The position numbers were made by a program, and so were the translations under genes. A stretch of DNA of 64,000 bases from Psychrobacillus sp. INOP01 (GTDB lineage Bacteria; Bacillota; Bacilli; Bacillales_A; Planococcaceae). The notes below the pieces were generated by a model. It worked only from the letters and a program-made list of their open reading frames with translations. It was not told the origin of the DNA and searched no databases. The stretch lies in the NCBI RefSeq assembly GCF_018140925.1, contig NZ_CP073315.1:1488001-1552000 (forward strand), in the 5' to 3' direction. Below are positions 1 to 64,000 of this stretch, one piece after another (positions within the stretch are counted from its first letter, which is position 1; every line of letters starts with the position of its first letter).

Positions 1-862
1 TAAATGCTTCCTCTAGTGAAGTACGAAGTCCTTTATTGGCAGCGACTCCACCTGCAGCAATGACCTGCTTCACTTTGAATTCACGTGCTGCACGAATAGT
101 TTTTGTCGTTAACACTTCCACTACACTTTGCTGGAATCCTGCCGCTAGATGGTTCGGATTGATTTCTTCCCCACGTTGCTCGGCATTATGCTGATAATTG
201 ATAACCGCAGACTTTAATCCGCTAAAGCTAAAATCGTAAGACCCTTCCTCTAGCCATGCCCTTGGAAATTGCATTGCTTCGTCACTTTCGTTAGCAAGTT
301 TATCGATATGTGGACCTCCTGGATACGGAAGATTCAATACTCGTGCTACTTTATCGTACGCTTCACCAGCAGCGTCATCTCTAGTCTCACCTATTAATTC
401 GAACATTCCGTCTTCCTTCATTAATACAAGCTCTGTATGTCCTCCAGACACGACTAACGCAAGAAGTGGAAACTCCATCTTCTGAACGAGTGCATTTGCG
501 TAGATATGACCAGCAATATGATGAACTCCAACAAGTGGCAGCCCATGTGCAAAAGCGAACGCTTTGGCTGCATTTATGCCTATTAAAAGTGCACCTACCA
601 AACCTGGACCTTCTGTTACTGCAACTGCATCTATTTCCCGTGGTGTCATACCGGCTTGTTTTAATGCTTCTTCGATGACAATAGTAATTTGTTCCACATG
701 ATGTCTAGATGCAATTTCTGGCACTACTCCTCCAAATCGTTTATGACTTTCGATTTGTGAAGCGACTACATTGGAAATAATCTCATGTCCATTTTTCACA
801 ATCGATGCTGCTGTTTCATCACAGCTCGTTTCTATTCCTAATATATATTGATCTTTTATCAT
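1..862 (-). CDS. tsaD: tRNA N6-adenosine threonylcarbamoyltransferase TsaD, 3' end cut by window edge
   Basis: Transfers threonylcarbamoyl from TC-AMP to A37 of ANN-decoding tRNAs in the cytoplasm, working with TsaB and TsaE. About 287 codons are present of a usual ~340; the C-terminus runs off the left edge. Reading from the ATG at 862 the protein starts [20 protein letters not shown], the family's ASKHA nucleotide-binding signature, and contains the metal-binding HHxxGH box (VHHIAGH) and the SGGHTELV and FSFSGLKS segments. Its ATG overlaps the rimI stop codon by four bases (ATGA), so it is the last gene of the tsaE-tsaB-rimI-tsaD operon and probably translationally coupled. Identification is certain; only the missing end is unknown. 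Confidence 0.96.
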
Positions 863-1314
863 TTGAATTCCACCCACATTACAAGTGCATCCTCTCCGGT
901 GTCTGAATAATAGTTTTTCCGTATGCCTCCGTCTTGAAAGTTAAGCTTATGATACAAGTTCTTCGCCACATCATTTGATACTCTAACTTCTAGCGTCATG
1001 AGCACTACATTCTGCTCCGTTACAACACGGATAGCTTCACGCATCAAGCCTTCTCCAATTTTGTTTCCACGCATTCGCTCGGCTACTGCCACATTAGTAA
1101 TATGACTTTCATCCATCACTACCCACATGCCACAGTATCCAATTATTTCGTTCGCTTCTGTTTCAGCAATAAGATAGTGTGAATATAAATTTGTTGTCAT
1201 TTCGTGCTCAAAGGCTTCTCTTGTCCACGGTGTGTCGAATGCCTCCTGTTCGATCAACAGTACTTGATCTATATCATCTAGCGTCATTTTGCGATATGTT
1301 ATATTAGTTTCCAT
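859..1314 (-). CDS. rimI: ribosomal-protein-alanine N-acetyltransferase RimI
   Basis: A single-domain GNAT acetyltransferase of 151 residues, the usual RimI length. The acetyl-CoA binding motif A is visible around residues 71-90 ([19 protein letters not shown], an R-x-x-G-x-G/A type loop), and the C-terminal [18 protein letters not shown] segment is typical of RimI. The family acetylates the N-terminal alanine of ribosomal protein S18, though RimI homologues in Bacillales may also have broader targets. It sits between tsaB, which it overlaps by 11 bases, and tsaD, which it overlaps by four bases. This order is a conserved Firmicutes arrangement and supports the call. Confidence 0.93.
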
Positions 1315-1990
1315 TTTTCTTCTGCTCTTTCATCCAGTTTGCCTCTGCTTCGGTAATACGCAAGTACTCTGGCACAACTGAATGCACTTCTAAAGGTTCC
1401 ATTTTTTTCGCCATCTCTATTAATACAGCTGCATTTGGTAAATCTAAAGCGGCATTAACTCGTTGAACCTTTTCTCCTAGTACTTCTTTTATTTGATCCC
1501 AGTGAATTGTAACGTCCATGCCAACAAATAAAACAGGTTGTTTCAAATCTTCCAGAGTTGTCAGTAAATCTACTAAGGACATATGTGCTTCCTTTACTAC
1601 TTCACCGTTCATATAAATTCCAGCAAATACATTGCCGCGACGTGCATCCATTATGGAGCATACAACCCCTTGGAAATACGGTGCATTCTCGGCAAGTACA
1701 TGTAAGCTAGATACGGAATATATCGGTACATTTAATGTCCACGCGAGCGTTTTTCCAATCGTTACTCCAATTCGGACTCCCGTATAGGAACCCGGTCCTT
1801 TAGCTACGGCAATCGCCTCTATTTCACTTGGTTTGATATTTGCCTTTTCCATTAATTCCTCAATAGCTGGCATAGCACCAATCGAGTGAGTAATTTTCAC
1901 CGAGGATTGAAACGAAGCAAGTACTTTTTCATCCTTTACAATAGCTACCGCAAGCGGTGTATGTGACGTATCTATTCCTAACCAAATCAT
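1304..1990 (-). CDS. tsaB: tRNA t6A biosynthesis protein TsaB
   Basis: Non-catalytic ASKHA-fold partner of TsaD in threonylcarbamoyladenosine synthesis. The 228-residue protein begins MIWLGIDTSHTPLAVA and carries the family hallmark GPGSYTGVRIGVT at about residues 66-78, followed by SVSSLHVLAE. Length agrees with bacterial TsaB (about 220-240). Its ATG overlaps the tsaE stop by four bases and its 3' end overlaps rimI by 11 bases, so the four genes are one transcript. The C-terminal region EPLEVHSVVPEYLRITEAE is also typical. Confidence 0.95.
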   Translation of the reverse strand: MIWLGIDTSHTPLAVAIVKDEKVLASFQSSVKITHSIGAMPAIEELMEKANIKPSEIEAIAVAKGPGSYTGVRIGVTIGKTLAWTLNVPIYSVSSLHVLAENAPYFQGVVCSIMDARRGNVFAGIYMNGEVVKEAHMSLVDLLTTLEDLKQPVLFVGMDVTIHWDQIKEVLGEKVQRVNAALDLPNAAVLIEMAKKMEPLEVHSVVPEYLRITEAEANWMKEQKKNGN

Positions 1991-2439
1991 CCAAAAAGCT
2001 CCTCACATAATTGTTCATATCGTTTGCCAAATGGCTCAAACGTAAATTTTCGTGCAGCCTCATCCAGTCGAAGAATCTGAATCGCCAGCCGTTCCGCTGG
2101 CAAATCCTCAGCTATTAAATGAGCCCATTCAATGATACTAACCGCATTTCCATAAAACAGCTCGTCCCATCCTAAATCCTCATCACTGTCCGCAAGTCGG
2201 TAGACATCTAAATGATTTAACGGAAGTCTGCCCTCATATTGTTTTAATATAGTAAACGTCGGGCTGTTCACATTGCGTGTAATTCCTAGCCCCTTCGCCA
2301 CACTTTTTGTGAATGTCGTTTTACCTGCTCCTAGATCGCCTTCTAACGTCAGTACATCACCGGCATGTAAGCGAGCTGCCAATTGCTCAGCAAGAGCCTT
2401 TGTTTCTTGCTCCGAATTAATCATTCGTTCATATTTCAT
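1987..2439 (-). CDS. tsaE: tRNA t6A biosynthesis ATPase TsaE
   Basis: P-loop ATPase that regulates turnover of the TsaB-TsaD complex. The Walker A motif GDLGAGKTT lies near residues 35-43, followed by NSPTFTILKQYEG and HLDVYRLAD, all conserved in TsaE. I place the start at the ATG at 2439 (MKYERMINSEQ, 150 residues) rather than three codons upstream, because the sequence GGAAAGGA sits directly against the upstream ATG but about nine bases from this one. It is the first gene of the tsaE-tsaB-rimI-tsaD operon. Confidence 0.94.
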   Translation of the reverse strand: MKYERMINSEQETKALAEQLAARLHAGDVLTLEGDLGAGKTTFTKSVAKGLGITRNVNSPTFTILKQYEGRLPLNHLDVYRLADSDEDLGWDELFYGNAVSIIEWAHLIAEDLPAERLAIQILRLDEAARKFTFEPFGKRYEQLCEELFG

Positions 2440-2537
2440 CGGTCGCATTCCTTTCCAGTTACATCTCTAATGCTTCTATTATAAAGAAATATATCGAATA
2501 TTGTAAGTGTGGGGTCTTTAAGGCAACTTAGCGCAAT

Positions 2538-2570
2538 AAAAAAAGGCCATTGCATAGTGCATTAGCCTTT
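2538..2570 (-). terminator. intrinsic terminator, distal of a tandem pair
   Basis: Read on the minus strand there is a hairpin with arms AAAGGC-AATGCA and TGCAATGGCCTTT followed by seven Ts. It lies about 100 bases beyond the terminator that directly follows the YugN-like gene, so it probably acts as a back-up before the tsa operon. Confidence 0.65.
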
Positions 2571-2632
2571 ACTTTCAATGACTTTATGAACCTGCTTAAC
2601 GGAAAAACCAGTAAGTTCCGTCATTGTTCTTT

Positions 2633-2672
2633 AAAAAAAAGATCATTTCGCATCTGCTGCAAAATGATCTTT
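2633..2672 (-). terminator. intrinsic terminator after the YugN-like gene
   Basis: The minus strand carries AAAGATCATTT, a 13-base loop, then AAATGATCTTT and a run of eight Ts. The 11-bp perfect stem starts four bases after the stop codon of the YugN-like gene. Confidence 0.85.
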
Positions 2673-2675
2673 CAA

Positions 2676-3086
2676 TTATTGGACTAATCGTATGATCTTC
2701 TCAACAGCTCGCTCTCCAGCTAATGCCCATTTGCTTTGGTTGGCAATATGCCCATCCTTATCAACAGGATCTTGGAATTGATTGAAGCCTGTTGATGTGA
2801 GTAGCGAATTCTCATCCTCGTCTAAGCCTACATTGACTACATGCTTGATGACATATGGGGTTTGAAATTTAATTTGGGCATCGTAATTATCTAACTCTCC
2901 CTCCACCACTTCGAATGGAAGTCGCAAGTAGATTGTTTCCCCTTCATCTCGCCACAGTACATTGTCAAAACTGCCCTTGTGGTAATCCCAATTTCCACCT
3001 ATCGTGTAGCCAAGGCTATCTATTCTACTTCTTAAATCACCAAAACCAATTTCTTTACCTTCCAACTTTGTTTGTAATTGCAGCAA
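2676..3086 (-). CDS. YugN-like family protein
   Basis: A 136-residue protein that resembles the YugN-like family (small cytoplasmic proteins of unknown function found across Bacillus). Recognisable stretches include GYTIGGNWDYHKGSFD near residue 30 and LRLPFEVVEGELD near residue 53. There are no membrane segments or signal peptide. The start is a TTG preceded by GAGGAG. It is followed immediately by a strong terminator and is separated from the upstream hydrolase gene by about 60 bases, so it may be the second gene of a two-gene transcript. No enzymatic residues can be assigned. Confidence 0.75.
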   Translation of the reverse strand: MLQLQTKLEGKEIGFGDLRSRIDSLGYTIGGNWDYHKGSFDNVLWRDEGETIYLRLPFEVVEGELDNYDAQIKFQTPYVIKHVVNVGLDEDENSLLTSTGFNQFQDPVDKDGHIANQSKWALAGERAVEKIIRLVQ

Positions 3087-3146
3087 GAAAATTCACTCCT
3101 CGTTCGAATCTTCCTACTATCATTTCCAAGAATCGTCTGAAAAATA

Positions 3147-3758
3147 CTAGCCTCTCATTAATCGGTCTACTAGTTTTTTGAAGAAACCATCCTCAATCTC
3201 CATTTCCTCTACTTTTTGCACTATTAAATCAGAGAGCAATTCATAGCCTGCCTCACCAAAATGCAGACCATCATTCTTCTCGCCGACTAAAAGCTCCTTG
3301 TAGTTTGGCTGAGAATAAAAAACGTGAAAGAAATCGATAAAATAACTATCTGTTTCTTCGGCAACCTCCTGAACAGCCAAGGCATATTGCTCCATTCGCT
3401 CATTCGTTCTATTGGGCTGAAGAGACTCATCAACAGGAGCGGGGCTTATCAATATCGTCTTTTCTGGACCTATCTGCTTGGCAAATAAAGAAATATTACG
3501 CTTAAACGTATCTAAATCTACAAATTTATGAGTTGCCGAATCATTTGCTCCAAATAATACCGTAACCGCATCAGGTCGTTTAGATAGGACATCTTTATTG
3601 AAACGAAACATCGCTTGCTCCGTTGTATTTCCAGATACTCCTGCATTGATAAATTCATAATTAGGCAATTTTGACGTCAATTTATGAGTTAATATTGGCG
3701 ATGGATGACCCTCTTTTCTAGCAGTGATACTATCACCAAAACAAATTATTTCCAACAT
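3147..3758 (-). CDS. SGNH/GDSL-family hydrolase
   Basis: A 203-residue cytoplasmic esterase/lipase-type protein of the SGNH superfamily. Block I is FGDSITARKEG with the nucleophilic serine at about residue 10, block II is the glycine in NAGVSGNTT, block III is GAND near residue 70, and block V is DGLHFGEAGYELL with the catalytic Asp-His pair near residues 176-179. There is no signal peptide. The start ATG has AAAGGAG nearby. The substrate cannot be deduced; relatives deacylate small acyl esters, carbohydrates or lysophospholipids. Confidence 0.85.
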   Translation of the reverse strand: MLEIICFGDSITARKEGHPSPILTHKLTSKLPNYEFINAGVSGNTTEQAMFRFNKDVLSKRPDAVTVLFGANDSATHKFVDLDTFKRNISLFAKQIGPEKTILISPAPVDESLQPNRTNERMEQYALAVQEVAEETDSYFIDFFHVFYSQPNYKELLVGEKNDGLHFGEAGYELLSDLIVQKVEEMEIEDGFFKKLVDRLMRG

Positions 3759-3868
3759 ATAACAAAACTCCTTTTAAAAATATGTAATATAATTGAAACA
3801 CACTATACGTTTATAATTACCCAAAAACGGATAAACAAACATAGATATTATGTTTTGGAGGAAGTTTT

Positions 3869-4915
3869 ATGGCTAACAAGCGCTTAACATGGGTCGATGT
3901 AACAAAAGGATTTTTAATGATATTAGTTGTTATCGGACATTATCCAGGTGAATTGGATTTCCCATTCATCACTTATATATACTGGTTTCATATGCCAGCT
4001 TTTTTCTTATTGAGTGGATTATTTTTTAAAGAATTAAAAGAAGATCAAGACACAAAAGTCCCTATTAAAAAAAGATTCCTACAGCTAATAGTTCCTTATT
4101 TGTTTTTCCTAGTAGCTATTACAACTGTTCGATACGGTATGGAGCTTGCGGGTGGTAATTTTGATATAACCTGGTACTTGCAAGATTTATGGAAGCTAGT
4201 AATTGCAGGCCGGTTTGCACGTGGTGCTTATGGAGTTTTCTGGTTCATAACGACATTATTCTTTACTTATTTATTATTCATAATGATGACAAAGTATTTA
4301 AGTCGCGCCAAACAAATTGGATTACTCATTGTCTTTTATATTGTTGCTCATTTAGAAAGTATTTTCGCAATGCAATATATTAGCGGGGCTCCAGACGAAG
4401 CATCACAAACAATTCCTATGCTTTGGAACCTAGATGTGGTTCTAATGGCGATCGTCTATTTTTCTCTTGGTTATTACGCTAAAACGATTTGGATGAACAT
4501 TACAAGACCATGGCTGATAGGTGCCCTAATCGTTGCAATCACAGCAATAATAACAGATAAACTAGGTTTTATTGATTATCACCTTAGTATGAAGTTCCTA
4601 CGATACGAACATTTACTGCTCGACCTAGTCATTCCGATTGCGTTTATAATCGTTATTCTCGGTCTGTTTCAAAGAATTACTACTATTCTATCACTAGACT
4701 GGTTAGCTAAAATCGAAAAGCATTCGATTGCTATTATGTATTTGCATATTTTCACCGATATTATCCTAAACGATTTTTTCCAATATGGCATAATTGGCTT
4801 TACCGCTCTAGGTTTAATCATACCAATTATAGCATCCATCACCATTCAAAAAATGATTCCATATGGAAAGTTCTTCTTAGGAGATATCCGAGCGAAAAAA
4901 CCGATTCAAATCTAA
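3869..4915 (+). CDS. acyltransferase family 3 membrane protein
   Basis: A 348-residue polytopic membrane protein of the acyltransferase-3 (OafA/YrhL/NodX) superfamily, which moves acyl groups onto extracytoplasmic carbohydrates. The N-terminus LTWVDVTKGFLMILVVIGH and the following FHMPAFFLLSGLFF are the usual signature, with the conserved arginine/histidine region in the first helices, and about ten hydrophobic segments follow. Within the family it looks closest to the short single-domain type without an SGNH tail, such as putative O-acetyltransferases of exopolysaccharide. The ATG follows GGAGG at eight bases. It is a single-gene unit diverging from the SGNH hydrolase and ending in a terminator. 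Confidence 0.85.
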   Translation: MANKRLTWVDVTKGFLMILVVIGHYPGELDFPFITYIYWFHMPAFFLLSGLFFKELKEDQDTKVPIKKRFLQLIVPYLFFLVAITTVRYGMELAGGNFDITWYLQDLWKLVIAGRFARGAYGVFWFITTLFFTYLLFIMMTKYLSRAKQIGLLIVFYIVAHLESIFAMQYISGAPDEASQTIPMLWNLDVVLMAIVYFSLGYYAKTIWMNITRPWLIGALIVAITAIITDKLGFIDYHLSMKFLRYEHLLLDLVIPIAFIIVILGLFQRITTILSLDWLAKIEKHSIAIMYLHIFTDIILNDFFQYGIIGFTALGLIIPIIASITIQKMIPYGKFFLGDIRAKKPIQI

Positions 4916-4916
4916 T

Positions 4917-4966
4917 AAAAGCCCTAACAGAGAAAAAATATTGCTCTGGTAGGGCTTTTATTATTA
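4917..4966 (+). terminator. intrinsic terminator after the acyltransferase gene
   Basis: The arms AAAAGCCCTAACAGAG and CTCTGGTAGGGCTTTTA form a hairpin directly after the stop codon, followed by a T-rich tract. Confidence 0.85.
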
Positions 4967-4998
4967 GAAAAAATTGCGTGAGAAAGCATGCAGATCTG

Positions 4999-5050
4999 AA
5001 ATCGCAAGTTAGCTATCCCGAATCGCAAATTAAAGCTGTTAAATCGCAAT
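4999..5050 (+). repeat. three short direct repeats of AATCGCAA
   Basis: The octamer AATCGCAA occurs three times at roughly 21-base spacing between the acyltransferase terminator and the toxin locus. The spacing is regular but the significance is unknown. Confidence 0.45.
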
Positions 5051-5087
5051 AGAACAAATAAAATAGAACGTAAGTTCCCTTTTGTGT

Positions 5088-5093
5088 TATAAT
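5088..5093 (+). promoter_or_regulatory. -10 box of the holin-like toxin gene
   Basis: A perfect TATAAT lies 60 bases upstream of the toxin start codon. No good -35 hexamer is seen at the right distance, so the promoter is only partly supported. The transcript would carry a G-rich leader (GCAGGGTGGGCGGC) that could fold over the ribosome binding site. Confidence 0.5.
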
Positions 5094-5153
5094 AAGTTGG
5101 TAATTACATAGCAGGGTGGGCGGCTGGTCACTTTTCCTTAAGGAGGTGTTGCC

Positions 5154-5261
5154 ATGACAACATACCAGATGATGAGTTTGTTGATCCAGCTTAGTGCTGT
5201 ACTAATAGCAACCTTTTCCATCGTAGTGACCATTATCATTTTCTTTGTAAAAAAGAAATAA
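5154..5261 (+). CDS. small holin-like toxin of a type I toxin-antitoxin locus
   Basis: A 35-residue peptide beginning MTTYQMMSLL, followed by one hydrophobic membrane helix and a C-terminal KKK tail. The AAGGAGGTG ribosome binding site is strong and well placed. Length, MT-x-Y start, single helix, basic end and flanking RNA hairpins match the putative holin-like toxins (the TxpA/BsrG-type group) of Bacillales, which depolarise or damage the membrane and are silenced by an antisense RNA overlapping the 3' end of the mRNA. A consensus promoter on the opposite strand at 5383-5411 supports exactly that layout. Sequence and context are seen; toxicity is inferred from the family. Confidence 0.75.
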   Translation: MTTYQMMSLLIQLSAVLIATFSIVVTIIIFFVKKK

Positions 5262-5293
5262 CCGTCCCCTGAGCTAAAGGTTTGACGGTTATT
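5256..5293. terminator. hairpin shared by toxin mRNA 3' end and antisense RNA
   Basis: AATAACCGTC and GACGGTTATT form a 10-bp perfect stem starting at the toxin stop codon. On the minus strand it is followed by TCTTTTTT, so it is a good intrinsic terminator for the predicted antisense RNA. Confidence 0.7.
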
Positions 5294-5335
5294 CTGACCT
5301 GGACCAACCGCTCTTTCTGCGGTCTGTAATTGCTG

Positions 5336-5357
5336 ACTGGATATTCGCGTATCCAGT
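5336..5357 (+). terminator. hairpin at the end of the toxin mRNA
   Basis: ACTGGATA and TATCCAGT form an 8-bp perfect stem with a six-base loop, followed by CTTTAT. It is a plausible end point for the toxin transcript beyond the antisense overlap. Confidence 0.5.
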
Positions 5358-5382
5358 CTTTATAGTCTATGTTTCTATGTTC

Positions 5383-5411
5383 ATTATATACAGAATGACT
5401 AGCGCATTCAA
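5383..5411 (-). promoter_or_regulatory. sigma-A-type promoter for the antisense antitoxin RNA
   Basis: On the minus strand TTGAAT (5411-5406) and TATAAT (5388-5383) are separated by exactly 17 bases. It points into the 3' end of the toxin gene and no protein gene lies directly downstream of it on that strand. Confidence 0.7.
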
Positions 5412-5438
5412 CCTATATAGGTCTTTACAACTTTTGGC

Positions 5439-6347
5439 TTAGTGGAACACAATCGTCTTATTGCCTTCGACGATAATACGATTTTCTAAATGCCATTTGA
5501 CTGCTTTTGCTAATACTCTACGTTCGATAGTACGACCAATTTTCTTTAACTCTACCACGTCATCACGATGATCCACTCGCTCTACGTCTTGTTCGATAAT
5601 AGGACCTTCATCTAAATTGTTTGTTACATAATGAGAAGTAGCACCAATCAGCTTTACTCCACGTTCGTAAGCGCGCTCATATGGACCCGCTCCGATGAAC
5701 GCCGGTAGAAATGAATGGTGGATATTAATAATGCGATTTTCAAAATGCTCCACAAACTCTGGTGTTAATATTTGCATGTAACGAGCCAAAATTAGTAAGT
5801 CTACGTTGAATTGCTCCATCAATCGAATTTGTTCAGTTTCCACTTGTTTTCGAATATCTTTGTTTGCTGGTATACAATAATATGGAATGCCTAGAGCTTC
5901 GACAAATGGACGCGCGTCTTCATGATTGCTGATGACTACAACAATATCGGTATCCAAATCTCCGTTTTGCCATTCCCATAAAAGCTCCATTAAACAGTGT
6001 GGTTCCTTAGAAACATAAATTGCGGAACGTGTACGCTCATGCAAATAATTAAAACTATATTCCATATTATGCACTGCAGCAATTTGTTCAAAATCCTTTT
6101 CCATAAGCGAAGCCTTTTCGAGTAGACCTTCACAATGATAAGCAATTCGGATAAAAAATGTGCCGTTCTCTGGATTACTGGAGTACTGGCTAGACTCAAT
6201 TATATTTGAATTATGTGTATGTAAAAATGTCGATAATACAGAAACGATTCCTGGTTTATCAGGACATTTTACTAGTAGGCGTCCGCGGTTTTGTAAATCG
6301 GTGTTTTGCTGTTGCGAATTGCTTTTTGCTTTTGTGTTGATTGACAT
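5439..6347 (-). CDS. purU: formyltetrahydrofolate deformylase PurU
   Basis: Hydrolyses 10-formyl-tetrahydrofolate to formate and tetrahydrofolate, balancing the one-carbon pool and supplying formate for PurT-type purine synthesis. The protein has an N-terminal ACT domain (about residues 20-100, LVKCPDKPGIVSVLS) and a C-terminal formyltransferase-fold domain with NIHHSFLPAFIGAGPYERA and GATSHYVTNNLDEGPIIEQ, holding the catalytic Asn-His-Asp set. I chose the ATG at 6347 (302 residues) over a TTG five codons upstream, since GGGAGC lies at proper distance only from this ATG. It is monocistronic as far as can be seen. Confidence 0.95.
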   Translation of the reverse strand: MSINTKAKSNSQQQNTDLQNRGRLLVKCPDKPGIVSVLSTFLHTHNSNIIESSQYSSNPENGTFFIRIAYHCEGLLEKASLMEKDFEQIAAVHNMEYSFNYLHERTRSAIYVSKEPHCLMELLWEWQNGDLDTDIVVVISNHEDARPFVEALGIPYYCIPANKDIRKQVETEQIRLMEQFNVDLLILARYMQILTPEFVEHFENRIINIHHSFLPAFIGAGPYERAYERGVKLIGATSHYVTNNLDEGPIIEQDVERVDHRDDVVELKKIGRTIERRVLAKAVKWHLENRIIVEGNKTIVFH

Positions 6348-6489
6348 ATAAACAGCTCCCAATATTTAAATATTAATTTTCTTATTATGCAATATTCTAT
6401 CCTTCTTCTCAACCCTTTAGCAAATTAAATGACTAAAGTGCTATATAATGGTTTCTACAATTTTATTTTGACTCAAATGGGGTGATTGA

Positions 6490-6987
6490 ATGTATCACAA
6501 ACTTATAAAAAAACTATTTAATTTGTTTTCGGGGGAATTGGCAGCAACAATAATCTTTGCAGGGGTATGGCTAATGTTTTTAAATATTCATGAATGGACA
6601 AAACCATACTTAACCTCTTTCGCTCCTTTATTTGCATTTCTATTACTAGAGTTTCTTTTATTACAAGGAAGTTATTATTGGTATTTGAAATGGAGAAAAG
6701 CTAAGCGGAGGGATTTCTCTATTCTACCCGAGTATCAACTAAAATTATTCCGTGGTCTGAAGAGAGTGAATTTATTTCTTCTAGGAGTTGGCTTTGTTCT
6801 CGTTATGTATGAATTGATAAGTTATCCAAAAGAATTCTATTGGTTTCTCTTTCTATATCTTTTTGCTCTAGCAGAGTATACCAATTATTATCATGTTCGA
6901 TTGTCCTATCAAACGATGGAAGAGATGAAGGAGTTTAAGCGTCATAGAAAGTTTCGTAGATCTAAATTGGCAGAAGAGCTAAAATAA
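6490..6987 (+). CDS. unidentified membrane protein
   Basis: A 165-residue protein I do not recognise. Four hydrophobic segments are visible (about residues 17-33, 40-60, 90-108 and 115-135), and the C-terminus is a charged tail ending KEFKRHRKFRRSKLAEELK, so a four-helix inner membrane protein with a basic cytoplasmic tail is likely. GGGGTGA precedes the ATG. It stands alone, convergent with the siderophore-binding protein gene and sharing a bidirectional terminator with it. Confidence 0.75.
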   Translation: MYHKLIKKLFNLFSGELAATIIFAGVWLMFLNIHEWTKPYLTSFAPLFAFLLLEFLLLQGSYYWYLKWRKAKRRDFSILPEYQLKLFRGLKRVNLFLLGVGFVLVMYELISYPKEFYWFLFLYLFALAEYTNYYHVRLSYQTMEEMKEFKRHRKFRRSKLAEELK

Positions 6988-6990
6988 ATA

Positions 6991-7023
6991 GAAGCTATCT
7001 CCCAATAACCTGGAGATAGCTTC
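6991..7023. terminator. bidirectional terminator between convergent genes
   Basis: GAAGCTATCTCC and GGAGATAGCTTC make a perfect 12-bp stem with a nine-base loop between the membrane protein gene and the siderophore-binding lipoprotein gene. Confidence 0.8.
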
Positions 7024-7031
7024 TGCGTAAA

Positions 7032-8027
7032 TTATTTTACAATGCTTTTTAAAATATTATCGATAATTTGTGTGTTTGCAATTGTACCAGTGTATAACCA
7101 GCTTTCATCTGGTGAGAACTCATATACATTTCCAGCTTTTACTGCAGGTACACTGTTCCATAAAGCATCACTTAAAGCAGCAGAACCACTTGTTGTATCA
7201 CTGTTGATCAAGAATAAATGTTCTGCATCCAACTCAACCAATTTTTCTAAAGAGATTTCGCTCCAGTTACCAGTTGCACTTGCTGAGATTTCCTTCACTA
7301 CTGCAGGTGTCTTCAACCCTAAATCACCATACATTACAGCACCACTAGATAAGTTTTCTCCTACTACGAAGAATTTCCCACCTACTAACCATACTGCTGC
7401 TACGGAAGGATTCCCAACTTCAGCTTCAATCGTTGCTTTTGCTTCTGCAGCTTTTGCATCATAATCTTCCAATGCCTTTTGAGCTTCTGCTTCTTTACCA
7501 AATACTTCCCCTACACGCTTTAGTTCATCGCGCCAATCGTTATTTACTTCTGTTCCAATTACATATGTTGGGGCAATTTTACTATACTGCTCGTATTTAC
7601 CACCTTCCACCATGCTTGCTGAGTCCATAATGATCAAATCTGGTGCGTATTCTTGAACCGCTTCGAATGGCAGGTCATGAGGAATCATTGGTACGTCTTT
7701 TAAGTCATCCTGCAAGTATCCTTGAATGCTAGCTCCGTCATTTACACTCCATTGTGCAACAGGTGTTATTCCTAATGCGACCAAATTATCTTCTAGGTAG
7801 GAAGCTAGTACGCGTTCCGGGTTAGCTGGTACTACAACTTCATTGCCCATCGCATCTGTCAATGTACGAGTTTCACCTTCTTGTGAGTCAGTTGCTTTTT
7901 CTTCTGCTTGGTCTGTTGAAGACTGATCCTCTGTTGTTTCCTCGTCACCACAAGCTGCTAATGTTAAAGCCAAAGCACCTGCTCCTACTAATTGTAACCA
8001 CTTATTTTTAACTAGTAAATTTTTCAT
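7032..8027 (-). CDS. iron-siderophore ABC transporter substrate-binding lipoprotein (YfiY/FecB type)
   Basis: Membrane-anchored extracellular binding protein that captures ferric siderophore for the FecCD permeases encoded divergently next to it. The 331-residue product has a lipoprotein signal (LALTLAAC, with Cys26 as the lipidated residue), a Glu/Thr/Ser-rich linker to about residue 55, then the periplasmic-binding-protein fold beginning RTLTDAMGNEVVVPANPERV. GGGAG precedes the ATG. The divergent arrangement with two permeases matches the B. subtilis yfiY / yfiZ-yfhA locus for hydroxamate-citrate siderophores, but the exact ligand cannot be read from sequence. No ATPase gene is adjacent; a shared one such as YusV would be needed. 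Confidence 0.85.
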   Translation of the reverse strand: MKNLLVKNKWLQLVGAGALALTLAACGDEETTEDQSSTDQAEEKATDSQEGETRTLTDAMGNEVVVPANPERVLASYLEDNLVALGITPVAQWSVNDGASIQGYLQDDLKDVPMIPHDLPFEAVQEYAPDLIIMDSASMVEGGKYEQYSKIAPTYVIGTEVNNDWRDELKRVGEVFGKEAEAQKALEDYDAKAAEAKATIEAEVGNPSVAAVWLVGGKFFVVGENLSSGAVMYGDLGLKTPAVVKEISASATGNWSEISLEKLVELDAEHLFLINSDTTSGSAALSDALWNSVPAVKAGNVYEFSPDESWLYTGTIANTQIIDNILKSIVK

Positions 8028-8064
8028 GTTAATCTCCCTTTTTGTATGTTATACTTCCTTTATT

Positions 8065-8083
8065 GATAATGATTCTCGATTTC
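8065..8083. promoter_or_regulatory. Fur box between the divergent siderophore uptake genes
   Basis: The 19-mer GATAATGATTCTCGATTTC matches 15 of 19 positions of the Fur consensus GATAATGATTATCATTATC, with the first ten bases perfect. A second partial match (GATAATGATA) overlaps the start of the downstream permease gene. This predicts iron repression of both transcription units. Confidence 0.75.
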
Positions 8084-8149
8084 AATTAAAATGCAGAATC
8101 TTATATTTGTCAATAGGTATTTTTACGAATAATGGAGATAATGATACAT

Positions 8150-9190
8150 ATGAATACAAAATCAAAGAATTTTAAAAAAACTACGATAGATTTTAAAAAT
8201 CCTTTTACTAGCTCCTTCGTCGTTATCATCGGCATTGTACTACTTGGACTTAGTGTTATAGTGTCCATCAATTTTGGAGCATCCGACTTAAGTTATCAAG
8301 ATGTATGGAACGCTATTTTCCATTTTAATCAAGATAATTCATCACATGTAATTATTCGTGAACTTCGACTTCCTCGGGCAGTTGCTGCTATTTGTGTTGG
8401 TGCTGCATTGGCAGTATCTGGTGCAATAATGCAGGGGATGACACGGAACCCACTGGCCTCTCCCTCCATAATGGGTGTTACCTCGGGTTCGTCTTTTTTA
8501 ATAGCCATTGCGCTTGCTGCTTTACCAGGTATAAGCTATTTGGGATTAATGATGTTCTCATTCGTTGGAGCTGGGCTTGGTGCTGCTTTAGTATTCGGAA
8601 TTTCCGCTATGGCAAAGGGTGGAGTTACTCCTGTGAAATTAGCGCTGGTCGGCTCAGCCATCACTTCCCTACTAAGTTCCCTATCTACAGCTATCGGTAT
8701 TAAGTTCAATGTATCGAAGGATATCAGCTACTGGTATGCTGGAGGTGTTTCTAGTATTCAGCCGCAACATATTTTATTTGCTATCCCATTTATTGTTGTA
8801 GGACTTATATTAGCGTTAATCCTGTCCCGATCTATCTCTGTGCTAAGTTTAGGAGAAGATGTCGCAAAAGGACTTGGCCAACGAACCGGTTATATACAAT
8901 TTTTAGGAACAATTGCCGTTCTTCTTTTAACTGGAGCCGCAGTTTCTATTGCAGGTATGATTGGATTTGTGGGTCTTGTAATCCCTCACATCACTAGATT
9001 TTTAGTAGGAGTCGATTATCGTTGGATCATTCCTTGCTCTGCTATTTTAGGCGGACTATTATTGATAACTGCAGATATTGTTGGACGCATGGTAAATCCC
9101 CCGTTTGAAACACCCGTCAGTGCGATAACTGCGCTTATTGGTGTACCGTTCTTCCTCTATCTAGCACGTAAAGAGGGGAGAGGACTATGA
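8150..9190 (+). CDS. FecCD-family iron-siderophore ABC permease, first subunit (YfiZ-like)
   Basis: One of two permease subunits that form the membrane channel for ferric siderophore. It has about nine to ten hydrophobic segments and the FecCD signatures RELRLPRAVAAICVGAALAVSG, GMTRNPLASPSIMG and GFVGLVIPHITRFLVG. An in-frame ATG exists 18 bases upstream at 8132, but GGAG at 8134-8137 suits the ATG at 8150 better (about 346 residues). The stop overlaps the start of the second permease by four bases, indicating coupled translation and a heterodimer. Confidence 0.88.
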   Translation: MNTKSKNFKKTTIDFKNPFTSSFVVIIGIVLLGLSVIVSINFGASDLSYQDVWNAIFHFNQDNSSHVIIRELRLPRAVAAICVGAALAVSGAIMQGMTRNPLASPSIMGVTSGSSFLIAIALAALPGISYLGLMMFSFVGAGLGAALVFGISAMAKGGVTPVKLALVGSAITSLLSSLSTAIGIKFNVSKDISYWYAGGVSSIQPQHILFAIPFIVVGLILALILSRSISVLSLGEDVAKGLGQRTGYIQFLGTIAVLLLTGAAVSIAGMIGFVGLVIPHITRFLVGVDYRWIIPCSAILGGLLLITADIVGRMVNPPFETPVSAITALIGVPFFLYLARKEGRGL

Positions 9191-10215
9191 TGCCAAACAC
9201 TTTATCTAAAAATGAGACAAAGTATAAATTTCTTATGGTGATTACCTTTGTTTTAATCATTATTGCCGTTCTTATAAGTATTAATGCAGGATATATGAAA
9301 ATACCGATAGCTGATGTTATTGCCACATTATTTGGGAATGGCACTCCTCAAAATGAACTAACTATATTCGAGTTCCGTTTACCTCGAATATTCATGGCAT
9401 TACTCGTTGGTTTGGGAATTTCTATATCAGGGGCTATTTTGCAAGGAATTTCTGGAAACCCACTTGCCGATCCTGGTATTCTAGGGATCAATGCCGGTGC
9501 AGGCTTTACAGTTGTGCTTTATATGTTCTTTTTCCAAGGGACTGTATTTATAACAGGTTGGCTGTCTATTTTCATCATGCCCTTCACTGCACTAATCGGT
9601 GGGTTTATTGCTGCGTTCCTAATTTACATTCTTTCCTGGAAAAATGGCAGAGTAACCCCAGTTCGGCTAATACTTGTCGGAATTGGTATTAATGCTGCAT
9701 TTGGAGCAGGACTGACCATTTTTCAAATGAAGATGGAGCCTATTAACTTTATGAAAGCTATTGTTTGGCTATCTGGAAGTATTTGGGGGACAAATTGGAC
9801 ATTCGTGTGGACAATTGCTCTTTGGTTAGTTGTCCTAATTCCGATTGTTCTTTATAAATCTCGAGTATTAGATGTATTAAAGCTAGGTGATTCCATCGCT
9901 ATAGGCGTCGGTGCCAATATTGAAAAAGAAAGGCGCTTCCTGCTTTTCATCTCCGTTGCTATAGCAGGTGTTTGTGTATCAGTTGGAGGAGGAATTACTT
10001 TTCTCGGTTTGATCGCCCCGCATATAGCTCGACGTTTGGTAGGTGCTTCCCATGTCAAATCATTACCTCTTTCAGCTTTGTTAGGAGCATTGTTATTATT
10101 ACTTGCTGATACACTTGGTCGTGTCATTTTAGCACCGATGGAATTACCAGTTGGAATCGTTATCTCTGTTCTTGGTGCACCTTATTTTATTTACTTGCTC
10201 ATAAAAACTACTTGA
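9187..10215 (+). CDS. FecCD-family iron-siderophore ABC permease, second subunit (YfhA-like)
   Basis: Second integral membrane subunit of the siderophore importer, 342 residues. It repeats the family motifs FEFRLPRIFMALLVGLGISISG, SGNPLADPGILGINAG and GLIAPHIARRLVG. The N-terminal helix starts at about residue 14. It is paralogous to the preceding gene, with which it shares an ATGATG overlap. No terminator is evident directly after it. The following 250 bases hold a truncated dispersed repeat. Confidence 0.88.
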   Translation: MMPNTLSKNETKYKFLMVITFVLIIIAVLISINAGYMKIPIADVIATLFGNGTPQNELTIFEFRLPRIFMALLVGLGISISGAILQGISGNPLADPGILGINAGAGFTVVLYMFFFQGTVFITGWLSIFIMPFTALIGGFIAAFLIYILSWKNGRVTPVRLILVGIGINAAFGAGLTIFQMKMEPINFMKAIVWLSGSIWGTNWTFVWTIALWLVVLIPIVLYKSRVLDVLKLGDSIAIGVGANIEKERRFLLFISVAIAGVCVSVGGGITFLGLIAPHIARRLVGASHVKSLPLSALLGALLLLLADTLGRVILAPMELPVGIVISVLGAPYFIYLLIKTT

Positions 10216-10260
10216 ATTTAATTTCATTAAAGTATACTAAATAGTGAAATCAGACCAATG

Positions 10261-10325
10261 TTGATTTTTGCTTCAGGGGGACGCTTTCCGTGGGCACGGC
10301 TTCAATCAACGGAATCGACTTTTAA
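10261..10325 (+). repeat. dispersed GC-rich repeat, truncated copy 1
   Basis: The core GACGCTTTCC-G-GGGCACGGCTTCAATC is shared with the longer copy at 12388-12545 and partly with 38635-38755. This copy lacks the middle and right part and passes straight to the ATCAACGGAATCGACTTT end. It is far more GC-rich than its surroundings and non-coding. Confidence 0.65.
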
Positions 10326-10351
10326 AAAAGCTAATAAAAATTGTGATATCT

Positions 10352-10399
10352 CACGTAAACATTCGTATTTTTAATTGAAACAAGTAATTATGAAATTGA
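10352..10399 (+). repeat. AT-rich repeat flanking the LysM-3D gene pair, left copy
   Basis: A stretch ending AAGTAATTATGAAATTGA is nearly identical to 12572-12619. Each copy lies just downstream of a GC-rich dispersed repeat, so the repeat unit appears to extend beyond the GC-rich core. Confidence 0.6.
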
Positions 10400-10426
10400 A
10401 TATAGCTAATTTCGAATAGTGGATCT

Positions 10427-10466
10427 AAAAAATCCAGATCAGCAAATAATTGCTGGTCTGGATTTT
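10427..10466 (-). terminator. terminator after the first LysM-3D gene
   Basis: AATCCAGATCAGC and GCTGGTCTGGATT pair around an eight-base loop. The minus strand continues with Ts, placing the terminator just after the stop codon of the LysM-3D gene. Confidence 0.8.
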
Positions 10467-10470
10467 TGGT

Positions 10471-11220
10471 TTAATTGATTACTTTAATTTTTACTTCTTT
10501 GACTCCCCAAGCAATTGCATTTTCATATGAAGGGATGAATACATCAATTTTATTTCCTTTAATAGCTCCCCCAGTGTCACCAGCTATAGCTTCACCATAG
10601 CCTTCTACCCACACTTTTGTGCCTAGTGGAATTATACGTGGATCTACGGCAATTACTTTTTGATCGGGATTTGCTCGCAAATCAATTCCGTATGCCGTTG
10701 TTCCCGAACACCCCTCACAATAGGCTGTATAGGCTGTAGCGGTAACAATCATCTCTTCTCCGGAACTTGCCGGCTCTACAATAGAAGATGACACGGTCAC
10801 TTTTGATTCTTCGGACACGTTAGTAGGTGGGGAACTTCTAGCTACAGTTGATGCAGCTGCCACCTTATTAACAGTCTCTGGGAATCTCTCCTCGCTAACA
10901 TTTAATACATCACCAGGGAAGATTAAATCACCCTCAATATTATTCCATTCCAGCAGCGATTCCAATGAAATGCTGTGCTCAAGGGCAATCCGAAATAGAT
11001 TATCACCCTTTTCCACCGTGTATGTCAAAGGCTCAAAAAGAAAATCATAGGCTAGTTCAAGATTTAATGCATCATCGAAAAGAATAAAATCCGTCTCGCT
11101 ATCTGACGTATATATCTCATATCCTTCTCCACCGCTCGTGGCGGCTAGGTCAGCAGCATACGTTACTGAACTCATCGAAAAAGTAACAACTAAAATCATT
11201 AACATCGTTTTTGCTTTCAA
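10471..11220 (-). CDS. secreted LysM and 3D domain protein (YocH-like)
   Basis: Predicted secreted cell-wall-associated protein of 249 residues. A signal peptide covers about residues 1-22, a LysM peptidoglycan-binding domain lies at about 66-108 (YTVEKGDNLFRIALEH), a Ser/Thr-rich linker follows, and the C-terminal 3D domain at about 157-249 has the conserved aspartates in GIDLRANPDQ, AVDPRIIPLGT, GDTGGAIKGNKIDVFIPS. 3D domains are related to the MltA fold and are found in YocH-type cell-wall hydrolases, and stationary-phase survival factors. The start is TTG with GGAGG eight bases upstream. It is a paralogue of the next gene and lies 171 bases downstream of it. Confidence 0.88.
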   Translation of the reverse strand: MKAKTMLMILVVTFSMSSVTYAADLAATSGGEGYEIYTSDSETDFILFDDALNLELAYDFLFEPLTYTVEKGDNLFRIALEHSISLESLLEWNNIEGDLIFPGDVLNVSEERFPETVNKVAAASTVARSSPPTNVSEESKVTVSSSIVEPASSGEEMIVTATAYTAYCEGCSGTTAYGIDLRANPDQKVIAVDPRIIPLGTKVWVEGYGEAIAGDTGGAIKGNKIDVFIPSYENAIAWGVKEVKIKVIN

Positions 11221-11391
11221 TACTAAATCCTCCTTACAAGCAATCTTTCAATCACTTTTAAATTTGACTAAGTATTGCCCAAAAACTTTCAAAAACAAAC
11301 ATTCGCACAAAATAAAAAGAAACCATCCTCCCAAACAATTAAAATCAGTTTGGAAAAATGGCGTTCAAAACACATAATTTACCATAAAAAA

Positions 11392-12027
11392 TTACTCCAA
11401 AATTTTCAGTGTTATCTGCTGTCTACCCCACTCAATCGCCCCATCATAAGTAGGAATGAACACATCAATTCGATTTCCCTTTATCGCACCACCTGTATCT
11501 CCAGCGATCGCCTCTCCGTAACCTTCCACCCACACTTTAGTACCGAGTGGAATAACCGTCGGATCCACTGCAATCACTTTTTCCTCTGGATTCGATCTTA
11601 AATCAATACCGTAAGCAGTTATTCCAATACAGCCATAGCAGTAAGCAGTGTAGGCAGTTGCCTCCACTATCATTTCTTGTCCTGGTCCATCAGGCGGTAT
11701 TAAATCTGGGTGCTTAACCAATTCAGTATCGCTACTTAACACTAGCTGGTCTTTTGGGTAGATTACATGATCTGACAATCCATTCCACTCCATTAGTAAA
11801 TCAACTGAAATATTATAAGTAGCCGCAATATCATATAAGTTGTCCCCATCTATTACGGTATGTATAGAAGGATCTGGAAGAACTATAGAGCTATCCTCTA
11901 AGACAGGCATATCTTCCATATGTTCATTCGGTAAATTTACTTGGTTCAATAATGGTTCTACCGCACTTGCTGTAGAAATAGTTATACTTATAAATAATAA
12001 TGTAAATATCGCAATTTTAATCTTCAA
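11392..12027 (-). CDS. secreted LysM and 3D domain protein, paralogue
   Basis: A 211-residue shorter paralogue of the neighbouring gene: signal peptide (about 1-22), LysM at about 57-98 (TVIDGDNLYDIAATYNI), short linker, and a 3D domain at about 122-211 that is nearly identical in the core (VIAVDPTVIPLGTKVWVEG, GDTGGAIKGNRIDVFIP). It begins with TTG preceded by GGAGG at seven bases. The divergence is concentrated in the linker and N-terminus while the 3D cores are close, which suggests tandem duplication. Likely role is peptidoglycan remodelling outside the cell. Confidence 0.87.
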   Translation of the reverse strand: MKIKIAIFTLLFISITISTASAVEPLLNQVNLPNEHMEDMPVLEDSSIVLPDPSIHTVIDGDNLYDIAATYNISVDLLMEWNGLSDHVIYPKDQLVLSSDTELVKHPDLIPPDGPGQEMIVEATAYTAYCYGCIGITAYGIDLRSNPEEKVIAVDPTVIPLGTKVWVEGYGEAIAGDTGGAIKGNRIDVFIPTYDGAIEWGRQQITLKILE

Positions 12028-12268
12028 TGTTATACCTCCAATGTACTTTTCAATAATCCCTTATATGTATTGCCCTTAAAATGAGTCATACAAACCTTTT
12101 TGCTTATAACTAACATTAGATAGCTATTATTAGCAAAGTTAATGGTCTACTATATTTCCTAATATCTGATTTTGTTGACTGTTTTAACGTGCATCTAAAC
12201 AATTTTTTTATACGAGGGTTTATATGGAAATATCTTTTTTCGATATAGAAAATAATTTTTTGTCTCAT

Positions 12269-12308
12269 AAAAAGAAGCTGCCAAAGATAATTGGCAGCTT
12301 CTTTTTTT
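12269..12308. terminator. orphan hairpin with T-tracts on both sides
   Basis: AAAAAGAAGCTGCCA and TGGCAGCTTCTTTTTTT form a strong stem with an eight-base loop. No gene is seen to end here on either strand, so it may terminate an unrecognised small RNA or be a relic. The rest of 12028-12268 shows no coding potential that I trust. Confidence 0.6.
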
Positions 12309-12387
12309 CTATTTAGTTGAGTCAATTTCATAATGAATTAATTAGCACTTAAATCCGAACAAATTTGATTTCCACTCCAACGCCCTT

Positions 12388-12545
12388 TCATGTTTCGAAG
12401 CTAGCGTAGCGATGCAGAAACAGGCGGACGCTTTTCCGCGGGCACGGCTTCAATCTCCTCGTCACTGCGTTCCTGCGGGGCTTTCAACTCGTGCTGTTCC
12501 CGTTGAAGTCGCCGCCTTGCGCTCCTATCAACGAAATCCACTTTA
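12388..12545 (+). repeat. dispersed GC-rich repeat, longest copy 2
   Basis: A roughly 150-base GC-rich non-coding element in an AT-rich setting, with internal complementary blocks (GGCGGACGCTTTTCCGCGGGC near the left and GTCGCCGCCTTGCGCTCC near the right). The core is shared with 10261-10325 and 38635-38755. Such elements are common between genes in Bacillales genomes, but their origin is not clear to me. Confidence 0.7.
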
Positions 12546-12571
12546 AATAAACGGATAAATTAATATAATTC

Positions 12572-12619
12572 CACATAAATATTCGTTTTTTAGATTGAAA
12601 TAAGTAATTATGAAATTGA
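12572..12619 (+). repeat. AT-rich repeat flanking the LysM-3D gene pair, right copy
   Basis: Near-identical to 10352-10399, and in the same position relative to the GC-rich repeat. Together the two composite repeats bracket the paralogous LysM-3D genes. Confidence 0.6.
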
Positions 12620-12782
12620 CTCAGTTTCATATTAATCATTCTTTTTTTAAAATTAACCTTTCCCCAATTTAGAAAAGATTATTTCTCCATTGAGAACAAT
12701 CGCTCTTGCTACGCTTTACCTTTGTATGACTAGATATTCTGTATGTTTCTGTTGCCTTTTTATTAAGTACTTAAAACAGGCC

Positions 12783-13192
12783 TTAGGATTTACTCTTCAT
12801 AACACCAATTACCTTACCATTGATCAATACATCTTCTTTTTTCATTTGAATAGGCTCATATTTTTCATTTTCGGAAATCAGTAGAATGTAACCACCCATT
12901 GGAAGCCGATTGCTGACGGTTGACAATAACCGTATCTCCTTTATCAATTCCAGCTCCAATCATACTATCCCCTGTTACAGTAAGTGTGAAAGTATCTGTT
13001 TCTGAAACGATCCAATCCTTTGGAATTGAAAGGAAATTATCAAACTCAATGCTGACAGAAATAGGAACTCCGGCAGCTACATCCGATAAGCGGAATACTA
13101 CATTTCGTATCATTATTTACAAAAAGACCGGATTCCAAATCCGTGAATTCTGCTACTTCTTCATTATCTAGATCAGTGCTACCGTGCTTCAT
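12783..13192 (-). pseudogene. decayed LexA/UmuD-like S24 peptidase-domain regulator
   Basis: Three reading frames on the minus strand together encode a LexA-like C-terminal region. Frame one begins MKHGSTDLDNEEVAEFTD near 13192. A second frame carries LSDVAAGVPISVSIEFDN, WIVSETDTFTLTVTGDSM (the GDSM box with the catalytic Ser) and KGDTVIVNRQQ. A third frame carries ISENEKYEPIQMKKED and INGKVIGVMKSKS, the family's usual C-terminus. About 20-30 residues around the catalytic Lys seem missing and there is no N-terminal helix-turn-helix or ribosome binding site. So at least two frame breaks plus truncation are present. It is probably a remnant of a phage or HdiR-type repressor. Confidence 0.75.
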
Positions 13193-13240
13193 TAATTTTT
13201 ATGGATTAAAAGTAACTAGAAATAAAATCCTGCCTTTGCC

Positions 13241-13268
13241 AAAAAGAGCCGCTACCGGTTCTTTTTTT
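13241..13268. terminator. small hairpin with T-tract
   Basis: AAGAGCCG and CGGTTCTT pair around a short loop, followed by seven Ts on the plus strand and five on the minus strand. No gene clearly ends here. Confidence 0.5.
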
Positions 13269-13310
13269 ATTTTCTTTAATACCTAAATAGAAAAACGCGA
13301 GCCAAATATT

Positions 13311-13339
13311 TTGACTTACTTTTAGTAACCTTCTATACT
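13311..13339 (+). promoter_or_regulatory. promoter with embedded operator upstream of the FMN reductase gene
   Basis: TTGACT and TATACT are separated by exactly 17 bases. The spacer begins with TTACTTTTAGTAA, an inverted repeat TTACT-TTT-AGTAA that resembles operators of HxlR/DUF24-family redox regulators such as YodB. Binding there would block the promoter. Confidence 0.7.
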
Positions 13340-13361
13340 AACAAAGGACTGAGGTAAAGAC

Positions 13362-13481
13362 ATGGCACAATGTGAAGAATCTGCTTCTCAAACGTTCAGC
13401 GCAAAGAAATGTATCATGTCATCGTTAATAACCGGGAGTCACACACTTACAGTGGAAATCAAAAAAATTTCCATTAAATAG
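13362..13481 (+). CDS. possible 39-residue leader peptide
   Basis: An open frame starting MAQCEESASQ, with two cysteines, preceded by GAGGT seven bases upstream and lying between the promoter and the FMN reductase gene. It ends 20 bases before that gene. I do not recognise the peptide, and it may be fortuitous; the position downstream of a consensus promoter with a reasonable ribosome binding site is the only support. Confidence 0.35.
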   Translation: MAQCEESASQTFSAKKCIMSSLITGSHTLTVEIKKISIK

Positions 13482-13501
13482 AACTTTGGAGGGAACACAT
13501 C

Positions 13502-14044
13502 ATGAAAGTAGTTGCAATCGTAGGAAGTATCCGTGAAGATTCATTCAATTTAAAACTAGCAAAACATGTACAAGCACGCTATGCAGATAAGTTTGAGTTA
13601 GAAATCTTAGACTTAAAGCCAATCCCAATGTATAACCAAGATATCGAGTTAGATGCACCACAGGAAGTATTAGACTTCAAAGCAAAAGTAAAAGCAGCAG
13701 ACGCTGTACTTTGGGTAACACCAGAATATAATTCTACAATTCCAGGTGTATTAGGAAATGCAATTGACTGGATGAGTCGTGTAGATAAAGTAATGAATGT
13801 AAAACCATCTATGATTATGGGAGCTTCTATGGGTGCTTTAGGAACTGTAAAAGCTCAAATGCACCTACGTGATATTTTGTTTGCAAGTGGCCTAAATTCA
13901 CCATTACTACCAATGAACGAAGTATACGTTGGAGCAGCGCACACGAAATTTAATGATAATGGTGAATTAACAGACAAATCAACAATTGAATTTATTGATA
14001 CAGTAATCGCTAACTTCCAAGAATGGATGAAAAATTACTTATAA
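13502..14044 (+). CDS. NADPH-dependent FMN reductase / quinone-azo reductase
   Basis: A 180-residue cytoplasmic flavodoxin-like reductase. The N-terminal GSIREDSFNLKLAK binds the FMN phosphate and TPEYNSTIPGVLGNAIDWMSR at about residues 78-98 is the family's flavin-contact loop. Relatives (YhdA/AzoR1, ChrR) reduce FMN, quinones, azo dyes or chromate at the expense of NADPH. GGAGGG precedes the ATG. The promoter carries an inverted repeat like those bound by YodB-type repressors, which control such reductases during quinone and diamide stress. It is followed by a clear terminator. Confidence 0.9.
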   Translation: MKVVAIVGSIREDSFNLKLAKHVQARYADKFELEILDLKPIPMYNQDIELDAPQEVLDFKAKVKAADAVLWVTPEYNSTIPGVLGNAIDWMSRVDKVMNVKPSMIMGASMGALGTVKAQMHLRDILFASGLNSPLLPMNEVYVGAAHTKFNDNGELTDKSTIEFIDTVIANFQEWMKNYL

Positions 14045-14051
14045 TAATGCT

Positions 14052-14083
14052 AAAACACCTCTTCGTGCAGAAGAGGTGTTTTC
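14052..14083 (+). terminator. terminator after the FMN reductase gene
   Basis: AAAACACCTCTT and AAGAGGTGTTTT form a perfect 12-bp stem eight bases after the stop codon. Confidence 0.88.
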
Positions 14084-14150
14084 TAAGTTTAGGGATAATA
14101 TTATTTGTTCAAGTTAAATATAAATGACCATACCTTCACCAGTCTATCCT

Positions 14151-14456
14151 TCACATTCTCGCATAATGCATCACTTTTTCGCGATCGATTTCCATAAAAA
14201 AGCCTGCTCTAATTGGAATCACCACTTCGAACTTTTCATATTTCATTTCATTCACCGTAATATCATCCTTGAATAATAAAAGTCCGAAATCTCTGCACCA
14301 AATTTCATTAATCCACCCGCTTGACAAGGCTTCAATGCGATACAATTTCCAGTACATTGCTTCGCAGTTTGAAATACGTCTTGGCCCAAACTTGTCGAAA
14401 TATTTTAGGTTTCCTAAGTTCATTTTTATATGTGTGAAAAGGCACAAAAAATGCAT
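14151..14456 (-). CDS. hypothetical protein, possibly a gene remnant
   Basis: An open frame of up to 101 residues, or 90 from an internal methionine at codon 12 (MNLGNLKYFDKFGPRR). I do not recognise it. It is rich in aromatic and charged residues with no membrane segment, and neither candidate start has a ribosome binding site. It could be the C-terminal part of a decayed gene. The 340 bases upstream (14457-14800) are AT-rich and hold only the promoter region of the next operon. Confidence 0.35.
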   Translation of the reverse strand: MHFLCLFTHIKMNLGNLKYFDKFGPRRISNCEAMYWKLYRIEALSSGWINEIWCRDFGLLLFKDDITVNEMKYEKFEVVIPIRAGFFMEIDREKVMHYARM

Positions 14457-14737
14457 AACAATTTATGGTACGCATTGCTTTTTTCATATAATAATTTCAA
14501 CTTATTTTTATGAATGTCCAATTTTTCCAAACCATATATCCATATACCTAAGTATATATCCATACACTTAAAACAAATATCAAAAAAGTACTATAAACGA
14601 ATTCCTCCAACTACTACAATAAAACGCTAATAACATTAGCGAAGCGATGTAAATTATTAATAGTTCAAACAACTAAAAAAAGCGATGAAATTGATAATTT
14701 GGAGCATGAAATTAATTTCATAACTAAAATAATTATT

Positions 14738-14784
14738 TTGACTTTTCTAGAAAGAAGGTGTACAAATTACTCTATACTTTGTAC
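14738..14784 (+). promoter_or_regulatory. promoter and inverted-repeat operator of the catabolic cluster
   Basis: TTGACT (14738-14743) is followed after 17 bases by TACAAA as a possible -10. That -10 is inside a perfect inverted repeat, GTACAAA at 14760-14766 and TTTGTAC at 14778-14784, separated by 11 bases. The overlap with the -10 region suggests a repressor site, as used by TetR or GntR proteins. No regulator gene is in the cluster itself. Confidence 0.6.
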
Positions 14785-14800
14785 ATAAAGGAGGATACAT

Positions 14801-15634
14801 ATGGAATATCGTTCAATTGAAGTTAATGGTGGTACTTTAGCTTACGCAGAATATGAAGGAACAAAGGGTGTAATCATAGGTGTTCACGGCTTAACAGGAA
14901 ATAGTAAACAGCTACATTACTACGCCGAGTTACTCAAGGGTGACTATCGATTTATTTCTGTCGATTTAAGAGGTCGCGGAAATAGCTCCGAGGCTACTGA
15001 AAATACAGGTATCGAGCAGCATACACAGGATATTATCAGTTTAATCGATGCATTAAATATACAAAATCCGATATTAATGGGCTACTCAATGGGTGGATTT
15101 ATCATGGCTAATGTAGCTAGTAAACGGGATGATGTGAAAGGTGTTATTTTACTTGATGGTGCTGCAACCTGTACGGATCATCAACGACAAATTGTGGAGC
15201 CTTCTCTTGGCCGGATTAGTAAACATTATGAAACGGCAGAGGACTATTTGGAGGAAATCAAGAGAATTTATAGTAATCTTGGAGTAGTTTGGAATGATCA
15301 TATGGAAAGTGTTGGTCGCTATGAAATAGCCGAAGTAGATGGTCATTGGGAGAATAAATCGGATGAAACAAAAATTCGTCAAGATTTCCAAAGCTTCTAT
15401 GATTACAAGCCAGCCGAAGTGTTTGCTCAGGTAGAATGTCCAGTGTTACTAGTGCATTCAACTGGTGGTATCGGTGCTATGCCAGCGTTGTTTTTAGCTG
15501 AATCGTATATTGAAACACAACAATACGCGAGAAATATTCATAAAATTACGACTGATAGCAATCACTATACACTTGTTTTCGAGGAACGTAGCGATGTAAA
15601 CCCGACAATAAAGGATTTTGTAAAGAAATTATAA
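14801..15634 (+). CDS. alpha/beta-fold hydrolase (enol-lactonase-like)
   Basis: A 277-residue cytoplasmic alpha/beta hydrolase. The oxyanion region is GVHGLTGNSKQ at about residues 27-37, the nucleophile elbow is GYSMGG near residues 97-102 with Ser as nucleophile, and a late SNHYTLVFE holds the catalytic His. Its place immediately before a carboxymuconolactone-decarboxylase-family gene, CoA-transferase subunits and a thiolase recalls PcaD, 3-oxoadipate enol-lactonase, but the sequence alone does not fix the substrate; it may open a lactone or cleave a beta-diketone. AAAGGAGG precedes the ATG. Confidence 0.82.
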   Translation: MEYRSIEVNGGTLAYAEYEGTKGVIIGVHGLTGNSKQLHYYAELLKGDYRFISVDLRGRGNSSEATENTGIEQHTQDIISLIDALNIQNPILMGYSMGGFIMANVASKRDDVKGVILLDGAATCTDHQRQIVEPSLGRISKHYETAEDYLEEIKRIYSNLGVVWNDHMESVGRYEIAEVDGHWENKSDETKIRQDFQSFYDYKPAEVFAQVECPVLLVHSTGGIGAMPALFLAESYIETQQYARNIHKITTDSNHYTLVFEERSDVNPTIKDFVKKL

Positions 15635-15689
15635 AAAAAGGTTGAAATTTGCCGGATTTTATGTGAATAATTAGATAATCATTAATATA

Positions 15690-15815
15690 AAGCCTATCAG
15701 GTGGCTACAGAGAAAAGACCTTTCTTTGTTTTTCCCCACTTGACTGTTGGCCTCACTACTCTCAAAGGACACTACTATTGTCTTCATGAGCGTAGTGTGG
15801 CCTTTTTATTATTTA
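15690..15815 (+). promoter_or_regulatory. leader with terminator just upstream of the decarboxylase-family gene
   Basis: The 200-base gap between the hydrolase and the next gene ends in a hairpin, AAAGGACACTAC and GTAGTGTGGCCTTT, followed by TTTATTATTT, only six bases before the AAAAAGGAG ribosome binding site. A terminator at this place would have to be read through for downstream expression, so regulated attenuation is possible. I recognise no known riboswitch consensus in it. Confidence 0.45.
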
Positions 15816-15833
15816 AAAAGGAGCGAAAATGAT

Positions 15834-16550
15834 ATGTCAACTGGATTAGATTACTTTAAAAAAGTTTACGATGTCGTACCAGGTTGGGTTCAAAAAATGC
15901 ATGATTATAACCCGGCGATGTTAGATCATTACACAGCATTACGTGGGGCAGCAATGGCTGAAGGAGTACTTTCAGTAAAGGAAAAAGATATTTTACTAGT
16001 TGGTATTAACTCTGCTCGACATTATGCACGAAGCATGGTTTATCACACAAAAGGTGCAATAGATGGTGGTGCTACACTTGAAGAATTGGCTGAGTATTTA
16101 CTTGTAGCCTATAACTACGGTGGAGAGAAAGCATTACAAATCGGTCTTCAATCCTTTGAATATGCACTTGAGCTAACTGGCACCCAAGTTGAAAAGATTT
16201 CACACGATGCAACAGCTACTGATATTGTTCGTTATTACGCACAATTTGCTTCAACTGACGATAGTAAAGATTACTATGAACAGATTCTATCTCTTTTTGT
16301 ATCCGAAGATGAAAACGCTTTAACTAATAAATTACTAGCATCAAACGTAGTCGATGAACAAATGAAATACATTTTAATGACCGGTATTTACACGACAGTG
16401 TTAAAGAATATAGAAACAGATTACTGGGCAACAAAAACACGTGAAAAAGGCGTGGAGGAACCTCGCTTAGCGGAACTTGGATACATTTGTCTTTTGACAG
16501 CAGGTATCCCTTCCTGGTTTGAAATCAGTGATGCACTTATCCAAAAATAA
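15834..16550 (+). CDS. carboxymuconolactone decarboxylase-family protein, long form
   Basis: A 238-residue all-helical protein of the CMD/AhpD superfamily. The N-terminal half has the family pattern LTVKEKD-like (LSVKEKDILLVGINSARHYARSMVYHTKGAIDGGAT), in which the AhpD CxxC motif is replaced by ARSM, so it is not a peroxidase of the AhpD type. The C-terminal half looks like a second helical repeat. Canonical PcaC is about 130 residues, so this is a double-length variant. Start ATG at 15834 was chosen for its AAGGAG; an upstream in-frame start would run through the terminator hairpin. It shares its family with the gene at 21184. Confidence 0.8.
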   Translation: MSTGLDYFKKVYDVVPGWVQKMHDYNPAMLDHYTALRGAAMAEGVLSVKEKDILLVGINSARHYARSMVYHTKGAIDGGATLEELAEYLLVAYNYGGEKALQIGLQSFEYALELTGTQVEKISHDATATDIVRYYAQFASTDDSKDYYEQILSLFVSEDENALTNKLLASNVVDEQMKYILMTGIYTTVLKNIETDYWATKTREKGVEEPRLAELGYICLLTAGIPSWFEISDALIQK

Positions 16551-16564
16551 CGGAGTGAAAAAAT

Positions 16565-17251
16565 ATGAAGATTTATAATTCAGCCGAAGAGGCACTTGAT
16601 TGTGTCCAAACTGGTCAAACAATTATGGTAGGCGGCTTTGGTCTTGTAGGTGGTCCTCTCACATTAATTGATACTTTAGTAGAACTTGATGTTAAAGACT
16701 TAACGATTATTAGTAATAATCTCGGTGAACAAGGTAAAGGCTTAGGGAAATTACTAGAACAAAAGAAAGTAAAAAAAGCGATAGGCTCTTATTTCACTGG
16801 AAATCGGGATGTAGGCGATGCCTTCCAGCGTGGTGAAATCGAGATTGAGCTTTTGCCACAGGGGACACTTGCAGAATCTATTCGGGCTGGTGGCGCCGGG
16901 ATTGCTGGGTATTATACAAAGACTTCTTTTGGCACTAATTTAGCTAAAGGTAAAGAAACCAAAGTGTTTAAAGGCGAGGAATACGTTCTTGAAGAAGCAT
17001 TGCAGGCAGATGTAGCCATTATTCGTGCTTATAAAGCAGATACATTAGGCAATCTAGTGTATTACAAAACAGCGCGCAACTTCAACCCACTCATGGCAAC
17101 AGCTGCTAAAACAGTGATTGTTGAAGTGGAAGAAATAGTAGAAGCTGGCGAACTAAAAAGTGATGAAATCGCTACACCCCACCTGTTTGTTGATCGCGTT
17201 ATCCTTGCGAAAAAGATTTTGACAAAGGAAGGTGTCATCGAACATGGCTAA
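16565..17251 (+). CDS. 3-oxoacid CoA-transferase subunit A
   Basis: A 228-residue class I CoA-transferase alpha subunit. It begins [30 protein letters not shown], containing the glycine-rich CoA-binding signature, and has FTGNRDV and [16 protein letters not shown] typical of AtoD/ScoA/PcaI. With subunit B it moves CoA from succinyl-CoA or acetyl-CoA to a 3-oxoacid such as acetoacetate or 3-oxoadipate. GGAGTG lies before the ATG. Its 3' end overlaps subunit B by eight bases. Confidence 0.92.
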
Positions 17252-17879
17252 TCCAATTCAAGAAGCTATCGCCAAGCGTGCTGCCAGGGAATTAGAGCAA
17301 GGGCAAATTGTTAACTTAGGCATTGGAATTCCAACACTTGTGGCCAATTATGTAGAACAAAACCATGTTTACTTACACACGGAAAACGGGATGCTTGGTG
17401 TCGAGGATGTTACCGAGGAAGATATTGATCCGAATATCGTTAACGCAGGCAAATTTGCTGTTGGAGAAGCTGTTGGAGCCTCTTACTTTGATAGCGCTGC
17501 ATCCTTTGCAATGATTCGTGGCGGTCACGTGGACGTAGCAATTTTAGGAGTACTACAAGTAGATGAACACGCTCGTATCGCCAATTGGGCAGTACCTGGA
17601 AAAAACATTATAGGTGTAGGCGGCGCAATGGATTTACTAGTTGGTGCTCGCAAGGTCATTGTAACGACCACTCATACATCCAAGGATGGAAAAAGTAAAA
17701 TTTTGAAGGAATGTAATTACCCTATTACCTCCACACGTAGTGTAGATACAATTATTACGGATTTAGCAGTTTTTAAATACATCGATGGTCAATTACACTT
17801 AATTGAATTAATGCCAGGGGTCGATTTAGAAACAGTAGAAGCTAATACAGAAGCTACATTTATAAATAGCTTGAAATAA
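17244..17879 (+). CDS. 3-oxoacid CoA-transferase subunit B
   Basis: A 211-residue class I CoA-transferase beta subunit (AtoA/ScoB/PcaJ). [13 protein letters not shown] precedes the catalytic TENGMLG, whose Glu forms the covalent glutamyl-CoA intermediate at about residue 50. [10 protein letters not shown] and [17 protein letters not shown] are also conserved. I place the start at the ATG at 17244 rather than an in-frame GTG four codons upstream, which abuts the GGAAGG ribosome binding site. It overlaps subunit A by eight bases, so the subunits are translationally coupled. Confidence 0.92.
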
Positions 17880-17891
17880 GGAGGAATCATC

Positions 17892-19085
17892 ATGAAGGAA
17901 GTAGTAATTGTAGAAGGCGTTCGTACTGCAATTGGAAAGCTTGGCGGCTCATTAATGACTCAGACCGCTGACTACATGGGTGCTGCCGTTATAAAAGAAC
18001 TATTGGCTCGCACACAAATTGACCCTAATGAAGTGGATGAAGTTATCTTAGGTCAAGCAAAACAAAGTGCTGATCAGTCTAATGTTGCTCGCCTTGCTTC
18101 ATTACGTGCGGATATCCCACTTGAAGTACCCGGTTACACGGTGCATCGTCAATGTGGTTCTGGCTTACAATCCATTAATAATGCTGCACAGCAGATTGCG
18201 CTTGGATTAAGCGACGTTATTATTGCTGGTGGTACAGAATCTATGAGTACAGCACCCTACTATATTCGCGATGCTAGGTACGGGCTAAATGTTGGAAATA
18301 GCCAAATTTTAGATCCAAATACAGAAAGTCAGCCTGGCTCTCAACCAGAATCCTACGGGCTAAAAACAATGGGCGAAACAGCTGAAAACTTAGCTGAAAA
18401 GTACTCCATTTCCCGTGAAGCACAAGATGCATTTGCGTATCAAAGCCAAGTTCGTACTGAAAATGCTATTAAAAACGGCTTCTTTGAAAAACAAATTGTC
18501 CCTTACGAGATTAAAGCACGTAAAACAACTGAAATATTTAAGGTCGATGAGCACCCACGTTTGACACCTCTAGAAAAGCTAGCTACTTTAAAACCTGTTT
18601 TCCGCGAGGGTGGATCTGTAACTGCCGCTAACGCTAGCGGTCGTAATGATGGAGCTGCAGCCCTTCTAGTAATGTCAAAAGAAAAAGCCGAAGAGCTAGG
18701 TCTTCAGCCAAAGGTTAAAATCATCGCCCAGGCAGCAGCTGGTGTAGATCCATCTATCATGGGTATCGGTCCTGTTCCAGCAACACGAAAAGCATTAAAA
18801 CAAGCTGGGCTTTCCATAGATGACATTGATGTGATAGAACTAAATGAAGCCTTCGCTTCCCAATCACTGGCCGTTATAGAAGAATTAGGCTTAGATCAAA
18901 GCAAAGTAAATCCTAACGGTGGGGCTATCGCAATGGGACATCCCATTGGTGCAACTGGGGCTATTTTAATGACAAAGCTTATCCATGAATTAGAGCGTAC
19001 AGGCAAGCGATATGGTTTAGTTACACTATGTATCGCCGGCGGACTTGGCATAACAACAATTGTTGAAAATTGCCAAGCAAAATAA
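17892..19085 (+). CDS. acetyl-CoA C-acyltransferase (thiolase)
   Basis: A 397-residue thiolase. The acylated cysteine sits in HRQCGSGLQS at about residue 90, the NEAFASQ box at about 319, GGAIAMGHPIGATGA with the catalytic His at about 350, and the second active-site Cys in CIAGGLG near 380 (CxGGGxG in most relatives). It cleaves 3-oxoacyl-CoA to acetyl-CoA and a shortened acyl-CoA, or runs in reverse. With the adjacent CoA-transferase it forms a complete 3-oxoacid to acetyl-CoA module. GGAGG is 8 bases before the ATG and a terminator follows. Confidence 0.94.
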   Translation: MKEVVIVEGVRTAIGKLGGSLMTQTADYMGAAVIKELLARTQIDPNEVDEVILGQAKQSADQSNVARLASLRADIPLEVPGYTVHRQCGSGLQSINNAAQQIALGLSDVIIAGGTESMSTAPYYIRDARYGLNVGNSQILDPNTESQPGSQPESYGLKTMGETAENLAEKYSISREAQDAFAYQSQVRTENAIKNGFFEKQIVPYEIKARKTTEIFKVDEHPRLTPLEKLATLKPVFREGGSVTAANASGRNDGAAALLVMSKEKAEELGLQPKVKIIAQAAAGVDPSIMGIGPVPATRKALKQAGLSIDDIDVIELNEAFASQSLAVIEELGLDQSKVNPNGGAIAMGHPIGATGAILMTKLIHELERTGKRYGLVTLCIAGGLGITTIVENCQAK

Positions 19086-19118
19086 AAAGAAAATTCTTCT
19101 AAGAGAATTTTCTTTTTA
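19085..19118 (+). terminator. terminator after the thiolase gene
   Basis: AAAAAGAAAATTCTT and AAGAGAATTTTCTTTTT pair directly after the thiolase stop codon. Confidence 0.8.
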
Positions 19119-19163
19119 TGGACAAATGTAAACGCTTTAATATCAAGAACAATTTTAGTAAAC

Positions 19164-19484
19164 TTATTTAGCTATTTTTTCTAAATATCTTTTCTGTGCA
19201 GATTTTAAAGCGACTATAACTGCTCCACTCGAAGGGGCCATATAATGCTCTTCAATACGCTCGATTAAAATGTTGATATCCATCGTGAAGTCAAAATTTA
19301 TTAACATCCGTTTAAAGAAATTTTGCGCTAACTCAGTTATGAATGTAAATTCTGCATCCACTATTTTATGCGTTAGTTTATCAATTTCTAACACAATACC
19401 TGCGTGTTTATAGATTTCGTACATAGCTGTACCTTGTGGCGCTTTTGCATATGCAGTTACTAATAAAGTATTTAATTGTTGCAT
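19164..19484 (-). CDS. DUF3870 domain protein
   Basis: A 106-residue cytoplasmic protein resembling the DUF3870 family: VLEIDKLTHKIVDAEFTFITELAQNFF in the middle and SSGAVIVALKSAQKRYLEKI at the end. Members are small proteins of unknown function that often sit beside acetoacetate or amino-acid catabolic genes. It is transcribed opposite to its neighbours, within the catabolic cluster between the thiolase and the AtoE gene. GGAGG precedes the ATG. It might sense or regulate a cluster metabolite, but that is a guess. Confidence 0.7.
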   Translation of the reverse strand: MQQLNTLLVTAYAKAPQGTAMYEIYKHAGIVLEIDKLTHKIVDAEFTFITELAQNFFKRMLINFDFTMDINILIERIEEHYMAPSSGAVIVALKSAQKRYLEKIAK

Positions 19485-19639
19485 AAATAGGACCTCCGTT
19501 AATTTAAACTAGATACATTTTAGCATAGTTATTTCGGAAAATAGGCATTGTTATGCAAATAAGATTAAAATGTTCAAATTACAAAAAATTTATATGGGAG
19601 TAATTGTTGCTTATTAAACAATTTTAGGGGGATTTTATA

Positions 19640-20971
19640 ATGGAAAGATTAACTAATTTCTTCACTTCAGTGATGAAGAAGTATTTGCCAGATCCATTCG
19701 TGTTTGCGATTGGTTTAACAATTTTAACTTTTATCTTAGCACTTTTAATTGAGGATATTTCATTCCTCAATTTAACAACTTCATGGGGTGACGGCTTTTG
19801 GAACCTTTTAGCCTTCACTACACAAATGGCTGTCATTTTAGCAATGGGTTATGTACTTGCAACAGCACCAATTACTGACCGCTTCTTGAATAAGATTGCC
19901 AGCATGGTGCATACACCAAAAACGGCAATTATTGTAGCTACACTTGTAGGTGGAATCGGGAGTTACTTGAACTGGGGATTCGGACTAGTAATCGGTGGAA
20001 TTATCGCTAAAAAATTAGCATTAAAGGTTAAAGGTGTCCATTATCCATTAATTATCGCTGCAGCATACTCTGGTTTCACATTTTATGGATTAGGTTTCTC
20101 TGCTTCTATTCCAATTTTAATCTCAACACCAGGACATTTCTTAGAAGAGAATATGGGACTTATCGCTTTATCTGAAACTATTTTTAGCTTACCAATGATT
20201 CTTACAACTATTTTCTTATTAATCACATTACCACTATTCAATGCTATGCTACATCCAAAAGACGCAAAAAATGTGAAAGAAATAGATCCTACTTTACACT
20301 CAGATACGAAAAAGTTAAAAGTAAATGTATTGGAAGAAAATACATTCGCTAACAAATTAAACAATAGCCGTATTCTTTCTTATGTGATTGGTGGCCTAGG
20401 TCTTGTTTACGTGATAATTCATTTCTCTAATGGAAAGTCATTAGACTTAAATATTCTTAACTTTATTATCTTATTTGTAGGAATTATTTTACTTGGTACA
20501 CCTGCAAAATATACAGAGCATTTATCAGATGGTATCAAAACAGTATCAGGTATCATTCTTCAATTCCCATTCTATGCTGGTATTATGGCAATCATGGCTG
20601 CTTCTGGCTTAGTAGATACAATTGCAAAGGTATTCGTTGATATCTCCACTCAGCATTCATTACCGTTCTGGGGCTTGATTAGTTCTTTCTTCATTAACTT
20701 CTTTGCACCATCTGCAGGCGGTCACTGGGCAGTACAAGGACCTTTCATGATCGATGCAGCAAAAGCATTAGGAGCTTCACTTGGAGAGACTTCCATGTCC
20801 GTTATGCTTGGTAATGCTTGGAATGACTTAGTACAGCCATTCTGGATTTTACCAGCACTAGCACTATCTCGTTTAAAACTAAAAGACATTATGGGCTTCT
20901 TAGTAATGATTATGTTTTATGTTGGAATTGTTTATATCGTTGCTACACTAGCTTGGTCTTACCTTGGCTAA
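19640..20971 (+). CDS. atoE: short-chain fatty acid transporter AtoE
   Basis: A 443-residue membrane transporter with about twelve hydrophobic helices. The N-terminus MERLTNFFTSVMKKYLPDPFVFAIGLT, the segment SYLNWGFGLVIGGIIAKKLA and the late SAGGHWAVQGPFM and GNAWNDLVQPFWILPALAL are typical of the AtoE family, which imports short-chain fatty acids such as butyrate or acetoacetate. This gives the catabolic cluster an uptake system for a small carboxylate. GGGGG precedes the ATG by nine bases. It begins a second plus-strand transcript after the DUF3870 gene. Confidence 0.93.
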   Translation: MERLTNFFTSVMKKYLPDPFVFAIGLTILTFILALLIEDISFLNLTTSWGDGFWNLLAFTTQMAVILAMGYVLATAPITDRFLNKIASMVHTPKTAIIVATLVGGIGSYLNWGFGLVIGGIIAKKLALKVKGVHYPLIIAAAYSGFTFYGLGFSASIPILISTPGHFLEENMGLIALSETIFSLPMILTTIFLLITLPLFNAMLHPKDAKNVKEIDPTLHSDTKKLKVNVLEENTFANKLNNSRILSYVIGGLGLVYVIIHFSNGKSLDLNILNFIILFVGIILLGTPAKYTEHLSDGIKTVSGIILQFPFYAGIMAIMAASGLVDTIAKVFVDISTQHSLPFWGLISSFFINFFAPSAGGHWAVQGPFMIDAAKALGASLGETSMSVMLGNAWNDLVQPFWILPALALSRLKLKDIMGFLVMIMFYVGIVYIVATLAWSYLG

Positions 20972-20986
20972 AAAAGTGAAACTTCA

Positions 20987-21029
20987 ATCAATGGGGGTTT
21001 TCTTCATCCCCACTGATTGTTAGTTGAAC
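20987..21029 (+). terminator. hairpin after atoE, left end of a dispersed repeat
   Basis: CAATCAATGGGG and CCCCACTGATTG pair around a GTTTTCTTCAT loop. There is no strong T-tract. The right arm is also the beginning of the repeat shared with 57986-58036. Confidence 0.5.
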
Positions 21030-21125
21030 CATTCGGGCTTTTACGGGCAGTTGATCTCCCACATACGATTTATTACTTCGGTCAATACTTGAAGTGGAAG
21101 TCTTACTGCCCGTTATTGCGGGATA
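21011..21125 (+). repeat. structured dispersed repeat, long copy
   Basis: The first 52 bases, beginning CACTGATTGTTAGTTGAACC, are almost identical to 57986-58036. Here the element continues: ACGGGCAGT near 21043 pairs with ACTGCCCGT near 21105, and GATCTCCCAC faces GTGGAAGTC within, so the whole can fold into a long stem. It is non-coding and lies in the leader between atoE and the following decarboxylase-family gene. Confidence 0.6.
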
Positions 21126-21131
21126 AGAATC

Positions 21132-21163
21132 GAGCCTTTGTTTTCATAACATGGGCTCTTTTC
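21132..21163 (+). terminator. terminator-like hairpin just upstream of a decarboxylase-family gene
   Basis: GAGCC and GGGCTC pair around a 16-base loop followed by TTTTC, nine bases before the TGGAGG ribosome binding site of the next gene. As with the 15690-15815 leader, a terminator sits immediately before a gene it could attenuate. Confidence 0.45.
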
Positions 21164-21183
21164 ATTTAAATGGAGGTTTCGTT

Positions 21184-21786
21184 ATGCACTCTTTACTTAA
21201 GGATTCTCATCTATCTAAAAAAGAAAAGTCATTACTATTAGTAGGTTTATTTGCCGCTCGTCGAGAGGAACAGGCAATGCTTCACTTTACAGAGGTGGCT
21301 ATTAATGCCGGTAATACGGTCAATGAAATTGCTGAACTAATTTCTGCTGCTATTATTTCTCGTGGAATCCCAACTTGGTTATCGGGTATCGAGGCTATTT
21401 CTAAAGCAATTGAACTAACAGGGAAAGCTGAATCTACAAAAGAACCAGAAAACATATCTGCTTTTTCTACTCAAGAAGAGTGTGTAAGCTACTATCAATC
21501 AGAATTTGAACAGCTTCCAAAATGGATAGCCTATTTAGTAGAATATGCACCAGATACACTATTAAAGTATAGCAATTTACGCACTACCTCCCTTAGTGAT
21601 GGCATCGTTTCTCGTTTCTTAAAGGAACTACTTTTATACGCAATTAACATTTGCGATCAATATCCAAAAGGCATTGATATTCACAAGACAAACGCTATTC
21701 AATTAGGTGCAACAGATGAAGTACTACAGGATACTCGAACCATCTGCATTTACGTGGTAGGTATCCAGGCCATTTTTAATGATTAA
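21184..21786 (+). CDS. carboxymuconolactone decarboxylase-family protein, second copy
   Basis: A 200-residue CMD/AhpD-superfamily protein related to the gene at 15834. The pattern LSKKEKSLLLVGLFAARREEQAMLHFTEVAINAG replaces the usual CxxC by REEQ, so peroxidase activity is unlikely. Its C-terminal half again looks like a second helical unit (YYQSEFEQLPKWIAYLVEYAPDTLLKYSNL). Compared with the other copy the two halves appear in a swapped order, N-terminal CMD core first and YxxxF...W...APxxLxxY motif second. The ATG at 21184 has TGGAGG eight bases upstream. Perhaps the two paralogues form a heteromer. Confidence 0.72.
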   Translation: MHSLLKDSHLSKKEKSLLLVGLFAARREEQAMLHFTEVAINAGNTVNEIAELISAAIISRGIPTWLSGIEAISKAIELTGKAESTKEPENISAFSTQEECVSYYQSEFEQLPKWIAYLVEYAPDTLLKYSNLRTTSLSDGIVSRFLKELLLYAINICDQYPKGIDIHKTNAIQLGATDEVLQDTRTICIYVVGIQAIFND

Positions 21787-21800
21787 GGAGATGTGATCTT

Positions 21801-22688
21801 TTGAAGCATGTATGTATAATTGGTGGTGGCTTTATGGGGACTGCCCTGACTAAGTATTTTTTGAAAGCTCATATCAAGGTATCGCTATACGAAGGTTTTA
21901 CAGCACGTCGTCAGGAATTAATGGCAGATGAAGCTTTTCAGGAAGTACACTTTTTAGAAACAATAGAGGAATGTAAAGAAGTAGATTTTATTATTGAGGC
22001 AATTACAGAAAATTTACAAGCAAAGCAACAGCTATTCGAAAGGATAGAAGATTACTTTCCTAGTTCTACTACCTTTTGTACAAATACATCCAGCTATCTA
22101 ATTAGTTCTATTGCAGAAAACGTTAAAGATAAGGAAAGAGTGATTGGCACGCATTTCTTTTCACCAGCACATATCACTCCTTTAGTAGAAGTTGTGCCAA
22201 GCGCTTTCACGGATGCTCATCATATTGAAAAAACAATGACCTTTCTACAATCCATTGATAAAAAGCCCGTACTACTTAAAAAAGAAATTCAAGGGTTTGT
22301 GGCTAACCGTCTTCAAAGTGCACTTTCACGAGAGGCAATGTCACTAGTTCAAAATGGTATTGTTTCACCAGAAGAACTTGATTTCATTGCTAAATGGAGT
22401 TTGGGGATTCGATTAGCCAACACTGGTCCTCTCGAACAGCGAGATATTAATGGGCTTGATACGCATATGGCCATTGTGAAATATGTTTATCCAACTCTCG
22501 AAAATAGTATTGAACCATTATCAATTCATAAACAACTAATAGAAGACAAACGATTCGGCACGAAGACTAATGAAGGTTTTTATGATTGGTCCAAAACCGA
22601 CACACAACAATATCTGGCCGATAAAGATGAGGTTCTATTAAATATTATTAGAGCTGTGTCAGCTCAGGATGAAGAGGTGGGTAAATAA
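21801..22688 (+). CDS. 3-hydroxyacyl-CoA dehydrogenase family protein
   Basis: A 295-residue NAD-dependent dehydrogenase. The Rossmann loop is IIGGGFMGTAL at residues 6-16, EAITENLQAKQQLF and TNTSSYLISSIA follow, and GTHFFSPAHITPLVEVV holds the catalytic His near residue 118. The C-terminal domain begins GFVANRLQSALSREAM. Length fits both short bacterial 3-hydroxybutyryl-CoA dehydrogenases and the related L-carnitine or L-gulonate 3-dehydrogenases that act on free hydroxy acids. The start is TTG, 11 bases after AAGGAG. It adjoins the next gene with no gap. Confidence 0.88.
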   Translation: MKHVCIIGGGFMGTALTKYFLKAHIKVSLYEGFTARRQELMADEAFQEVHFLETIEECKEVDFIIEAITENLQAKQQLFERIEDYFPSSTTFCTNTSSYLISSIAENVKDKERVIGTHFFSPAHITPLVEVVPSAFTDAHHIEKTMTFLQSIDKKPVLLKKEIQGFVANRLQSALSREAMSLVQNGIVSPEELDFIAKWSLGIRLANTGPLEQRDINGLDTHMAIVKYVYPTLENSIEPLSIHKQLIEDKRFGTKTNEGFYDWSKTDTQQYLADKDEVLLNIIRAVSAQDEEVGK

Positions 22689-23732
22689 ATGCATTACAAA
22701 GCACTAGTGAAAAATACAGCAGCTCAAAAGGATGTAAAATTTGAAACATACGAAATGCCTGCTTTAGAACCCCATCAAAGCTTATTGAAAGTAAACGCTG
22801 TGGGCATATGTGGCAGTGATTTACATATGTATGATGGACATGGTGGCTATGATTGGGTAACCTATCCTCTTGTATTAGGACATGAAGTGACTGGTAAAGT
22901 AGTTGCAGTTGCTGAAGGTGAAATCCCTATACAGCGTATGGTCATTAACCCGTATAAAAGCTGTGGCGAATGTGAATTCTGCCTTGCAGGTGAAAGTAAT
23001 CGCTGTGATTTCGATGATTATAAATATTTAAAAACACCAACGGAAGCATTACGTTATGGCTTTCGCGAACCGGGTGGAATGGCGGAATACATGGTTGTGG
23101 ACAACAAAAATTTAATCCCCATCCCGGATGAAGTAACGGATGAGGTTGCTGCAATCTCAGAGGCGCTAGCCGTTAGCTATACCGCTGTGCTGAAAATAGA
23201 AAACTTTGCGAAAAAGTCGATTCTAGTAATTGGTCCAGGACCGATTGGCTTAGGTGCAGCAGCTATCTTAGTCGGATCTGGTAATTTACAAGTGATGATG
23301 TTAGGCACTGCTGTTGATAAAGATCGGCTTCAGCTTGCTAAAGACATTGGCGTTTCCCAGGTTTATGAAAATGCAGAGGATATACCACATGAACAGTTCA
23401 AAGGTTTTGACGCTATTATTGACTGTTCTGGTCATCCGACTATTCCAAATACAGCACTTCGTCTTTTAAAACGAGGTGGCGAACTCATCTTAGTTGGTAT
23501 TAATCCTGCTAGTTTTTCTGTTCCGATGGATCAAATCGTACGTGGGGAAATTAGTATAAAAGGAAGCTATGGCATTACCCAATCAAATTATGAAGCCGTA
23601 TTATCGCTTGCAGCAGATGCCCACTACCCTTTTCAAAAACTAATTGCAAAAACAGTACCATTTAAGGAATGTTTATATGGCTTTGAAAGTGCGTTAAATA
23701 AGGCGACAGGTAAAGTCGTTATTAAAATGTAA
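22689..23732 (+). CDS. zinc-dependent medium-chain alcohol dehydrogenase
   Basis: A 347-residue MDR-family enzyme. Catalytic zinc ligands are in GICGSDLHMYDGH and LGHEVTGKV, and the structural zinc site has its cysteines in SCGECEFCLAGESNRCDF (about residues 93-110). NAD-binding GPGPIGLGAA is at about residue 180. It resembles L-threonine 3-, sorbitol or 2,3-butanediol dehydrogenases. In this cluster it could oxidise a secondary alcohol to the ketone acted on by downstream steps. The ATG directly follows the upstream stop codon; GAGGTGG within the previous gene is the ribosome binding site. Confidence 0.88.
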   Translation: MHYKALVKNTAAQKDVKFETYEMPALEPHQSLLKVNAVGICGSDLHMYDGHGGYDWVTYPLVLGHEVTGKVVAVAEGEIPIQRMVINPYKSCGECEFCLAGESNRCDFDDYKYLKTPTEALRYGFREPGGMAEYMVVDNKNLIPIPDEVTDEVAAISEALAVSYTAVLKIENFAKKSILVIGPGPIGLGAAAILVGSGNLQVMMLGTAVDKDRLQLAKDIGVSQVYENAEDIPHEQFKGFDAIIDCSGHPTIPNTALRLLKRGGELILVGINPASFSVPMDQIVRGEISIKGSYGITQSNYEAVLSLAADAHYPFQKLIAKTVPFKECLYGFESALNKATGKVVIKM

Positions 23733-23744
23733 GGAGGAATTTAC

Positions 23745-24425
23745 ATGAAACTTGTTGATTTATCTTTAGAAATTTATGATGGACTTCGCTCATATACATC
23801 ACATCCACCAATCGCTATTGCAGAGGAATCTACTTTTGAAAATTCCGGTCATCGCTATGTGGCTCCCTGTGAAGGTTTTGAGTCTCGGATGCTAAAAATG
23901 TCCGATCATAGTGGTACGCATATTGATGCACCATTACATTTTATGCGTGATGGCGAATCTACCTCTGATATGGACCTAACTAAAGCCTATGGAGAAGCTG
24001 TACTATTAGATGTGTCCGATTTTAAAGATCCTTTTCAAGCAGTTACGCGTGAAATGCTGGAGGAAGCTGAAAAACGCCAAGGTATTACTGTCCAGCCTAA
24101 TGATATTGTCCTCACACGCACTCGTAAGCTTGCATGGGGAGAAGGCTCCTTTTATGAAGAACATGCCTTTGCCCCTTGTGCTGGTGACTGGCTAGTAGAA
24201 AAACAAGTAAAATGTATTGGATTAGATCTAGCAAATATCGATGTTCACGACAATATGATGCGCGAAGTTCATTTAAAGCTATTAAGTGTCCCTATTTATA
24301 TAGTAGAAAACTTAGTCAATTTACATCAACTTCCATTAAATGAACGCTTCACATTTATGGCATTGCCACTCAATCTAAAAAATGCAACAGCTTCACCTGT
24401 TCGTGCTGTAGCGTTTATAAAATAA
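23745..24425 (+). CDS. metal-dependent cyclase-family hydrolase
   Basis: A 226-residue protein of the cyclase family that includes kynurenine formamidase and isatin hydrolase. The metal-binding signature HSGTHIDAPLHF is at about residues 50-61, with a further ligand in GLDLANIDVHDN. These enzymes hydrolyse amides, lactams or possibly cyclic diketones using zinc or manganese. It ends the catabolic cluster, with GGAGG before the ATG, and suggests hydrolytic ring opening as part of the pathway. Confidence 0.87.
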   Translation: MKLVDLSLEIYDGLRSYTSHPPIAIAEESTFENSGHRYVAPCEGFESRMLKMSDHSGTHIDAPLHFMRDGESTSDMDLTKAYGEAVLLDVSDFKDPFQAVTREMLEEAEKRQGITVQPNDIVLTRTRKLAWGEGSFYEEHAFAPCAGDWLVEKQVKCIGLDLANIDVHDNMMREVHLKLLSVPIYIVENLVNLHQLPLNERFTFMALPLNLKNATASPVRAVAFIK

Positions 24426-24433
24426 GATCACTT

Positions 24434-24469
24434 TTAGAGTACTCTTTCTTTATAGAAAGAGTACTCTAA
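24434..24469 (+). terminator. perfect 15-bp hairpin closing the catabolic cluster
   Basis: TTAGAGTACTCTTTC and GAAAGAGTACTCTAA are perfect complements around a TTTATA loop, nine bases after the cyclase stop codon. There is no long T-tract, so it may be a terminator or an mRNA-stabilising end. Confidence 0.7.
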
Positions 24470-24480
24470 TTACGTTATTA

Positions 24481-25155
24481 CTATCTAAAAATTTTCTCAA
24501 ATCTAGTTAAAGATTCATTACTACATACATTCGAAAAGTGAGCTATGAGATATTTTTTTGCATCTTCTCTGCTACAGTCAATATTTGCTATTTTATTTCT
24601 GCTTGCCCAAGAATCATACGTCTCAAATGATGTACTACTCCAACCATTCTTTTCTCCATCTATATTCTTTTTTTCTTGTATACCTGAAATAACAATATCC
24701 ATTGATCCCTGCAAATCTAGTAAAGCATTTTCAAATACCTTCTTTTTCTCTTTCTCCTTCAGCCCTGCTTTTGCCCTTAATGCCCTTGTATCTATCCCTT
24801 CTTCTTGACTAATAATCTCATATATACTATTTGCTTCCCGTGAAATACTTCCACTAAAATAACGTTCTTCAACTAATTCATTTGATCCCAAAACCTTTTT
24901 TACATATGGGAGCAACTGACGAGATACTAGTATTGATTTTTTCTTAATAAATTTCCCATATCCAGCGACACCGTCAGAAGAAAACTTAGTCCTCCATATC
25001 CAAGGGTCAAATTCTGTATCAGAATGCCAATTTTCCTGTAAAGTTAAGCTATTCAACGAAGGATATTCAGGTATTAAGGAAGCAAGAGGAAGTAACCCAA
25101 GCTCCTCAATTACTTTTATTGCTTCTTCATATGTTTTAACTTTATATTCTACCAA
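24481..25155 (-). CDS. AlkZ-related / winged-helix type protein of unknown function
   Basis: About 224 residues from a TTG at 25155, nine bases after AAAAGGAG; a further TTG ten codons upstream is less well placed. The protein VEYKVKTYEEAIKVIEELG...WHSDTEFDPWIWRTKF resembles proteins often labelled AlkZ-related, a group loosely tied to the YcaQ/AlkX DNA glycosylase superfamily, but no catalytic residues can be assigned with confidence. The region LRAKAGLKEKEKKKVFENALLDLQG could be a winged helix. It has no operon partner. The 230 bases upstream hold no gene that I can support. Confidence 0.6.
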   Translation of the reverse strand: MVEYKVKTYEEAIKVIEELGLLPLASLIPEYPSLNSLTLQENWHSDTEFDPWIWRTKFSSDGVAGYGKFIKKKSILVSRQLLPYVKKVLGSNELVEERYFSGSISREANSIYEIISQEEGIDTRALRAKAGLKEKEKKKVFENALLDLQGSMDIVISGIQEKKNIDGEKNGWSSTSFETYDSWASRNKIANIDCSREDAKKYLIAHFSNVCSNESLTRFEKIFR

Positions 25156-25382
25156 CCTCAACAGCTCCTTTTCACTAACATACAAAATTCAATTGACTAT
25201 TATCCATTGAACTACCTTCTCTGCATCTTTTCCGCAGATAACTCCTTTACAATTCTATAAAATATTATATAAATCCTTCTTTTGAATAGACTTGAAAAAG
25301 TCAAATGCGCTTCAATTTTGAGCAACTACTGTTGTACTTTTGGATGTTCGAACAATAGCTATTTATCAAGGATGAGCACACC

Positions 25383-25429
25383 AAAAAAACAAACGCTCCC
25401 GGAGAAATCCTTTGGGCGTTTGTTTTTTT
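25383..25429 (-). terminator. terminator of the peptidoglycan recycling operon
   Basis: AAAAAAACAAACGC and GGCGTTTGTTTTTTT form a long stem about 50 bases beyond the murR stop codon. T-tracts occur on both strands. Confidence 0.82.
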
Positions 25430-25480
25430 ATCAATATAGAAAATAACTATGGGAAGCTAGAATTCACTTCAGTCCAACCA

Positions 25481-26359
25481 TTATTTCCTCTTTTTCCGAA
25501 AGGTTTGATTTTGAATATCTTCAATCGCTTCTCGTGTAGCGTCCAAATAGGTGATTGTTACTTCAAATTGTCTAGAAGCAACTGACATGAACAGAATATC
25601 CATAACGAGTAGCTGTGCTAATCTTGACGATGTCGCACCGCTTCGAAAGTTTGCCTCACGTGTTGGGGAAGTATGTAGCTGGATTTTCGAAATTTGTGAA
25701 ATGGGAGACTGTCCAAACTTGGTCAGACTGATTGTTGTAGCTCCCTTTTCATTTGCAAGCTCCAAGATTTTCTCGACCTCAAAGGTAGCACCTGAAAAGG
25801 AAATTCCAACAACAACATCATCAACGCCCGCGTTCGCTACAATGGTTGCGCCCATATGTAAATCCGTACTCGCAGTGGATGCTTTATGAATACGTAAGAA
25901 CTTTTGTTGTGCATCGATTGCAGCTATACTAGAGGCCCCTACACCAAAAAAGTGAATATTCTTTGCATTGACAATGGCTTCAACAGCCTTTTCAAGCTCC
26001 TCGTTATCCAATAATTCCCCCGTTTCTAGCAAGGTTTGCACAGCGTGCTCCGTCACTTTTTGAATGGTTGTCGAAACGGGTTCGTTTGGCTGAATATCAC
26101 GGTTCGTAAGTTCCGTTTTACGTCCAATATCTCCATTGATACGGAGTTTCAATTCTTGGAATCCCTTGAGCTTTAAAGATTTGCATAGTCTTGTAACTGC
26201 TGCTCCACTAGTCTGACTCATTTCACCTAGCTCCGAAATAGTCATGGTGACAATTTGCTCGGGATCGGCCAATATAAAATCTGCAATCTTTTGCTCCGAC
26301 GGGGGAAGCATGTGCCTCATTTCGTTTAACAATACTAAACCACCATTTGATACTGCCAT
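25481..26359 (-). CDS. murR: MurR/RpiR-family transcriptional regulator
   Basis: A 292-residue regulator: N-terminal RpiR helix-turn-helix (about 1-75, IADFILADPEQIVTMTISELGEMSQTSGAAVTRLCKSLKLKGF) and C-terminal SIS sugar-phosphate-binding domain (about 125-260, FFGVGASSIAAIDAQQKF, GISFSGATFEVEKI). In B. subtilis and E. coli, MurR represses MurNAc genes and responds to MurNAc-6-phosphate. It is the last gene of the recycling operon and the likely ligand of the palindrome in the operon promoter. I chose the ATG at 26359 because AAGAAGGG is nine bases away. Confidence 0.88.
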   Translation of the reverse strand: MAVSNGGLVLLNEMRHMLPPSEQKIADFILADPEQIVTMTISELGEMSQTSGAAVTRLCKSLKLKGFQELKLRINGDIGRKTELTNRDIQPNEPVSTTIQKVTEHAVQTLLETGELLDNEELEKAVEAIVNAKNIHFFGVGASSIAAIDAQQKFLRIHKASTASTDLHMGATIVANAGVDDVVVGISFSGATFEVEKILELANEKGATTISLTKFGQSPISQISKIQLHTSPTREANFRSGATSSRLAQLLVMDILFMSVASRQFEVTITYLDATREAIEDIQNQTFRKKRK

Positions 26360-26415
26360 GTCCATCAACCCTTCTTCACTTGCTTACTAATCTACCCTAT
26401 CATCTAAAGCACATC

Positions 26416-27363
26416 TTAATTTGTCAACTCTTTTACCATTACGTGGAATGTTCGAAAAGTTTTAAACCCGTTTTTCATATATAAATGCCCAGCTGAACTT
26501 GTTTCACTTGTCCATAAAAACCAAGCACCTTGTATACTATTTTGCTTCATAGCATGGAGCGTTTCGTGTAACAGGATTTTCCCCAAACCTTTTCCTTGTT
26601 CACTATTATCCACCCCGAAAGGTCCAAAACGTTCACGAATACCTTCATAACCTCCGAAGAGCGCAAATCCGACTACTTGATCATACTTCTTCGCTACTAA
26701 AATATGTGAGGGATCAAGCCCCTGCAGCACACCTTCACGAATCGCCCTGCCCCAATCGGGATTGAAATGAGTATTTGCAAACTGGATTAAGTCATAAAAG
26801 TCTCCATCCTGAACTTTTCCAAAGGTATAGCCTTCCAGTTCGCGTTCTTGTTTCAGTGCTTGAACAATGTCAGGATACACATAATCGATTAGAGCACGAT
26901 GCATTGCTACAGGTGAATATACGCGTCGGAAACCTTCCTTTTGTAAAAAAGCAAAACCCGAAGGATAACGTGATTCATCAATACCAGGTAAAAAATAGTT
27001 TGGTGCATAGGAAGAAAAGAACATTTTTTTAGCACCTTGCTCTCGGATATAAGCAGAAGCCCGTTCCATTAACTCATGACCTATACCTTCTCTTTCTAAG
27101 CTTGTATCTACCATAAAGAAGGTGATCCAGCCCGTATCGGATTCCAGATTCGTTCCTTCCATAGGAAGCTTTCTAGTAATAGCTAAGATGGCACCTATTA
27201 TCTTTTCGTCACGGACCGCAACAATTAACCCCTTTGAATCGAAGTTGGCATCGAGCATTATTTGTTTACGGAATCGTGTTTGATTGATTGGATCATGTTT
27301 TAGTACGTCATTCCACAACTCAATTATTCCTACTTCATCCCCATTTTTAAATGTTCGATACAT
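26416..27363 (-). CDS. GNAT acetyltransferase with two GNAT domains
   Basis: A 315-residue protein with tandem GNAT folds. The N-terminal domain has VDTSLEREGIGHELMERASAYIREQGAKKMFFSS (about residues 85-118) and the C-terminal one has [27 protein letters not shown], the intact acetyl-CoA loop (about 246-272). It is followed by murR and preceded by murQ with a six-base gap, so it is part of the recycling operon. A role in N-acetylating or modifying an amino sugar or muropeptide amine would fit but is not demonstrated; such two-domain GNATs have diverse substrates. Confidence 0.82.
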   Translation of the reverse strand: MYRTFKNGDEVGIIELWNDVLKHDPINQTRFRKQIMLDANFDSKGLIVAVRDEKIIGAILAITRKLPMEGTNLESDTGWITFFMVDTSLEREGIGHELMERASAYIREQGAKKMFFSSYAPNYFLPGIDESRYPSGFAFLQKEGFRRVYSPVAMHRALIDYVYPDIVQALKQERELEGYTFGKVQDGDFYDLIQFANTHFNPDWGRAIREGVLQGLDPSHILVAKKYDQVVGFALFGGYEGIRERFGPFGVDNSEQGKGLGKILLHETLHAMKQNSIQGAWFLWTSETSSAGHLYMKNGFKTFRTFHVMVKELTN

Positions 27364-27369
27364 TGTCCA

Positions 27370-28284
27370 TCACCCTTCTTCTTGAAAAGCAAGTTTCACT
27401 GCATCTCTTACAAAACCATTGGAATTTGTAATCAGTGTCTCTGCTTTTTCTTTTTTGACCTCGGCAATTATCATGACGATTGCAAGCTTAACATCATAAT
27501 CGGTTTCTTCCAGCACTGATTCTGCTTGTTCATATGTTACATCCGTAATATTACATACCATTTGTTTAGCACGTTCTCGCAATTTAAAATTACTAGCATT
27601 CAAATCGACCATCAGGTTTTTATATACTTTTCCGATTTTAATCATCGCAGTAGTAGAAATCATGTTAAGAATCATTTTGTGGGCGGTTGCTGCACGTAAT
27701 CTTGTAGAACCGGTCAATACCTCTGGACCTGTCACAACCTCGATTTTAATATCTGCAAAGTTGCTTATGGTGGATTGCTCATTACTGGAAAGGCTGACTG
27801 TCGTTGCACCGCAAGAATTTGCATGGATGAGTGCACCTTTCACATATGGTGTACGACCACTTGCTGCAATACCGATAATGACGTCATTCTTTTTGATAAC
27901 GAGCTTCTCCAAATCAGTTGCGCCAAGCTGCTCATCGTCTTCGGCTCCTTCTACTGCGTTGAACATAGCCCCTTTTCCACCTGCTAAAACCGCTTGCACC
28001 TGCTCATGCGATGTACTGAAAGTTGGCGGGCATTCTACTGCATCCAAAACACCGATGCGTCCACTCGTCCCTGCCCCTACATATATAAGTCGCCCACCAC
28101 TTTTAAAAGCATTCACGACTTTTTCCACTGTCTGTTCAATTTGTGGTATCACTTTTTGAACAGCCAATGCTATGGTTTGGTCTTCTTCATTCATAATATT
28201 CAAAACTTCATTTGTGGTCATTTCATCAAGTCTTGTTGATTTTGGATTTGATTCTTCTGTTGCTAACCTTGATAACTTTTCCAT
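27370..28284 (-). CDS. murQ: N-acetylmuramic acid 6-phosphate etherase MurQ
   Basis: Cleaves the lactyl ether of MurNAc-6-phosphate to give GlcNAc-6-phosphate and D-lactate in the cytoplasm. The 304-residue protein starts RLATEESNPKSTRLDEMTT and has the SIS domain with GAGTSGRIGVLDAVECPPTF, in which Glu is the catalytic acid, and GIAASGRTPYVKGAL. Length and motifs are those of MurQ. Its presence makes MurNAc-6-phosphate the central intermediate of the operon and requires upstream kinases because the importer here is an ABC system and not a PTS. Confidence 0.96.
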   Translation of the reverse strand: MEKLSRLATEESNPKSTRLDEMTTNEVLNIMNEEDQTIALAVQKVIPQIEQTVEKVVNAFKSGGRLIYVGAGTSGRIGVLDAVECPPTFSTSHEQVQAVLAGGKGAMFNAVEGAEDDEQLGATDLEKLVIKKNDVIIGIAASGRTPYVKGALIHANSCGATTVSLSSNEQSTISNFADIKIEVVTGPEVLTGSTRLRAATAHKMILNMISTTAMIKIGKVYKNLMVDLNASNFKLRERAKQMVCNITDVTYEQAESVLEETDYDVKLAIVMIIAEVKKEKAETLITNSNGFVRDAVKLAFQEEG

Positions 28285-28296
28285 CGCTCAGCCTTC

Positions 28297-29460
28297 CTAT
28301 CTATATAGTAAGTATGGTTGCCTCATTTTTATAAAATCGCCTGTGTCGAGATGGCATTGTCGAATATAATCCTCTATCTCCCCTGCCATCAATACCTTCC
28401 TAAGCTGTGCGTTTCCAGCAAGCAGATCAAACATAGGATGCTTTAAACTGCCATATTCTAAAAACTTCAACTCCTTAGGATACAATTTTGCAATGACTGC
28501 CAAAATCCGTACAAAAGTTTGGACTGGTTGGAATAATTGTCGGTCGGTAATATGCAACTGGATACCTTCACAAGGTTCACCTGCGAATTTCTGGTATGTA
28601 GGCGTAAAAGAAATTGCTCGTGCTTGGACATTTGCAAGTCCCAATGAATTGACTTCATCCTGCAATTGCTCCCCATGTATAAACGGGGCACCGACTATTT
28701 CAAAGGGTTGTGTCGTTCCCCGTCCTTCCGATAAGTTCGTTCCTTCTATTAGACAAGTACCTGGATACAATAACATCATGTCCAAACTCGTGGTGTTTGG
28801 AGATGGTGGTATCCAAGGTAATCTTGTCTCATGGAAAAATGAATCTCTTTTCCAACCTACCATCTGTATTACCTTCAAATCACAATGAATAGCAAACACT
28901 TCATTAAAGTATCTTGATAATTCTCCTACTGTCATGCCGTGACGATTTGGTATTGGGTACATGCCAACAAAGGAGGTGAAATTTGTATCGACCAAGTTCC
29001 CTTCCACGATATGTCCACCGATTGGATTCGGACGGTCGAGAATATACATTTGCTTACCTGTACGGGCACAGGCTTCCATCATATAAGCCATTGTGTAAAT
29101 ATACGTATAATAACGTGAGCCAATATCCTGCATATCAAAGACTATTACGTCAACAGGTTCTAGCATGGCATCGGTTGGTTTTTTCGATTTTCCATATAAA
29201 CTAAACACAGGTACCCCTGTCATACTGTGAACAGAGTCTGAAAACCTTTCACCTTCCTTAGTGTTTGTCTTCAGACCATGCTCCGGTGCATAAAGCGCCG
29301 TAAGTTGGATTTGTGGATGCTCGTGAAACAATCGTATTGTCGAGATGAGTTCGGCATTTGCCCCTGTTTGATTGGTGAGTAGTCCGATACGCTTGCCTTG
29401 AAGTTCCTGCACATGACGTTCCATGAAAACATCGATACCAAGTTTCACTTTGCGTATCAT
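28297..29460 (-). CDS. NamZ-like exo-beta-N-acetylmuramidase (DUF1343, YbbC), cytoplasmic form
   Basis: Belongs to the YbbC/DUF1343 family, whose B. subtilis member NamZ releases MurNAc from the non-reducing ends of peptidoglycan fragments. The 387-residue protein has GKRIGLLTNQTGANAE, YAPEHGLKT, SLYGKSKKPT and VFDMQDIGSRYYTYIYTM, all conserved. It lacks the N-terminal signal peptide of B. subtilis NamZ and starts directly MIRKVKLGIDVFMERH, so it should act in the cytoplasm on imported fragments. Its ATG overlaps the stop of the permease gene (TAATG). Confidence 0.88.
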   Translation of the reverse strand: MIRKVKLGIDVFMERHVQELQGKRIGLLTNQTGANAELISTIRLFHEHPQIQLTALYAPEHGLKTNTKEGERFSDSVHSMTGVPVFSLYGKSKKPTDAMLEPVDVIVFDMQDIGSRYYTYIYTMAYMMEACARTGKQMYILDRPNPIGGHIVEGNLVDTNFTSFVGMYPIPNRHGMTVGELSRYFNEVFAIHCDLKVIQMVGWKRDSFFHETRLPWIPPSPNTTSLDMMLLYPGTCLIEGTNLSEGRGTTQPFEIVGAPFIHGEQLQDEVNSLGLANVQARAISFTPTYQKFAGEPCEGIQLHITDRQLFQPVQTFVRILAVIAKLYPKELKFLEYGSLKHPMFDLLAGNAQLRKVLMAGEIEDYIRQCHLDTGDFIKMRQPYLLYR

Positions 29461-30428
29461 TATTCCTTCACACCACCAAAAGTCAAACCTTTAATAAAGT
29501 AACGCTGGAATAAGATAAATACGATAATCATCGGAATCGCAGCAACTGCCGCTCCACTCATCAATAGCTTGAAGCTTGCTAGGTTTGCGTCCTGCAATGT
29601 TTTTAATCCTACCGGTAACGTGTACAATTCTGCGCTATTTAAGACGATAATTGGCCATAGGAAAGAGTTCCATACACTCATGAATGTGAAGATTCCAAGT
29701 GCTGCAAGTCCAGGTTTTGCAAGAGGCAGAACCACTGTCCAAAACGTCTTCCATTCACTTGCACCATCCATTTTCGCCGCTTCTAGCAGCTCATCCGGAA
29801 TGGAAAACATGAACTGTCTCATTAAGAACACTCCAAATACCATAGATAAATCAGGTAAAATCAAAGCCCAATGAGTATCCATTAAACCTAAATTCCCAAC
29901 CATGATGAACAAGGGAACAAGTGTTACTTGCCCTGGGATCATCATCGTTGAAATAATAATCCAGAAAATCAAGTTTCGACCAGGGAATTTTTTCTTTGCC
30001 AGTACATAGCCCGCCATTGAATCGATTAATAAAATACCGAGTGTCACGACGACCGAAATGTATAAGCTATTGAAAAACCATTTCCCAACATCATGTTTTT
30101 GGAACAAGCTTTTGTAGCTAGAAAATGTATTATCAACAATGTGATCCATCATCCCACGGTGGTAAGCCTCTTGTTTAGAGTCCCCCTCTTTTGCCGCTTC
30201 TCTTGCCTCTCCCCAATGCTCAAAATAGAGGGGTATTCCCATCGGGTACATTTTGGGTGGATTGGCATCCACATATGAAACAGGACGTTCCATATCCTCC
30301 GATTGATAACTGCTTAGCTGGAGGGAAGTGGAGAAAACCCAATACAGCGGAAGTAAAGAAACCACTGCAAATACGGAAAGCAAAACAAAAATAACTAGTT
30401 TGTTCAGTTTACTTTTGTGTTTTATCAT
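29460..30428 (-). CDS. carbohydrate ABC transporter permease (MalG type)
   Basis: Inner membrane permease subunit of a CUT1 sugar importer, with six hydrophobic helices over roughly 322 residues and the EAA loop DELLEAAKMDGASEWKTFWTVVLPLAKPG that contacts the ATPase. A Pro/Met-rich stretch after the first helix (about residues 35-80) is an extended extracytoplasmic loop. The start is uncertain: GGAGG is four bases from the ATG at 30434 and ten from the ATG at 30428; a GTG at 30449 is inside the preceding gene. No ATPase gene is in the operon, so a shared MsmX-like ATPase is expected. Confidence 0.88.
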   Translation of the reverse strand: MIKHKSKLNKLVIFVLLSVFAVVSLLPLYWVFSTSLQLSSYQSEDMERPVSYVDANPPKMYPMGIPLYFEHWGEAREAAKEGDSKQEAYHRGMMDHIVDNTFSSYKSLFQKHDVGKWFFNSLYISVVVTLGILLIDSMAGYVLAKKKFPGRNLIFWIIISTMMIPGQVTLVPLFIMVGNLGLMDTHWALILPDLSMVFGVFLMRQFMFSIPDELLEAAKMDGASEWKTFWTVVLPLAKPGLAALGIFTFMSVWNSFLWPIIVLNSAELYTLPVGLKTLQDANLASFKLLMSGAAVAAIPMIIVFILFQRYFIKGLTFGGVKE

Positions 30429-30445
30429 AATCATCGATCCTCCAA

Positions 30446-31390
30446 TCACTCATCATGTCGAAGTACCCGGAACTGGATAATCGAGAAGATGAGGATGATA
30501 ACAAATAGTACAACAGATTGAGCCGCAGCAAGTCCAAATTCGAAATCTCGGAAACCAGTCTTATAGATTAAATGAACCAAGGTTTCCGTTGCACTTCCCG
30601 GTCCACCGCCAGTCATCATGATAATCTGAGTGAATACCTGGAATGAACCAATCGTACTTAGCAAAACAAGATATAAAGTCGTTGGCTTCAATAATGGAAT
30701 TGTGATGTGAAGCCATTGCTTGAAGGTACTTGCTCCATCAATCCGAGCTGCTTCGTAAAGAGATTGAGATATCGATCCCATGGAAGCAAGATACATAATG
30801 ATTCCTACCCCGAAAGGAATTAGACATTGCATGATGATTAATGCCCAAAGTGCACTTCCTGACTGCCCGAGCCAATTGATCTGCTCAATACCAAACCAGC
30901 CAAGAACATAATTGAACAATCCAAATTCATAATTGTACATCCAACGCCATACCATCGCGATGATTACCATCGAAGTAACAGTTGGCAAATAAAATGCCGA
31001 TCTGAATAGGCTTTGTGAAAATTTCCCAAGTGCAAAAATCATAGAGGAAATTACGAGTGCGCTAATCACACTAAATGGTACTGTTACAACCGTGAACAAT
31101 AACGTATTTTTCAAAGCAATCCGGAAGGCTTCACTCTCAAAAACTTTTATGTAGTTATCTAAACCAGCAAACTCACTCCCAAACACTTTGTGATCCTGAA
31201 ATGAAAGGACAAATGCCCAAACTACTGGAATCGCAATGAATAGGGTGAATAAAATTAGCTTTGGCAATAAAAAGAGGTAGGCGCTATAATTTTTTTTCAT
31301 TTGTTGAAAAACGCCTTTATTCGGTTTTTTTATAACCTTTAATTTCTCCGTTTCTTTTTTGGGTACAGTACCCATCGGAATTTGAGCCAT
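30446..31390 (-). CDS. carbohydrate ABC transporter permease (MalF type)
   Basis: The second CUT1 permease subunit, 314 residues with six helices starting after a basic 30-residue N-terminal tail. The EAA motif is SLYEAARIDGASTFKQWLHITIPLLKP. GGAGG lies nine bases before the ATG. It pairs with the downstream MalG-type subunit, which its 3' end meets. Within this operon the likely cargo is MurNAc, anhydro-MurNAc or a GlcNAc-MurNAc disaccharide or muropeptide. Confidence 0.9.
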   Translation of the reverse strand: MAQIPMGTVPKKETEKLKVIKKPNKGVFQQMKKNYSAYLFLLPKLILFTLFIAIPVVWAFVLSFQDHKVFGSEFAGLDNYIKVFESEAFRIALKNTLLFTVVTVPFSVISALVISSMIFALGKFSQSLFRSAFYLPTVTSMVIIAMVWRWMYNYEFGLFNYVLGWFGIEQINWLGQSGSALWALIIMQCLIPFGVGIIMYLASMGSISQSLYEAARIDGASTFKQWLHITIPLLKPTTLYLVLLSTIGSFQVFTQIIMMTGGGPGSATETLVHLIYKTGFRDFEFGLAAAQSVVLFVIILIFSIIQFRVLRHDE

Positions 31391-31412
31391 TTTGGGAAAC
31401 CTCCTAAAAATG

Positions 31413-31442
31413 AAGCAGGCTTGCGTAATGCAGAGCCTGCTT
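31413..31442 (-). terminator. stem-loop between binding protein and permease genes
   Basis: AAGCAGGCT and AGCCTGCTT are perfect complements in the 60-base gap. Stem-loops here are usual in sugar ABC operons and allow higher expression of the binding protein than of the permeases. Confidence 0.7.
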
Positions 31443-31450
31443 AATGTTGG

Positions 31451-32782
31451 TTATTTTAATAATTCGTCCACAGCTTTTTTCGCATCTGCCATTGCAGCTT
31501 CAGCTGTTTTTTCACCATTGAATACTAATTGAAGTTGTGCTTGAATTGCTTCATCAATTTTTTTCCACTCTGGATGACGAGGAAGCATAACCACTTGATC
31601 AGACATTTCCATTGCACGAGTCATTTCTGGGTTGTCTTTGAATGGATCCATTTCAGACGCACTGATACGTGCAGGGAAAATACCATAATTTTGTGCCATA
31701 TTGTACTGTTCTTCTGCCGTTGATATGAATTTCATGAAGTCAGCTACTGCTGCTTTTTTATTCGTTTCTTCCTGATGGAACATAATCCATCCACCAACAC
31801 CACCGATTGTAGATGAAGATTCATTTTCTCCTGTCGGATATTCGGCTACAGCAAAGTTTGTAGGGTATGCTCCCTGTGCAGCTCCAATAGCCCAAGTTGC
31901 CCATGGTTGCATTGCTACTGTACGTTGTTCTTCATTGGCCCACGCTTGGAATGTTCCACCTACATCTGCACCACCATGAGTTTCAGGTGCCACTTTTTCA
32001 GTCAGCTTTAAATCGGCCAAATCTTGGATTGCTTGAATTGTTTCTGGTGAATCAAATGTAAACTCCGTCATATCTTCGTTCAGTGGTGATCCACCATTTT
32101 TGTAGAAGAATGGCCAAGCTTCATAATAACCAGGCATGATATACGTAGAGAAACCGTAAACGTCTGTCTTTCCATCACCATCTCGGTCAAACGTCAGTTT
32201 CTTCGCAGCTTCTAAAAACTCATCATATGTCCACTTTCCATTTTCAGGAGGTGTCACACCTGCTTCTTCAAATAAATCTAAGTTCAATAACATCGAGTGC
32301 AACGTGATACTATTTGGAATTCCATATAACTTATCATCATATGTGTAGGCTTCCAGAGCATTTTCATAAAAGTCTGCTTTTTCATCCTTATCCAAGAACG
32401 AATCTAGTGGTTCCACTACTCCTTGCTCGATATGATCGATACTAACTGCACTACCACTAATATCAACTGGAGCAATATCCGGCCATGATTTACCAGCAAT
32501 TGCTACGCCTAATTTGTCGCCCATTTCCGCCCAAGGCACTTGAACAAGGTCCACTTCAACACCTTCATTAGCCTCTTCGTATTCCTTGATCTTCGCTTCT
32601 AACCAGTGGAATTTATTGTCGTCTTTGTCGGGCCATCTTGGACCATCCCAAATCGTGATTTTCCCCTTGAATTCTTCCGCATTGCCGACTTCTTCAGAAT
32701 CACCATTACATGCAGCCAAAACTGATGCTGCCAAACCAAGCGTTGCAAGTGCAAGTGCTGATTTTTTAAACACTTTCTTCAT
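31451..32782 (-). CDS. extracellular sugar-binding lipoprotein of the ABC importer
   Basis: A 443-residue CUT1 solute-binding protein. The signal peptide ends in a lipobox (ASVLAAC near residue 24), and the mature part begins with an acidic linker, then GKITIWDGPRWPDKDDNKF. It shows the usual family motifs such as WTYDEFLEAAKKLTFDRDGDGKTDVYG. I place the start at the ATG at 32782, preceded by GGGGGA; an upstream frame overlaps AnmK. In context it would capture muropeptide sugars at the cell surface. Confidence 0.9.
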   Translation of the reverse strand: MKKVFKKSALALATLGLAASVLAACNGDSEEVGNAEEFKGKITIWDGPRWPDKDDNKFHWLEAKIKEYEEANEGVEVDLVQVPWAEMGDKLGVAIAGKSWPDIAPVDISGSAVSIDHIEQGVVEPLDSFLDKDEKADFYENALEAYTYDDKLYGIPNSITLHSMLLNLDLFEEAGVTPPENGKWTYDEFLEAAKKLTFDRDGDGKTDVYGFSTYIMPGYYEAWPFFYKNGGSPLNEDMTEFTFDSPETIQAIQDLADLKLTEKVAPETHGGADVGGTFQAWANEEQRTVAMQPWATWAIGAAQGAYPTNFAVAEYPTGENESSSTIGGVGGWIMFHQEETNKKAAVADFMKFISTAEEQYNMAQNYGIFPARISASEMDPFKDNPEMTRAMEMSDQVVMLPRHPEWKKIDEAIQAQLQLVFNGEKTAEAAMADAKKAVDELLK

Positions 32783-32807
32783 TTTCCATTTCCCCCAATC
32801 GTCGATT

Positions 32808-33968
32808 TTACCACGCAATTTTCCCCAAAATTGTTTGTCTTTTTGCTCCTGTTGTGGAGGGTAAATTATTTGGAACTTTTTGAAACCCTAAATAACCAAG
32901 TAATGCAAATACAAAAGCTTCTTTCGCATCACTGTTGAAACCAATTTCATCTAATGCTTTCACTTTGACCTGATCTGGAAGCAAGTCAGTTAAATAGGAT
33001 AAGAGCGTCTTGTTATGGACACCTCCACCGCTGATGATTACTTCCTTCAATTTATGAGACTCAATGTATTGCTCAATCTCAAGTGCTAATGATTTAGCGG
33101 TTAACATAGTAACCGTAGCAATTTTGTCTTCTGCTGAACAACCATATTCTTCTCCTTGGTTCCATAGCTTTTCAGCATAATCAGCACCAAACAACTCTCT
33201 GCCTGTGCTTTTTGGAGCAGGTAAAGAAAAGTAATCATTCTTCATCAACAGATTCAACCATTCCAAATGAATCTTACCTGATTTAGCTAAGTCTCCGTTA
33301 GAATCGTAGCTTTGCTTACCACCGGTAAACTTGGAGACAAAGGAATCGATCATCATGTTTCCCGGTCCGGTATCATATGCAAGCACTTCTTCAGCATTTT
33401 GAGTGGGTGCTAACACTGTTATATTGGCAATACCTCCAATATTAACTAGTACTCGCCCATTTGTACTTGATTGAAAAAGAAGTTGGTCTGCAAATGGTAC
33501 CAGCGGAGCTCCTTGCCCTCCAGCTGCCATATCTCGTGTTCGGAAATCGCCAATGACCGGCTTACCGGCATATTCAGCCAAGGCTGAAATATCACCAATT
33601 TGCAAGGTATTTGCCCTTGCAAATTCCCATTGACTTACTGCGATTGGCTCGTGCCAAATCGTTTGTCCATGCGAGCTGATCAAATCTATTGAAGCGTAAT
33701 CAATCTCTGAATCTACTAAAGAATCCTTGATGAGCTTTGCATACAGTTCGCCTAAATACATATTCATCGAAGATACATGATTCAGTGGAGCTAGTGGATC
33801 CATCAGCTGGAATAGCTGAGCAGTCAATTCTTCTGAGTAGGCCATTGTCACGAAATGTTTCAGTTCATACGTTAGCTTGTCAGAAACAAACGAGAAATCA
33901 GCAATTGCGATATCAAGTCCATCAAGGGATGTACCTGACATTAATCCACAAACACGCATGGGCTTCAC
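32808..33968 (-). CDS. anmK: anhydro-N-acetylmuramic acid kinase AnmK
   Basis: Converts 1,6-anhydro-MurNAc plus ATP to MurNAc-6-phosphate, the MurQ substrate. The protein has the signature GLMSGTSLDGLDIAIADF near the N-terminus, SSHGQTIWHEP, GDFRTRDMAAGGQGAPLVPFAD and a late SGGGVHNKTLL. Length is about 386 residues. A GTG at 33968 is six bases from AAGGAAGG, while an in-frame ATG two codons upstream abuts that site. AnmK is not part of the B. subtilis MurNAc operon. Its presence implies that anhydro-muropeptides from lytic transglycosylase activity are recycled. Confidence 0.94.
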   Translation of the reverse strand: MKPMRVCGLMSGTSLDGLDIAIADFSFVSDKLTYELKHFVTMAYSEELTAQLFQLMDPLAPLNHVSSMNMYLGELYAKLIKDSLVDSEIDYASIDLISSHGQTIWHEPIAVSQWEFARANTLQIGDISALAEYAGKPVIGDFRTRDMAAGGQGAPLVPFADQLLFQSSTNGRVLVNIGGIANITVLAPTQNAEEVLAYDTGPGNMMIDSFVSKFTGGKQSYDSNGDLAKSGKIHLEWLNLLMKNDYFSLPAPKSTGRELFGADYAEKLWNQGEEYGCSAEDKIATVTMLTAKSLALEIEQYIESHKLKEVIISGGGVHNKTLLSYLTDLLPDQVKVKALDEIGFNSDAKEAFVFALLGYLGFQKVPNNLPSTTGAKRQTILGKIAW

Positions 33969-33986
33969 GAGCATCCTTCCTTTCGA

Positions 33987-34032
33987 TAAAAGCGCTTACA
34001 CATAGTTTAGTTGTTTCGAAATTAAATATCAA
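33987..34032 (-). promoter_or_regulatory. internal promoter and cre-like site before anmK
   Basis: In the 90-base gap between nagZ and anmK the minus strand carries TTGATA (34032-34027), 17 bases, then TAAACT (34009-34004). Just downstream is TGTAAGCGCTTTTA (34000-33987), which departs from the CcpA cre consensus TGNAANCGNWNNCA at one position. This suggests catabolite repression of the kinase-transporter half of the operon. Confidence 0.6.
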
Positions 34033-34064
34033 TACTTTTCTAATATTCTAAAAAAAAATATCAT

Positions 34065-35633
34065 TTAGAATAATGTTACAGGTAATTTCCCATTAATTTC
34101 TGTTCTTCCCACTAGATACTCTGCCACTACTTCAAATACCGTTTGCGTGAACTCAAATGCACAAATCATACGGTTCGCCTGTGGAAAATAGGAGGCATCG
34201 TAAGGCGAACGAATCGCTACCACATCCACCGGCTTCCCGGAAGCGATTAATCGATGGACGAGCTTCTGCTGGTTTTCATGCTGTACAGCATTAAGTGTAA
34301 GAACCACGATATGGTCGTAGTTATTCACTTTGTCTATAGCATTTTCCAGCGCTTCTTCATAACCGGTTGGATCCAATTCAATTTCATCCACTTGTGAGTG
34401 AACTTTCTTTAGTTTTTCAGCCATTTCAAGTGTTGCATAGCGTTTATCCTCGACCAGAGTTGCGTAAATGTTTGTCGGGTAAATTAATAGAACCCGATCA
34501 TCCACTTGAATCGATTTACCTTCTTTACTAACCAATGTTATTCCATCCTTATAAATGGTCTTCATTTGGTCTTGATGTAACTGTGAACCTACGAAACTTG
34601 CGACTTCTTGTATTTTCTCAATCTCTTCCCAGGACGTATAGTTGGAAATCATTCGTTCAATTCGATTAATTGATTGGTCGATTTGTTTCTCTGCTATCTT
34701 ATTATTTTGGACTGCCTCCACCAATTTTAAGATGGATTCTTCCTGCAAGGAATGGATATGGGATACCATCACTAAGTCAACGCCCGCTTCTACCGCTTTG
34801 ACGCATCCATTGACAGTTCCAATTCCTTTTGCAATAGCATCCATTTCCATGCAATCCGTAGTGATGACACCTTCAAAACCTAGTTCTTCCCGAAGAAGTC
34901 CTGTAATCACCGAGCGAGATAAAGTCGCAGGGGTGTTTGACTCTTTTTCAAGTGCCGGGAAATACACATGAGCACTCATAATCGCATCTGCTCCAGCTGC
35001 GATACAATCCTTGAATGGCACCAGTTCAATCTCATGCAACCTTTTTAGATCATGTCCAATCACGGGTAAATCCAAATGGGAGTCCACACTTGTATCTCCA
35101 TGACCTGGAAAATGTTTTAGAGTCGTCATAATTCCCGCTTCCTGCATCCCGAGCATGGAGTTCTTCGCCATCGCCGTCACTTCCTGCACATTTTCACCGA
35201 ATGAACGCACGCCAATGACTGGATTTTTCGGGTTATTATTTACATCAACAACTGGCGCCAAGTTCCAGTTGATACCAATTGCCTTCAATTCTTTTCCGGT
35301 CAAAAAACCAGCATTTCGGGCATGGTTTGGCTTATGAGTTGCCCCGAGTAGCATGGCTCCCGGGATGATGGTCGTACCTTCACCAAGTCTGCGGACCACA
35401 CCATTTTCCTGGTCAATACAAATTAATAATGGAGAAGTATACCCTGCAGTCTTCGCTTCTTTTTGCAAGCTTTTGGTCAGGGTTAGTATTTCCTGTGGAG
35501 TACCAATGTTTCGCCCAAATAGTATGACACCGCCAATATGATATTCGTGAATTAAGTGTTTTATCTCGTCCGACATAGTAATACCCTTAAAACCGGCTAT
35601 CATTAATCGGCCCACTTTTTTATGCAAGTTCAT
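34065..35633 (-). CDS. nagZ: beta-N-acetylglucosaminidase NagZ (GH3), cytoplasmic form
   Basis: Removes non-reducing GlcNAc from GlcNAc-MurNAc(-peptide) fragments. The 522-residue protein has the GH3 signature LKHFPGHGDTSVDSHLDLP, with the Asp-His dyad typical of NagZ enzymes, EGVITTDCMEMDAIAKG, and a C-terminal domain of about 180 residues like that in B. subtilis NagZ. It lacks the N-terminal lipoprotein signal of the B. subtilis enzyme. The start is the ATG at 35633, one base after the PIG-L stop with GGAGG overlapping that stop; a longer in-frame extension lies inside the previous gene. Confidence 0.93.
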   Translation of the reverse strand: MNLHKKVGRLMIAGFKGITMSDEIKHLIHEYHIGGVILFGRNIGTPQEILTLTKSLQKEAKTAGYTSPLLICIDQENGVVRRLGEGTTIIPGAMLLGATHKPNHARNAGFLTGKELKAIGINWNLAPVVDVNNNPKNPVIGVRSFGENVQEVTAMAKNSMLGMQEAGIMTTLKHFPGHGDTSVDSHLDLPVIGHDLKRLHEIELVPFKDCIAAGADAIMSAHVYFPALEKESNTPATLSRSVITGLLREELGFEGVITTDCMEMDAIAKGIGTVNGCVKAVEAGVDLVMVSHIHSLQEESILKLVEAVQNNKIAEKQIDQSINRIERMISNYTSWEEIEKIQEVASFVGSQLHQDQMKTIYKDGITLVSKEGKSIQVDDRVLLIYPTNIYATLVEDKRYATLEMAEKLKKVHSQVDEIELDPTGYEEALENAIDKVNNYDHIVVLTLNAVQHENQQKLVHRLIASGKPVDVVAIRSPYDASYFPQANRMICAFEFTQTVFEVVAEYLVGRTEINGKLPVTLF

Positions 35634-35634
35634 T

Positions 35635-36351
35635 CTATACCTCCTTAATAATAGGGAATCCTGGGATATGCCCTTCACGGCGAATATGTAGCCCTTTTGA
35701 ATTTTGTAAGGTCTGGGCGTATTTCGTTCTACCCAAACAACCACGTGTTGTACCAAGTGCTTTGTAATAGTCATAGTATCTGAAACTATTAGAGTTCATG
35801 ATGAACCAATAACAAGACAAAGCTTCCAAGTATGCAGCAAAGGAATCCGTGACATCCACATAGATATCTGGTTCATACCCCTCCATATCCTCCCAGTTTT
35901 CACTATGGAACACGCGTCTCAATCCATGTGGTGGCAGCCCCCCTAAATCAAAACCGGGCAAGGAAGCCTTCAACCATGCATCCTGTACAATTTTCTGACA
36001 TAGTGCATGATCTGGATGCATACTATTCACCCAATGTGTTATGACGAAATCTGGTTTTTCTTTTCGGAAAATGGTAGCAACTTCTTTTACTAGCTCTTCA
36101 TTGAAAGTCAGCTCTGCATCTCGGTGATTTAACGTAATGCTCGTGCCCCCTAAGATGGTTGCTGCCTTTTTTGCTTCCTCTATTTTTTGCTTGCGGTAGG
36201 TCTCGACATCCAAGTGGGCTGGTGCTCCTTTTTCTCCCGCCGTTAAATGAAGAAACGTGACCTTATAACCTGCTTGTGCGTATTTGTGGGCAATTGCACC
36301 AGCCTGAATCTCTCCATCTCCGCAATGCGCCCCAACAATCATTAAATGCAT
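35635..36351 (-). CDS. LmbE/PIG-L family deacetylase with atypical active site
   Basis: A 238-residue zinc-dependent N-acetyl-sugar deacetylase-type protein. The second metal motif is intact (HPDHALC near residue 121). The first motif, usually AHPDDE, reads AHCGDGE at residues 8-14: the zinc-binding His9 and Asp12 are kept, but the residue matching the general-base Asp is Gly11. It lies between a serine hydrolase and nagZ in the recycling operon, so a GlcNAc- or MurNAc-containing substrate is plausible. The altered base suggests either a different mechanism or a different activity within the fold. Confidence 0.82.
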   Translation of the reverse strand: MHLMIVGAHCGDGEIQAGAIAHKYAQAGYKVTFLHLTAGEKGAPAHLDVETYRKQKIEEAKKAATILGGTSITLNHRDAELTFNEELVKEVATIFRKEKPDFVITHWVNSMHPDHALCQKIVQDAWLKASLPGFDLGGLPPHGLRRVFHSENWEDMEGYEPDIYVDVTDSFAAYLEALSCYWFIMNSNSFRYYDYYKALGTTRGCLGRTKYAQTLQNSKGLHIRREGHIPGFPIIKEV

Positions 36352-36361
36352 ACCAACACTC

Positions 36362-37414
36362 CTAATTCGTTAAATTTGTAACAATAATGTTATGTAGACG
36401 TGGTCGTAATCGAATGATTGGGTCATGGCGACCAAAATACACACGATTAGTTAATAATGTAACTGTCAATTCTCTTCTTGGATCGATATAAAAGCTTGTG
36501 CCAGTATAGCCTGTATGGCCATAGGTGGTGGGTGACAACAAGTCTCCTGCTGGACTGATTCCGTGTCCTTTTAGTTGCCAGCCTAAACCACGGCTCTCAT
36601 CGGAAAATGGCGTGAAGTTGTCTCGTGATTTCCTCAACCATTCAGGATGCAATATTTGCTTGCCCTCATACACTCCATAGTTTTCCAACATGTCTGTAAA
36701 GTTGGAGACATCCTCCATCGTGGAGAACAACCCAGCATGACCACTAATACCTCCCATAAATTCCGTATTATCATCATGGACTATACCGTATTTATGACCT
36801 TTTAGATGTTCAAGAAATTCAGTCGGTGCAAACTGAGTACGTTTGTATTTAGGCACGTACCCTGTGTTCATCATGGCAAGTGGGTGGAATAAATGCTGCT
36901 TGGAGAATTCCTCGAGTGGCTGTCCAGTCACTTTTTCAATAACCTCCATCAGCAAAATATAACCAAGATCGCTATATACGACTTGCGTGTCAGTTACATA
37001 AGAAAGTTGCTCCTGCAAAATGTCAGCGAGAACTTCTGGTGTCGTGAGTTTCCGTTCAAAATAAGGACGGTGTGCAATTAGTCCAGATGAATGCGTCAGC
37101 AACTGCCGTAATGTTATGCTTTCTTTCCCATTCTTGGCGAACCCCGGTAGAAACTTAGTGACTTTATCATTCAGGTGGATGTCTCCAGATTCAAGGAGCT
37201 GAAGCATGACTGGAAGTGTGACCATCACTTTTGTTATAGATGCCATATCGAATACATGCCTATTGGTCATTGTTACGCGGTCATCTTCCAAACTATTGCT
37301 CCCGATAGCTTCCTCTAAAATGACTTTCCCCTTATGTTTAATCCGGATGACCGCTCCTGGGGTAACGTGTTTGTCGATTTCCTGCTGTAAAAATGTAAGC
37401 ACTTTATCTTTCAT
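36362..37414 (-). CDS. serine hydrolase, class C beta-lactamase fold (AmiE/YbbE-like)
   Basis: A 350-residue penicillin-binding-protein-like hydrolase. The SxxK motif is SITK (FDMASITKVMV at about residue 58), the tyrosine motif is YSD (VVYSDLGYILL near 147), and HTGYTG near residue 297 takes the KTG-like position. The B. subtilis counterpart in the mur operon, AmiE, is a secreted MurNAc-L-Ala amidase. This protein has no signal peptide, beginning MKDKVLTFLQQEIDK, so it would strip peptides from imported muropeptides in the cytoplasm. GGAG precedes the ATG. Confidence 0.85.
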   Translation of the reverse strand: MKDKVLTFLQQEIDKHVTPGAVIRIKHKGKVILEEAIGSNSLEDDRVTMTNRHVFDMASITKVMVTLPVMLQLLESGDIHLNDKVTKFLPGFAKNGKESITLRQLLTHSSGLIAHRPYFERKLTTPEVLADILQEQLSYVTDTQVVYSDLGYILLMEVIEKVTGQPLEEFSKQHLFHPLAMMNTGYVPKYKRTQFAPTEFLEHLKGHKYGIVHDDNTEFMGGISGHAGLFSTMEDVSNFTDMLENYGVYEGKQILHPEWLRKSRDNFTPFSDESRGLGWQLKGHGISPAGDLLSPTTYGHTGYTGTSFYIDPRRELTVTLLTNRVYFGRHDPIIRLRPRLHNIIVTNLTN

Positions 37415-37469
37415 TCTCTCACTCCTTTTTGATAGAAATGACTATAATAAAGCATAACGAATCCAGCTC

Positions 37470-38441
37470 TTAACTTGAGATTTCTTCGTTTAAATGCTTC
37501 ACAATTCGTTCATTAATCGGGACCTGTTGTGATATTAGAGCAGCAATAACTGCCCCACCAACAGGGGATACGAGTGCTCGTTTAAACCTAATATTAGGGA
37601 GCTTCTCCTTTGCCAACTGATGAAAATGATCTATAAAAAAGTGGGCGTTTGTAAATACACCACCAGACAACACAATATTTGTGGCGTGATTCTTTTCGAA
37701 TAGCTGATCGTGACACGACTGTATAGAACACATCATTTCCGAACACGCATTAGCAATAATCCTTTTTGCAATTTCATCATCGGCAATTGCAGCATCTACC
37801 ACTAGCTGGGAAAGAGGGGCAATGATTGAACGTGGATGCTCCAATCCATAGACTTTACCAATGATGTCCGGAACCAAATTCACTTCAAAGTATTGCAAAA
37901 AAGCAGCCGTTAATGAGGTAGATGGTCCACGCTGGTCAAATTCTTTAAAGACGGCACGAAGCGCTTCATTACCTAAATGAAAACCACTGCCTTCATCATC
38001 AAACAAATAACCCCATCCACCTGACCGCACCATTTTCGTTTCATCATTTACTCCAAACGTAATCGATCCTGTTCCGGCAATTTGTACTATCCCCGTCTCT
38101 CCCAATGTTCCAGCATATAGAGCATTGAATGCGTCATTTTTGATAATTATATGGATGTCCTTCGGCAAATATTTCCTTAGCAAGTCAGCAACTTCAGCAT
38201 CCCTTCCGCTTTCACCAACTCCCGCCATCCCAGCAAAGCAAATGGATATTTGATTGAATATTTCGGTATTTTGCACATTAAGCTGCAGCAGCAAACCACT
38301 CATCACAATCTCGAACTCTTTTGGTGTCATCGTATTTAGATTACTGCCTCTGGTTATCGCCCTCATGTAAACGGTTCCATTTTCATCTGCAACCATGGCT
38401 ATCGTCTTCGTTCCTCCACCATCAATCCCTAATACATACAT
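37470..38441 (-). CDS. BadF/BadG-family sugar kinase, probable MurNAc/GlcNAc kinase (MurK-like)
   Basis: A 323-residue ASKHA kinase of the BadF/BadG/BcrA/BcrD family. The phosphate-binding loop is VLGIDGGGTKTIAMVADENG at residues 3-22, GIVQIAGTGSITFGVND is the second phosphate motif and LSGGVF the adenosine region. Clostridium MurK in this family phosphorylates MurNAc and GlcNAc at O6. As first gene of an operon with MurQ and an ABC importer, it supplies MurNAc-6-phosphate. A strong GGTGGGAG ribosome binding site and the operon promoter precede it. Confidence 0.85.
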   Translation of the reverse strand: MYVLGIDGGGTKTIAMVADENGTVYMRAITRGSNLNTMTPKEFEIVMSGLLLQLNVQNTEIFNQISICFAGMAGVGESGRDAEVADLLRKYLPKDIHIIIKNDAFNALYAGTLGETGIVQIAGTGSITFGVNDETKMVRSGGWGYLFDDEGSGFHLGNEALRAVFKEFDQRGPSTSLTAAFLQYFEVNLVPDIIGKVYGLEHPRSIIAPLSQLVVDAAIADDEIAKRIIANACSEMMCSIQSCHDQLFEKNHATNIVLSGGVFTNAHFFIDHFHQLAKEKLPNIRFKRALVSPVGGAVIAALISQQVPINERIVKHLNEEISS

Positions 38442-38479
38442 CCCCTACTCCCACCTTTTTTTATCTAATATATATGTAC

Positions 38480-38507
38480 ATTATAAATTTTTGAAATATT
38501 TTTTCAA
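38480..38507 (-). promoter_or_regulatory. recycling operon promoter with MurR-type operator
   Basis: On the minus strand TTGAAA (38507-38502) is followed after 16 bases by TATAAT (38485-38480). The -35 hexamer is the left arm of a perfect inverted repeat, TTGAAA-N5-TTTCAA, at 38491-38507. RpiR-family regulators often bind TGAAA-N5-TTTCA sites, so this is the natural MurR target. The start of the first gene is about 40 bases downstream. Confidence 0.7.
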
Positions 38508-38634
38508 CTTTTCTTTTAATTTTCGTTAATTTATTTTAAGTTGTGAGTATTTGAACGAAGATTAATGACAGTGTTCCAAGAAATAGCAGCATATTTTTAA
38601 AAAAATATTTGTTATAAAATACTGTTGATTTCCG

Positions 38635-38755
38635 TTACAGTCGGACGCTTTCCGCGGGCAGTCGCTAAGCCTCCTCAACTTGCTATTGCAAGTCTGTGGG
38701 GTCTCAGCTTGACTGTTGTTCCCGCTGGAGTTGCCGCCTTTCACTTCAATCAATA
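38635..38755 (+). repeat. dispersed GC-rich repeat, copy 3
   Basis: Core CGGACGCTTTCCGCGGGC followed by CTCCTCAACTTGC...GTTCCCGCTGGAGTTGCCGCCTTTC, related to the copy at 12388-12545 with the left and right blocks conserved and the middle diverged. The remaining sequence of 38508-38634 and 38756-38953 is AT-rich with no gene seen. Confidence 0.65.
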
Positions 38756-38953
38756 AATCGTGTAGTACTTAACCATTAATTAGGATTGATCATTTGCTTT
38801 TAAACACGACAAATATGCATAAATAGTTCATATACAAAAGGGACAGCTTAGTTTGGAAAAATACTAATTATGGTTTGAATTTTTCCGTGGTATAACAAAG
38901 ATTTTAAATTTGAAGGATTTCTATATGCTAAACTAAAAGATATAACAGAGACT

Positions 38954-38997
38954 AAAAAAGAAGGCTTCTACATTCTATCTGCAGAAGCCTTTTCTTT
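38954..38997 (-). terminator. terminator after the SpoIID/LytB gene
   Basis: AAAAGGCTTCT and AGAAGCCTTCTTTTTT pair on the minus strand directly beyond the stop codon at 38999. Confidence 0.85.
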
Positions 38998-38998
38998 A

Positions 38999-40597
38999 TT
39001 AATATTTTGTTTCCAAATCAATTCCTTTGTAGAAATGCTTCAGGATTACGTCATACGTATAACCTGCTTCAGCCATACCAACTGCTCCGACTTGGGACAT
39101 TCCTACACCATGTCCCCAGCCACCACCATTTGTCTTGAAGCCAGTAACTTCACCTGTTACATCATCTTTTACAGGTTCAATGATAAATAATGTACTTAAC
39201 AAAACAGCAGGGTTTCCACTTGCATTGATATACTGGAGGGCCCAGCGTATGCGGTCTTTATATTCATAGAACGTCCCGTTTTCTGTGACAAACTCAATTT
39301 TGGCTGCTCGACCAGAGCTAGAACGCTCCGTTACATTAATTTCAAGAACTTTTCCGACTTCTGTATTGTAGTACGTACTAAGAACCTGACTGATTTCCTC
39401 GGAAGTCCATTCAAAATTCCAGCGGTAATATCTTGACCAATCCGCTTCAAAGTCTCCCTTTTTCACTTTTCTTAGTGATTCAGATCCATCTTCCTCCAAT
39501 TTATATACATCCAATGCAGGAACGTATTTTAATGAATTCCCTTTTTGCGCCACATGAGTAGCACGTAGATAAGGTGTCGCTTCCGATGTCCATACATCTT
39601 CGTTATTTGCAGTAAAGCCACCACTTGTCGAATGGAAAACTGCAGTGATAAGCTTACCTTCATAAGTTGCAACTATTCCTCTTGTTTCATCTACAGCATC
39701 ATTTGAAACCTGATGTTCTGCTTCGAATCCACCATATACTTGGTCAGAGGTTGTCGGCAGCAAATCATAACCATCTGCACTGCGTTTACCTAGGTTAGAA
39801 AGTGCATATGTGCGTGCTGCGATTGCCTGAGCTTTTTGCGCTTCCAGTTCACCATATGGTACAGGTGGCAATTCGCGTGGTACTACTCCATATAGATACT
39901 CTTCCGTTAATAATTCATTGATACCTGCTAATGTCCCACTGCTATTGAATCCAACTTCCGCAAGTCCACGATAAGTTGTCCCATTGATGGACACTTTTTT
40001 TGATGGCGCAATTATTTGTACCGCATTAGTTGTTACCTTTTCTTCCCCATTATGAATGACCTTTAATTCATTTTCACCTTCAGCAATAGTAATGATTTTC
40101 CAAAAAGAATCATTTGCTGCAAGACCTTTAGAAACTACTTCGTTTTTAAAAGCAGTTCGAACGGTGAAGGAAGCATCCGCGGCAAATTCGCCAATGTACA
40201 GGCGGTAGCCATTGTTGTAATCTTCGACATATGTTGGATAACCTTCAGCTTCTGCGCGCGTTACCCAATCGGTCACATATGCTTCACTCGTAGTATAGGA
40301 AACTTGCAAACGATAATTGGTTTGCACGGTAGACGTGGACCCCAGCTCAACAAAAACTTCTTCATCTAGACCTGAAAACAAAACTACACCAGTAGCTTTA
40401 TCGAGTACATCAAATGCACCCTCTGCTCCAATAGTCAATGACTCTACACCCGGTACAACCCCAATCCGAATCGTCGGTTCTGCCACCATATCAGCAGATG
40501 CTTTATTTTGAGCCGTTCCCTGAACAAATAAAGCTAGTACAATTGTAAAAACGACAACATACTTAAAAAGATTTTTCAACAAACCCATCCCTCTCAT
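38999..40597 (-). CDS. secreted SpoIID/LytB-domain protein
   Basis: A protein of about 530 residues with an N-terminal signal peptide (LFKYVVVFTIVLALFVQG), a sporulation/wall-related N-terminal region, and a SpoIID domain with EEYLYGVVPRELPP, KAQAIAARTYAL, FHSTSGGF and a terminal GGGWGHGVGMSQVGA. SpoIID-type enzymes are lytic transglycosylases that cut glycan strands and leave 1,6-anhydro-MurNAc. The start is unclear: ATG at 40597 lacks a good ribosome binding site, while a TTG at 40579 follows GAGAGGG by nine bases and gives a classic signal peptide. It is transcribed upstream of the recycling operon in the same direction but with its own terminator. Confidence 0.85.
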   Translation of the reverse strand: MRGMGLLKNLFKYVVVFTIVLALFVQGTAQNKASADMVAEPTIRIGVVPGVESLTIGAEGAFDVLDKATGVVLFSGLDEEVFVELGSTSTVQTNYRLQVSYTTSEAYVTDWVTRAEAEGYPTYVEDYNNGYRLYIGEFAADASFTVRTAFKNEVVSKGLAANDSFWKIITIAEGENELKVIHNGEEKVTTNAVQIIAPSKKVSINGTTYRGLAEVGFNSSGTLAGINELLTEEYLYGVVPRELPPVPYGELEAQKAQAIAARTYALSNLGKRSADGYDLLPTTSDQVYGGFEAEHQVSNDAVDETRGIVATYEGKLITAVFHSTSGGFTANNEDVWTSEATPYLRATHVAQKGNSLKYVPALDVYKLEEDGSESLRKVKKGDFEADWSRYYRWNFEWTSEEISQVLSTYYNTEVGKVLEINVTERSSSGRAAKIEFVTENGTFYEYKDRIRWALQYINASGNPAVLLSTLFIIEPVKDDVTGEVTGFKTNGGGWGHGVGMSQVGAVGMAEAGYTYDVILKHFYKGIDLETKY

Positions 40598-40766
40598 TCT
40601 ATAATTTTGTTTCAAGGGATATAGATTCGACTCAATTATGATAATTCCTTCCGAATTTTTCAAATATTCTCGATATTTTATTTTAATCATTCGTTTGGTT
40701 TACCAAGTGGTATAAATACTTAAGGATAAAGAACTACAATTTATTTTCGAATACTTGTTAAAATAC

Positions 40767-40797
40767 AAAAAGACGACTGCCACTTGAACAGTCGTTT
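40767..40797 (-). terminator. terminator after the YetF-like gene
   Basis: ACGACTG and CAGTCGT pair around a short loop with a run of Ts on the minus strand. A very similar hairpin at 47130-47158 accompanies the duplicated fragment of this gene. Confidence 0.75.
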
Positions 40798-40868
40798 CTA
40801 TGGTATAGATTATTTAGTTTCCAGTAAAAATGAACATGCTCCATGTGTAAATAAACATAGAAAATCAT

Positions 40869-41573
40869 TCACTTATATAAAAATACCTTCAAGTTTTCTT
40901 TCTTATCAATAGTAGCAAGCAGAACGTTTTTTATTTCCGTCTGATATTGCATTTTTAAGTTAGAAACTATCCATTCCTCGTCCTTATTAATTTGCTTTAA
41001 TTGCTTTGATTCAAGTTTTCCATCTTTTATGATTAGCTTTGGCAAATCGAAGGGCTCTGTTACTAGCTGGTAGTTTGCAGGTGTAATTGGATTATATTTT
41101 GGGTCCAGAAATACGGAAATTTTTCCGTCAGCCTCCCAAATTGCTAATGCCACTTTCTTCACATCTTCTACTTTTTCCTCCCGAAGCTCTTCTAATAATA
41201 CATCAATGGAGATTCTTGCCTTTTTTAATCCTTTGTAAATGATTTCTCCGTCCTTCACAAGGTTAATGGGTGGAGGGGTTATCAACTTTCTAAACCAAGG
41301 CCATTTTAGAATTAGAAAAATACCGCAAAGATATAAGGAAACCAATACAGTTGTTGTAACAACGGACCCTTTTAGCCCCAGCCCCTCATCAGACAATGGG
41401 TGCGCAATAATATTACCAATAACTAAAGCTATAACAAAATCTAGAAGTCTTAATTGGGAGATGGCACGCTGCCCCATAACCTTAGCTACAATGACTAAAA
41501 AGAAAAATGCAACAACAGCGCGTAGAATCCACTCAATTGTAGTAAGTGTTTCCTGGCTTTGAAAAAAATCCAT
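40869..41573 (-). CDS. DUF421 membrane protein (YetF/YdfS type)
   Basis: A 234-residue membrane protein with three hydrophobic helices in the first 90 residues, containing AKVMGQRAISQLRLLDFVIALVIGNI, the family core, followed by a cytoplasmic domain (INLVKDGEIIYKGLKKARIS, LLEELREEKVEDVKKV). YetF-like proteins are Bacillus spore or vegetative membrane proteins; germinant receptor-related membrane proteins in this family (5AF/FigP-type channels) have been described. Start ATG at 41573 has AAAAGG nine bases away. A 3' fragment of a second copy lies at 46970-47090. Confidence 0.82.
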   Translation of the reverse strand: MDFFQSQETLTTIEWILRAVVAFFFLVIVAKVMGQRAISQLRLLDFVIALVIGNIIAHPLSDEGLGLKGSVVTTTVLVSLYLCGIFLILKWPWFRKLITPPPINLVKDGEIIYKGLKKARISIDVLLEELREEKVEDVKKVALAIWEADGKISVFLDPKYNPITPANYQLVTEPFDLPKLIIKDGKLESKQLKQINKDEEWIVSNLKMQYQTEIKNVLLATIDKKENLKVFLYK

Positions 41574-41742
41574 ATGACACATCCTTTTCTCACAAAAGCT
41601 AAAAAGCTACTACTTAGTTTGCACGGATGTCATTTTATTAGTCATATTTAGGGGATAAATTTAACTAATAAATAGGAACATAAATCTCCATTCTTATTTG
41701 TAGTATTATAGATAAAAAGCGTTTGGATAAAAGGAGAGCAAA

Positions 41743-42327
41743 ATGAAAAGTATATTGTTTAAGTACATGTCTAAATTCACTTCTCTTACAAAAGAACAAC
41801 AAAAGACCATCGCTGAAGAAATAAAAATAGAGGAATTTAAAAAGGGAACAATCCTTCTTAGACAAGGAGATGTTCCCACTAAATGCTATTTTGTGTTAAA
41901 GGGATGCATAAGACAATATTCAATAGATGAAAATGGAAAAGAAGTAACTTCTAATTTTTATACAGAAGAACAGGCAATTGCCGTTTTCAATAATCATAAA
42001 CTAGATAAATCATCCGAATACACTTTTGCATGTCTAGAAGACTCTGTATTGGTTGTAGGGGATTTAGATATTGAACAGGACATGTATAGCAAATATACTC
42101 AATTGGAAATAATGACCCGAAAGATGATAGAGGAAAATTTCGGTAAAGTACAAGACGAATTTGCTACTTTTATCGCCTCTACACCTGAAGAGCGTTTTAA
42201 AACATTATTAACGAAACGACCTCAACTAGTTGTTCGTGTACCGCAACATCAATTGGCAAGCTATCTTGGAATTACTCCAGAGTCATTAAGTAGGATAAAG
42301 AAACGTTTAAAAATAGATAACAATTAA
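41743..42327 (+). CDS. Crp/Fnr-family transcriptional regulator
   Basis: A 194-residue regulator with an N-terminal cyclic-nucleotide-binding fold (about 8-120, KKGTILLRQGDVPTKCYFVLKGCIRQYSIDENGKE) and a short C-terminal helix-turn-helix (VPQHQLASYLGITPESLSRIKKRL, about 166-189). There is no FNR-type cysteine cluster. It is convergent with the DUF4386 gene, whose stop is only eight bases away. Genes of this Crp subtype often lie beside DUF4386 membrane protein genes, so the pair may form one regulatory unit. Confidence 0.87.
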   Translation: MKSILFKYMSKFTSLTKEQQKTIAEEIKIEEFKKGTILLRQGDVPTKCYFVLKGCIRQYSIDENGKEVTSNFYTEEQAIAVFNNHKLDKSSEYTFACLEDSVLVVGDLDIEQDMYSKYTQLEIMTRKMIEENFGKVQDEFATFIASTPEERFKTLLTKRPQLVVRVPQHQLASYLGITPESLSRIKKRLKIDNN

Positions 42328-42335
42328 AGCGGATT

Positions 42336-43037
42336 TCATGGGTTGATAGTGACTTTTCCTCCTTTGAATAGCAGCCATAATCCAAAACCTAACTCCCCAG
42401 CAATCATCGGAATATAAAAAATAAGTTCAAGTGTTGTAGTGATATTTTGTTGGATAAGTAAGGTTTTACTTAGGTGAATACCAATATAGCCTATTGCACC
42501 AAGTACTAACAGGATAGAAATAATTTTAGGAATGCTATTTGATTGGAAACCAATCCATCCCACAACTAGTAGATGGACACCAAAAACAATTAAGCCAATA
42601 GACCAAATCATTTCAAATGCCTCCAAGTATAAAGTAACATTTGCTTGAACATGATCCGTTATTGATGCATTATTTGAGAGCAGTAATACAAAGACCAAAT
42701 TTAAAATGGCAATTCCCAATATGGCTGCATAAGTAAGACGAAGCCATGAAGCAAGCATAGCTAACTCCTGATTAACCGGCTTTAGAAAGATATAGAATGA
42801 CCAGGCCACAATTACGTCGAGGAGTAAGACAACAACCCACCCTATTATTTCAGCCTTGAAAAGCATTATGGATGATACGATATTATGATAAGTCGTGCTT
42901 ATATCGCCAGGTACGACAAGGCTACCGTGGATATAACCATAAGAAAAGCCTGCAGCAATGGCCATAATGATAAGCGATATACCGGAAGTAATAGCAGCTT
43001 CCCTCAAATTTGTAACGTTCTTTTGTAAGCTAATAAT
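42336..43037 (-). CDS. DUF4386 membrane protein with unusual start
   Basis: A membrane protein of the DUF4386 family with six hydrophobic helices (AITSGISLIIMAIAAGFSYGY, GWVVVLLLDVIVAWSFYIFL and others). The first conventional start is a TTG at 43007, but no ribosome binding site is near it. A perfect AGGAGG at 43045-43050 is seven bases from an ATT codon at 43037 that is in frame and would add the ten residues ahead of LREAAITSG. So either an ATT initiates translation, as in infC, or the true start codon is mutated. Function unknown; it is partnered with the Crp-like regulator. Confidence 0.75.
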   Translation of the reverse strand: MISLQKNVTNLREAAITSGISLIIMAIAAGFSYGYIHGSLVVPGDISTTYHNIVSSIMLFKAEIIGWVVVLLLDVIVAWSFYIFLKPVNQELAMLASWLRLTYAAILGIAILNLVFVLLLSNNASITDHVQANVTLYLEAFEMIWSIGLIVFGVHLLVVGWIGFQSNSIPKIISILLVLGAIGYIGIHLSKTLLIQQNITTTLELIFYIPMIAGELGFGLWLLFKGGKVTINP

Positions 43038-43195
43038 AAAACAACCTCCTATTATTGTTTTTATTGTTTTTATTTTATTGTAATAGGAAGATTAAAATGG
43101 TTCATTGACTTAAATCAAGACGACTACTTTTACGAACAAAAAAGTGATTTTTTTTGTTTTCATTGCCACAACAGATTGAACGGGAGATGATTTGT

Positions 43196-43606
43196 TTGCG
43201 TTTATGGCATCAAAATTTACTTAGCATTTTGCCAAAATCACAGCTGTTGGCACAGTGGCGGGAGTTAAATAGTATTTTCGCAAAGGAAGACCGTCATATT
43301 TTGATTAACTATATTTATGACTATTCAAAAGATGATTTGTTTGCCTATACTCAGCTTGTTCTGTACGAAATGCGTGCACGCAGCATTAATATACGTACGA
43401 TAGATAAAATGGAGCGTTATTTCGGAGACGAATCTTATGAGAAGGTGGCGCATCCATTCGTTCATCAACATAACGAGGAATATTTGGAGATATGTTATTT
43501 TAATCTAAAAGAAAAATTTATGCGCGGTCAGAAGGATTTTGATGCGGAGCGCTATGAAGCTTTAAGAAAAATATATTGTTTGTCCCTATGTAGCAAACAA
43601 ACATGA
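43196..43606 (+). CDS. Pyr_excise/TIGR02328-like protein, 3' end formed by a repeat element
   Basis: About 136 residues from a TTG at 43196, which is nine bases after GGGAG and gives the family-typical start MRLWHQNLLSILPKSQLLAQWREL. This resembles the small TIGR02328 / pyrimidine-dimer-glycosylase-like family (RLWH...LP...QLL.QHRE), although the usual histidine after Gln is Trp here, so activity is uncertain. The last nine residues (CLSLCSKQT) and the stop codon are supplied by the palindromic repeat at 43582-43661, indicating that the element inserted into the original 3' end. Confidence 0.6.
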   Translation: MRLWHQNLLSILPKSQLLAQWRELNSIFAKEDRHILINYIYDYSKDDLFAYTQLVLYEMRARSINIRTIDKMERYFGDESYEKVAHPFVHQHNEEYLEICYFNLKEKFMRGQKDFDAERYEALRKIYCLSLCSKQT

Positions 43607-43661
43607 TAGCCTAAACATTCACGTTTGTTTGAACTAACACGAATGTTTCTTACACAGGGAC
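43582..43661. repeat. GTCCCTGTGTA palindromic element, copy A (80 bp)
   Basis: An 80-base near-palindrome with ends GTCCCTATGTA and TACACAGGGAC and an inner palindrome around CAAACAAACATGA / GTTTGTTTGAACTAACACGAATG. It belongs to a family with further copies at 46869, 47925, 49185, 49818 and 52401. Size, terminal inverted repeats and lack of coding capacity suggest a MITE or REP-like element. Confidence 0.75.
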
Positions 43662-43707
43662 GATAATAATCCCTTGTTCAACAACATGAACAAGGGATTA
43701 TTTATCG
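43662..43707. terminator. terminator after gltS
   Basis: AATAATCCCTTGTTCA and TGAACAAGGGATTATT form a perfect 16-bp stem with a six-base loop next to the gltS stop codon. Confidence 0.85.
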
Positions 43708-43708
43708 T

Positions 43709-44899
43709 TTATTGGAATAAGTTAATTGTTGTAATTATAATAGGCATTGCAAACACATCTATAAGGAATGCTCCAACAATTGGGACAACTAGATATGCTT
43801 TTTTCGATGGTCCGAATCTTTCTGTTACAGCAGCCATATTCGCCATTGCATTAGGTGTTGCACCTAAACCATGGCCCGTGAAACCAGCTACCATTACAGC
43901 AGCATCGTAATTTTTTCCTAATAGACGGAACAGAACAAAGATGCCGAAAAGAACGATAAAAATAACTTGGACAATGACGATTGCGATTAATGGAAGAGCC
44001 AAATCTGCTATTTCCCAAAGTTTAATGCTCATAAGTGCCATAGATAAGAAGATTCCTAAGGAAATGTCACCTACTAAGCCAATACTATTCATATCTACAG
44101 TCTTAGGATTAAATTTATCTACAATATTTCTCACTATAACTGCTACAAACATAGCCCCAACATATCCAGGGAGAACAAATCCTGTTGCAGAGGAGAACAA
44201 ACCTCCTAAATAAGTTCCAAGTGCCATACAGAAAGTGATTAGCAGTAGTTGTGTGAAAAATGTATTCGTTTTGATTGCTTTATCATTTTCTTCAAGCTCA
44301 ACCTGTGTACCTTCATCCGTTTCGGTTGATTTCAGATCATACTTCGTAACAAGGTATTTAACAATTGGTCCTCCAATAAGTCCCCCTGCAACGAGACCAA
44401 ACGTAGCAGCTGCTACCCCGATAGAAAGTGCCGAATTAATACCCAAATCTTCAACAGTTTGTCCGAATGCAGTTGCTGCACCGTGTCCACCTTCCATTGA
44501 AACAGCTCCAGCCATCATTCCAATTAAAGGATGAAGATCAAATAAATATGCCATAGACACACCGATAGTGTTTTGTGCAAGTGCTAAAAATCCACAAGCG
44601 AGCCAGTAAATGACGAGTAGCTTCCCACCCAATTTTACAAGTTTAAAACTTGCTCCTAAGCCAACTGTAGTAAAAAAGGTAAGCATGAACAATCCTTGTA
44701 AAGATGTATCCAATGTAATTTCAAACAAATCAAATGATTTAGCTATTGTAGCAAGTAATGCAAATAGTAATCCCCCTACTACTGGGGCTGGTATACAGAA
44801 CTTATTTAAGAATCCAATCTTCTTTACTAGGTATGTACCTAAAACCAAAAGTGCTATGGAAAGAAAGATTGTTGTAATTTGGTCAAGTGCTAGTGTCAT
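43709..44899 (-). CDS. gltS: sodium/glutamate symporter GltS
   Basis: A 396-residue polytopic transporter of the ESS family that couples sodium to glutamate uptake. Ten to twelve helices and the motifs CIPAPVVGGLLFAL, GAVSMEGGHGAATAFGQ and AGFTGHGLGATPNAMANM identify it; these are the re-entrant loop repeats of GltS. The stop of the preceding formimidoylglutamase gene overlaps its start by 17 bases, so the two are a transcriptional unit. Glutamate, the formimidoylglutamase product, links both. Confidence 0.93.
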   Translation of the reverse strand: MTLALDQITTIFLSIALLVLGTYLVKKIGFLNKFCIPAPVVGGLLFALLATIAKSFDLFEITLDTSLQGLFMLTFFTTVGLGASFKLVKLGGKLLVIYWLACGFLALAQNTIGVSMAYLFDLHPLIGMMAGAVSMEGGHGAATAFGQTVEDLGINSALSIGVAAATFGLVAGGLIGGPIVKYLVTKYDLKSTETDEGTQVELEENDKAIKTNTFFTQLLLITFCMALGTYLGGLFSSATGFVLPGYVGAMFVAVIVRNIVDKFNPKTVDMNSIGLVGDISLGIFLSMALMSIKLWEIADLALPLIAIVIVQVIFIVLFGIFVLFRLLGKNYDAAVMVAGFTGHGLGATPNAMANMAAVTERFGPSKKAYLVVPIVGAFLIDVFAMPIIITTINLFQ

Positions 44900-45866
44900 T
44901 CTTTCTTCCTCCTAAAAATGATGTAATTGCTTCATTTGTCAAATAAGCTCCAAGTTTTACGGTTCGATTATTTTCATCCAAGATTGGATTTACTTCCGAA
45001 ATATCAAAAGACAACACTTTTTCATGAGAAGTTACGGTCTTGATAATTGCACGAACAATGGTGGGATCCAAACCAAATGGTGATGGAGCGCTTACACCTG
45101 GTGCAAATGCAGCATTTAGTACATCCATACATAGCGTAAGCATGATCCAATCATGTTTTTGGATAAACTTCTCTATAGCTGCATTCACTTGGTCAAACTG
45201 TCCATAATGCATATCCTCTTCATAAATATAGGTAACATCTAGCTCATCCGCCTTGTCGAATAGCTCTTGCGTATTCCCGTATCGTTGGATACCAAGAACG
45301 AAATAACTACTGTTTTCATCTTGTTCCAATATTTGTCTGAACATCGTCCCTGATGAAGTCTGTTCATCGTATGGACGTAAGTCAAAGTGAGCATCAATAT
45401 TGATAATCCCTAACTTCGCTTTTTCACCAATATGATCTCGAACACCAAGATAATGTCCGTAAGCGGTTTCATGCCCACCGCCAAGAATAATCGGGGTCAT
45501 CTTTTTATTCAAAACTTTGCTTACTACTTCCCCAAGCTGTTGTTGGGCTTTTTCTAAGTCATTGCCAATACACTCAATTGTCCCTATATCTGCAAGGTGC
45601 TTTCCATTTGATAATTTCCATGGTAGCTTTGCCAATTCTGAACGTAAAGCGTTAGGTGCTTTTGCTGCTCCTAGCTGACCTTTATTTCTACGGACTCCCT
45701 CTTCACTTTCAAAACCGATAATTACACAAGTTTCTTCTAAATATTTAAGCGTTTCCATTTGTTCCAACTCAACAATTTGGTGATACCGGAAACTTGTTCT
45801 ATTTTCAAGATGATCGGTCCGACCTGACCAAATACCCTCAATTACGTTTTTTAGCAAGCCATTCAT
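44883..45866 (-). CDS. hutG: formimidoylglutamase, arginase family
   Basis: A 327-residue ureohydrolase that converts N-formimidoyl-glutamate to glutamate and formamide. Manganese-binding motifs are GGGHETAYGHYLG (about 123-135), NIDAHFDLRPYD (about 150-161) and CMDVLNAAFAPGVSAPSPFG, the last with the APGVSAP signature of formimidoylglutamase. The rest of the hut operon is not in this window, so it may act separately. Divergent from a LysR gene that is likely its regulator. Confidence 0.88.
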   Translation of the reverse strand: MNGLLKNVIEGIWSGRTDHLENRTSFRYHQIVELEQMETLKYLEETCVIIGFESEEGVRRNKGQLGAAKAPNALRSELAKLPWKLSNGKHLADIGTIECIGNDLEKAQQQLGEVVSKVLNKKMTPIILGGGHETAYGHYLGVRDHIGEKAKLGIINIDAHFDLRPYDEQTSSGTMFRQILEQDENSSYFVLGIQRYGNTQELFDKADELDVTYIYEEDMHYGQFDQVNAAIEKFIQKHDWIMLTLCMDVLNAAFAPGVSAPSPFGLDPTIVRAIIKTVTSHEKVLSFDISEVNPILDENNRTVKLGAYLTNEAITSFLGGRKNDTST

Positions 45867-45985
45867 CCTTTCTGAAATTTATGAATTTAGATTTTTATCA
45901 ATTATAAAACAACACATTTATAAATTCTAATATATAATTACTATAAATATATAGTTTTTAACTATAAATAGTAGGAGTGACATTT

Positions 45986-46864
45986 ATGGATTTAAAGCAG
46001 CTTACGTATTTTGTGACAATTGTCGACCAAAGGAGCTTTTCTAAAGCCGCACAAAAACTACATATATCTCAACCATCACTAAGTAATGCCATAAAAATTT
46101 TAGAAAGTGATTTAGGTTTTCAAATTCTTGATCGTAATACGAGAAATATTGAATTAACTGAAACAGGAGCTATTTTATATAGTAAAGCAGTTCAGCTTTT
46201 ATTAGAGATGGACAAGGTTAAAAAAGAAATGGATGAAGTAAAGCATATAGGAAGTGGGGAGATCCAGCTTGGAATGATTGAATCAGTAAAGCATTGGATT
46301 CCAAAGGTGATTCTTCAATACAATGATGATTTTCCCAATATGCGCATAAAGTTAACCGAAGTTCTAAGTGGAGATGATGTAAAAAATTCGTTACGAAATT
46401 ACAAGACACATGCCATCATAACCAATCAATTTATAGAAGAGAACGATATCGAAACCATTCCTTTATATAATGAAAAACTCGTATTAGTGCTTCATGAGAG
46501 CAATCCGTTGACGAATTATGCATCAGTAACATTAAAAGACCTAGTAGGAGAGCCGTTCATTATTAGCAGTGAGGGGTTTCAGACAAGAGATGATGTGTTG
46601 AACGCTTTTGAAATGGAAGACATAATTCCTACCATAAAGTATGAGATTGAGCGTTTTGAAACAGCATTAAGCCTAGTGCGAGAAGGCATCGGCATCACAC
46701 TAATTCCGGAAAACTATCTACAAGCTCTTCCAGATAAAGCACTTGTAAAAAAATCTATCGATTCGCCTTCATTGAATAGAACTGTCTATCTAACTTATTT
46801 AAAAAACCGCTATGTATCACCTGCCATCCATACATTTATAAATAAAACAAAGCTGTTTTTTTAA
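45986..46864 (+). CDS. LysR-family transcriptional regulator
   Basis: A 292-residue LysR protein: winged helix-turn-helix MDLKQLTYFVTIVDQRSFSKAAQKLHISQPSLSNAIKILE at the N-terminus and a periplasmic-binding-protein-like effector domain from about residue 90. GGAGTG precedes the ATG at 45986. It is divergent from the hutG-gltS pair with a 119-base AT-rich intergenic region that contains AT-rich inverted repeats (around ACTATAAATATATAGT), suitable for a LysR site. It probably controls the pair in response to a histidine or glutamate metabolite. The palindromic repeat copy B starts right after its stop. Confidence 0.87.
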   Translation: MDLKQLTYFVTIVDQRSFSKAAQKLHISQPSLSNAIKILESDLGFQILDRNTRNIELTETGAILYSKAVQLLLEMDKVKKEMDEVKHIGSGEIQLGMIESVKHWIPKVILQYNDDFPNMRIKLTEVLSGDDVKNSLRNYKTHAIITNQFIEENDIETIPLYNEKLVLVLHESNPLTNYASVTLKDLVGEPFIISSEGFQTRDDVLNAFEMEDIIPTIKYEIERFETALSLVREGIGITLIPENYLQALPDKALVKKSIDSPSLNRTVYLTYLKNRYVSPAIHTFINKTKLFF

Positions 46865-46868
46865 TATA

Positions 46869-46950
46869 GTCCCTGTGTAGCAAACAAACATGAAAGTTTA
46901 AATATTCATGATAGTTCGAACTAACACGAATGTTTCTTACACAAGGGGAC
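46869..46950. repeat. GTCCCTGTGTA palindromic element, copy B (82 bp)
   Basis: Ends GTCCCTGTGTAGC and TTACACAAGGGGAC with an inner AAGTTTAAATATTCATGATAGTTCGAAC core. It begins four bases after the LysR stop codon. Confidence 0.75.
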
Positions 46951-46969
46951 AATTCTATTCAATTCATTT

Positions 46970-47090
46970 ACAAAAAAACCTTCAAATTTTCCTTTCTTAT
47001 CAATGGTAGCGAGCAGCACGTTTTTTATTTCGGTCTGACATTGCATTTTTAAGTTAGAAACAACCCATTCCTGGTCCTTATTAATTTGCA
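46970..47090 (-). pseudogene. duplicated 3' fragment of the DUF421 (YetF) gene
   Basis: About 110 bases are close to the 3' end of the gene at 40869: the translated segment QINKDQEWVVSNLKMQCQTE and KNVLLATIDKK matches the C-terminal 40 residues of that protein with few changes. Upstream the similarity stops abruptly at CATCTTAGGGAG, and the downstream hairpin at 47130-47158 is also shared in type with 40767-40797. It lies against repeat copy B. Confidence 0.75.
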
Positions 47091-47129
47091 TCTTAGGGAG
47101 TACCATATTTTGTCTGACACACTGCAAAA

Positions 47130-47158
47130 TAAAAACGACTGCTTCTGAACAGTCGTTT
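47130..47158 (-). terminator. terminator after the ankyrin-repeat gene
   Basis: AACGACTG and CAGTCGTT pair around a short loop, beyond the stop codon at 47170 on the minus strand. It is nearly the same hairpin as at 40767-40797. Confidence 0.78.
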
Positions 47159-47169
47159 CCTTGCGTACA

Positions 47170-47844
47170 TTATTTAGCTCCTGCTTCCAACAAAATTGCT
47201 TCTATTTCTTTAAATCCCTTTTCCCTAGCATGCGCTAGCGGAGTTACACTATCCTTATCCGCAAGATTTACGTTTGCACCATGCTCGATTAATAAACGAA
47301 CTGTTTGCTGCTGTTTTTCAGAACCATCATTTAAAATAATCGCCTCGAGTAAAGCAGTCCACCCTAGATTATTTACATGATTTACGTCAGTCTTTGTATT
47401 CGTCAATAGCTCTTCGACTACCTCTACATACCCATGTTCAGAGGCAGGAATGAGTGCAACTCCTCCATATCGATTCGTAATCGTTGGATCCGCTCCAGCT
47501 GAAATCATTAACTTTAATATATCCATATACCCCTCTGCCCCTGCATAAAGAAACGGATTATTAAGCATATCATCCTGAATATCCACATCTGCACCGGCAT
47601 CTATTAATAGCTTTACCATTTCCACGTCATTCGCGTAAGTAGCAATCATTATCCCCGTTCTACCTTGTGGATCCTGCGCATTGATATCTACACCGTTATC
47701 AAGTAACTCTTTAACTTTATCAAACTCTTTTTCTTCTACAGCCTCAAATAATCGCTCCTGCATCGTCTCATCCTCTCCTACATTCATCACCATACAGCCT
47801 TGAAGGATAAAAATTAGCCCAATTAATATGAACAACCTCTGCAT
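47170..47844 (-). CDS. ankyrin-repeat lipoprotein
   Basis: A 224-residue lipoprotein. The N-terminal signal MQRLFILIGLIFILQGC has a lipobox Cys at residue 17, followed by about five ankyrin repeats (each with an LLDNGVDINAQD or LLIEHGANVNLAD type ending) to the C-terminus. It is likely anchored outside the membrane where ankyrin repeats mediate protein contacts. The start is the ATG at 47844, with GGGAGG inside an upstream in-frame extension that I discard. Confidence 0.85.
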   Translation of the reverse strand: MQRLFILIGLIFILQGCMVMNVGEDETMQERLFEAVEEKEFDKVKELLDNGVDINAQDPQGRTGIMIATYANDVEMVKLLIDAGADVDIQDDMLNNPFLYAGAEGYMDILKLMISAGADPTITNRYGGVALIPASEHGYVEVVEELLTNTKTDVNHVNNLGWTALLEAIILNDGSEKQQQTVRLLIEHGANVNLADKDSVTPLAHAREKGFKEIEAILLEAGAK

Positions 47845-47924
47845 AATATCCTCCCACAACTTAATTTATTCTAACCCCCATCATACTAACTTCCGCTAAT
47901 GGAGACAATGAAATTCCATTGCTT

Positions 47925-47968
47925 GTCCCTGTGTATCAAACTAACACGAAAGTTTCTTACACAGGGAC
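47925..47968. repeat. GTCCCTGTGTA palindromic element, copy C (44 bp, internally deleted)
   Basis: GTCCCTGTGTATCAAACTAACACGAAAG is joined straight to TTTCTTACACAGGGAC. Both ends are intact but the inner palindrome present in copies A, B and F is gone. Confidence 0.72.
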
Positions 47969-47999
47969 AGCAATGGTGACGGTTGATTCAATCCGTCAA

Positions 48000-48046
48000 G
48001 AAAAAGCGTAAAGACCAAGTTCCCCCGGGGCCTTTACGCTTTTTTG
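48000..48046 (-). terminator. terminator after splB
   Basis: AAAAAGCGTAAAG and CTTTACGCTTTTTT pair around a GC-rich loop just beyond the splB stop codon. Confidence 0.85.
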
Positions 48047-48051
48047 ATTGC

Positions 48052-49080
48052 TCAGGTAAAATATTCTAACTTCGCATTCGGAAAGTACTTTTCCATATAG
48101 CCGTATAAATGAGACTTTATTTCATCCTCTTCGTCCTTTTGGTAAATATACTTACCAATTCCATACTTGCCCCATTTGTAGCGTCTTTTTTCTTCATCTA
48201 ACTCCAATTTTGTCTTCGGGTAGTTCTTTTCAATCACTTTTTTCGCGGGCTTCGTAAAGCGATGTTGAATGAATTCAAATGTAATATCATCTCTTGAATC
48301 CTGCGGCAATTCTGCATCAAGTCGTTCAAACATGTGGCGGTAGCCTTCCTCCCAGCCATCATGAAGGTAAATGGGAGCAACGATAAAACCTAGTGGGTAG
48401 CCCGCTCTTGCCACTTTCCCTGCAGCCTCGATTCTTTTATCTAGAGGAGAAGTGCCGGGCTCGAAATTTTTAATGACATAGTCAGCGTTTACGCTAAATC
48501 GGAATCGCGTATTTCCATTATGCTTGGCATCCAGTAAATGGTCGACAAAATGGAATTTCGTCACAAAACGTAGCCTACCTAGCTCTGTTTGGCCAATATG
48601 TTCAATTGCTCTTTTTAATGAATGCGTCAAATGATCAATTCCCACAATATCGGATGTACAAGCAGCTTCAAACCGGGTAATCTCTGGTGCACGTTCTTCG
48701 ATGTAGCGATCGGCCGCTTCGAAAATCTCCTCCACGTTTACGTAAGTTCGAATATACGGTTTACTGCCCATCGTCGTTTGCAAATAACAATAATGACAAT
48801 GCCCCATACACCCTGTTGCAAGAGGGATTGCATACTCGGCTGAAGGCTTGGACGTATCGAATTTTAACGTTTTTCGAATGCCTACGACTAAGGTAGATTT
48901 TGCGATACGATATTTTTGAGCGTCCGTATCACCCGGCAAATCGCGGATTTGATTATGCGAAGTCGTAAAGCGCGTTTCAATCCCCATTTTCTCGAACTTT
49001 TCCTTCAGTTCTTTTCCAAGTGGATAATCAAGTGCATTCGGTTCAAAATAAACAAGCTGTGGTGTGAAGGGTTTATTCAT
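48052..49080 (-). CDS. splB: spore photoproduct lyase
   Basis: Radical-SAM enzyme that directly reverses the spore photoproduct thymine dimer during germination. The 342-residue protein has the CxxxCxxC cluster ligand set in TGCMGHCHYCYLQTTMG near residues 88-95 and the conserved YGIGKYIYQKDEE end. The start at 49080 (MNKPFTPQLVYFEPNALDYP) aligns with B. subtilis SplB. Longer in-frame starts exist up to 49122. The ATG has no clear ribosome binding site of its own but overlaps a short upstream ORF that does. There is no splA gene upstream. Its presence supports an endospore-forming host. Confidence 0.95.
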   Translation of the reverse strand: MNKPFTPQLVYFEPNALDYPLGKELKEKFEKMGIETRFTTSHNQIRDLPGDTDAQKYRIAKSTLVVGIRKTLKFDTSKPSAEYAIPLATGCMGHCHYCYLQTTMGSKPYIRTYVNVEEIFEAADRYIEERAPEITRFEAACTSDIVGIDHLTHSLKRAIEHIGQTELGRLRFVTKFHFVDHLLDAKHNGNTRFRFSVNADYVIKNFEPGTSPLDKRIEAAGKVARAGYPLGFIVAPIYLHDGWEEGYRHMFERLDAELPQDSRDDITFEFIQHRFTKPAKKVIEKNYPKTKLELDEEKRRYKWGKYGIGKYIYQKDEEDEIKSHLYGYMEKYFPNAKLEYFT

Positions 49081-49114
49081 ACTGCGAACTACCCAATCCA
49101 TAATTATTATCCAT
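49073..49114 (-). CDS. possible 13-codon upstream ORF coupled to splB
   Basis: MDNNYGLGSSQYE followed by TAA, preceded by AAAGGTGA at proper distance. Its stop codon lies five bases inside splB (ATGAATAA), so ribosomes ending here could restart at the splB ATG. In B. subtilis the position is occupied by splA. The peptide resembles no family and the ORF may be chance. Confidence 0.35.
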   Translation of the reverse strand: MDNNYGLGSSQYE

Positions 49115-49184
49115 TCGATCACCTTTCCCTTTTTATATAGCTTGTCTTAAAAGTGAGGAATTATGAAAGTGGACTTAATTGTTT

Positions 49185-49218
49185 GCCCTGTGTAAAAATG
49201 AATGTTTCTTACACAGAC
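49185..49218. repeat. GTCCCTGTGTA palindromic element, degenerate copy D
   Basis: GCCCTGTGTAAAAATG then AATGTTTCTTACACAGAC, with the ends recognisable but shortened and decayed. Confidence 0.55.
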
Positions 49219-49297
49219 AGCATTGACAATGAAACTGTTTGCTACTTCTGCTAGACTAATAGAAACTGCTATTCAAAAAACGAAAGTTGGTGAAGCT

Positions 49298-49789
49298 ATG
49301 ACTGTTTTTCTATTAATCATGCTCTTCATCTCGTTGACAATAATTGTATTCATCTCAATTTGCGGATTACGAGCAAAGACTAGCGAGAACATGATATTAT
49401 TCCAATCCTTACTCGTATTCTTTTTATATAACTTTTTATTAATAGTTATACCACTCTTTTACAAGCTATTCCCAGAGCCAGAAATAGATAATACTAGTTA
49501 TCTTTTCACGCTTCTGTTTCCAGGGGTAAGTTCACATTACGCTGGCTTCATTTTCATCGTAATTTTTCCAACGCTTTTGGGTATATTACTTTCCATGACG
49601 GTACTAGGTATTAAAGGACTAATCCAGTGGAAGACCAAGAAGGATAAACTCTTGCTCGCAGTATCTATTGTTTCCACATTAAGCTTCATATCCTTACCAT
49701 TTACAATAATCCTATATCCATTAATAACTATATACATCGTGTGCCTAAAAATGGTGAGGAAGCAGAATGAGAAATCAAATCCTATCTAA
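49298..49789 (+). CDS. unidentified membrane protein
   Basis: About 163 residues from the ATG at 49298 (MTVFLLIMLFISL), which has GGTGAAG upstream. The frame is open for 32 more codons upstream, but that part overlaps repeat copy D and lacks a ribosome binding site. Four hydrophobic helices are visible (about 3-24, 35-55, 80-105, 120-150) with a short charged tail. I do not recognise the family. Confidence 0.6.
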   Translation: MTVFLLIMLFISLTIIVFISICGLRAKTSENMILFQSLLVFFLYNFLLIVIPLFYKLFPEPEIDNTSYLFTLLFPGVSSHYAGFIFIVIFPTLLGILLSMTVLGIKGLIQWKTKKDKLLLAVSIVSTLSFISLPFTIILYPLITIYIVCLKMVRKQNEKSNPI

Positions 49790-49817
49790 AAGAAGTGCCC
49801 TCATCGCTTCTTTTTTC

Positions 49818-49877
49818 GTCCCTGTGTAGCAAACAAACAGGAATGTTTTAGTAATCTCGTTTGTTTAAACAAACAAA
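49818..49877. repeat. GTCCCTGTGTA palindromic element, partial copy E
   Basis: GTCCCTGTGTAGCAAACAAACAGG and an inner palindrome around GTTTGTTTAAACAAAC are present. The right terminal repeat is missing. Confidence 0.65.
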
Positions 49878-49923
49878 AAGCTGGTAGAACAAATACTTCA
49901 AAGAGCATTCATTCTATCAGCTA

Positions 49924-50655
49924 TTATAATTCTATTAACATTCCTGACTCTGCTAACTCAATGTTTGGGTTTCCTTGTTTTTTTGCACTAACTACTAAAT
50001 CGTTCAAATCACCGTAGTGTGGAAGATGTGTTAATAACACCCTCTTTACTTTTGATTGATATGCTAGTATTCCTGCATCCTTGGACGTCATATGTCCCGA
50101 ACCTACTCCGTCCATTCCTTCATACAGACTACATTCCGTTATCAGAAGATCGCTATTAGCTGCAAATGAAATTAAATCATGTGTAAAACTAGTGTCAGAT
50201 GTAAATACAATACTTTTGTTGTCACATACAATTTTTATACTATACGTTTCCACTGGATGAATATTCCTCATAAATGTACAGGTGAATGGTCCGATTTCAA
50301 ACTGACTCTTTTCGTTAAAAGAAGTAAATCGGGAATAAGCAACAGCCTCCACCTGCTTTCGCATCCCCTCGTCTTCTGGTCCATAAACACATAATTCTTC
50401 AACTGCTCTACCTAACTGAGTATTCACCAACCTAGAAAATAAATACGCTCCAATATCACTGAAATGATCATAATGATAATGAGTTAAAATGACATGATTT
50501 ATATCATTTAACTCTATATAATTTTGTAATTCCGATAAGACACCACTTCCACAATCAACTAATAACGAAAACCCCTCATGCTGAATTAAATACCCCGAAC
50601 AAGGGCCATTCTTTTTAGGGAATCCTCCCCACATACCAATTACTCTACACTCCAT
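49924..50655 (-). CDS. MBL-fold metallo-hydrolase (YhfI-like)
   Basis: A 243-residue cytoplasmic metallo-beta-lactamase-fold hydrolase with HYHYDHFSD as the HxHxDH zinc motif (about residues 59-65), VDCGSGVL, and SLYEGMDGVGSGHMTSKDAG plus LLTHLPHYGD as later ligands. It resembles B. subtilis YhfI and the RNase Z-like branch, acting on phosphodiesters or lactones. It is a single gene; the next gene upstream on the same strand is the TerD protein, 37 bases away. Confidence 0.82.
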   Translation of the reverse strand: MECRVIGMWGGFPKKNGPCSGYLIQHEGFSLLVDCGSGVLSELQNYIELNDINHVILTHYHYDHFSDIGAYLFSRLVNTQLGRAVEELCVYGPEDEGMRKQVEAVAYSRFTSFNEKSQFEIGPFTCTFMRNIHPVETYSIKIVCDNKSIVFTSDTSFTHDLISFAANSDLLITECSLYEGMDGVGSGHMTSKDAGILAYQSKVKRVLLTHLPHYGDLNDLVVSAKKQGNPNIELAESGMLIEL

Positions 50656-50692
50656 ATGTTTAGCCTCTTTCTATGAATCCATTCGATAATTC

Positions 50693-51847
50693 TTATTTAA
50701 ACTCTATTACTCCTTGATCCATCTCAAATAAACCATCAACATATAGCTCTGGTGAACGTTCAGAACCAGATTTTGAATACCTCTCTACGTGACTGACATT
50801 CATATTCTCAGCATCTGTAAAATCAATATGCGCTATTGCTACCCAGTAGGCTAAACGATTTTTCTCATATAATGGGCTAGTTATCCGTTGACCCAGTTGG
50901 TTGTCAACGACAGCCTGCGCCTTCATACTTTTAAAGCTACCAATGCCATTGCTAACTGCACTATAAGACGCAAACAGTACATATTTCAATTTGGAAGGAT
51001 CATGAATCACAATGGTCTCTTTCCCTGCAACTCGACTATCACCATCTAGAGTAATAAATGGCTCACGATTTGCATTCCCCATTGAACGATAATAAACTTT
51101 TCCGGTATCACCATTTTTCAATACATAAAAGCAGTATAAATCTAAATCTTTTTTAGGATTTGCCCACTCCAAAGTCGCTACAATTTTATTGGACTTAGCG
51201 ATAGATATTGATTCCTTTTTCTTCAGATTAATATTCATCTTCTCAAGGTTTGGCTTTTGTTTAATAGGTTCTTCTATAGGAAGAGGAAGATCATTCTGTA
51301 TACTACTCTCGCTTTCTTCAATCTCTAAACCATAATTTAAGCATAATGCCTCTAACCCTCCATTAAATCCACTACCGATCACATTAAATTTCCACTGTCC
51401 TTGATGCCTATACAGCTCACCAACAACTATCGCTGTCTCCTGTTGTAAGTCATCACCAAATGAATAATTGTATAAAATAGTTCCTGTTACAGCATCTCTT
51501 ATAATAAGCTCTAATTTTTCTACTTCTTGAAAACGCAAATTTTGTGCGTCCCCTTCATGAATAGTCAAGGCAATAGCTATTTTTTCAATTGTTTCTGGCA
51601 CTGCATTCAATTGAATAGTAATCGAACCATCTAAAGATGTTTGTTTTGCATAGCTAACTGATTTATCAGGACTATTCGGTTGGCCATAAAAGATAAAATG
51701 TTCATCTTTTTCACAGCGGTTGCCAGCCTGCAATAAAAATGAAGAAATATCTAGTTCCATTTCCTTTTTCGGTGTCGACCATCGAACAAAACATTCGAGT
51801 TGGGTTATATTTTCTAATTTAACCTTCTGTCCACGTTGTATCTGCAT
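50693..51847 (-). CDS. TerD-family protein with two TerD domains
   Basis: A 384-residue tandem TerD (stress response, SCP2-type) protein. The first domain spans about residues 1-180 (QRGQKVKLENITQ... DAVTGTILYNYSFGDDLQQETAIVVGELYRHQGQWKFN), and the second spans about 215-384 (TLEWANPKKDLDLYCFYVL, HDPSKLKYVLFASYSAVSNG). TerD proteins bind calcium and are linked to tellurite, phage and membrane stress resistance, usually in ter operons; here only this member is present. The ATG at 51847 has AAGGGG upstream, preferred over a longer in-frame extension. Confidence 0.85.
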   Translation of the reverse strand: MQIQRGQKVKLENITQLECFVRWSTPKKEMELDISSFLLQAGNRCEKDEHFIFYGQPNSPDKSVSYAKQTSLDGSITIQLNAVPETIEKIAIALTIHEGDAQNLRFQEVEKLELIIRDAVTGTILYNYSFGDDLQQETAIVVGELYRHQGQWKFNVIGSGFNGGLEALCLNYGLEIEESESSIQNDLPLPIEEPIKQKPNLEKMNINLKKKESISIAKSNKIVATLEWANPKKDLDLYCFYVLKNGDTGKVYYRSMGNANREPFITLDGDSRVAGKETIVIHDPSKLKYVLFASYSAVSNGIGSFKSMKAQAVVDNQLGQRITSPLYEKNRLAYWVAIAHIDFTDAENMNVSHVERYSKSGSERSPELYVDGLFEMDQGVIEFK

Positions 51848-52029
51848 GAAAACACCCCTTAAGATTAGTACCTCCATTATACAAAATGCGCCATGTTTTT
51901 TCTTTATCTTCTGAAATCTTTTTAATTTTATTCAATTAACTGTGACAACCAGATTAGACTCCTTCAATAGAACCCTCCTTTCAAATAATTCTAATTTTCT
52001 CTATAATAAGAGAAAAAGGAGGATGTCCA

Positions 52030-52356
52030 ATGCCAGTTTACAACAAACTAGTACGCGACCTAATACCACAAGTCATCGAAAAATCAGGGAGCAAGTTCAC
52101 TACACGTACGCTAGATCCTTCCGAACACTTAACAGAAATAAAGAAAAAACTATATGAAGAAGTACAGGAATTCCAAGAAACGATGAATCACCAAGATGCC
52201 CTAGAGGAACTAGCCGACATTTTGGAGCTAATCCATGCAGCCCTTCCAATTCACGAAGCAACTTATGAAGACCTAGAGACAATTCGCATTGCTAAGAAAG
52301 AAAAACGCGGTGGGTTTGAGGGAGGTATTTATTTAATAGAGGTGGAGGAAGAATAA
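52030..52356 (+). CDS. MazG-like NTP pyrophosphohydrolase
   Basis: A 108-residue house-cleaning pyrophosphohydrolase of the all-alpha NTP-PPase (MazG/HisE-like) superfamily. It starts MPVYNKLVRDLIPQVIEKSG and has the EExxD metal motif pair in YEEVQEFQET and EELADILELIHAAL. The C-terminus KKEKRGGFEGGIYL is typical of the phage/Bacillus short form. It likely hydrolyses non-canonical nucleotides in the cytoplasm. AAAGGAGG precedes the ATG. Confidence 0.85.
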   Translation: MPVYNKLVRDLIPQVIEKSGSKFTTRTLDPSEHLTEIKKKLYEEVQEFQETMNHQDALEELADILELIHAALPIHEATYEDLETIRIAKKEKRGGFEGGIYLIEVEEE

Positions 52357-52400
52357 GTAACGACTTATTACTTTGAATCTAATTCAAGACTCGACTGCTT

Positions 52401-52480
52401 GTCCCTGTGTAGCAAACAAACACGAATGTTTAAATATTCATGTTTGTTCGAACTAACACGACTGTTTCTAGCACATGGAC
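52401..52480. repeat. GTCCCTGTGTA palindromic element, copy F (80 bp)
   Basis: A full-length copy: GTCCCTGTGTAGCAAACAAACACG at the left, inner TTTAAATATTCATGTTTGTTCGAAC, and GTTTCTAGCACATGGAC at the right with a degraded terminal repeat. It lies directly between the MazG-like gene and a helicase remnant. Confidence 0.72.
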
Positions 52481-52497
52481 AAGAACCGATTTACTAT

Positions 52498-52630
52498 TCA
52501 ATCTTTCGAACCCTGTCTCTGAATAACTTCAATAATATCGTGCCCAAACTCCTCTATCTTTTTATCACCAATACCTCTTATTGTTGATAGTTCTATCAAA
52601 GTTATAGGTTGTTTTAAAACAATTTCGTGG
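52498..52630 (-). pseudogene. C-terminal HRDC-domain remnant of a RecQ-like helicase
   Basis: The minus-strand frame reads IELSTIRGIGDKKIEEFG, then HDIIEVIQRQGSKD and a stop. TIRGIG-KK-YG is the HRDC domain signature at the end of RecQ helicases and similar proteins. An in-frame TAA lies about 10 codons upstream and no other part of a helicase is found in the window, so this is a relic next to repeat copy F. Confidence 0.65.
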
Positions 52631-52659
52631 GACTTTCTTTACAAGTTGGCACATAAAGT

Positions 52660-52696
52660 AAAAAAGCTGCCGAATTTGTCTCTTGGCAGCTTTTTG
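52660..52696. terminator. hairpin with T-tracts
   Basis: AAAAAAGCTGCC and TGGCAGCTTTTTG pair around a short loop. The gene it served may be the decayed helicase or a small RNA. The rest of 52631-52940 has no gene that I can support. Confidence 0.6.
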
Positions 52697-52805
52697 AAGA
52701 TAGATACAAGTCAAAAATTCAAAACTCTGTTGGATTCGCATTTTGAAAAGCCTTCCACTGAAAGAAACTCATAAAAATAAAAACCTCACAAAAGTTTTGT
52801 CCCCA

Positions 52806-52872
52806 TAGAAAAAACACCTCCGCATTAATGATTTAGGTATTGTATACCTGCTTTTAACGAAAGGTGTTTTTA
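52806..52872 (-). terminator. long terminator after the small acidic protein gene
   Basis: Outer arms AAAAAACACCT and AGGTGTTTTT enclose a further AGGTATTGTATACCT palindrome. It is about 70 bases beyond the stop codon of the small hydrophilic protein. Confidence 0.6.
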
Positions 52873-52939
52873 TCTGTCTTATTTTTAAGGTCTGTGCGCC
52901 ACATGAAGTCTCGGATTTCATCATATTATCTTTCTAGAC

Positions 52940-53098
52940 TTAATTTCCGCCGCGTTCATCCACATGATGATCATTTTGGCCATCTTTCACTTGAAGTTCT
53001 TCTTTTTGTTCGTCACTTAACTCATTGGGCTTTCCTTGCTCAACTGTTAGATCTTTTTGATTTGAGAATTCCTTTTCATGATTTGACTCTTTTTTCAT
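52940..53098 (-). CDS. small hydrophilic charged protein
   Basis: A 52-residue protein from the ATG at 53098, MKKESNHEKEFSNQKDLTVEQ, with GGAAGG about nine bases upstream. It is almost wholly charged and polar (Glu, Lys, Asp, Gln, His) and likely disordered. I do not recognise the family; its style resembles small Bacillus stress- or spore-related proteins. The longer open frame up to 53161 is discarded because it lacks a ribosome binding site. Confidence 0.6.
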   Translation of the reverse strand: MKKESNHEKEFSNQKDLTVEQGKPNELSDEQKEELQVKDGQNDHHVDERGGN

Positions 53099-53200
53099 CA
53101 CATTCACCTTCCTAATAATCTTTTCATTATTTCTTTTCCCTAAAAAATTCACTTCTAACATTTTTCTTTAAAAACTTAATGATTCGAGCATTTCCTCCAC

Positions 53201-53241
53201 AAAAAAATACAGCCTTTTGCGTAAGAATATGGCTGTATAGT
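53201..53241 (-). terminator. terminator after the alpha/beta hydrolase gene
   Basis: On the minus strand ATACAGCC and GGCTGTAT pair around a 16-base loop, followed by seven Ts. It is about 130 bases beyond the hydrolase stop codon. Confidence 0.65.
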
Positions 53242-53370
53242 TATCCTTTATCTATCTTGTAGGACAAAAATTTTGAGCAATAAGTTTAATAGGATAATTT
53301 TCAGAAAGTGATGTGTCTACAATGCCAAAATCATTTTCCCCCGTGAGAAACCTATTATTTCGTGGATGCC

Positions 53371-54204
53371 TCAGAGGGACATTTTTTCAGACAAAAACCG
53401 ATCTACCAGCTCGTTAAATCGCTTACTATGCTCCCAGAACATCAAGTGCCCGCCGAGTACTTCTATAGAGGATTTTGGAGAAACGTTTTGTGTAAATTCA
53501 ACTGCTGTAGTTGACCAATGTTCTGCAACAATCGTCAATGTTGGTACTGTTTCACTAGCTGTTCTCGCTTCTTCACGATAATCAGAGAACATGCCCGAAG
53601 CAAATAAATTCGCAGCAATATAATAGGGCGTTTTTAAGGATTGCTCTACTAGCCAATTCAACTCGCCCTCGCTTACATCACGTTGTACCATGACGCTTGT
53701 TGTATATGCCTTCATAAATTCCCGTTGTCCTGCTGGATTACGTAAGTAAGTGTTATAGATGGCCCCAATATCATTAAGGGGACCTTCCACCCAATCTTCT
53801 ACATCGTTTGTCGACAATGCCTTTGGTGACATGTCAATGAAAATAAGTGATTTTACATTGTCATAGCCGTTCTGTTTAAGATACTCCCAAACTGTTAAGC
53901 ACCCGAACGACCAGCCTGCTAGTGTAACGTTCTTTAATTGTAATGCATTGAGTACCTTTGCCAAATCCGTTCCGTGTGTTACATAATCATTCCCTTGTAA
54001 CGCAATAGATGAACGACCATGACTTCTTGGATCGATAACAATTACTCGGTTTGTTTTGGCGAAATGTTCGACTTGATGGCTAAACACTTCGGTTGTAAAT
54101 GTAAAGCCAGGGATGAAAACAATAGGGTCTCCACTTCCTACATCTTGAACATATAATTCTACACCTGGATCTACTTCCACATAATTTCTTTCCGACACTG
54201 TCAT
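53371..54204 (-). CDS. alpha/beta-fold hydrolase
   Basis: A 277-residue alpha/beta hydrolase with VFIPGFTFTTEVF as oxyanion region, RSHGRSS, the nucleophile elbow GWSFGC near residue 99 and the catalytic His in GGHLMFWEH near the C-terminus. It resembles peroxidase/epoxide-hydrolase type esterases of unknown substrate. Start ATG at 54204 follows GGGGGGG by seven bases. It is not in an operon. Confidence 0.83.
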   Translation of the reverse strand: MTVSERNYVEVDPGVELYVQDVGSGDPIVFIPGFTFTTEVFSHQVEHFAKTNRVIVIDPRSHGRSSIALQGNDYVTHGTDLAKVLNALQLKNVTLAGWSFGCLTVWEYLKQNGYDNVKSLIFIDMSPKALSTNDVEDWVEGPLNDIGAIYNTYLRNPAGQREFMKAYTTSVMVQRDVSEGELNWLVEQSLKTPYYIAANLFASGMFSDYREEARTASETVPTLTIVAEHWSTTAVEFTQNVSPKSSIEVLGGHLMFWEHSKRFNELVDRFLSEKMSL

Positions 54205-54488
54205 CAACTAGCCCCCCCTTATCGTAAGAGCAGCAATAATAGAATTCTTGTCCACTCTTCGTTATATACACCATATTCGAATACTGTAATAAAAATTCCA
54301 TTTTCACATTTCCTAATAACTATCTACTTACTTAATCGTCTCTATAAAAAGTTTTAATATCCTAGCGGTTAAACCCCATATTGTATATTTTTCAAAATCA
54401 TAAAACCATTACTCTATCGCATGCGTTCTCCATTGGTATTTATCGCCATTCACGATCTTTTCATTAAATACGCTCCCTGTGTCACACA

Positions 54489-54531
54489 CAAAAAAGCTTG
54501 AGAAAGTGACATTATCACTTCCACAAGCTCA
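54489..54531 (-). terminator. terminator after the SDR gene
   Basis: On the minus strand GAGCTTGTGGAAGTGA and TCACTTTCTCAAGCTTTTTT pair with a short AT loop and a run of Ts. Confidence 0.75.
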
Positions 54532-54557
54532 TTATTAATCTTATAGCTTTTACCTTT

Positions 54558-55307
54558 TTATTTCGCTGTAACTCCACCATCCACCGGTAACTCGATACCT
54601 GTGATATGGCTTGCTTCGTCTGATGCTAGGAACAATACCGCTGAAGCCACTTCTTCGGCTTTTCCAAGATTCGGCAGGGCAATTTGAGACAAGAAATAGT
54701 TCTTGTAATCCGGATGTTCCATATGTGGAGCACTCATTGGTGTGACGATATAGCCTGGGTGTACGGAGTTAACACGGATATTTTTCTTACCGTAGTCAAC
54801 AGCTGCTGCTTTTGTTATTGAACGAACAGCACCTTTAGAAGCTGTGTAAGCTCCTGCTCCAGCCATCCCAGTTAATGCAGAGATGGAAGAAATGTTCACG
54901 ATCGAACCACCTTCATTTTTCTCCATCAAAGGAATCGCAAGTTGCATACCAAGCATCGTACCGTTGATATTGATGGCATATGTACGTGCCCAGTCTTCTT
55001 CTGTCTGCTCCATGAAATCCTTAGATAATGAGATTCCTGCATTGTTTACTAGAATGTCTAATTTGCAAAATGCTTCAATTGTTTTGTTATAAACGTTTTC
55101 CCAGTCTTCTTTAGAAGCAACATTATGTTTGATAGCAATCGCTTCTCCACCAGCTTCTTTGATCTGTGCGACTACTGCTTCTGTTGCTTCAAAATTGATG
55201 TCTGTTAAAACAACTTTAGCACCCTCTCTTGCAAACATAAGTGCTTCCGCTTCTCCCATTCCGCTTCCTGCTCCTGTAATTACCGCTACTTTGCCTGTTA
55301 ATCTCAT
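54558..55307 (-). CDS. SDR-family NAD(P)-dependent oxidoreductase
   Basis: A 249-residue classical short-chain dehydrogenase. The cofactor loop TGAGSGMGEA is at residues 10-19, NNAGIS near 86, the catalytic Ser-Tyr-Lys set in NISSISALTGMAGAGAYTASKGAV and GITELPVDGG-like end (ITGIELPVDGGVTAK). Relatives include cyclopentanol and 3-alpha/20-beta-hydroxysteroid dehydrogenases. The ATG at 55307 follows GAGGTGA; an upstream extension is discarded. It diverges from a TetR gene across a palindromic operator, so it is likely induced by the TetR ligand. Confidence 0.88.
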   Translation of the reverse strand: MRLTGKVAVITGAGSGMGEAEALMFAREGAKVVLTDINFEATEAVVAQIKEAGGEAIAIKHNVASKEDWENVYNKTIEAFCKLDILVNNAGISLSKDFMEQTEEDWARTYAININGTMLGMQLAIPLMEKNEGGSIVNISSISALTGMAGAGAYTASKGAVRSITKAAAVDYGKKNIRVNSVHPGYIVTPMSAPHMEHPDYKNYFLSQIALPNLGKAEEVASAVLFLASDEASHITGIELPVDGGVTAK

Positions 55308-55331
55308 TTTATTCACCTCATGATTATATTT

Positions 55332-55348
55332 TGATAGTCTAACTATCA
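55332..55348. promoter_or_regulatory. TetR-type operator palindrome
   Basis: TGATAGT-CTA-ACTATCA is a perfect 7-3-7 inverted repeat in the intergenic region between the SDR and TetR genes, 25 bases upstream of the SDR start codon. A TATAAT at 55393-55398 serves the TetR gene. Confidence 0.7.
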
Positions 55349-55421
55349 TTTATTTTACTCCTGAAAATGGACAGATGCAAACTTAAACGATGTATAATAA
55401 AAAAATAAAGGAGGTTATCCA

Positions 55422-56054
55422 ATGCCACTAAGTGTTCGGGAACAAAATAAATCTACACGTTATCAACATATCGTCTCCGCAGCTGAGCGCTTATTTCTTG
55501 AACTTGGATTAGATAGCGTCCAAATGCAAGATGTAGCTAAAGAAGCAGAAGTCGGAATCGCCACAGTTTTTCGGTATTTCCCTAAAAAAGATAAACTTAT
55601 TGTTGCTGTTGCTATTCAAAACCTTGAAAGAATACTGCCTGCATTCGAACAGATTGCATCCTCACCTAAGACGGCATATGAACGGTTGGAGGATGTGTTA
55701 GTCTACTTGCTTGAAGATCAAGATGAGAGTAACTCTTCCAAGTTTCGGGAAGCTTTTGAAAGCTACGCTTCTTTTACAAAAGAGCCATTACCAGACATTG
55801 AAGACTATATAGAAATCCAAAAACAAATTAGTAATAGCCTTATTCCAATTATTGAAGATGGTAAAACTGATGGATCCATTCGAACGGATCTATCCATCAA
55901 AGAAACCCTCATAACTATCATTAATACTTTTGGGACTTTCGTAAATAATGTCATATTGAAAGCACCTATTTCTTTTCTTGAGGAAGATATAGATCCACTA
56001 ATTCAACGACGTGTATTAAAAGACATTCTCTTATCATATGTACGACCTGTTTAA
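55422..56054 (+). CDS. TetR/AcrR-family transcriptional regulator
   Basis: A 210-residue regulator: TetR DNA-binding domain at about 12-60 (RYQHIVSAAERLFLELGLDSVQMQDVAKEAEVGIATVFRYFPKKDKL) and an alpha-helical ligand domain. AAGGAGG precedes the ATG. It is divergent from the SDR gene with a shared palindrome, the usual arrangement for a local repressor. Its ligand cannot be told from sequence. Confidence 0.88.
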   Translation: MPLSVREQNKSTRYQHIVSAAERLFLELGLDSVQMQDVAKEAEVGIATVFRYFPKKDKLIVAVAIQNLERILPAFEQIASSPKTAYERLEDVLVYLLEDQDESNSSKFREAFESYASFTKEPLPDIEDYIEIQKQISNSLIPIIEDGKTDGSIRTDLSIKETLITIINTFGTFVNNVILKAPISFLEEDIDPLIQRRVLKDILLSYVRPV

Positions 56055-56105
56055 TGCTGGTTTCTCTAGAAATTTACATATTAAACTAACAATAGGAGGC
56101 TTATG

Positions 56106-56636
56106 ATGAATCAAAGAAAAATCGTAATGTTCATTGCGACAAGCTTAGATGGGTATATCGCGACGGAGGATGACTCTCTAGAGTGGTTATTTAAGGTGGA
56201 TGGTGAAGGAGATAATGGATATTCTGACTTCTACGGCACAGTAGATACGGTAATTATGGGCAGACGCACGTATGACTGGCTTCTAGAACAAGAATTGGAA
56301 AGCTTCCCCTATGAGGGTAAGGAATGCTATGTTTTCTCAAGAACCCTCAGTGAGGATAATGAGAACGTCAAATTCTTCAGTGGAGATGTAGTCAACTTTA
56401 CGAATCAATTGAAAAACAAAGAAGGTAAAAATATCTGGGTAATGGGTGGTGGAGATCTAATACACTCGTTTATCAATGCAAAATTAGTGGATGAGCTGAT
56501 TATTACAGTGTCTCCTGTGTTAATCGGAAAAGGAATTCCTTTGTTTAAAGAAGTTGACTTTGTACTAGAGCTTACCTTAAAAAGCATCAATCGTTTTAAT
56601 CAATTCGCCGAGTTGCGTTATGAAGTAAATAGATAA
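56106..56636 (+). CDS. dihydrofolate reductase / RibD C-terminal family protein
   Basis: A 176-residue protein of the DHFR-like RibD C-terminal family, starting NQRKIVMFIATSLDGYIATEDDSLEWL, with MGRRTYDWLL and NIWVMGGGDLIHSFINAKLVDELIITVSPVLIGKGIPLF, the NADPH-binding end. Proteins of this group are reductases of unknown substrate and not true FolA. The start is one of two consecutive ATGs; the second is at better distance from AGGAGG. It is 50 bases after the TetR gene on the same strand, so co-transcription is likely. Confidence 0.85.
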   Translation: MNQRKIVMFIATSLDGYIATEDDSLEWLFKVDGEGDNGYSDFYGTVDTVIMGRRTYDWLLEQELESFPYEGKECYVFSRTLSEDNENVKFFSGDVVNFTNQLKNKEGKNIWVMGGGDLIHSFINAKLVDELIITVSPVLIGKGIPLFKEVDFVLELTLKSINRFNQFAELRYEVNR

Positions 56637-56642
56637 GCAAAA

Positions 56643-56681
56643 AGGACAAGACAGTGAAGCTTATTCACTTGTCTTGTCCTC
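56643..56681. terminator. bidirectional terminator between convergent genes
   Basis: AGGACAAGACA and TGTCTTGTCCT make a perfect 11-bp stem after the reductase stop codon. Its right arm overlaps the last codons of the lysE-type gene. Confidence 0.75.
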
Positions 56682-57320
56682 TGTTATTTCACGGGAATCT
56701 AATTGGTCATAATTTTGTCCCCACGCTGTACGTATTCCAAAGATCACCAACATTATTCCAACAATTACATTTAATACTTTCAGAACAACTGGGTCTAAAA
56801 AAATAGTTAGAAAGCTTCCTAATATTGAAATAAACGTAAGAAAAATGAGGGTTGATAACACTGCACCTAGTCCAAAAGAATATATATCCTTCTGCTTAAT
56901 GTTTTCTTGCACTAGCTTCGTTGCAAAAACACCCGCCCAAAAAAGAATCGTTAATGGATTGGAGAGAGTTAAAACAAGCGTTTTCCAAAATACAGTTTCT
57001 ATACTTTGTTGAGAGAGAAAGTTAAAGCTTGGGATGATCGATAACCGAAAACCTCCTGCTATACTACTTAAACCAAACACAACAAGGACTGTTGCTCCAA
57101 AGTAACGAATGATTTCTTTCAATTTCCGATGCTTATTCAGTATCTTCCCTATTCCAAAAATTGCTGCAAGTATAAATAAGCAATCAATCATGGCTACCCC
57201 CAACACACCCGTTTCCGCTACTAAAAAACCAGATGTAGCTGCAGTCTGAAATATAAAAATGCAGATAGGTCCTACAGCGATCTGCAGAAACATTCCAAAT
57301 CGAATTCCTTTCCAAATCAT
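56661..57320 (-). CDS. LysE/RhtB-family amino-acid exporter
   Basis: A 219-residue translocator with six hydrophobic helices, the conserved GPICIFIFQTA near residue 17 and LSNPLTILFWAGVFATK near 113. The family exports amino acids such as lysine, threonine or homoserine. GTAGGAG precedes the ATG. It lies 11 bases after an Lrp-type regulator gene, a common pairing in which the regulator senses the exported amino acid. Confidence 0.88.
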   Translation of the reverse strand: MIWKGIRFGMFLQIAVGPICIFIFQTAATSGFLVAETGVLGVAMIDCLFILAAIFGIGKILNKHRKLKEIIRYFGATVLVVFGLSSIAGGFRLSIIPSFNFLSQQSIETVFWKTLVLTLSNPLTILFWAGVFATKLVQENIKQKDIYSFGLGAVLSTLIFLTFISILGSFLTIFLDPVVLKVLNVIVGIMLVIFGIRTAWGQNYDQLDSREITEDKTSE

Positions 57321-57331
57321 CTGCTATTCTC

Positions 57332-57772
57332 CTACCTGTTTGATATTTCTTTTAAAGTAGACAAAACAATCAATGTGTTGGATTTCTGGACCCCTTGAAT
57401 GGATTTTAACTTTTCATTTAGAAAAATCTCTAACTTGCCGGTATCTTCTAATAATACTTTTAACATATAATCATATGCACCTGCCAGATGGTGGCATTCA
57501 ATCACTTCGGAAAAATGAATAATCGTTTTTCTGAAGTGTTGAATATTGGCAGCATGATCGATATTTACAAATACAATTGCTAGCAATTTGTATCCCATTT
57601 TTTCACGGTTTATCTTAACTGTATATTGCTCAATGACGTTTGCTTCTTCTAATTTTTTGATTCGTTCTGATACAGCAGGTATAGACAGATTTACTTTTTT
57701 GCTAATTTCAGAAGCTGTAGACCTTCCATTGTGCTTTAAAGTCTCTAGAATTTTCGCATCAATAATATCCAT
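57332..57772 (-). CDS. Lrp/AsnC-family transcriptional regulator
   Basis: A 146-residue regulator: winged helix-turn-helix at about 1-60 (MDIIDAKILETLKHNGRSTASEISKKVNLSIPAVSERIKKLEE) and RAM ligand-binding domain beyond (HHLAGAYDYMLKVLLEDTGKLE). GAAGGGGG precedes the ATG at 57772. It forms an operon with the LysE-family exporter gene and probably activates it in response to an amino acid. Confidence 0.9.
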   Translation of the reverse strand: MDIIDAKILETLKHNGRSTASEISKKVNLSIPAVSERIKKLEEANVIEQYTVKINREKMGYKLLAIVFVNIDHAANIQHFRKTIIHFSEVIECHHLAGAYDYMLKVLLEDTGKLEIFLNEKLKSIQGVQKSNTLIVLSTLKEISNR

Positions 57773-57796
57773 ATTCCAATCCCCCTTCGAAATCAT

Positions 57797-58413
57797 ATTT
57801 TAAACTATTATATGAAATTTATTTAAAATAATAAATGATTATTGAGTAATTCGATAAAAAATAAAGTTTTATCCAGTTTATCGTTATTTATATTTAAGTT
57901 CAATTGTATAATTTATATAAAAATCCTAATATTTTTAGGTCATTCTAAATTACCTCACCCTGAGCTAGCACATTACAAAACAAACCACTGATTGTTAGTT
58001 GAACCACTCGGGCTTTTACGGGCAGTTATCTCCTACTTATCGACTGCGGCGAAAGCAGGGAAAAGTGAACTTCAAATTATGCGTCAAACTAGACTTAAAC
58101 AATCAAGTTCCCTCAACGCTATATTAAACATGGAACTATTTTTGAGGATAATGCGGCTAGTGGGATAGGATTGTAAGATTAATAATAGAGGAGTTAGAAT
58201 TTAAGCATTAGTCAGAACTACAAAAAACGGAATGACTGCTACTTAGAACAACTTTCTATTGAAAGTATTGGAGAGAGGGGTTGTAAGTGTACAAATGGAA
58301 ACAGCTATGGCATGTTTGGATTTCACTAATAAAATTAGTGAAAACGTAATAAAAAAACACAATATAGAAAAGGAAACAAATCCCATTTTATATTGTGGAT
58401 TTCAGAATAATTT
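57797..58413. other. gene-free gap with a dispersed repeat
   Basis: This 617-base stretch contains the short repeat at 57986-58036 and otherwise AT-rich sequence. A plus-strand open frame of 93 codons starting at 58259 has a weak ribosome binding site and runs into the antisense of the permease gene, so I do not call it. Confidence 0.6.
57986..58036 (+). repeat. structured dispersed repeat, truncated copy
   Basis: CACTGATTGTTAGTTGAACC and CGGGCTTTTACGGGCAGTT are shared with the copy at 21011-21125. The right half, which forms the stem in the longer copy, is not conserved here. Confidence 0.6.
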
Positions 58414-60981
58414 CTATTCATTATGCAACTCAGATAAAATCGACTTCTTTCTGATAAAAGTAGAAATAGGTATAGATATTATTTGCGTTAGAACAAACAT
58501 TAATATAATAACAATCCAAGCACTATTAAAAGATACATAGAAACTAGTGTTTAAGGATAATGATATACCATATGTTAGGACTATGCCCATCACTATTCCA
58601 AATATGATTCCAATCAAATTAAATATAAATGAATTTATATAAATAACTTTACTTATTTGGGATGGTTCAAGAGAAATTGCCCTTAAAATAGCATATTCAC
58701 GTCTATTACTTTGGATATTTGCATTCAAGGCATTCATAACTCCAAAAAGAGCAATAATGATTGTTATAGATAGAATAATCCATAACAACATAAACCTTTC
58801 ATTTATTTGTTTATCGATGGATGAAAGTTCCTCTTCCAAGCTACTCCAATATAATTCAGGATATTCATTATTCATACTCTCCAATTTTTCAAAAATAATT
58901 GGTTTCATATTTTCTTCAGTATCTATCAAAATTGAACGTATACTAATATCTCTTTCTTCAATGATAGGATTATTACGATCTATAATAACACCCTCCTCAG
59001 CACCATCACCCGGTATATAAGGAATAACTGAAGCCACTTTTACCTCTCCCATTATCCCGTGCCCATTAGTAAAAGGAGGATTACCAAGGGTAATAATATC
59101 TCCAACCTTAACGCCTAAGTGTTTCGCAGTTTTTTTAGTGAATATTATCGAGTTTACTGTATATTCACTTTCTTCATCGATTATTCCTTGCTGTTGAAGA
59201 GCTGAAATATCCGTGTAAACAAATGGTAGAATTTCTTTTTCAGTTATTTTTTGTTTAGCATAAATTAGCTCATTCTTGCCTTTTAACCATTCTTGTTCAC
59301 CCATACTGAAATCAAAGTTATATAACAATAAATTGTTTAAAGTACTAATAGGAATTGCTCTTTTTATTCCCTGAATTCCATAGACTTCTTCCATAATTCC
59401 TTCTGGGAGCGTACTGTTAATAAATTTATTACTGGAAGCAACAATATCCGTTGTATAAATCTTTGCTGCATTTTGTTCCATCTCTGACTTTAGTAACTGC
59501 AGAACAGATGGTATTAGAATAGATAGGCTTATAGATATAGCCATAATCTGTATGACTTTTGTATTTTGATTTCTTTCAGCTTTAAAGTTCTTTAGAGATA
59601 TGATAGATTCATTTCCTCCTAGCATTACCAACACCGGTTGGAAGAACCTTATGATACTTGGAATAATATATGTAATACACATTAATAATCCCATAGCAAA
59701 GATGAGACTACCTACCAACCCTAATAAAGATGTTCTAGACTCTGCATTAATACCCGCCAAAACACTCTCTATTATTAGGAATAGAGTACCTGTCACAATA
59801 AATAGTATAAATAATACTTTCTTCCATTTTTTTGGATTTATTCTTGAATAATTAGATTTCCTATAAGCCTGAAGTGGAGAAATTTTAATCGCTTGCAAAG
59901 CAGGAACAAAAGATAAAACCGTTATGAACAACCAGCAAGTGAAGCAAATCAAAATTAATATCCCAAGATTAAAATTAAAGGGATTTATCGCTAAATTAAA
60001 GTTGGACTCAAGTAATGGCTTAAATCCTAACGAAAAAACTATGGATAAAAGAACCCCCAGAAAAACACCTATACTGTTAATTATTAAAGCTTCACTCATG
60101 ATAAGCTTTAATATGTGTTTTTTATTAGCTCCAATCATTCGCATAGTGGCTATTTCTTTATCCCTTGAACGCAAAGCTAACTGAAAATTATTTAAAAATA
60201 AAAGTCCACTTAATATAACAATAAGTACTCCTAAACCCACGGTCAATAACTTCATATTGTAAACATTTTTCTTTACTTCATCAAATTCAGCCACTACATC
60301 AATGACCAAATCCTGGTCAATATTATTTCTTAAATATGTTATAGCTTCCTGAGCATCTACTTCAGGATTTAATTTTGCAAATATCAAATTCGAAGCCCCA
60401 ACAATACCCATTTCGTCCTTAACTGAATCGATATTAAATAATATTATATCTGGGGCCGAAGAATCTTCTATATTAGGAATCACCTCTTTTACCTTTTTTT
60501 TCAGAGAACGTTGATCATTAAGAGGGATGGTTACTACTTCGCCAAGTTTTGCATTTAAATTGGTTGCCAATCTCTGGGTAAGAATTACCTCGTCCAAATC
60601 GATCGATGTATTATAATTATAAATTTGTTTAGACAAATAATGATTATCAACAGCTATGAAATACTTGTTATGTTGCGCACTGTCAAAGGATGAGGAAAAT
60701 TGTTGAGGGTTCGTTATAACCTGGGATGTAGATACAAAATAATTTCCATTAGAAACTATTTCCGCTTCTTTAGCAGTAAGCAATTTTCCTTGTCTATATC
60801 CTATTCTTAGATCTGCTTCTCCGTACTTGTCAATAATCTCTATTTCCGTCGATTTTTCTAATTGACTAAAAAGAAAATTAGAACTTATTAGCAAACCGAC
60901 TCCAAATCCAATTCCAATAATTGTGAAAAGGTATGATTTCTTTCTGAACTTAATAATTTTCAATGCCAATTTAAATAACAT
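58414..60981 (-). CDS. FtsX/MacB-type ABC transporter permease
   Basis: An 855-residue membrane protein with two FtsX-type permease units. Hydrophobic helices occur near the N-terminus (about 17-37), in a cluster at about 250-385 and 390-450, and again at about 725-845, with two large extracytoplasmic domains. The family acts by mechanotransmission, expelling peptides or lipoproteins, or confers resistance to antimicrobial peptides, together with a LolD-type ATPase. The ATPase gene is six bases upstream. The ATG has GGAAGTG before it. Confidence 0.87.
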   Translation of the reverse strand: MLFKLALKIIKFRKKSYLFTIIGIGFGVGLLISSNFLFSQLEKSTEIEIIDKYGEADLRIGYRQGKLLTAKEAEIVSNGNYFVSTSQVITNPQQFSSSFDSAQHNKYFIAVDNHYLSKQIYNYNTSIDLDEVILTQRLATNLNAKLGEVVTIPLNDQRSLKKKVKEVIPNIEDSSAPDIILFNIDSVKDEMGIVGASNLIFAKLNPEVDAQEAITYLRNNIDQDLVIDVVAEFDEVKKNVYNMKLLTVGLGVLIVILSGLLFLNNFQLALRSRDKEIATMRMIGANKKHILKLIMSEALIINSIGVFLGVLLSIVFSLGFKPLLESNFNLAINPFNFNLGILILICFTCWLFITVLSFVPALQAIKISPLQAYRKSNYSRINPKKWKKVLFILFIVTGTLFLIIESVLAGINAESRTSLLGLVGSLIFAMGLLMCITYIIPSIIRFFQPVLVMLGGNESIISLKNFKAERNQNTKVIQIMAISISLSILIPSVLQLLKSEMEQNAAKIYTTDIVASSNKFINSTLPEGIMEEVYGIQGIKRAIPISTLNNLLLYNFDFSMGEQEWLKGKNELIYAKQKITEKEILPFVYTDISALQQQGIIDEESEYTVNSIIFTKKTAKHLGVKVGDIITLGNPPFTNGHGIMGEVKVASVIPYIPGDGAEEGVIIDRNNPIIEERDISIRSILIDTEENMKPIIFEKLESMNNEYPELYWSSLEEELSSIDKQINERFMLLWIILSITIIIALFGVMNALNANIQSNRREYAILRAISLEPSQISKVIYINSFIFNLIGIIFGIVMGIVLTYGISLSLNTSFYVSFNSAWIVIILMFVLTQIISIPISTFIRKKSILSELHNE

Positions 60982-60987
60982 ACTAAA

Positions 60988-61749
60988 TCACACTTCCTTT
61001 ATAGAAAGGTCTACTTTTTTACGAATTAAAGATGCTTCTTTCTCTTTATCAAGAGATTTATCATTTTTATACTCTTGTAATATTTTACCATCATTAAAAA
61101 TTAACACACGATCTCCGTAAGTAGCCACATATGGATCGTGGGTTACCATTATGATTGATTGTTGGAGAGTTTTTTTCATTGTAACAAACAATTCCAAAAT
61201 CTCTTTTGATGCTTTTGAATCTAAATTCCCAGTTGGCTCATCAGCCAACAAGATAGAAGGATTGTTAATAAAAGCTCGTGCAATAGCTACTCTTTGTTGT
61301 TGTCCACCAGATAATTGAAATATATATTCCTTCTTTTTGTGCTCAAGTCCGACTAAATTCAATAATTTTTCCGTTTTTCTTTTAATATCGGCCTTTGATT
61401 CACCGGTAAATAACAATGGTAGTTTTACATTTTCTTCCACATTAAATGCAGACATCAAATTAAAAAATTGAAAGACAAAGCCTAAATTTTCTCTTCTAAA
61501 TTTGGATGATTGAGGTTCTTGGTGAAAATTACTTATTCGGTTTCCATTAATATAAAACTCACCTGCATCTGGCTTTTCTAATCCTCCTATTACATTTAAG
61601 AGAGTTGATTTTCCCGAACCACTTGGGCCCATGATAATCACGAATTCCCCTTTTTTTAATTCAATATTTAAATTATCCAGTACCCTTACTGTCCTACCTG
61701 CTTCTTTAAACTCTTTAATAACGTTGTAAGCTGCTAAAATATCTGTCAC
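60988..61749 (-). CDS. LolD/MacB-type ABC transporter ATP-binding protein
   Basis: A 253-residue ATPase. Walker A is GPSGSGKSTLLN (about 41-52), the Q-loop is VFQFFNLM, the signature is LSGGQQQRVAIARA and Walker B is ILLADEPTGNLDSK, the LolD-type form. It starts with GTG nine bases after GGAGG. It drives the FtsX-type permease encoded immediately downstream. Confidence 0.92.
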   Translation of the reverse strand: MTDILAAYNVIKEFKEAGRTVRVLDNLNIELKKGEFVIIMGPSGSGKSTLLNVIGGLEKPDAGEFYINGNRISNFHQEPQSSKFRRENLGFVFQFFNLMSAFNVEENVKLPLLFTGESKADIKRKTEKLLNLVGLEHKKKEYIFQLSGGQQQRVAIARAFINNPSILLADEPTGNLDSKASKEILELFVTMKKTLQQSIIMVTHDPYVATYGDRVLIFNDGKILQEYKNDKSLDKEKEASLIRKKVDLSIKEV

Positions 61750-61778
61750 TTGTTTTTTCCTCCAATTAAGAGTTTATG

Positions 61779-63611
61779 TTAGATTAACAACTCAATATTT
61801 TTGTTTGTGTTTTCATACCATTTAGATTGTTTCCTATACATTTTAGCATACGTACCATCTTTTTCCATTAATTCATCATATGACCCCTGCTCAACAATTT
61901 TTCCTTTTTCTAGTACAATTATTTTATCAGCACTCCTTGTCGGTCCGAGTCTATGAGATATCATAAAGCTAGTTTTTCCTTTGGCTAATTCTTCAAAACA
62001 ATTAAAAATTTCAAGTTCTGCATTCGGGTCCAATGCGGAAGTAGGTTCATCAAACACTAATATTTCTGCATCCTTTAAAAAAGCTCGAGCGATTGCTATT
62101 CTTTGCCATTGGCCTCCGGATAATTCTTGGCCTCCTTGAAATTCTCTTCCTAACGTTGTGTCTATATTCTTCGATAATTGTTCCAGTATATCTAAAAGAT
62201 TTACTTTTCTAAGCATCTTTTTAATAGTTTCAGTATCACTCATTTTCTCTAAATTTCCAAATGCCACATTTTCTCTTAAGGTATATGCGTATTTGATAAA
62301 GTCTTGAAATACCACTGATACATTTTTTTTAAAAGCCCCTGGGTCTATATCATTAATATTAAGATTATCTAACTTTATGCTCCCTTGTGTTGGAGAATAT
62401 AAACCTAACAAACAATTAATAAGAGTAGTTTTCCCCGCACCATTTTCTCCCACAATTGCTATTGTTTCTCCTTTTTTAATTTCAAAATTCAGATTTTTTA
62501 ACACGTAACGTTCCTCATGAGAATATTTAAAACTCAAATTTTCTACTCTTAAAGAAGAAAATCCTTCAGAAGGGTATTGTTTCAATTTAGTATTTCTCTT
62601 TTGATTATTTTCGTCATCTAAAAAGTTAAATAAATTTCTAGAATATAAAAACGATTCAAATATCCCGCCTAAGTCTTCTCCTATCCCTCCTAAAGTACTT
62701 TGTATCATAATAACAGAACCCATTAGAGCAACATAATCCCCTACAGTTAAGTCCCCTTTTGAAATCTGTAACACGATAACAAAAGCAGCTGTAACTGCAG
62801 TTATCTGTAGAAAGAACATAGCTAATATTCTTGTAAAACTTTCTCGCTTATATTGTTTAACAAGCAAATTTCTTACCGTTTGAAATAAACTTGCCCACTT
62901 GGAAACTAAATAATGTTGTAAATTAAATATTCTTATCTCTTTTGCCGACTCTCTTTTTAACATCAAACGATACGAATAATCCATCGCTCTTGAATATTCT
63001 GTTGTGTTTACACTTAATTTATATCGTTTTTTCTTCATAATTAGTAATAATATTACCCCGGGTAAGGAGGAACATATTAAAATAATGGGCATCGACCAAT
63101 GAATCACTGTGACTAAAACCATTATTCCTAGGAGGGATAATATTTTTTGTCCAAGTGTAAAGAATTTATTAATTAGTTCTATAGGGTTCTGATTGACTGC
63201 TTCTTTTGCAAGACTAACTCGATTATACATTTCTGCACTTTCGAATTCTGACATAGGCAAATCTATTGTCTTTTCTATTAAAGCCGTTTTCAATTTAAAA
63301 TCAATGTCTTCTTTAATTAATAAGCTCAAAAAACTTGCTATTTCGTTCAATATACTGCTTACAAAAATAGAAATATACATTAGACTTATAATAAAAAAAA
63401 TATAATATATTGTTTGTACCTCTTTGTTTAAACTAGCAATACTATCTACAGATAATTTTTGTAGCATGATTTGAAGTGCTGGAAATCCTGAACTCACAAT
63501 AATAATAGTCATCCAAATTATAAAAGGACGTTTTTTATTTTTCCATATTAATTTGAATAGTCTACTGAATATTTTATAGTTAGATAATCCGAGGTTATTG
63601 GGCAATCTCAC
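61779..63611 (-). CDS. type I ABC exporter (fused membrane and ATPase domains)
   Basis: A 610-residue half-transporter with six helices in the first 310 residues and an ATPase domain with GENGAGKTTLINCLLGLYSP (Walker A), the signature LSGGQWQRIAIARA and VFDEPTSALDPNAE (Walker B). It lacks an N-terminal C39 peptidase, so it exports substrates matured elsewhere; relatives move lantibiotics, lasso peptides or other modified peptides. The GTG at 63611 overlaps the preceding gene by 17 bases, so coupling is likely; an alternative TTG two codons in is better spaced from GAGG. Confidence 0.9.
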   Translation of the reverse strand: MRLPNNLGLSNYKIFSRLFKLIWKNKKRPFIIWMTIIIVSSGFPALQIMLQKLSVDSIASLNKEVQTIYYIFFIISLMYISIFVSSILNEIASFLSLLIKEDIDFKLKTALIEKTIDLPMSEFESAEMYNRVSLAKEAVNQNPIELINKFFTLGQKILSLLGIMVLVTVIHWSMPIILICSSLPGVILLLIMKKKRYKLSVNTTEYSRAMDYSYRLMLKRESAKEIRIFNLQHYLVSKWASLFQTVRNLLVKQYKRESFTRILAMFFLQITAVTAAFVIVLQISKGDLTVGDYVALMGSVIMIQSTLGGIGEDLGGIFESFLYSRNLFNFLDDENNQKRNTKLKQYPSEGFSSLRVENLSFKYSHEERYVLKNLNFEIKKGETIAIVGENGAGKTTLINCLLGLYSPTQGSIKLDNLNINDIDPGAFKKNVSVVFQDFIKYAYTLRENVAFGNLEKMSDTETIKKMLRKVNLLDILEQLSKNIDTTLGREFQGGQELSGGQWQRIAIARAFLKDAEILVFDEPTSALDPNAELEIFNCFEELAKGKTSFMISHRLGPTRSADKIIVLEKGKIVEQGSYDELMEKDGTYAKMYRKQSKWYENTNKNIELLI

Positions 63612-64000
63612 TCACCTCGCTACTCATAAATCTCTGAAAGTTTTTAGAGTTTATGGTCGAACGCTTTATGATAAAGTTATCCTTTTGAACGACAAAAGCA
63701 AAAGGAAAGGATCTTACTTTTAGGCGTTTAACTACATTTTCCGGATGTATTAACCAATAATCAAACTTATGCTTAGATACGCTCAATAATCTTTTTGCAG
63801 ACACATCAGTGCCAATGACAAGGAATTTTATGTTCACATGCGCATTTGTACGTTTATAGTAATCCACTGTAGGAATTATTTCTCTGCAAAACTTACACTC
63901 TTCCTCAATAACAAAAAAATAGACATTGTCATTATTCTTAAAAAGAATATCTGGAAGAGGCTCCTTATTTACTAAGTTATTAGAGTTTAATATATTCGGG
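63595..64000 (-). CDS. thioredoxin-like protein with CxxC, 5' part cut by window edge
   Basis: At least 134 residues are open to the right edge. The upstream part reads NVYFFVIEEECKFCREIIPT, in which CKFC is a thioredoxin-type CxxC, followed by IKFLVIGTDVSAK and RSFPFAFVVQKDNFI, typical of TlpA/ResA-like and MauD-like redoxins. Such proteins occur beside peptide exporters and may introduce or reshuffle disulfides in an exported peptide. Whether a membrane anchor is present is unknown because the N-terminus is outside. It is the first of four same-strand, overlapping or closely spaced genes seen here. Confidence 0.8.
   Translation of the reverse strand, partial: PNILNSNNLVNKEPLPDILFKNNDNVYFFVIEEECKFCREIIPTVDYYKRTNAHVNIKFLVIGTDVSAKRLLSVSKHKFDYWLIHPENVVKRLKVRSFPFAFVVQKDNFIIKRSTINSKNFQRFMSSEVSEIAQ

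Follow-up and report, generated by a model that had tools for sequence, protein, structure and literature searches.

Twelve ORFs lie close-packed on the minus strand at positions 25481-38441 of the window (the 64,000-nucleotide stretch of Psychrobacillus sp. INOP01 DNA analyzed here), with intergenic gaps of -11 to 90 bases. The ORF list and the Pfam/NCBIfam assignments bear out a preliminary description of this run as a twelve-gene peptidoglycan recycling operon, and the gene names given there match the assignments with one exception, the deacetylase activity of the LmbE-type protein. The first gene (37470..38441) encodes a MurK-like sugar kinase (BcrAD_BadFG, PF01869) that by sequence is a relative of characterised MurK; its best solved relative is 8zo3, an 'N-acetylmuramic acid/N-acetylglucosamine kinase' (E 6.6e-44, residues 2-301 of 323). 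Next to it is an AmiE/PBP4B-like serine hydrolase of the S12 beta-lactamase fold (36362..37414; PF00144), in whose translation SITK and HTG motifs were read by eye and which scores 165.8 bits against PRK03642 (PBP4B), under the cut-off of 385. Its likeness to AmiE rests on the S12 fold, and it is presumed to be a MurNAc-L-Ala amidase. Then come a LmbE/PIG-L-fold protein with HxGD replacing HxDD (35635..36351; PF02585) and NagZ, a GH3 beta-N-acetylglucosaminidase (34065..35633; PRK05337, 229 bits, cut-off 207). NagZ (522 aa) starts at 35633 instead of at the first codon of the longest ORF, and its nearest solved structures are 6k5j, RmNag 4zm6 and the lipoprotein YbbD 3bmx. AnmK, an anhydro-N-acetylmuramic acid kinase (32808..33974; PF03702, E 2.1e-103; NF007148, 435.8 bits, cut-off 387), is the sole PF03702 match in the genome.

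The importer genes encode a CUT1 solute-binding lipoprotein (31451..32818; PF13416, the SBP_bac_8 family) and two permeases (both PF00528, BPD_transp_1) in MalF-like (30446..31390) and MalG-like (29460..30449) positions. The lipoprotein has an h-region value of 2.19 and a lipobox, LAAC, found by eye, and reading of its translation places its start probably at about 32782. They are followed by a NamZ-like exo-beta-N-acetylmuramidase (28297..29460; NamZ_N and NamZ_C; PF07075, E 3.2e-85, and PF20732, E 2.9e-49); we take B. subtilis ybbC to be NamZ. The remaining genes encode MurQ, the MurNAc-6-phosphate etherase (27370..28284; TIGR00274, 390.2 bits, cut-off 302), a protein with two GNAT stretches that is a candidate GlmA-like glucosaminide N-acetyltransferase (26416..27363), and a MurR/RpiR-type regulator (25481..26368; HTH_6 PF01418 and SIS PF01380), which reached no curated NCBIfam cut-off. 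Elsewhere in the genome two NagA copies score above cut-off, and the NagB match falls under its curated cut-off (227.3 vs 236.9 bits).

Upstream of the operon on the same strand lies the gene of a secreted SpoIID/LytB-domain protein (38999..40690; PF08486, E 1.4e-21) with a signal peptide recognised by eye. This protein scores 214 bits against TIGR02669 (cut-off 83.3) and 132.4 bits against TIGR02870, the model of sporulation SpoIID itself (under the cut-off of 234.75), and has a weak SPOR match under cut-off; it is one of two SpoIID-domain matches in the genome. A terminator-like hairpin at 38991-38961 separates it from the operon, and it is probably its own transcription unit. Between hairpin and operon, a promoter-like TTGAAA-16-TATAAT (11/12; 38480..38507, minus strand) overlaps the palindrome TTGAAA-N5-TTTCAA, a candidate operator from which the MurR-like protein would probably repress the operon. 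The palindrome recurs exactly upstream of MurK in three of ten neighbours examined and is degenerate or absent in the other seven. The count of consensus promoters was discarded as evidence, since promoter-like sites are not enriched over the region (32 found, 39.9 expected).

Conservation, signal peptides and import

Loci related to the operon were gathered via the PIG-L protein, with clusters lacking it uncounted. From 85 loci 80 were retained, and counts over the 69 Bacillales loci exclude L103 (an unclassified bacterium) and L104-L113 (Planctomycetota/Sumerlaeota). The search for the same gene order that the preliminary description had suggested recovered all twelve families within +/-10 kb in 21/69 loci and the identical order in nine, five of the 69 (L038, L072, L083, L095 and L099) having less than 8 kb upstream of PIG-L because of contig ends. 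Because of this recurrence, the twelve-gene grouping exceeds chance. A SpoIID/LytB homologue is present in 31/69 loci, in 30 of which it lies no more than 1.2 kb from a cluster gene; the SpoIID domain was Pfam-checked in the window and in L044, the other homologues being BLASTP matches (partial in L068). AnmK occurs in 30/31 loci with the homologue vs 17/38 without, and the window-type importer in 30/31 vs 7/38; the 69 loci are phylogenetically related, and Fisher values for such comparisons are thus not independent tests.

The three hydrolases had been described as lacking signal peptides, and prediction was run on each. A simple h-region test found none in the NagZ, NamZ and serine hydrolase of the window, in which the Pfam domains start at residues 3, 25 and 10, respectively. 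Masking by wrong start codons was rejected on inspection of the longest ORFs, which likewise held no signal peptide. In Bacillales relatives the test was positive in 0/44 serine hydrolases, 0/61 NamZ and 1/50 NagZ proteins, and in the single positive NagZ the hydrophobic stretch falls within the GH3 domain. Negative controls gave 1/66 (MurQ), 0/47 (AnmK) and 0/41 (MurK), and the CUT1 lipoprotein, as positive control, 33/37. Beyond Bacillales, the one NamZ tested (L110, Sumerlaeota) has a signal peptide that is likely real, and in L103 the N-terminus of a NagZ-like fragment was judged hydrophobic by eye.

As originally noted, the importer comes without an ATPase, none of the twelve ORFs encoding one; a stand-alone UgpC/MsmK-type ATPase is encoded at ~241.8-243.0 kb of the genome (PRK11650, 499.7 bits, cut-off 432). 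MurP was not found among the two PF02378-type EIIC genes of the genome, which are of the GlcNAc type (TIGR01998, 659.2 bits, cut-off 553.2) and the mannitol type, and the idea that MurP is encoded elsewhere in the genome was dropped on these grounds. Across the 69 Bacillales loci the importer position is occupied by the window type in 37, by an Lpl-type in 18, by both in 1 and by neither in 15.

The PIG-L-fold protein and the two-domain GNAT

Aligned with 2ixd, the PIG-L protein has Gly11 (HxGD) where the LmbE family has its general-base Asp. The motif of LmbE-like deacetylases is given as HxDD plus a His, the first Asp acting as general base, in the available part of PMC4101496; the protein thus lacks the deacetylase motif and retains the His/Asp/His ligands and the PIG-L fold. 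The Gly is found in 93/94 family sequences (Leu in the other), and the metal ligands H9, D12 and H115 in 94/94, with HxDH also retained. These 94 comprise the window protein, 76 from the PIG-L cluster (76/80 loci; L103, L108, L110 and L111 were lost at ORF calling or clustering) and 17 from 18 class-level stretches (18/21 used; no sequence from L121 passed the threshold). Two entries, L131 (G166) and L037 (Planococcus sp. MER TA 32b), sit on contigs of identical length (389904) and probably represent a single gene that entered the count twice. The AlphaFold model (pLDDT 89) matches 2ixd and the hydratase GalB (5cgz) in Foldseek. Among the canonical PIG-L loci L007-L031, 22/25 have HxDD, L012 has AHAGD and two yielded no motif; their flanks of ~1.4 kb were too short for a negative control of neighbours. 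The label 'LmbE-type deacetylase' therefore holds for the fold, whereas the activity is not to be assumed, because the general-base Asp is replaced even though the metal ligands are retained. Neither this lost Asp nor the SpoIID/LytB neighbour figured in the preliminary description.

The PIG-L protein and the two-domain GNAT occur together, in Planctomycetota as well, some of which have the pair beside a sodium:solute symporter. GNAT residues 10-312 match a 5kf1-type protein (E 1.2e-11; 5kf1 is presumably GlmA) and, in RmNag 4zm6, a fusion of NagZ with a GNAT, the GNAT portion (E 1.4e-9).

The PIG-L protein could be an ordinary zinc N-deacetylase that works with a different base, but this is doubtful; the question concerns one step only, and its odds do not add to those of the route as a whole. 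The protein shares fold and metal ligands with BshB, MshB and chitobiose deacetylase, and for BshB the Asp has been proposed as general acid instead of base (PMC4101496, in the part available). Against this, the change from Asp to Gly is near-universal in the family, GalB, which also lacks the Asp (Ala in HSAD), is named a hydratase, and deacetylation followed by acetylation by the GNAT would be futile. A distinctly speculative and improbable proposal is that the protein catalyses a new reaction on muramyl sugars once they are imported, such as opening the spore-cortex muramic-delta-lactam or taking off some other non-acetyl acyl group, and that the GNAT then re-acetylates the amine. The cortex-lactam role is weakly supported, because the association with SpoIVA is marginal (16/17 PIG-L carriers vs 181/244 non-carriers; one-sided Fisher p 0.049, uncorrected for relatedness) and the carrier G166 has no SpoIVA match; with relatives also in Planctomycetota, sporulation was set aside as the reason for the protein. 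PdaA was rejected as a characteristic neighbour: it is real in L077 (TIGR02884, 341.2 bits, cut-off 298) and full-length in 1/80 loci. In L107 a deacetylase-like gene beside PIG-L gives a weaker, 80-residue match.

A proposed ABC-fed recycling route

We favour, at a probability of about two in three, the explanation that the operon serves ABC-fed cytoplasmic recycling of peptidoglycan fragments. Since MurP was not found, the operon holds an ABC importer and AnmK, and the hydrolases lack signal peptides, the simplest reading is that import comes first and cleavage follows in the cytoplasm. This supports the route as originally suggested, except that the importer's substrate is not settled by the nearest solved relatives of the lipoprotein (5f7v, E 1.3e-29). 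From gene content, order, conservation and SpoIID/LytB adjacency we infer the substrates, reactions, ATPase pairing and regulation as follows. Together with other wall lysins, the secreted SpoIID/LytB protein, by analogy presumed to be a lytic transglycosylase, would release GlcNAc-(anhydro)MurNAc fragments, which the lipoprotein and two permeases, driven by the shared UgpC/MsmK-type ATPase, would import. Inside the cell the AmiE-like hydrolase would strip the peptide, and the GNAT, perhaps aided in some way by its PIG-L-fold partner, would restore the N-acetyl group on non-acetylated sugars, enabling NagZ and NamZ to cut. MurK would phosphorylate MurNAc and GlcNAc, and AnmK anhydro-MurNAc; MurQ would then remove the lactate and NagA lead onward to GlcN-6-P. 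SpoIID proteins of a different subtype from that at the locus yield anhydro-muropeptides in vitro (PMC6635528, in the part available), and a secreted protein of a lytic transglycosylase family flanking the operon would explain AnmK in a Gram-positive.

Alternatively, the importer may take only free sugars (MurNAc, anhydro-MurNAc and GlcNAc) that other lysins produce outside the cell, in which case the hydrolases inside would act on minor or leaked material. The MurK-like and AnmK families phosphorylate free sugars and the genome also has a GlcNAc PTS, yet we consider this unlikely: the recurrent hydrolases without signal peptides would have no substrate, and CUT1 importers generally take up oligosaccharides. 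Least probable is that the pathway feeds the cell on foreign walls or on amino-sugar polymers of another kind, to which the patchy distribution (17/261 genomes of the order bear the PIG-L marker), the alternative importers and the symporter-linked pairs of Planctomycetota could point, but the SpoIID/LytB pairing and the AnmK/MurQ/MurK set indicate peptidoglycan in particular, and use of own and foreign walls is mutually compatible.

Clostridium acetobutylicum, too, has MurK, and its NagZ lacks a signal peptide. There, an N-acetyltransferase restores the N-acetyl group on peptidoglycan fragments before NagZ acts (Reith and Mayer 2011, via the available part of PMC4680927), as would occur here. 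The solved kinase nearest to the one in the operon, 8zo3, is named a MurNAc/GlcNAc kinase. Here a single locus adds the ABC importer, NamZ, AnmK, MurQ, PIG-L and the SpoIID/LytB neighbour. In Gram-negative recycling by NagZ, AmpD, AnmK and MurQ, import precedes cutting (PMC5061867), and Agrobacterium imports muropeptides by the ABC system YejBEF-YepA (PMC9790009), each as described in the parts available. The locus resembles these in AnmK, MurQ, a NagZ without signal peptide and, as proposed, fragment import first, and differs in a CUT1 sugar-type importer for AmpG/YejBEF, an S12-type hydrolase for AmpD and a single membrane. The B. subtilis cluster murQ-murR-murP-amiE-nagZ-ybbC imports MurNAc by the PTS MurP, with AmiE and NagZ extracellular and no function given for ybbC in the available part of PMC5061867. 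It shares with the locus the MurQ, MurR-type, AmiE-like and NagZ families, whereas here import is by ABC, the hydrolases lack signal peptides and AnmK, MurK, GNAT and PIG-L are added; in these features the locus does not fit the B. subtilis-type MurNAc operon. With the N-acetyltransferase step (PMC4680927) and ABC muropeptide import (PMC9790009) already in print in the portions available, the novelty first attached to the locus was over-stated. No description of the operon appeared among the matches listed in a limited literature search (Bacillus ABC MurNAc/muropeptide importer, muramic lactam recycling, acetyltransferase, NamZ).

The B. subtilis model of wall recycling places digestion outside the cell, with uptake by PTS afterwards, and the locus would be a compact alternative in which fragments are imported first. 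This locus type is present in many Bacillales genera, and because so few genomes of the order bear the PIG-L marker, the cytoplasmic route would be optional. The conserved protein of LmbE fold, for which both the presumed activity and the name in databases are doubtful, is now pinpointed, which makes its reaction directly testable; if it does carry out a new reaction, PIG-L and GNAT would be an enzyme pair dedicated to the salvage of modified wall sugars.

The operon and its conservation

The operon comprises 12 ORFs on the minus strand (window 25481-38441) separated by intergenic gaps of -11 to 90 bases, and Pfam and NCBIfam searches agree with the families that the preliminary description had assigned to its genes. 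The NagZ gene starts at 35633, a single base separating it from the PIG-L stop. We scanned GTDB genomes with a PIG-L alignment and kept the best 80 of 85 loci, of which 69 are from Bacillales; the closest named relatives of the PIG-L protein are from Paenisporosarcina (91%), Ureibacillus (90%), and Psychrobacillus and Sporosarcina (89%). Within 10 kb on either side, GNAT is found at 65 of the 69 Bacillales loci, NamZ at 60, MurQ at 58, MurR at 57, NagZ at 50, AnmK at 47, the serine hydrolase at 44, MurK at 41 and the lipoprotein at 37. The same gene set, sought in these relatives, is present with all twelve families at 21/69 loci and in identical order at 9/69. An Lpl-type importer, named by eye and identified by Pfam as SBP_bac_1 in one locus (L065), is encoded at 18/69 loci; it accompanies the window-type importer at 1/69, and 15/69 have neither.

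In the order, PIG-L is carried by only 17/261 genomes, and in the wider class 21/398 give a profile match at E 1e-30; stretches from 18 of these 21 contain a GNAT match in 18/18 and NamZ in 13/18. Three of the 18 (L114-L116) have the order MurR-MurQ-importer-AnmK-GNAT-PIGL-NamZ-NagZ-MurK. At five Ornithinibacillus/Paucisalibacillus loci (L049, L054, L059, L060 and L061), MurQ and MurR are each matched twice around the cluster. In L034 (L034:7964-8980, between MurK and the serine hydrolase) and at 36 more Bacillales loci, the cluster includes a further two-domain GNAT that shares 18% identity with that of the window and is not found in the window's operon.

Predicted cytoplasmic hydrolases and import

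NagZ, NamZ and the serine hydrolase had been described as lacking signal peptides, and this holds in the window by a simple test (not SignalP) that searches for an uncharged hydrophobic stretch following a basic residue. Among Bacillales relatives the test was positive for 0/44 serine hydrolases, 0/61 NamZ and 1/50 NagZ, the sole positive stretch sitting within the GH3 domain; negative controls gave 1/66 (MurQ), 0/47 (AnmK) and 0/41 (MurK), and the lipoprotein, as positive control, 33/37. There are contrary cases: the only non-Bacillales NamZ tested, from Sumerlaeota (L110), appears to have a signal peptide, and in an unclassified bacterium (L103) the N-terminus of a NagZ-like fragment is hydrophobic by eye.

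The genome, a single contig of 4.30 Mb, contains two PTS EIIC genes (PF02378), one GlcNAc-specific (TIGR01998, 659.2 bits vs a cut-off of 553.2) and the other mannitol-type; MurP was not found among these matches. As described earlier, the operon contains no ATPase gene for its importer. Two MalK-type ATPases are encoded in the genome, one with its own permease downstream (L133) and the other a stand-alone UgpC/MsmK type (L140:3842-4972). In this latter stretch (genome 238-248 kb) AgaS-family, aldolase-like, sugar-kinase-like (these last two named by eye), second NagA and ATPase genes are consecutive, a row that looks like an amino-sugar catabolic cluster carrying a shared ATPase. Both NagA copies in the genome exceed the cut-off, and a NagB match falls slightly under its own. 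One nagB-like match, near nagA and the GlcNAc PTS (L139), has one TGA within it; another nagB-like gene (L138) has no internal stop.

The PIG-L protein and its GNAT partner

LmbE-like enzymes are described as sharing the motif HxD1D2 plus a His, with D1 as general base (PMC4101496). In 94 PIG-L family sequences, one gene of which was probably entered twice, the D1 position is Gly11 in 93 and Leu in one, while H9, D12 and H115 are retained in all 94. Profile alignment sets AHCGD of the window protein against AHADD of 2ixd, and the hydratase GalB (5cgz) has AHSAD at the same motif. The top structural matches by E-value of the AlphaFold model (pLDDT 89) are 2ixd (TM 0.80) and GalB (TM 0.83). A distant PIG-L relative (L012), from genomes of the same family, has AHAGD, so the first Asp has also been lost in another, possibly GalB-like, lineage. 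SwsB offers a precedent, by analogy and from a different family, for altered chemistry after loss of the base: this member of carbohydrate esterase 4 has Asn in place of the Asp and is described as cyclising muramic acid to the delta-lactam (PMC12444981).

PIG-L and the two-domain GNAT are co-stranded at 70/70 loci where both were recognised. The GNAT matches the GNAT portion of a fungal NagZ-GNAT fusion, described as acetylating glucosamine (PMC4680927), and this match links it to NagZ. In three Planctomycetota stretches (L104, L108 and L112) the GNAT and an HxGD PIG-L flank a sodium:solute symporter gene (by Pfam in L104, where the unit spans L104:7080-10714, and by eye in the others); the remaining recycling genes were not recognised near this unit in the three stretches. 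A Sumerlaeota contig with the GNAT and HxGD PIG-L carries an N-acetylmuramoyl-L-alanine amidase-like gene (PF07313; L105:5083-6000) two genes ahead of the GNAT. The pair is followed by a peptidase C26 gene in Bacillus tianshenii (L092:9992-12440) and by PdaA in Alkalihalobacillus pseudalcaliphilus (L077:9983-12621), the one full-length PdaA match in 80 loci (TIGR02884, delta-lactam-biosynthetic de-N-acetylase; 341.2 bits vs a cut-off of 298). Any tie of PIG-L to sporulation is weak: SpoIVA is present in 16/17 carriers vs 181/244 non-carriers in the order, and one carrier was confirmed to lack it.

A secreted SpoIID/LytB neighbour and the proposed route

The gene at 38999-40690, upstream of MurK, codes for a protein that has a SpoIID/LytB domain and, by eye, a signal peptide; the protein falls short of the NCBIfam cut-off for sporulation SpoIID. 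Homologues occur in two orientations at 31/69 loci (19 at 54-82% identity, 12 at 28-36%), and for 30/31 of them a cluster gene is no more than 1.2 kb away. The genome itself has 2 SpoIID-domain matches in 4.3 Mb, a density at which less than one chance neighbour is expected over 69 such loci. Loci with and without the homologue differ in NagZ (31/31 vs 19/38), AnmK (30/31 vs 17/38), the window-type lipoprotein (30/31 vs 7/38) and the Lpl-type importer (1/31 vs 17/38), counts in which kinship among loci inflates p-values and loci truncated at contig ends score as without. Lytic transglycosylase activity, with release of anhydro-muropeptides in vitro, is described for SpoIID of B. subtilis and Waddlia (PMC6635528), and we infer that the neighbour supplies the AnmK substrate.

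A palindrome, TTGAAA-N5-TTTCAA (38480-38507), overlaps the -35 of a promoter-like TTGAAA-16-TATAAT and is probably bound by the MurR-like protein. L034, L036 and L037 have an exact copy of the palindrome, and L035 and L062 a degenerate one. None was found upstream of MurK in L039-L043; at these loci 20-139 bases separate the SpoIID gene end from MurK.

The operon is best explained as a pathway that recycles wall fragments in the cytoplasm after uptake by the ABC importer. The paired SpoIID/LytB protein would produce these fragments outside the cell, the importer would bring them in and recycling would proceed in the cytoplasm, with predicted substrates and reactions for the operon proteins. 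The individual parts are already known; what is new is their combination, together with an LmbE protein without its base.
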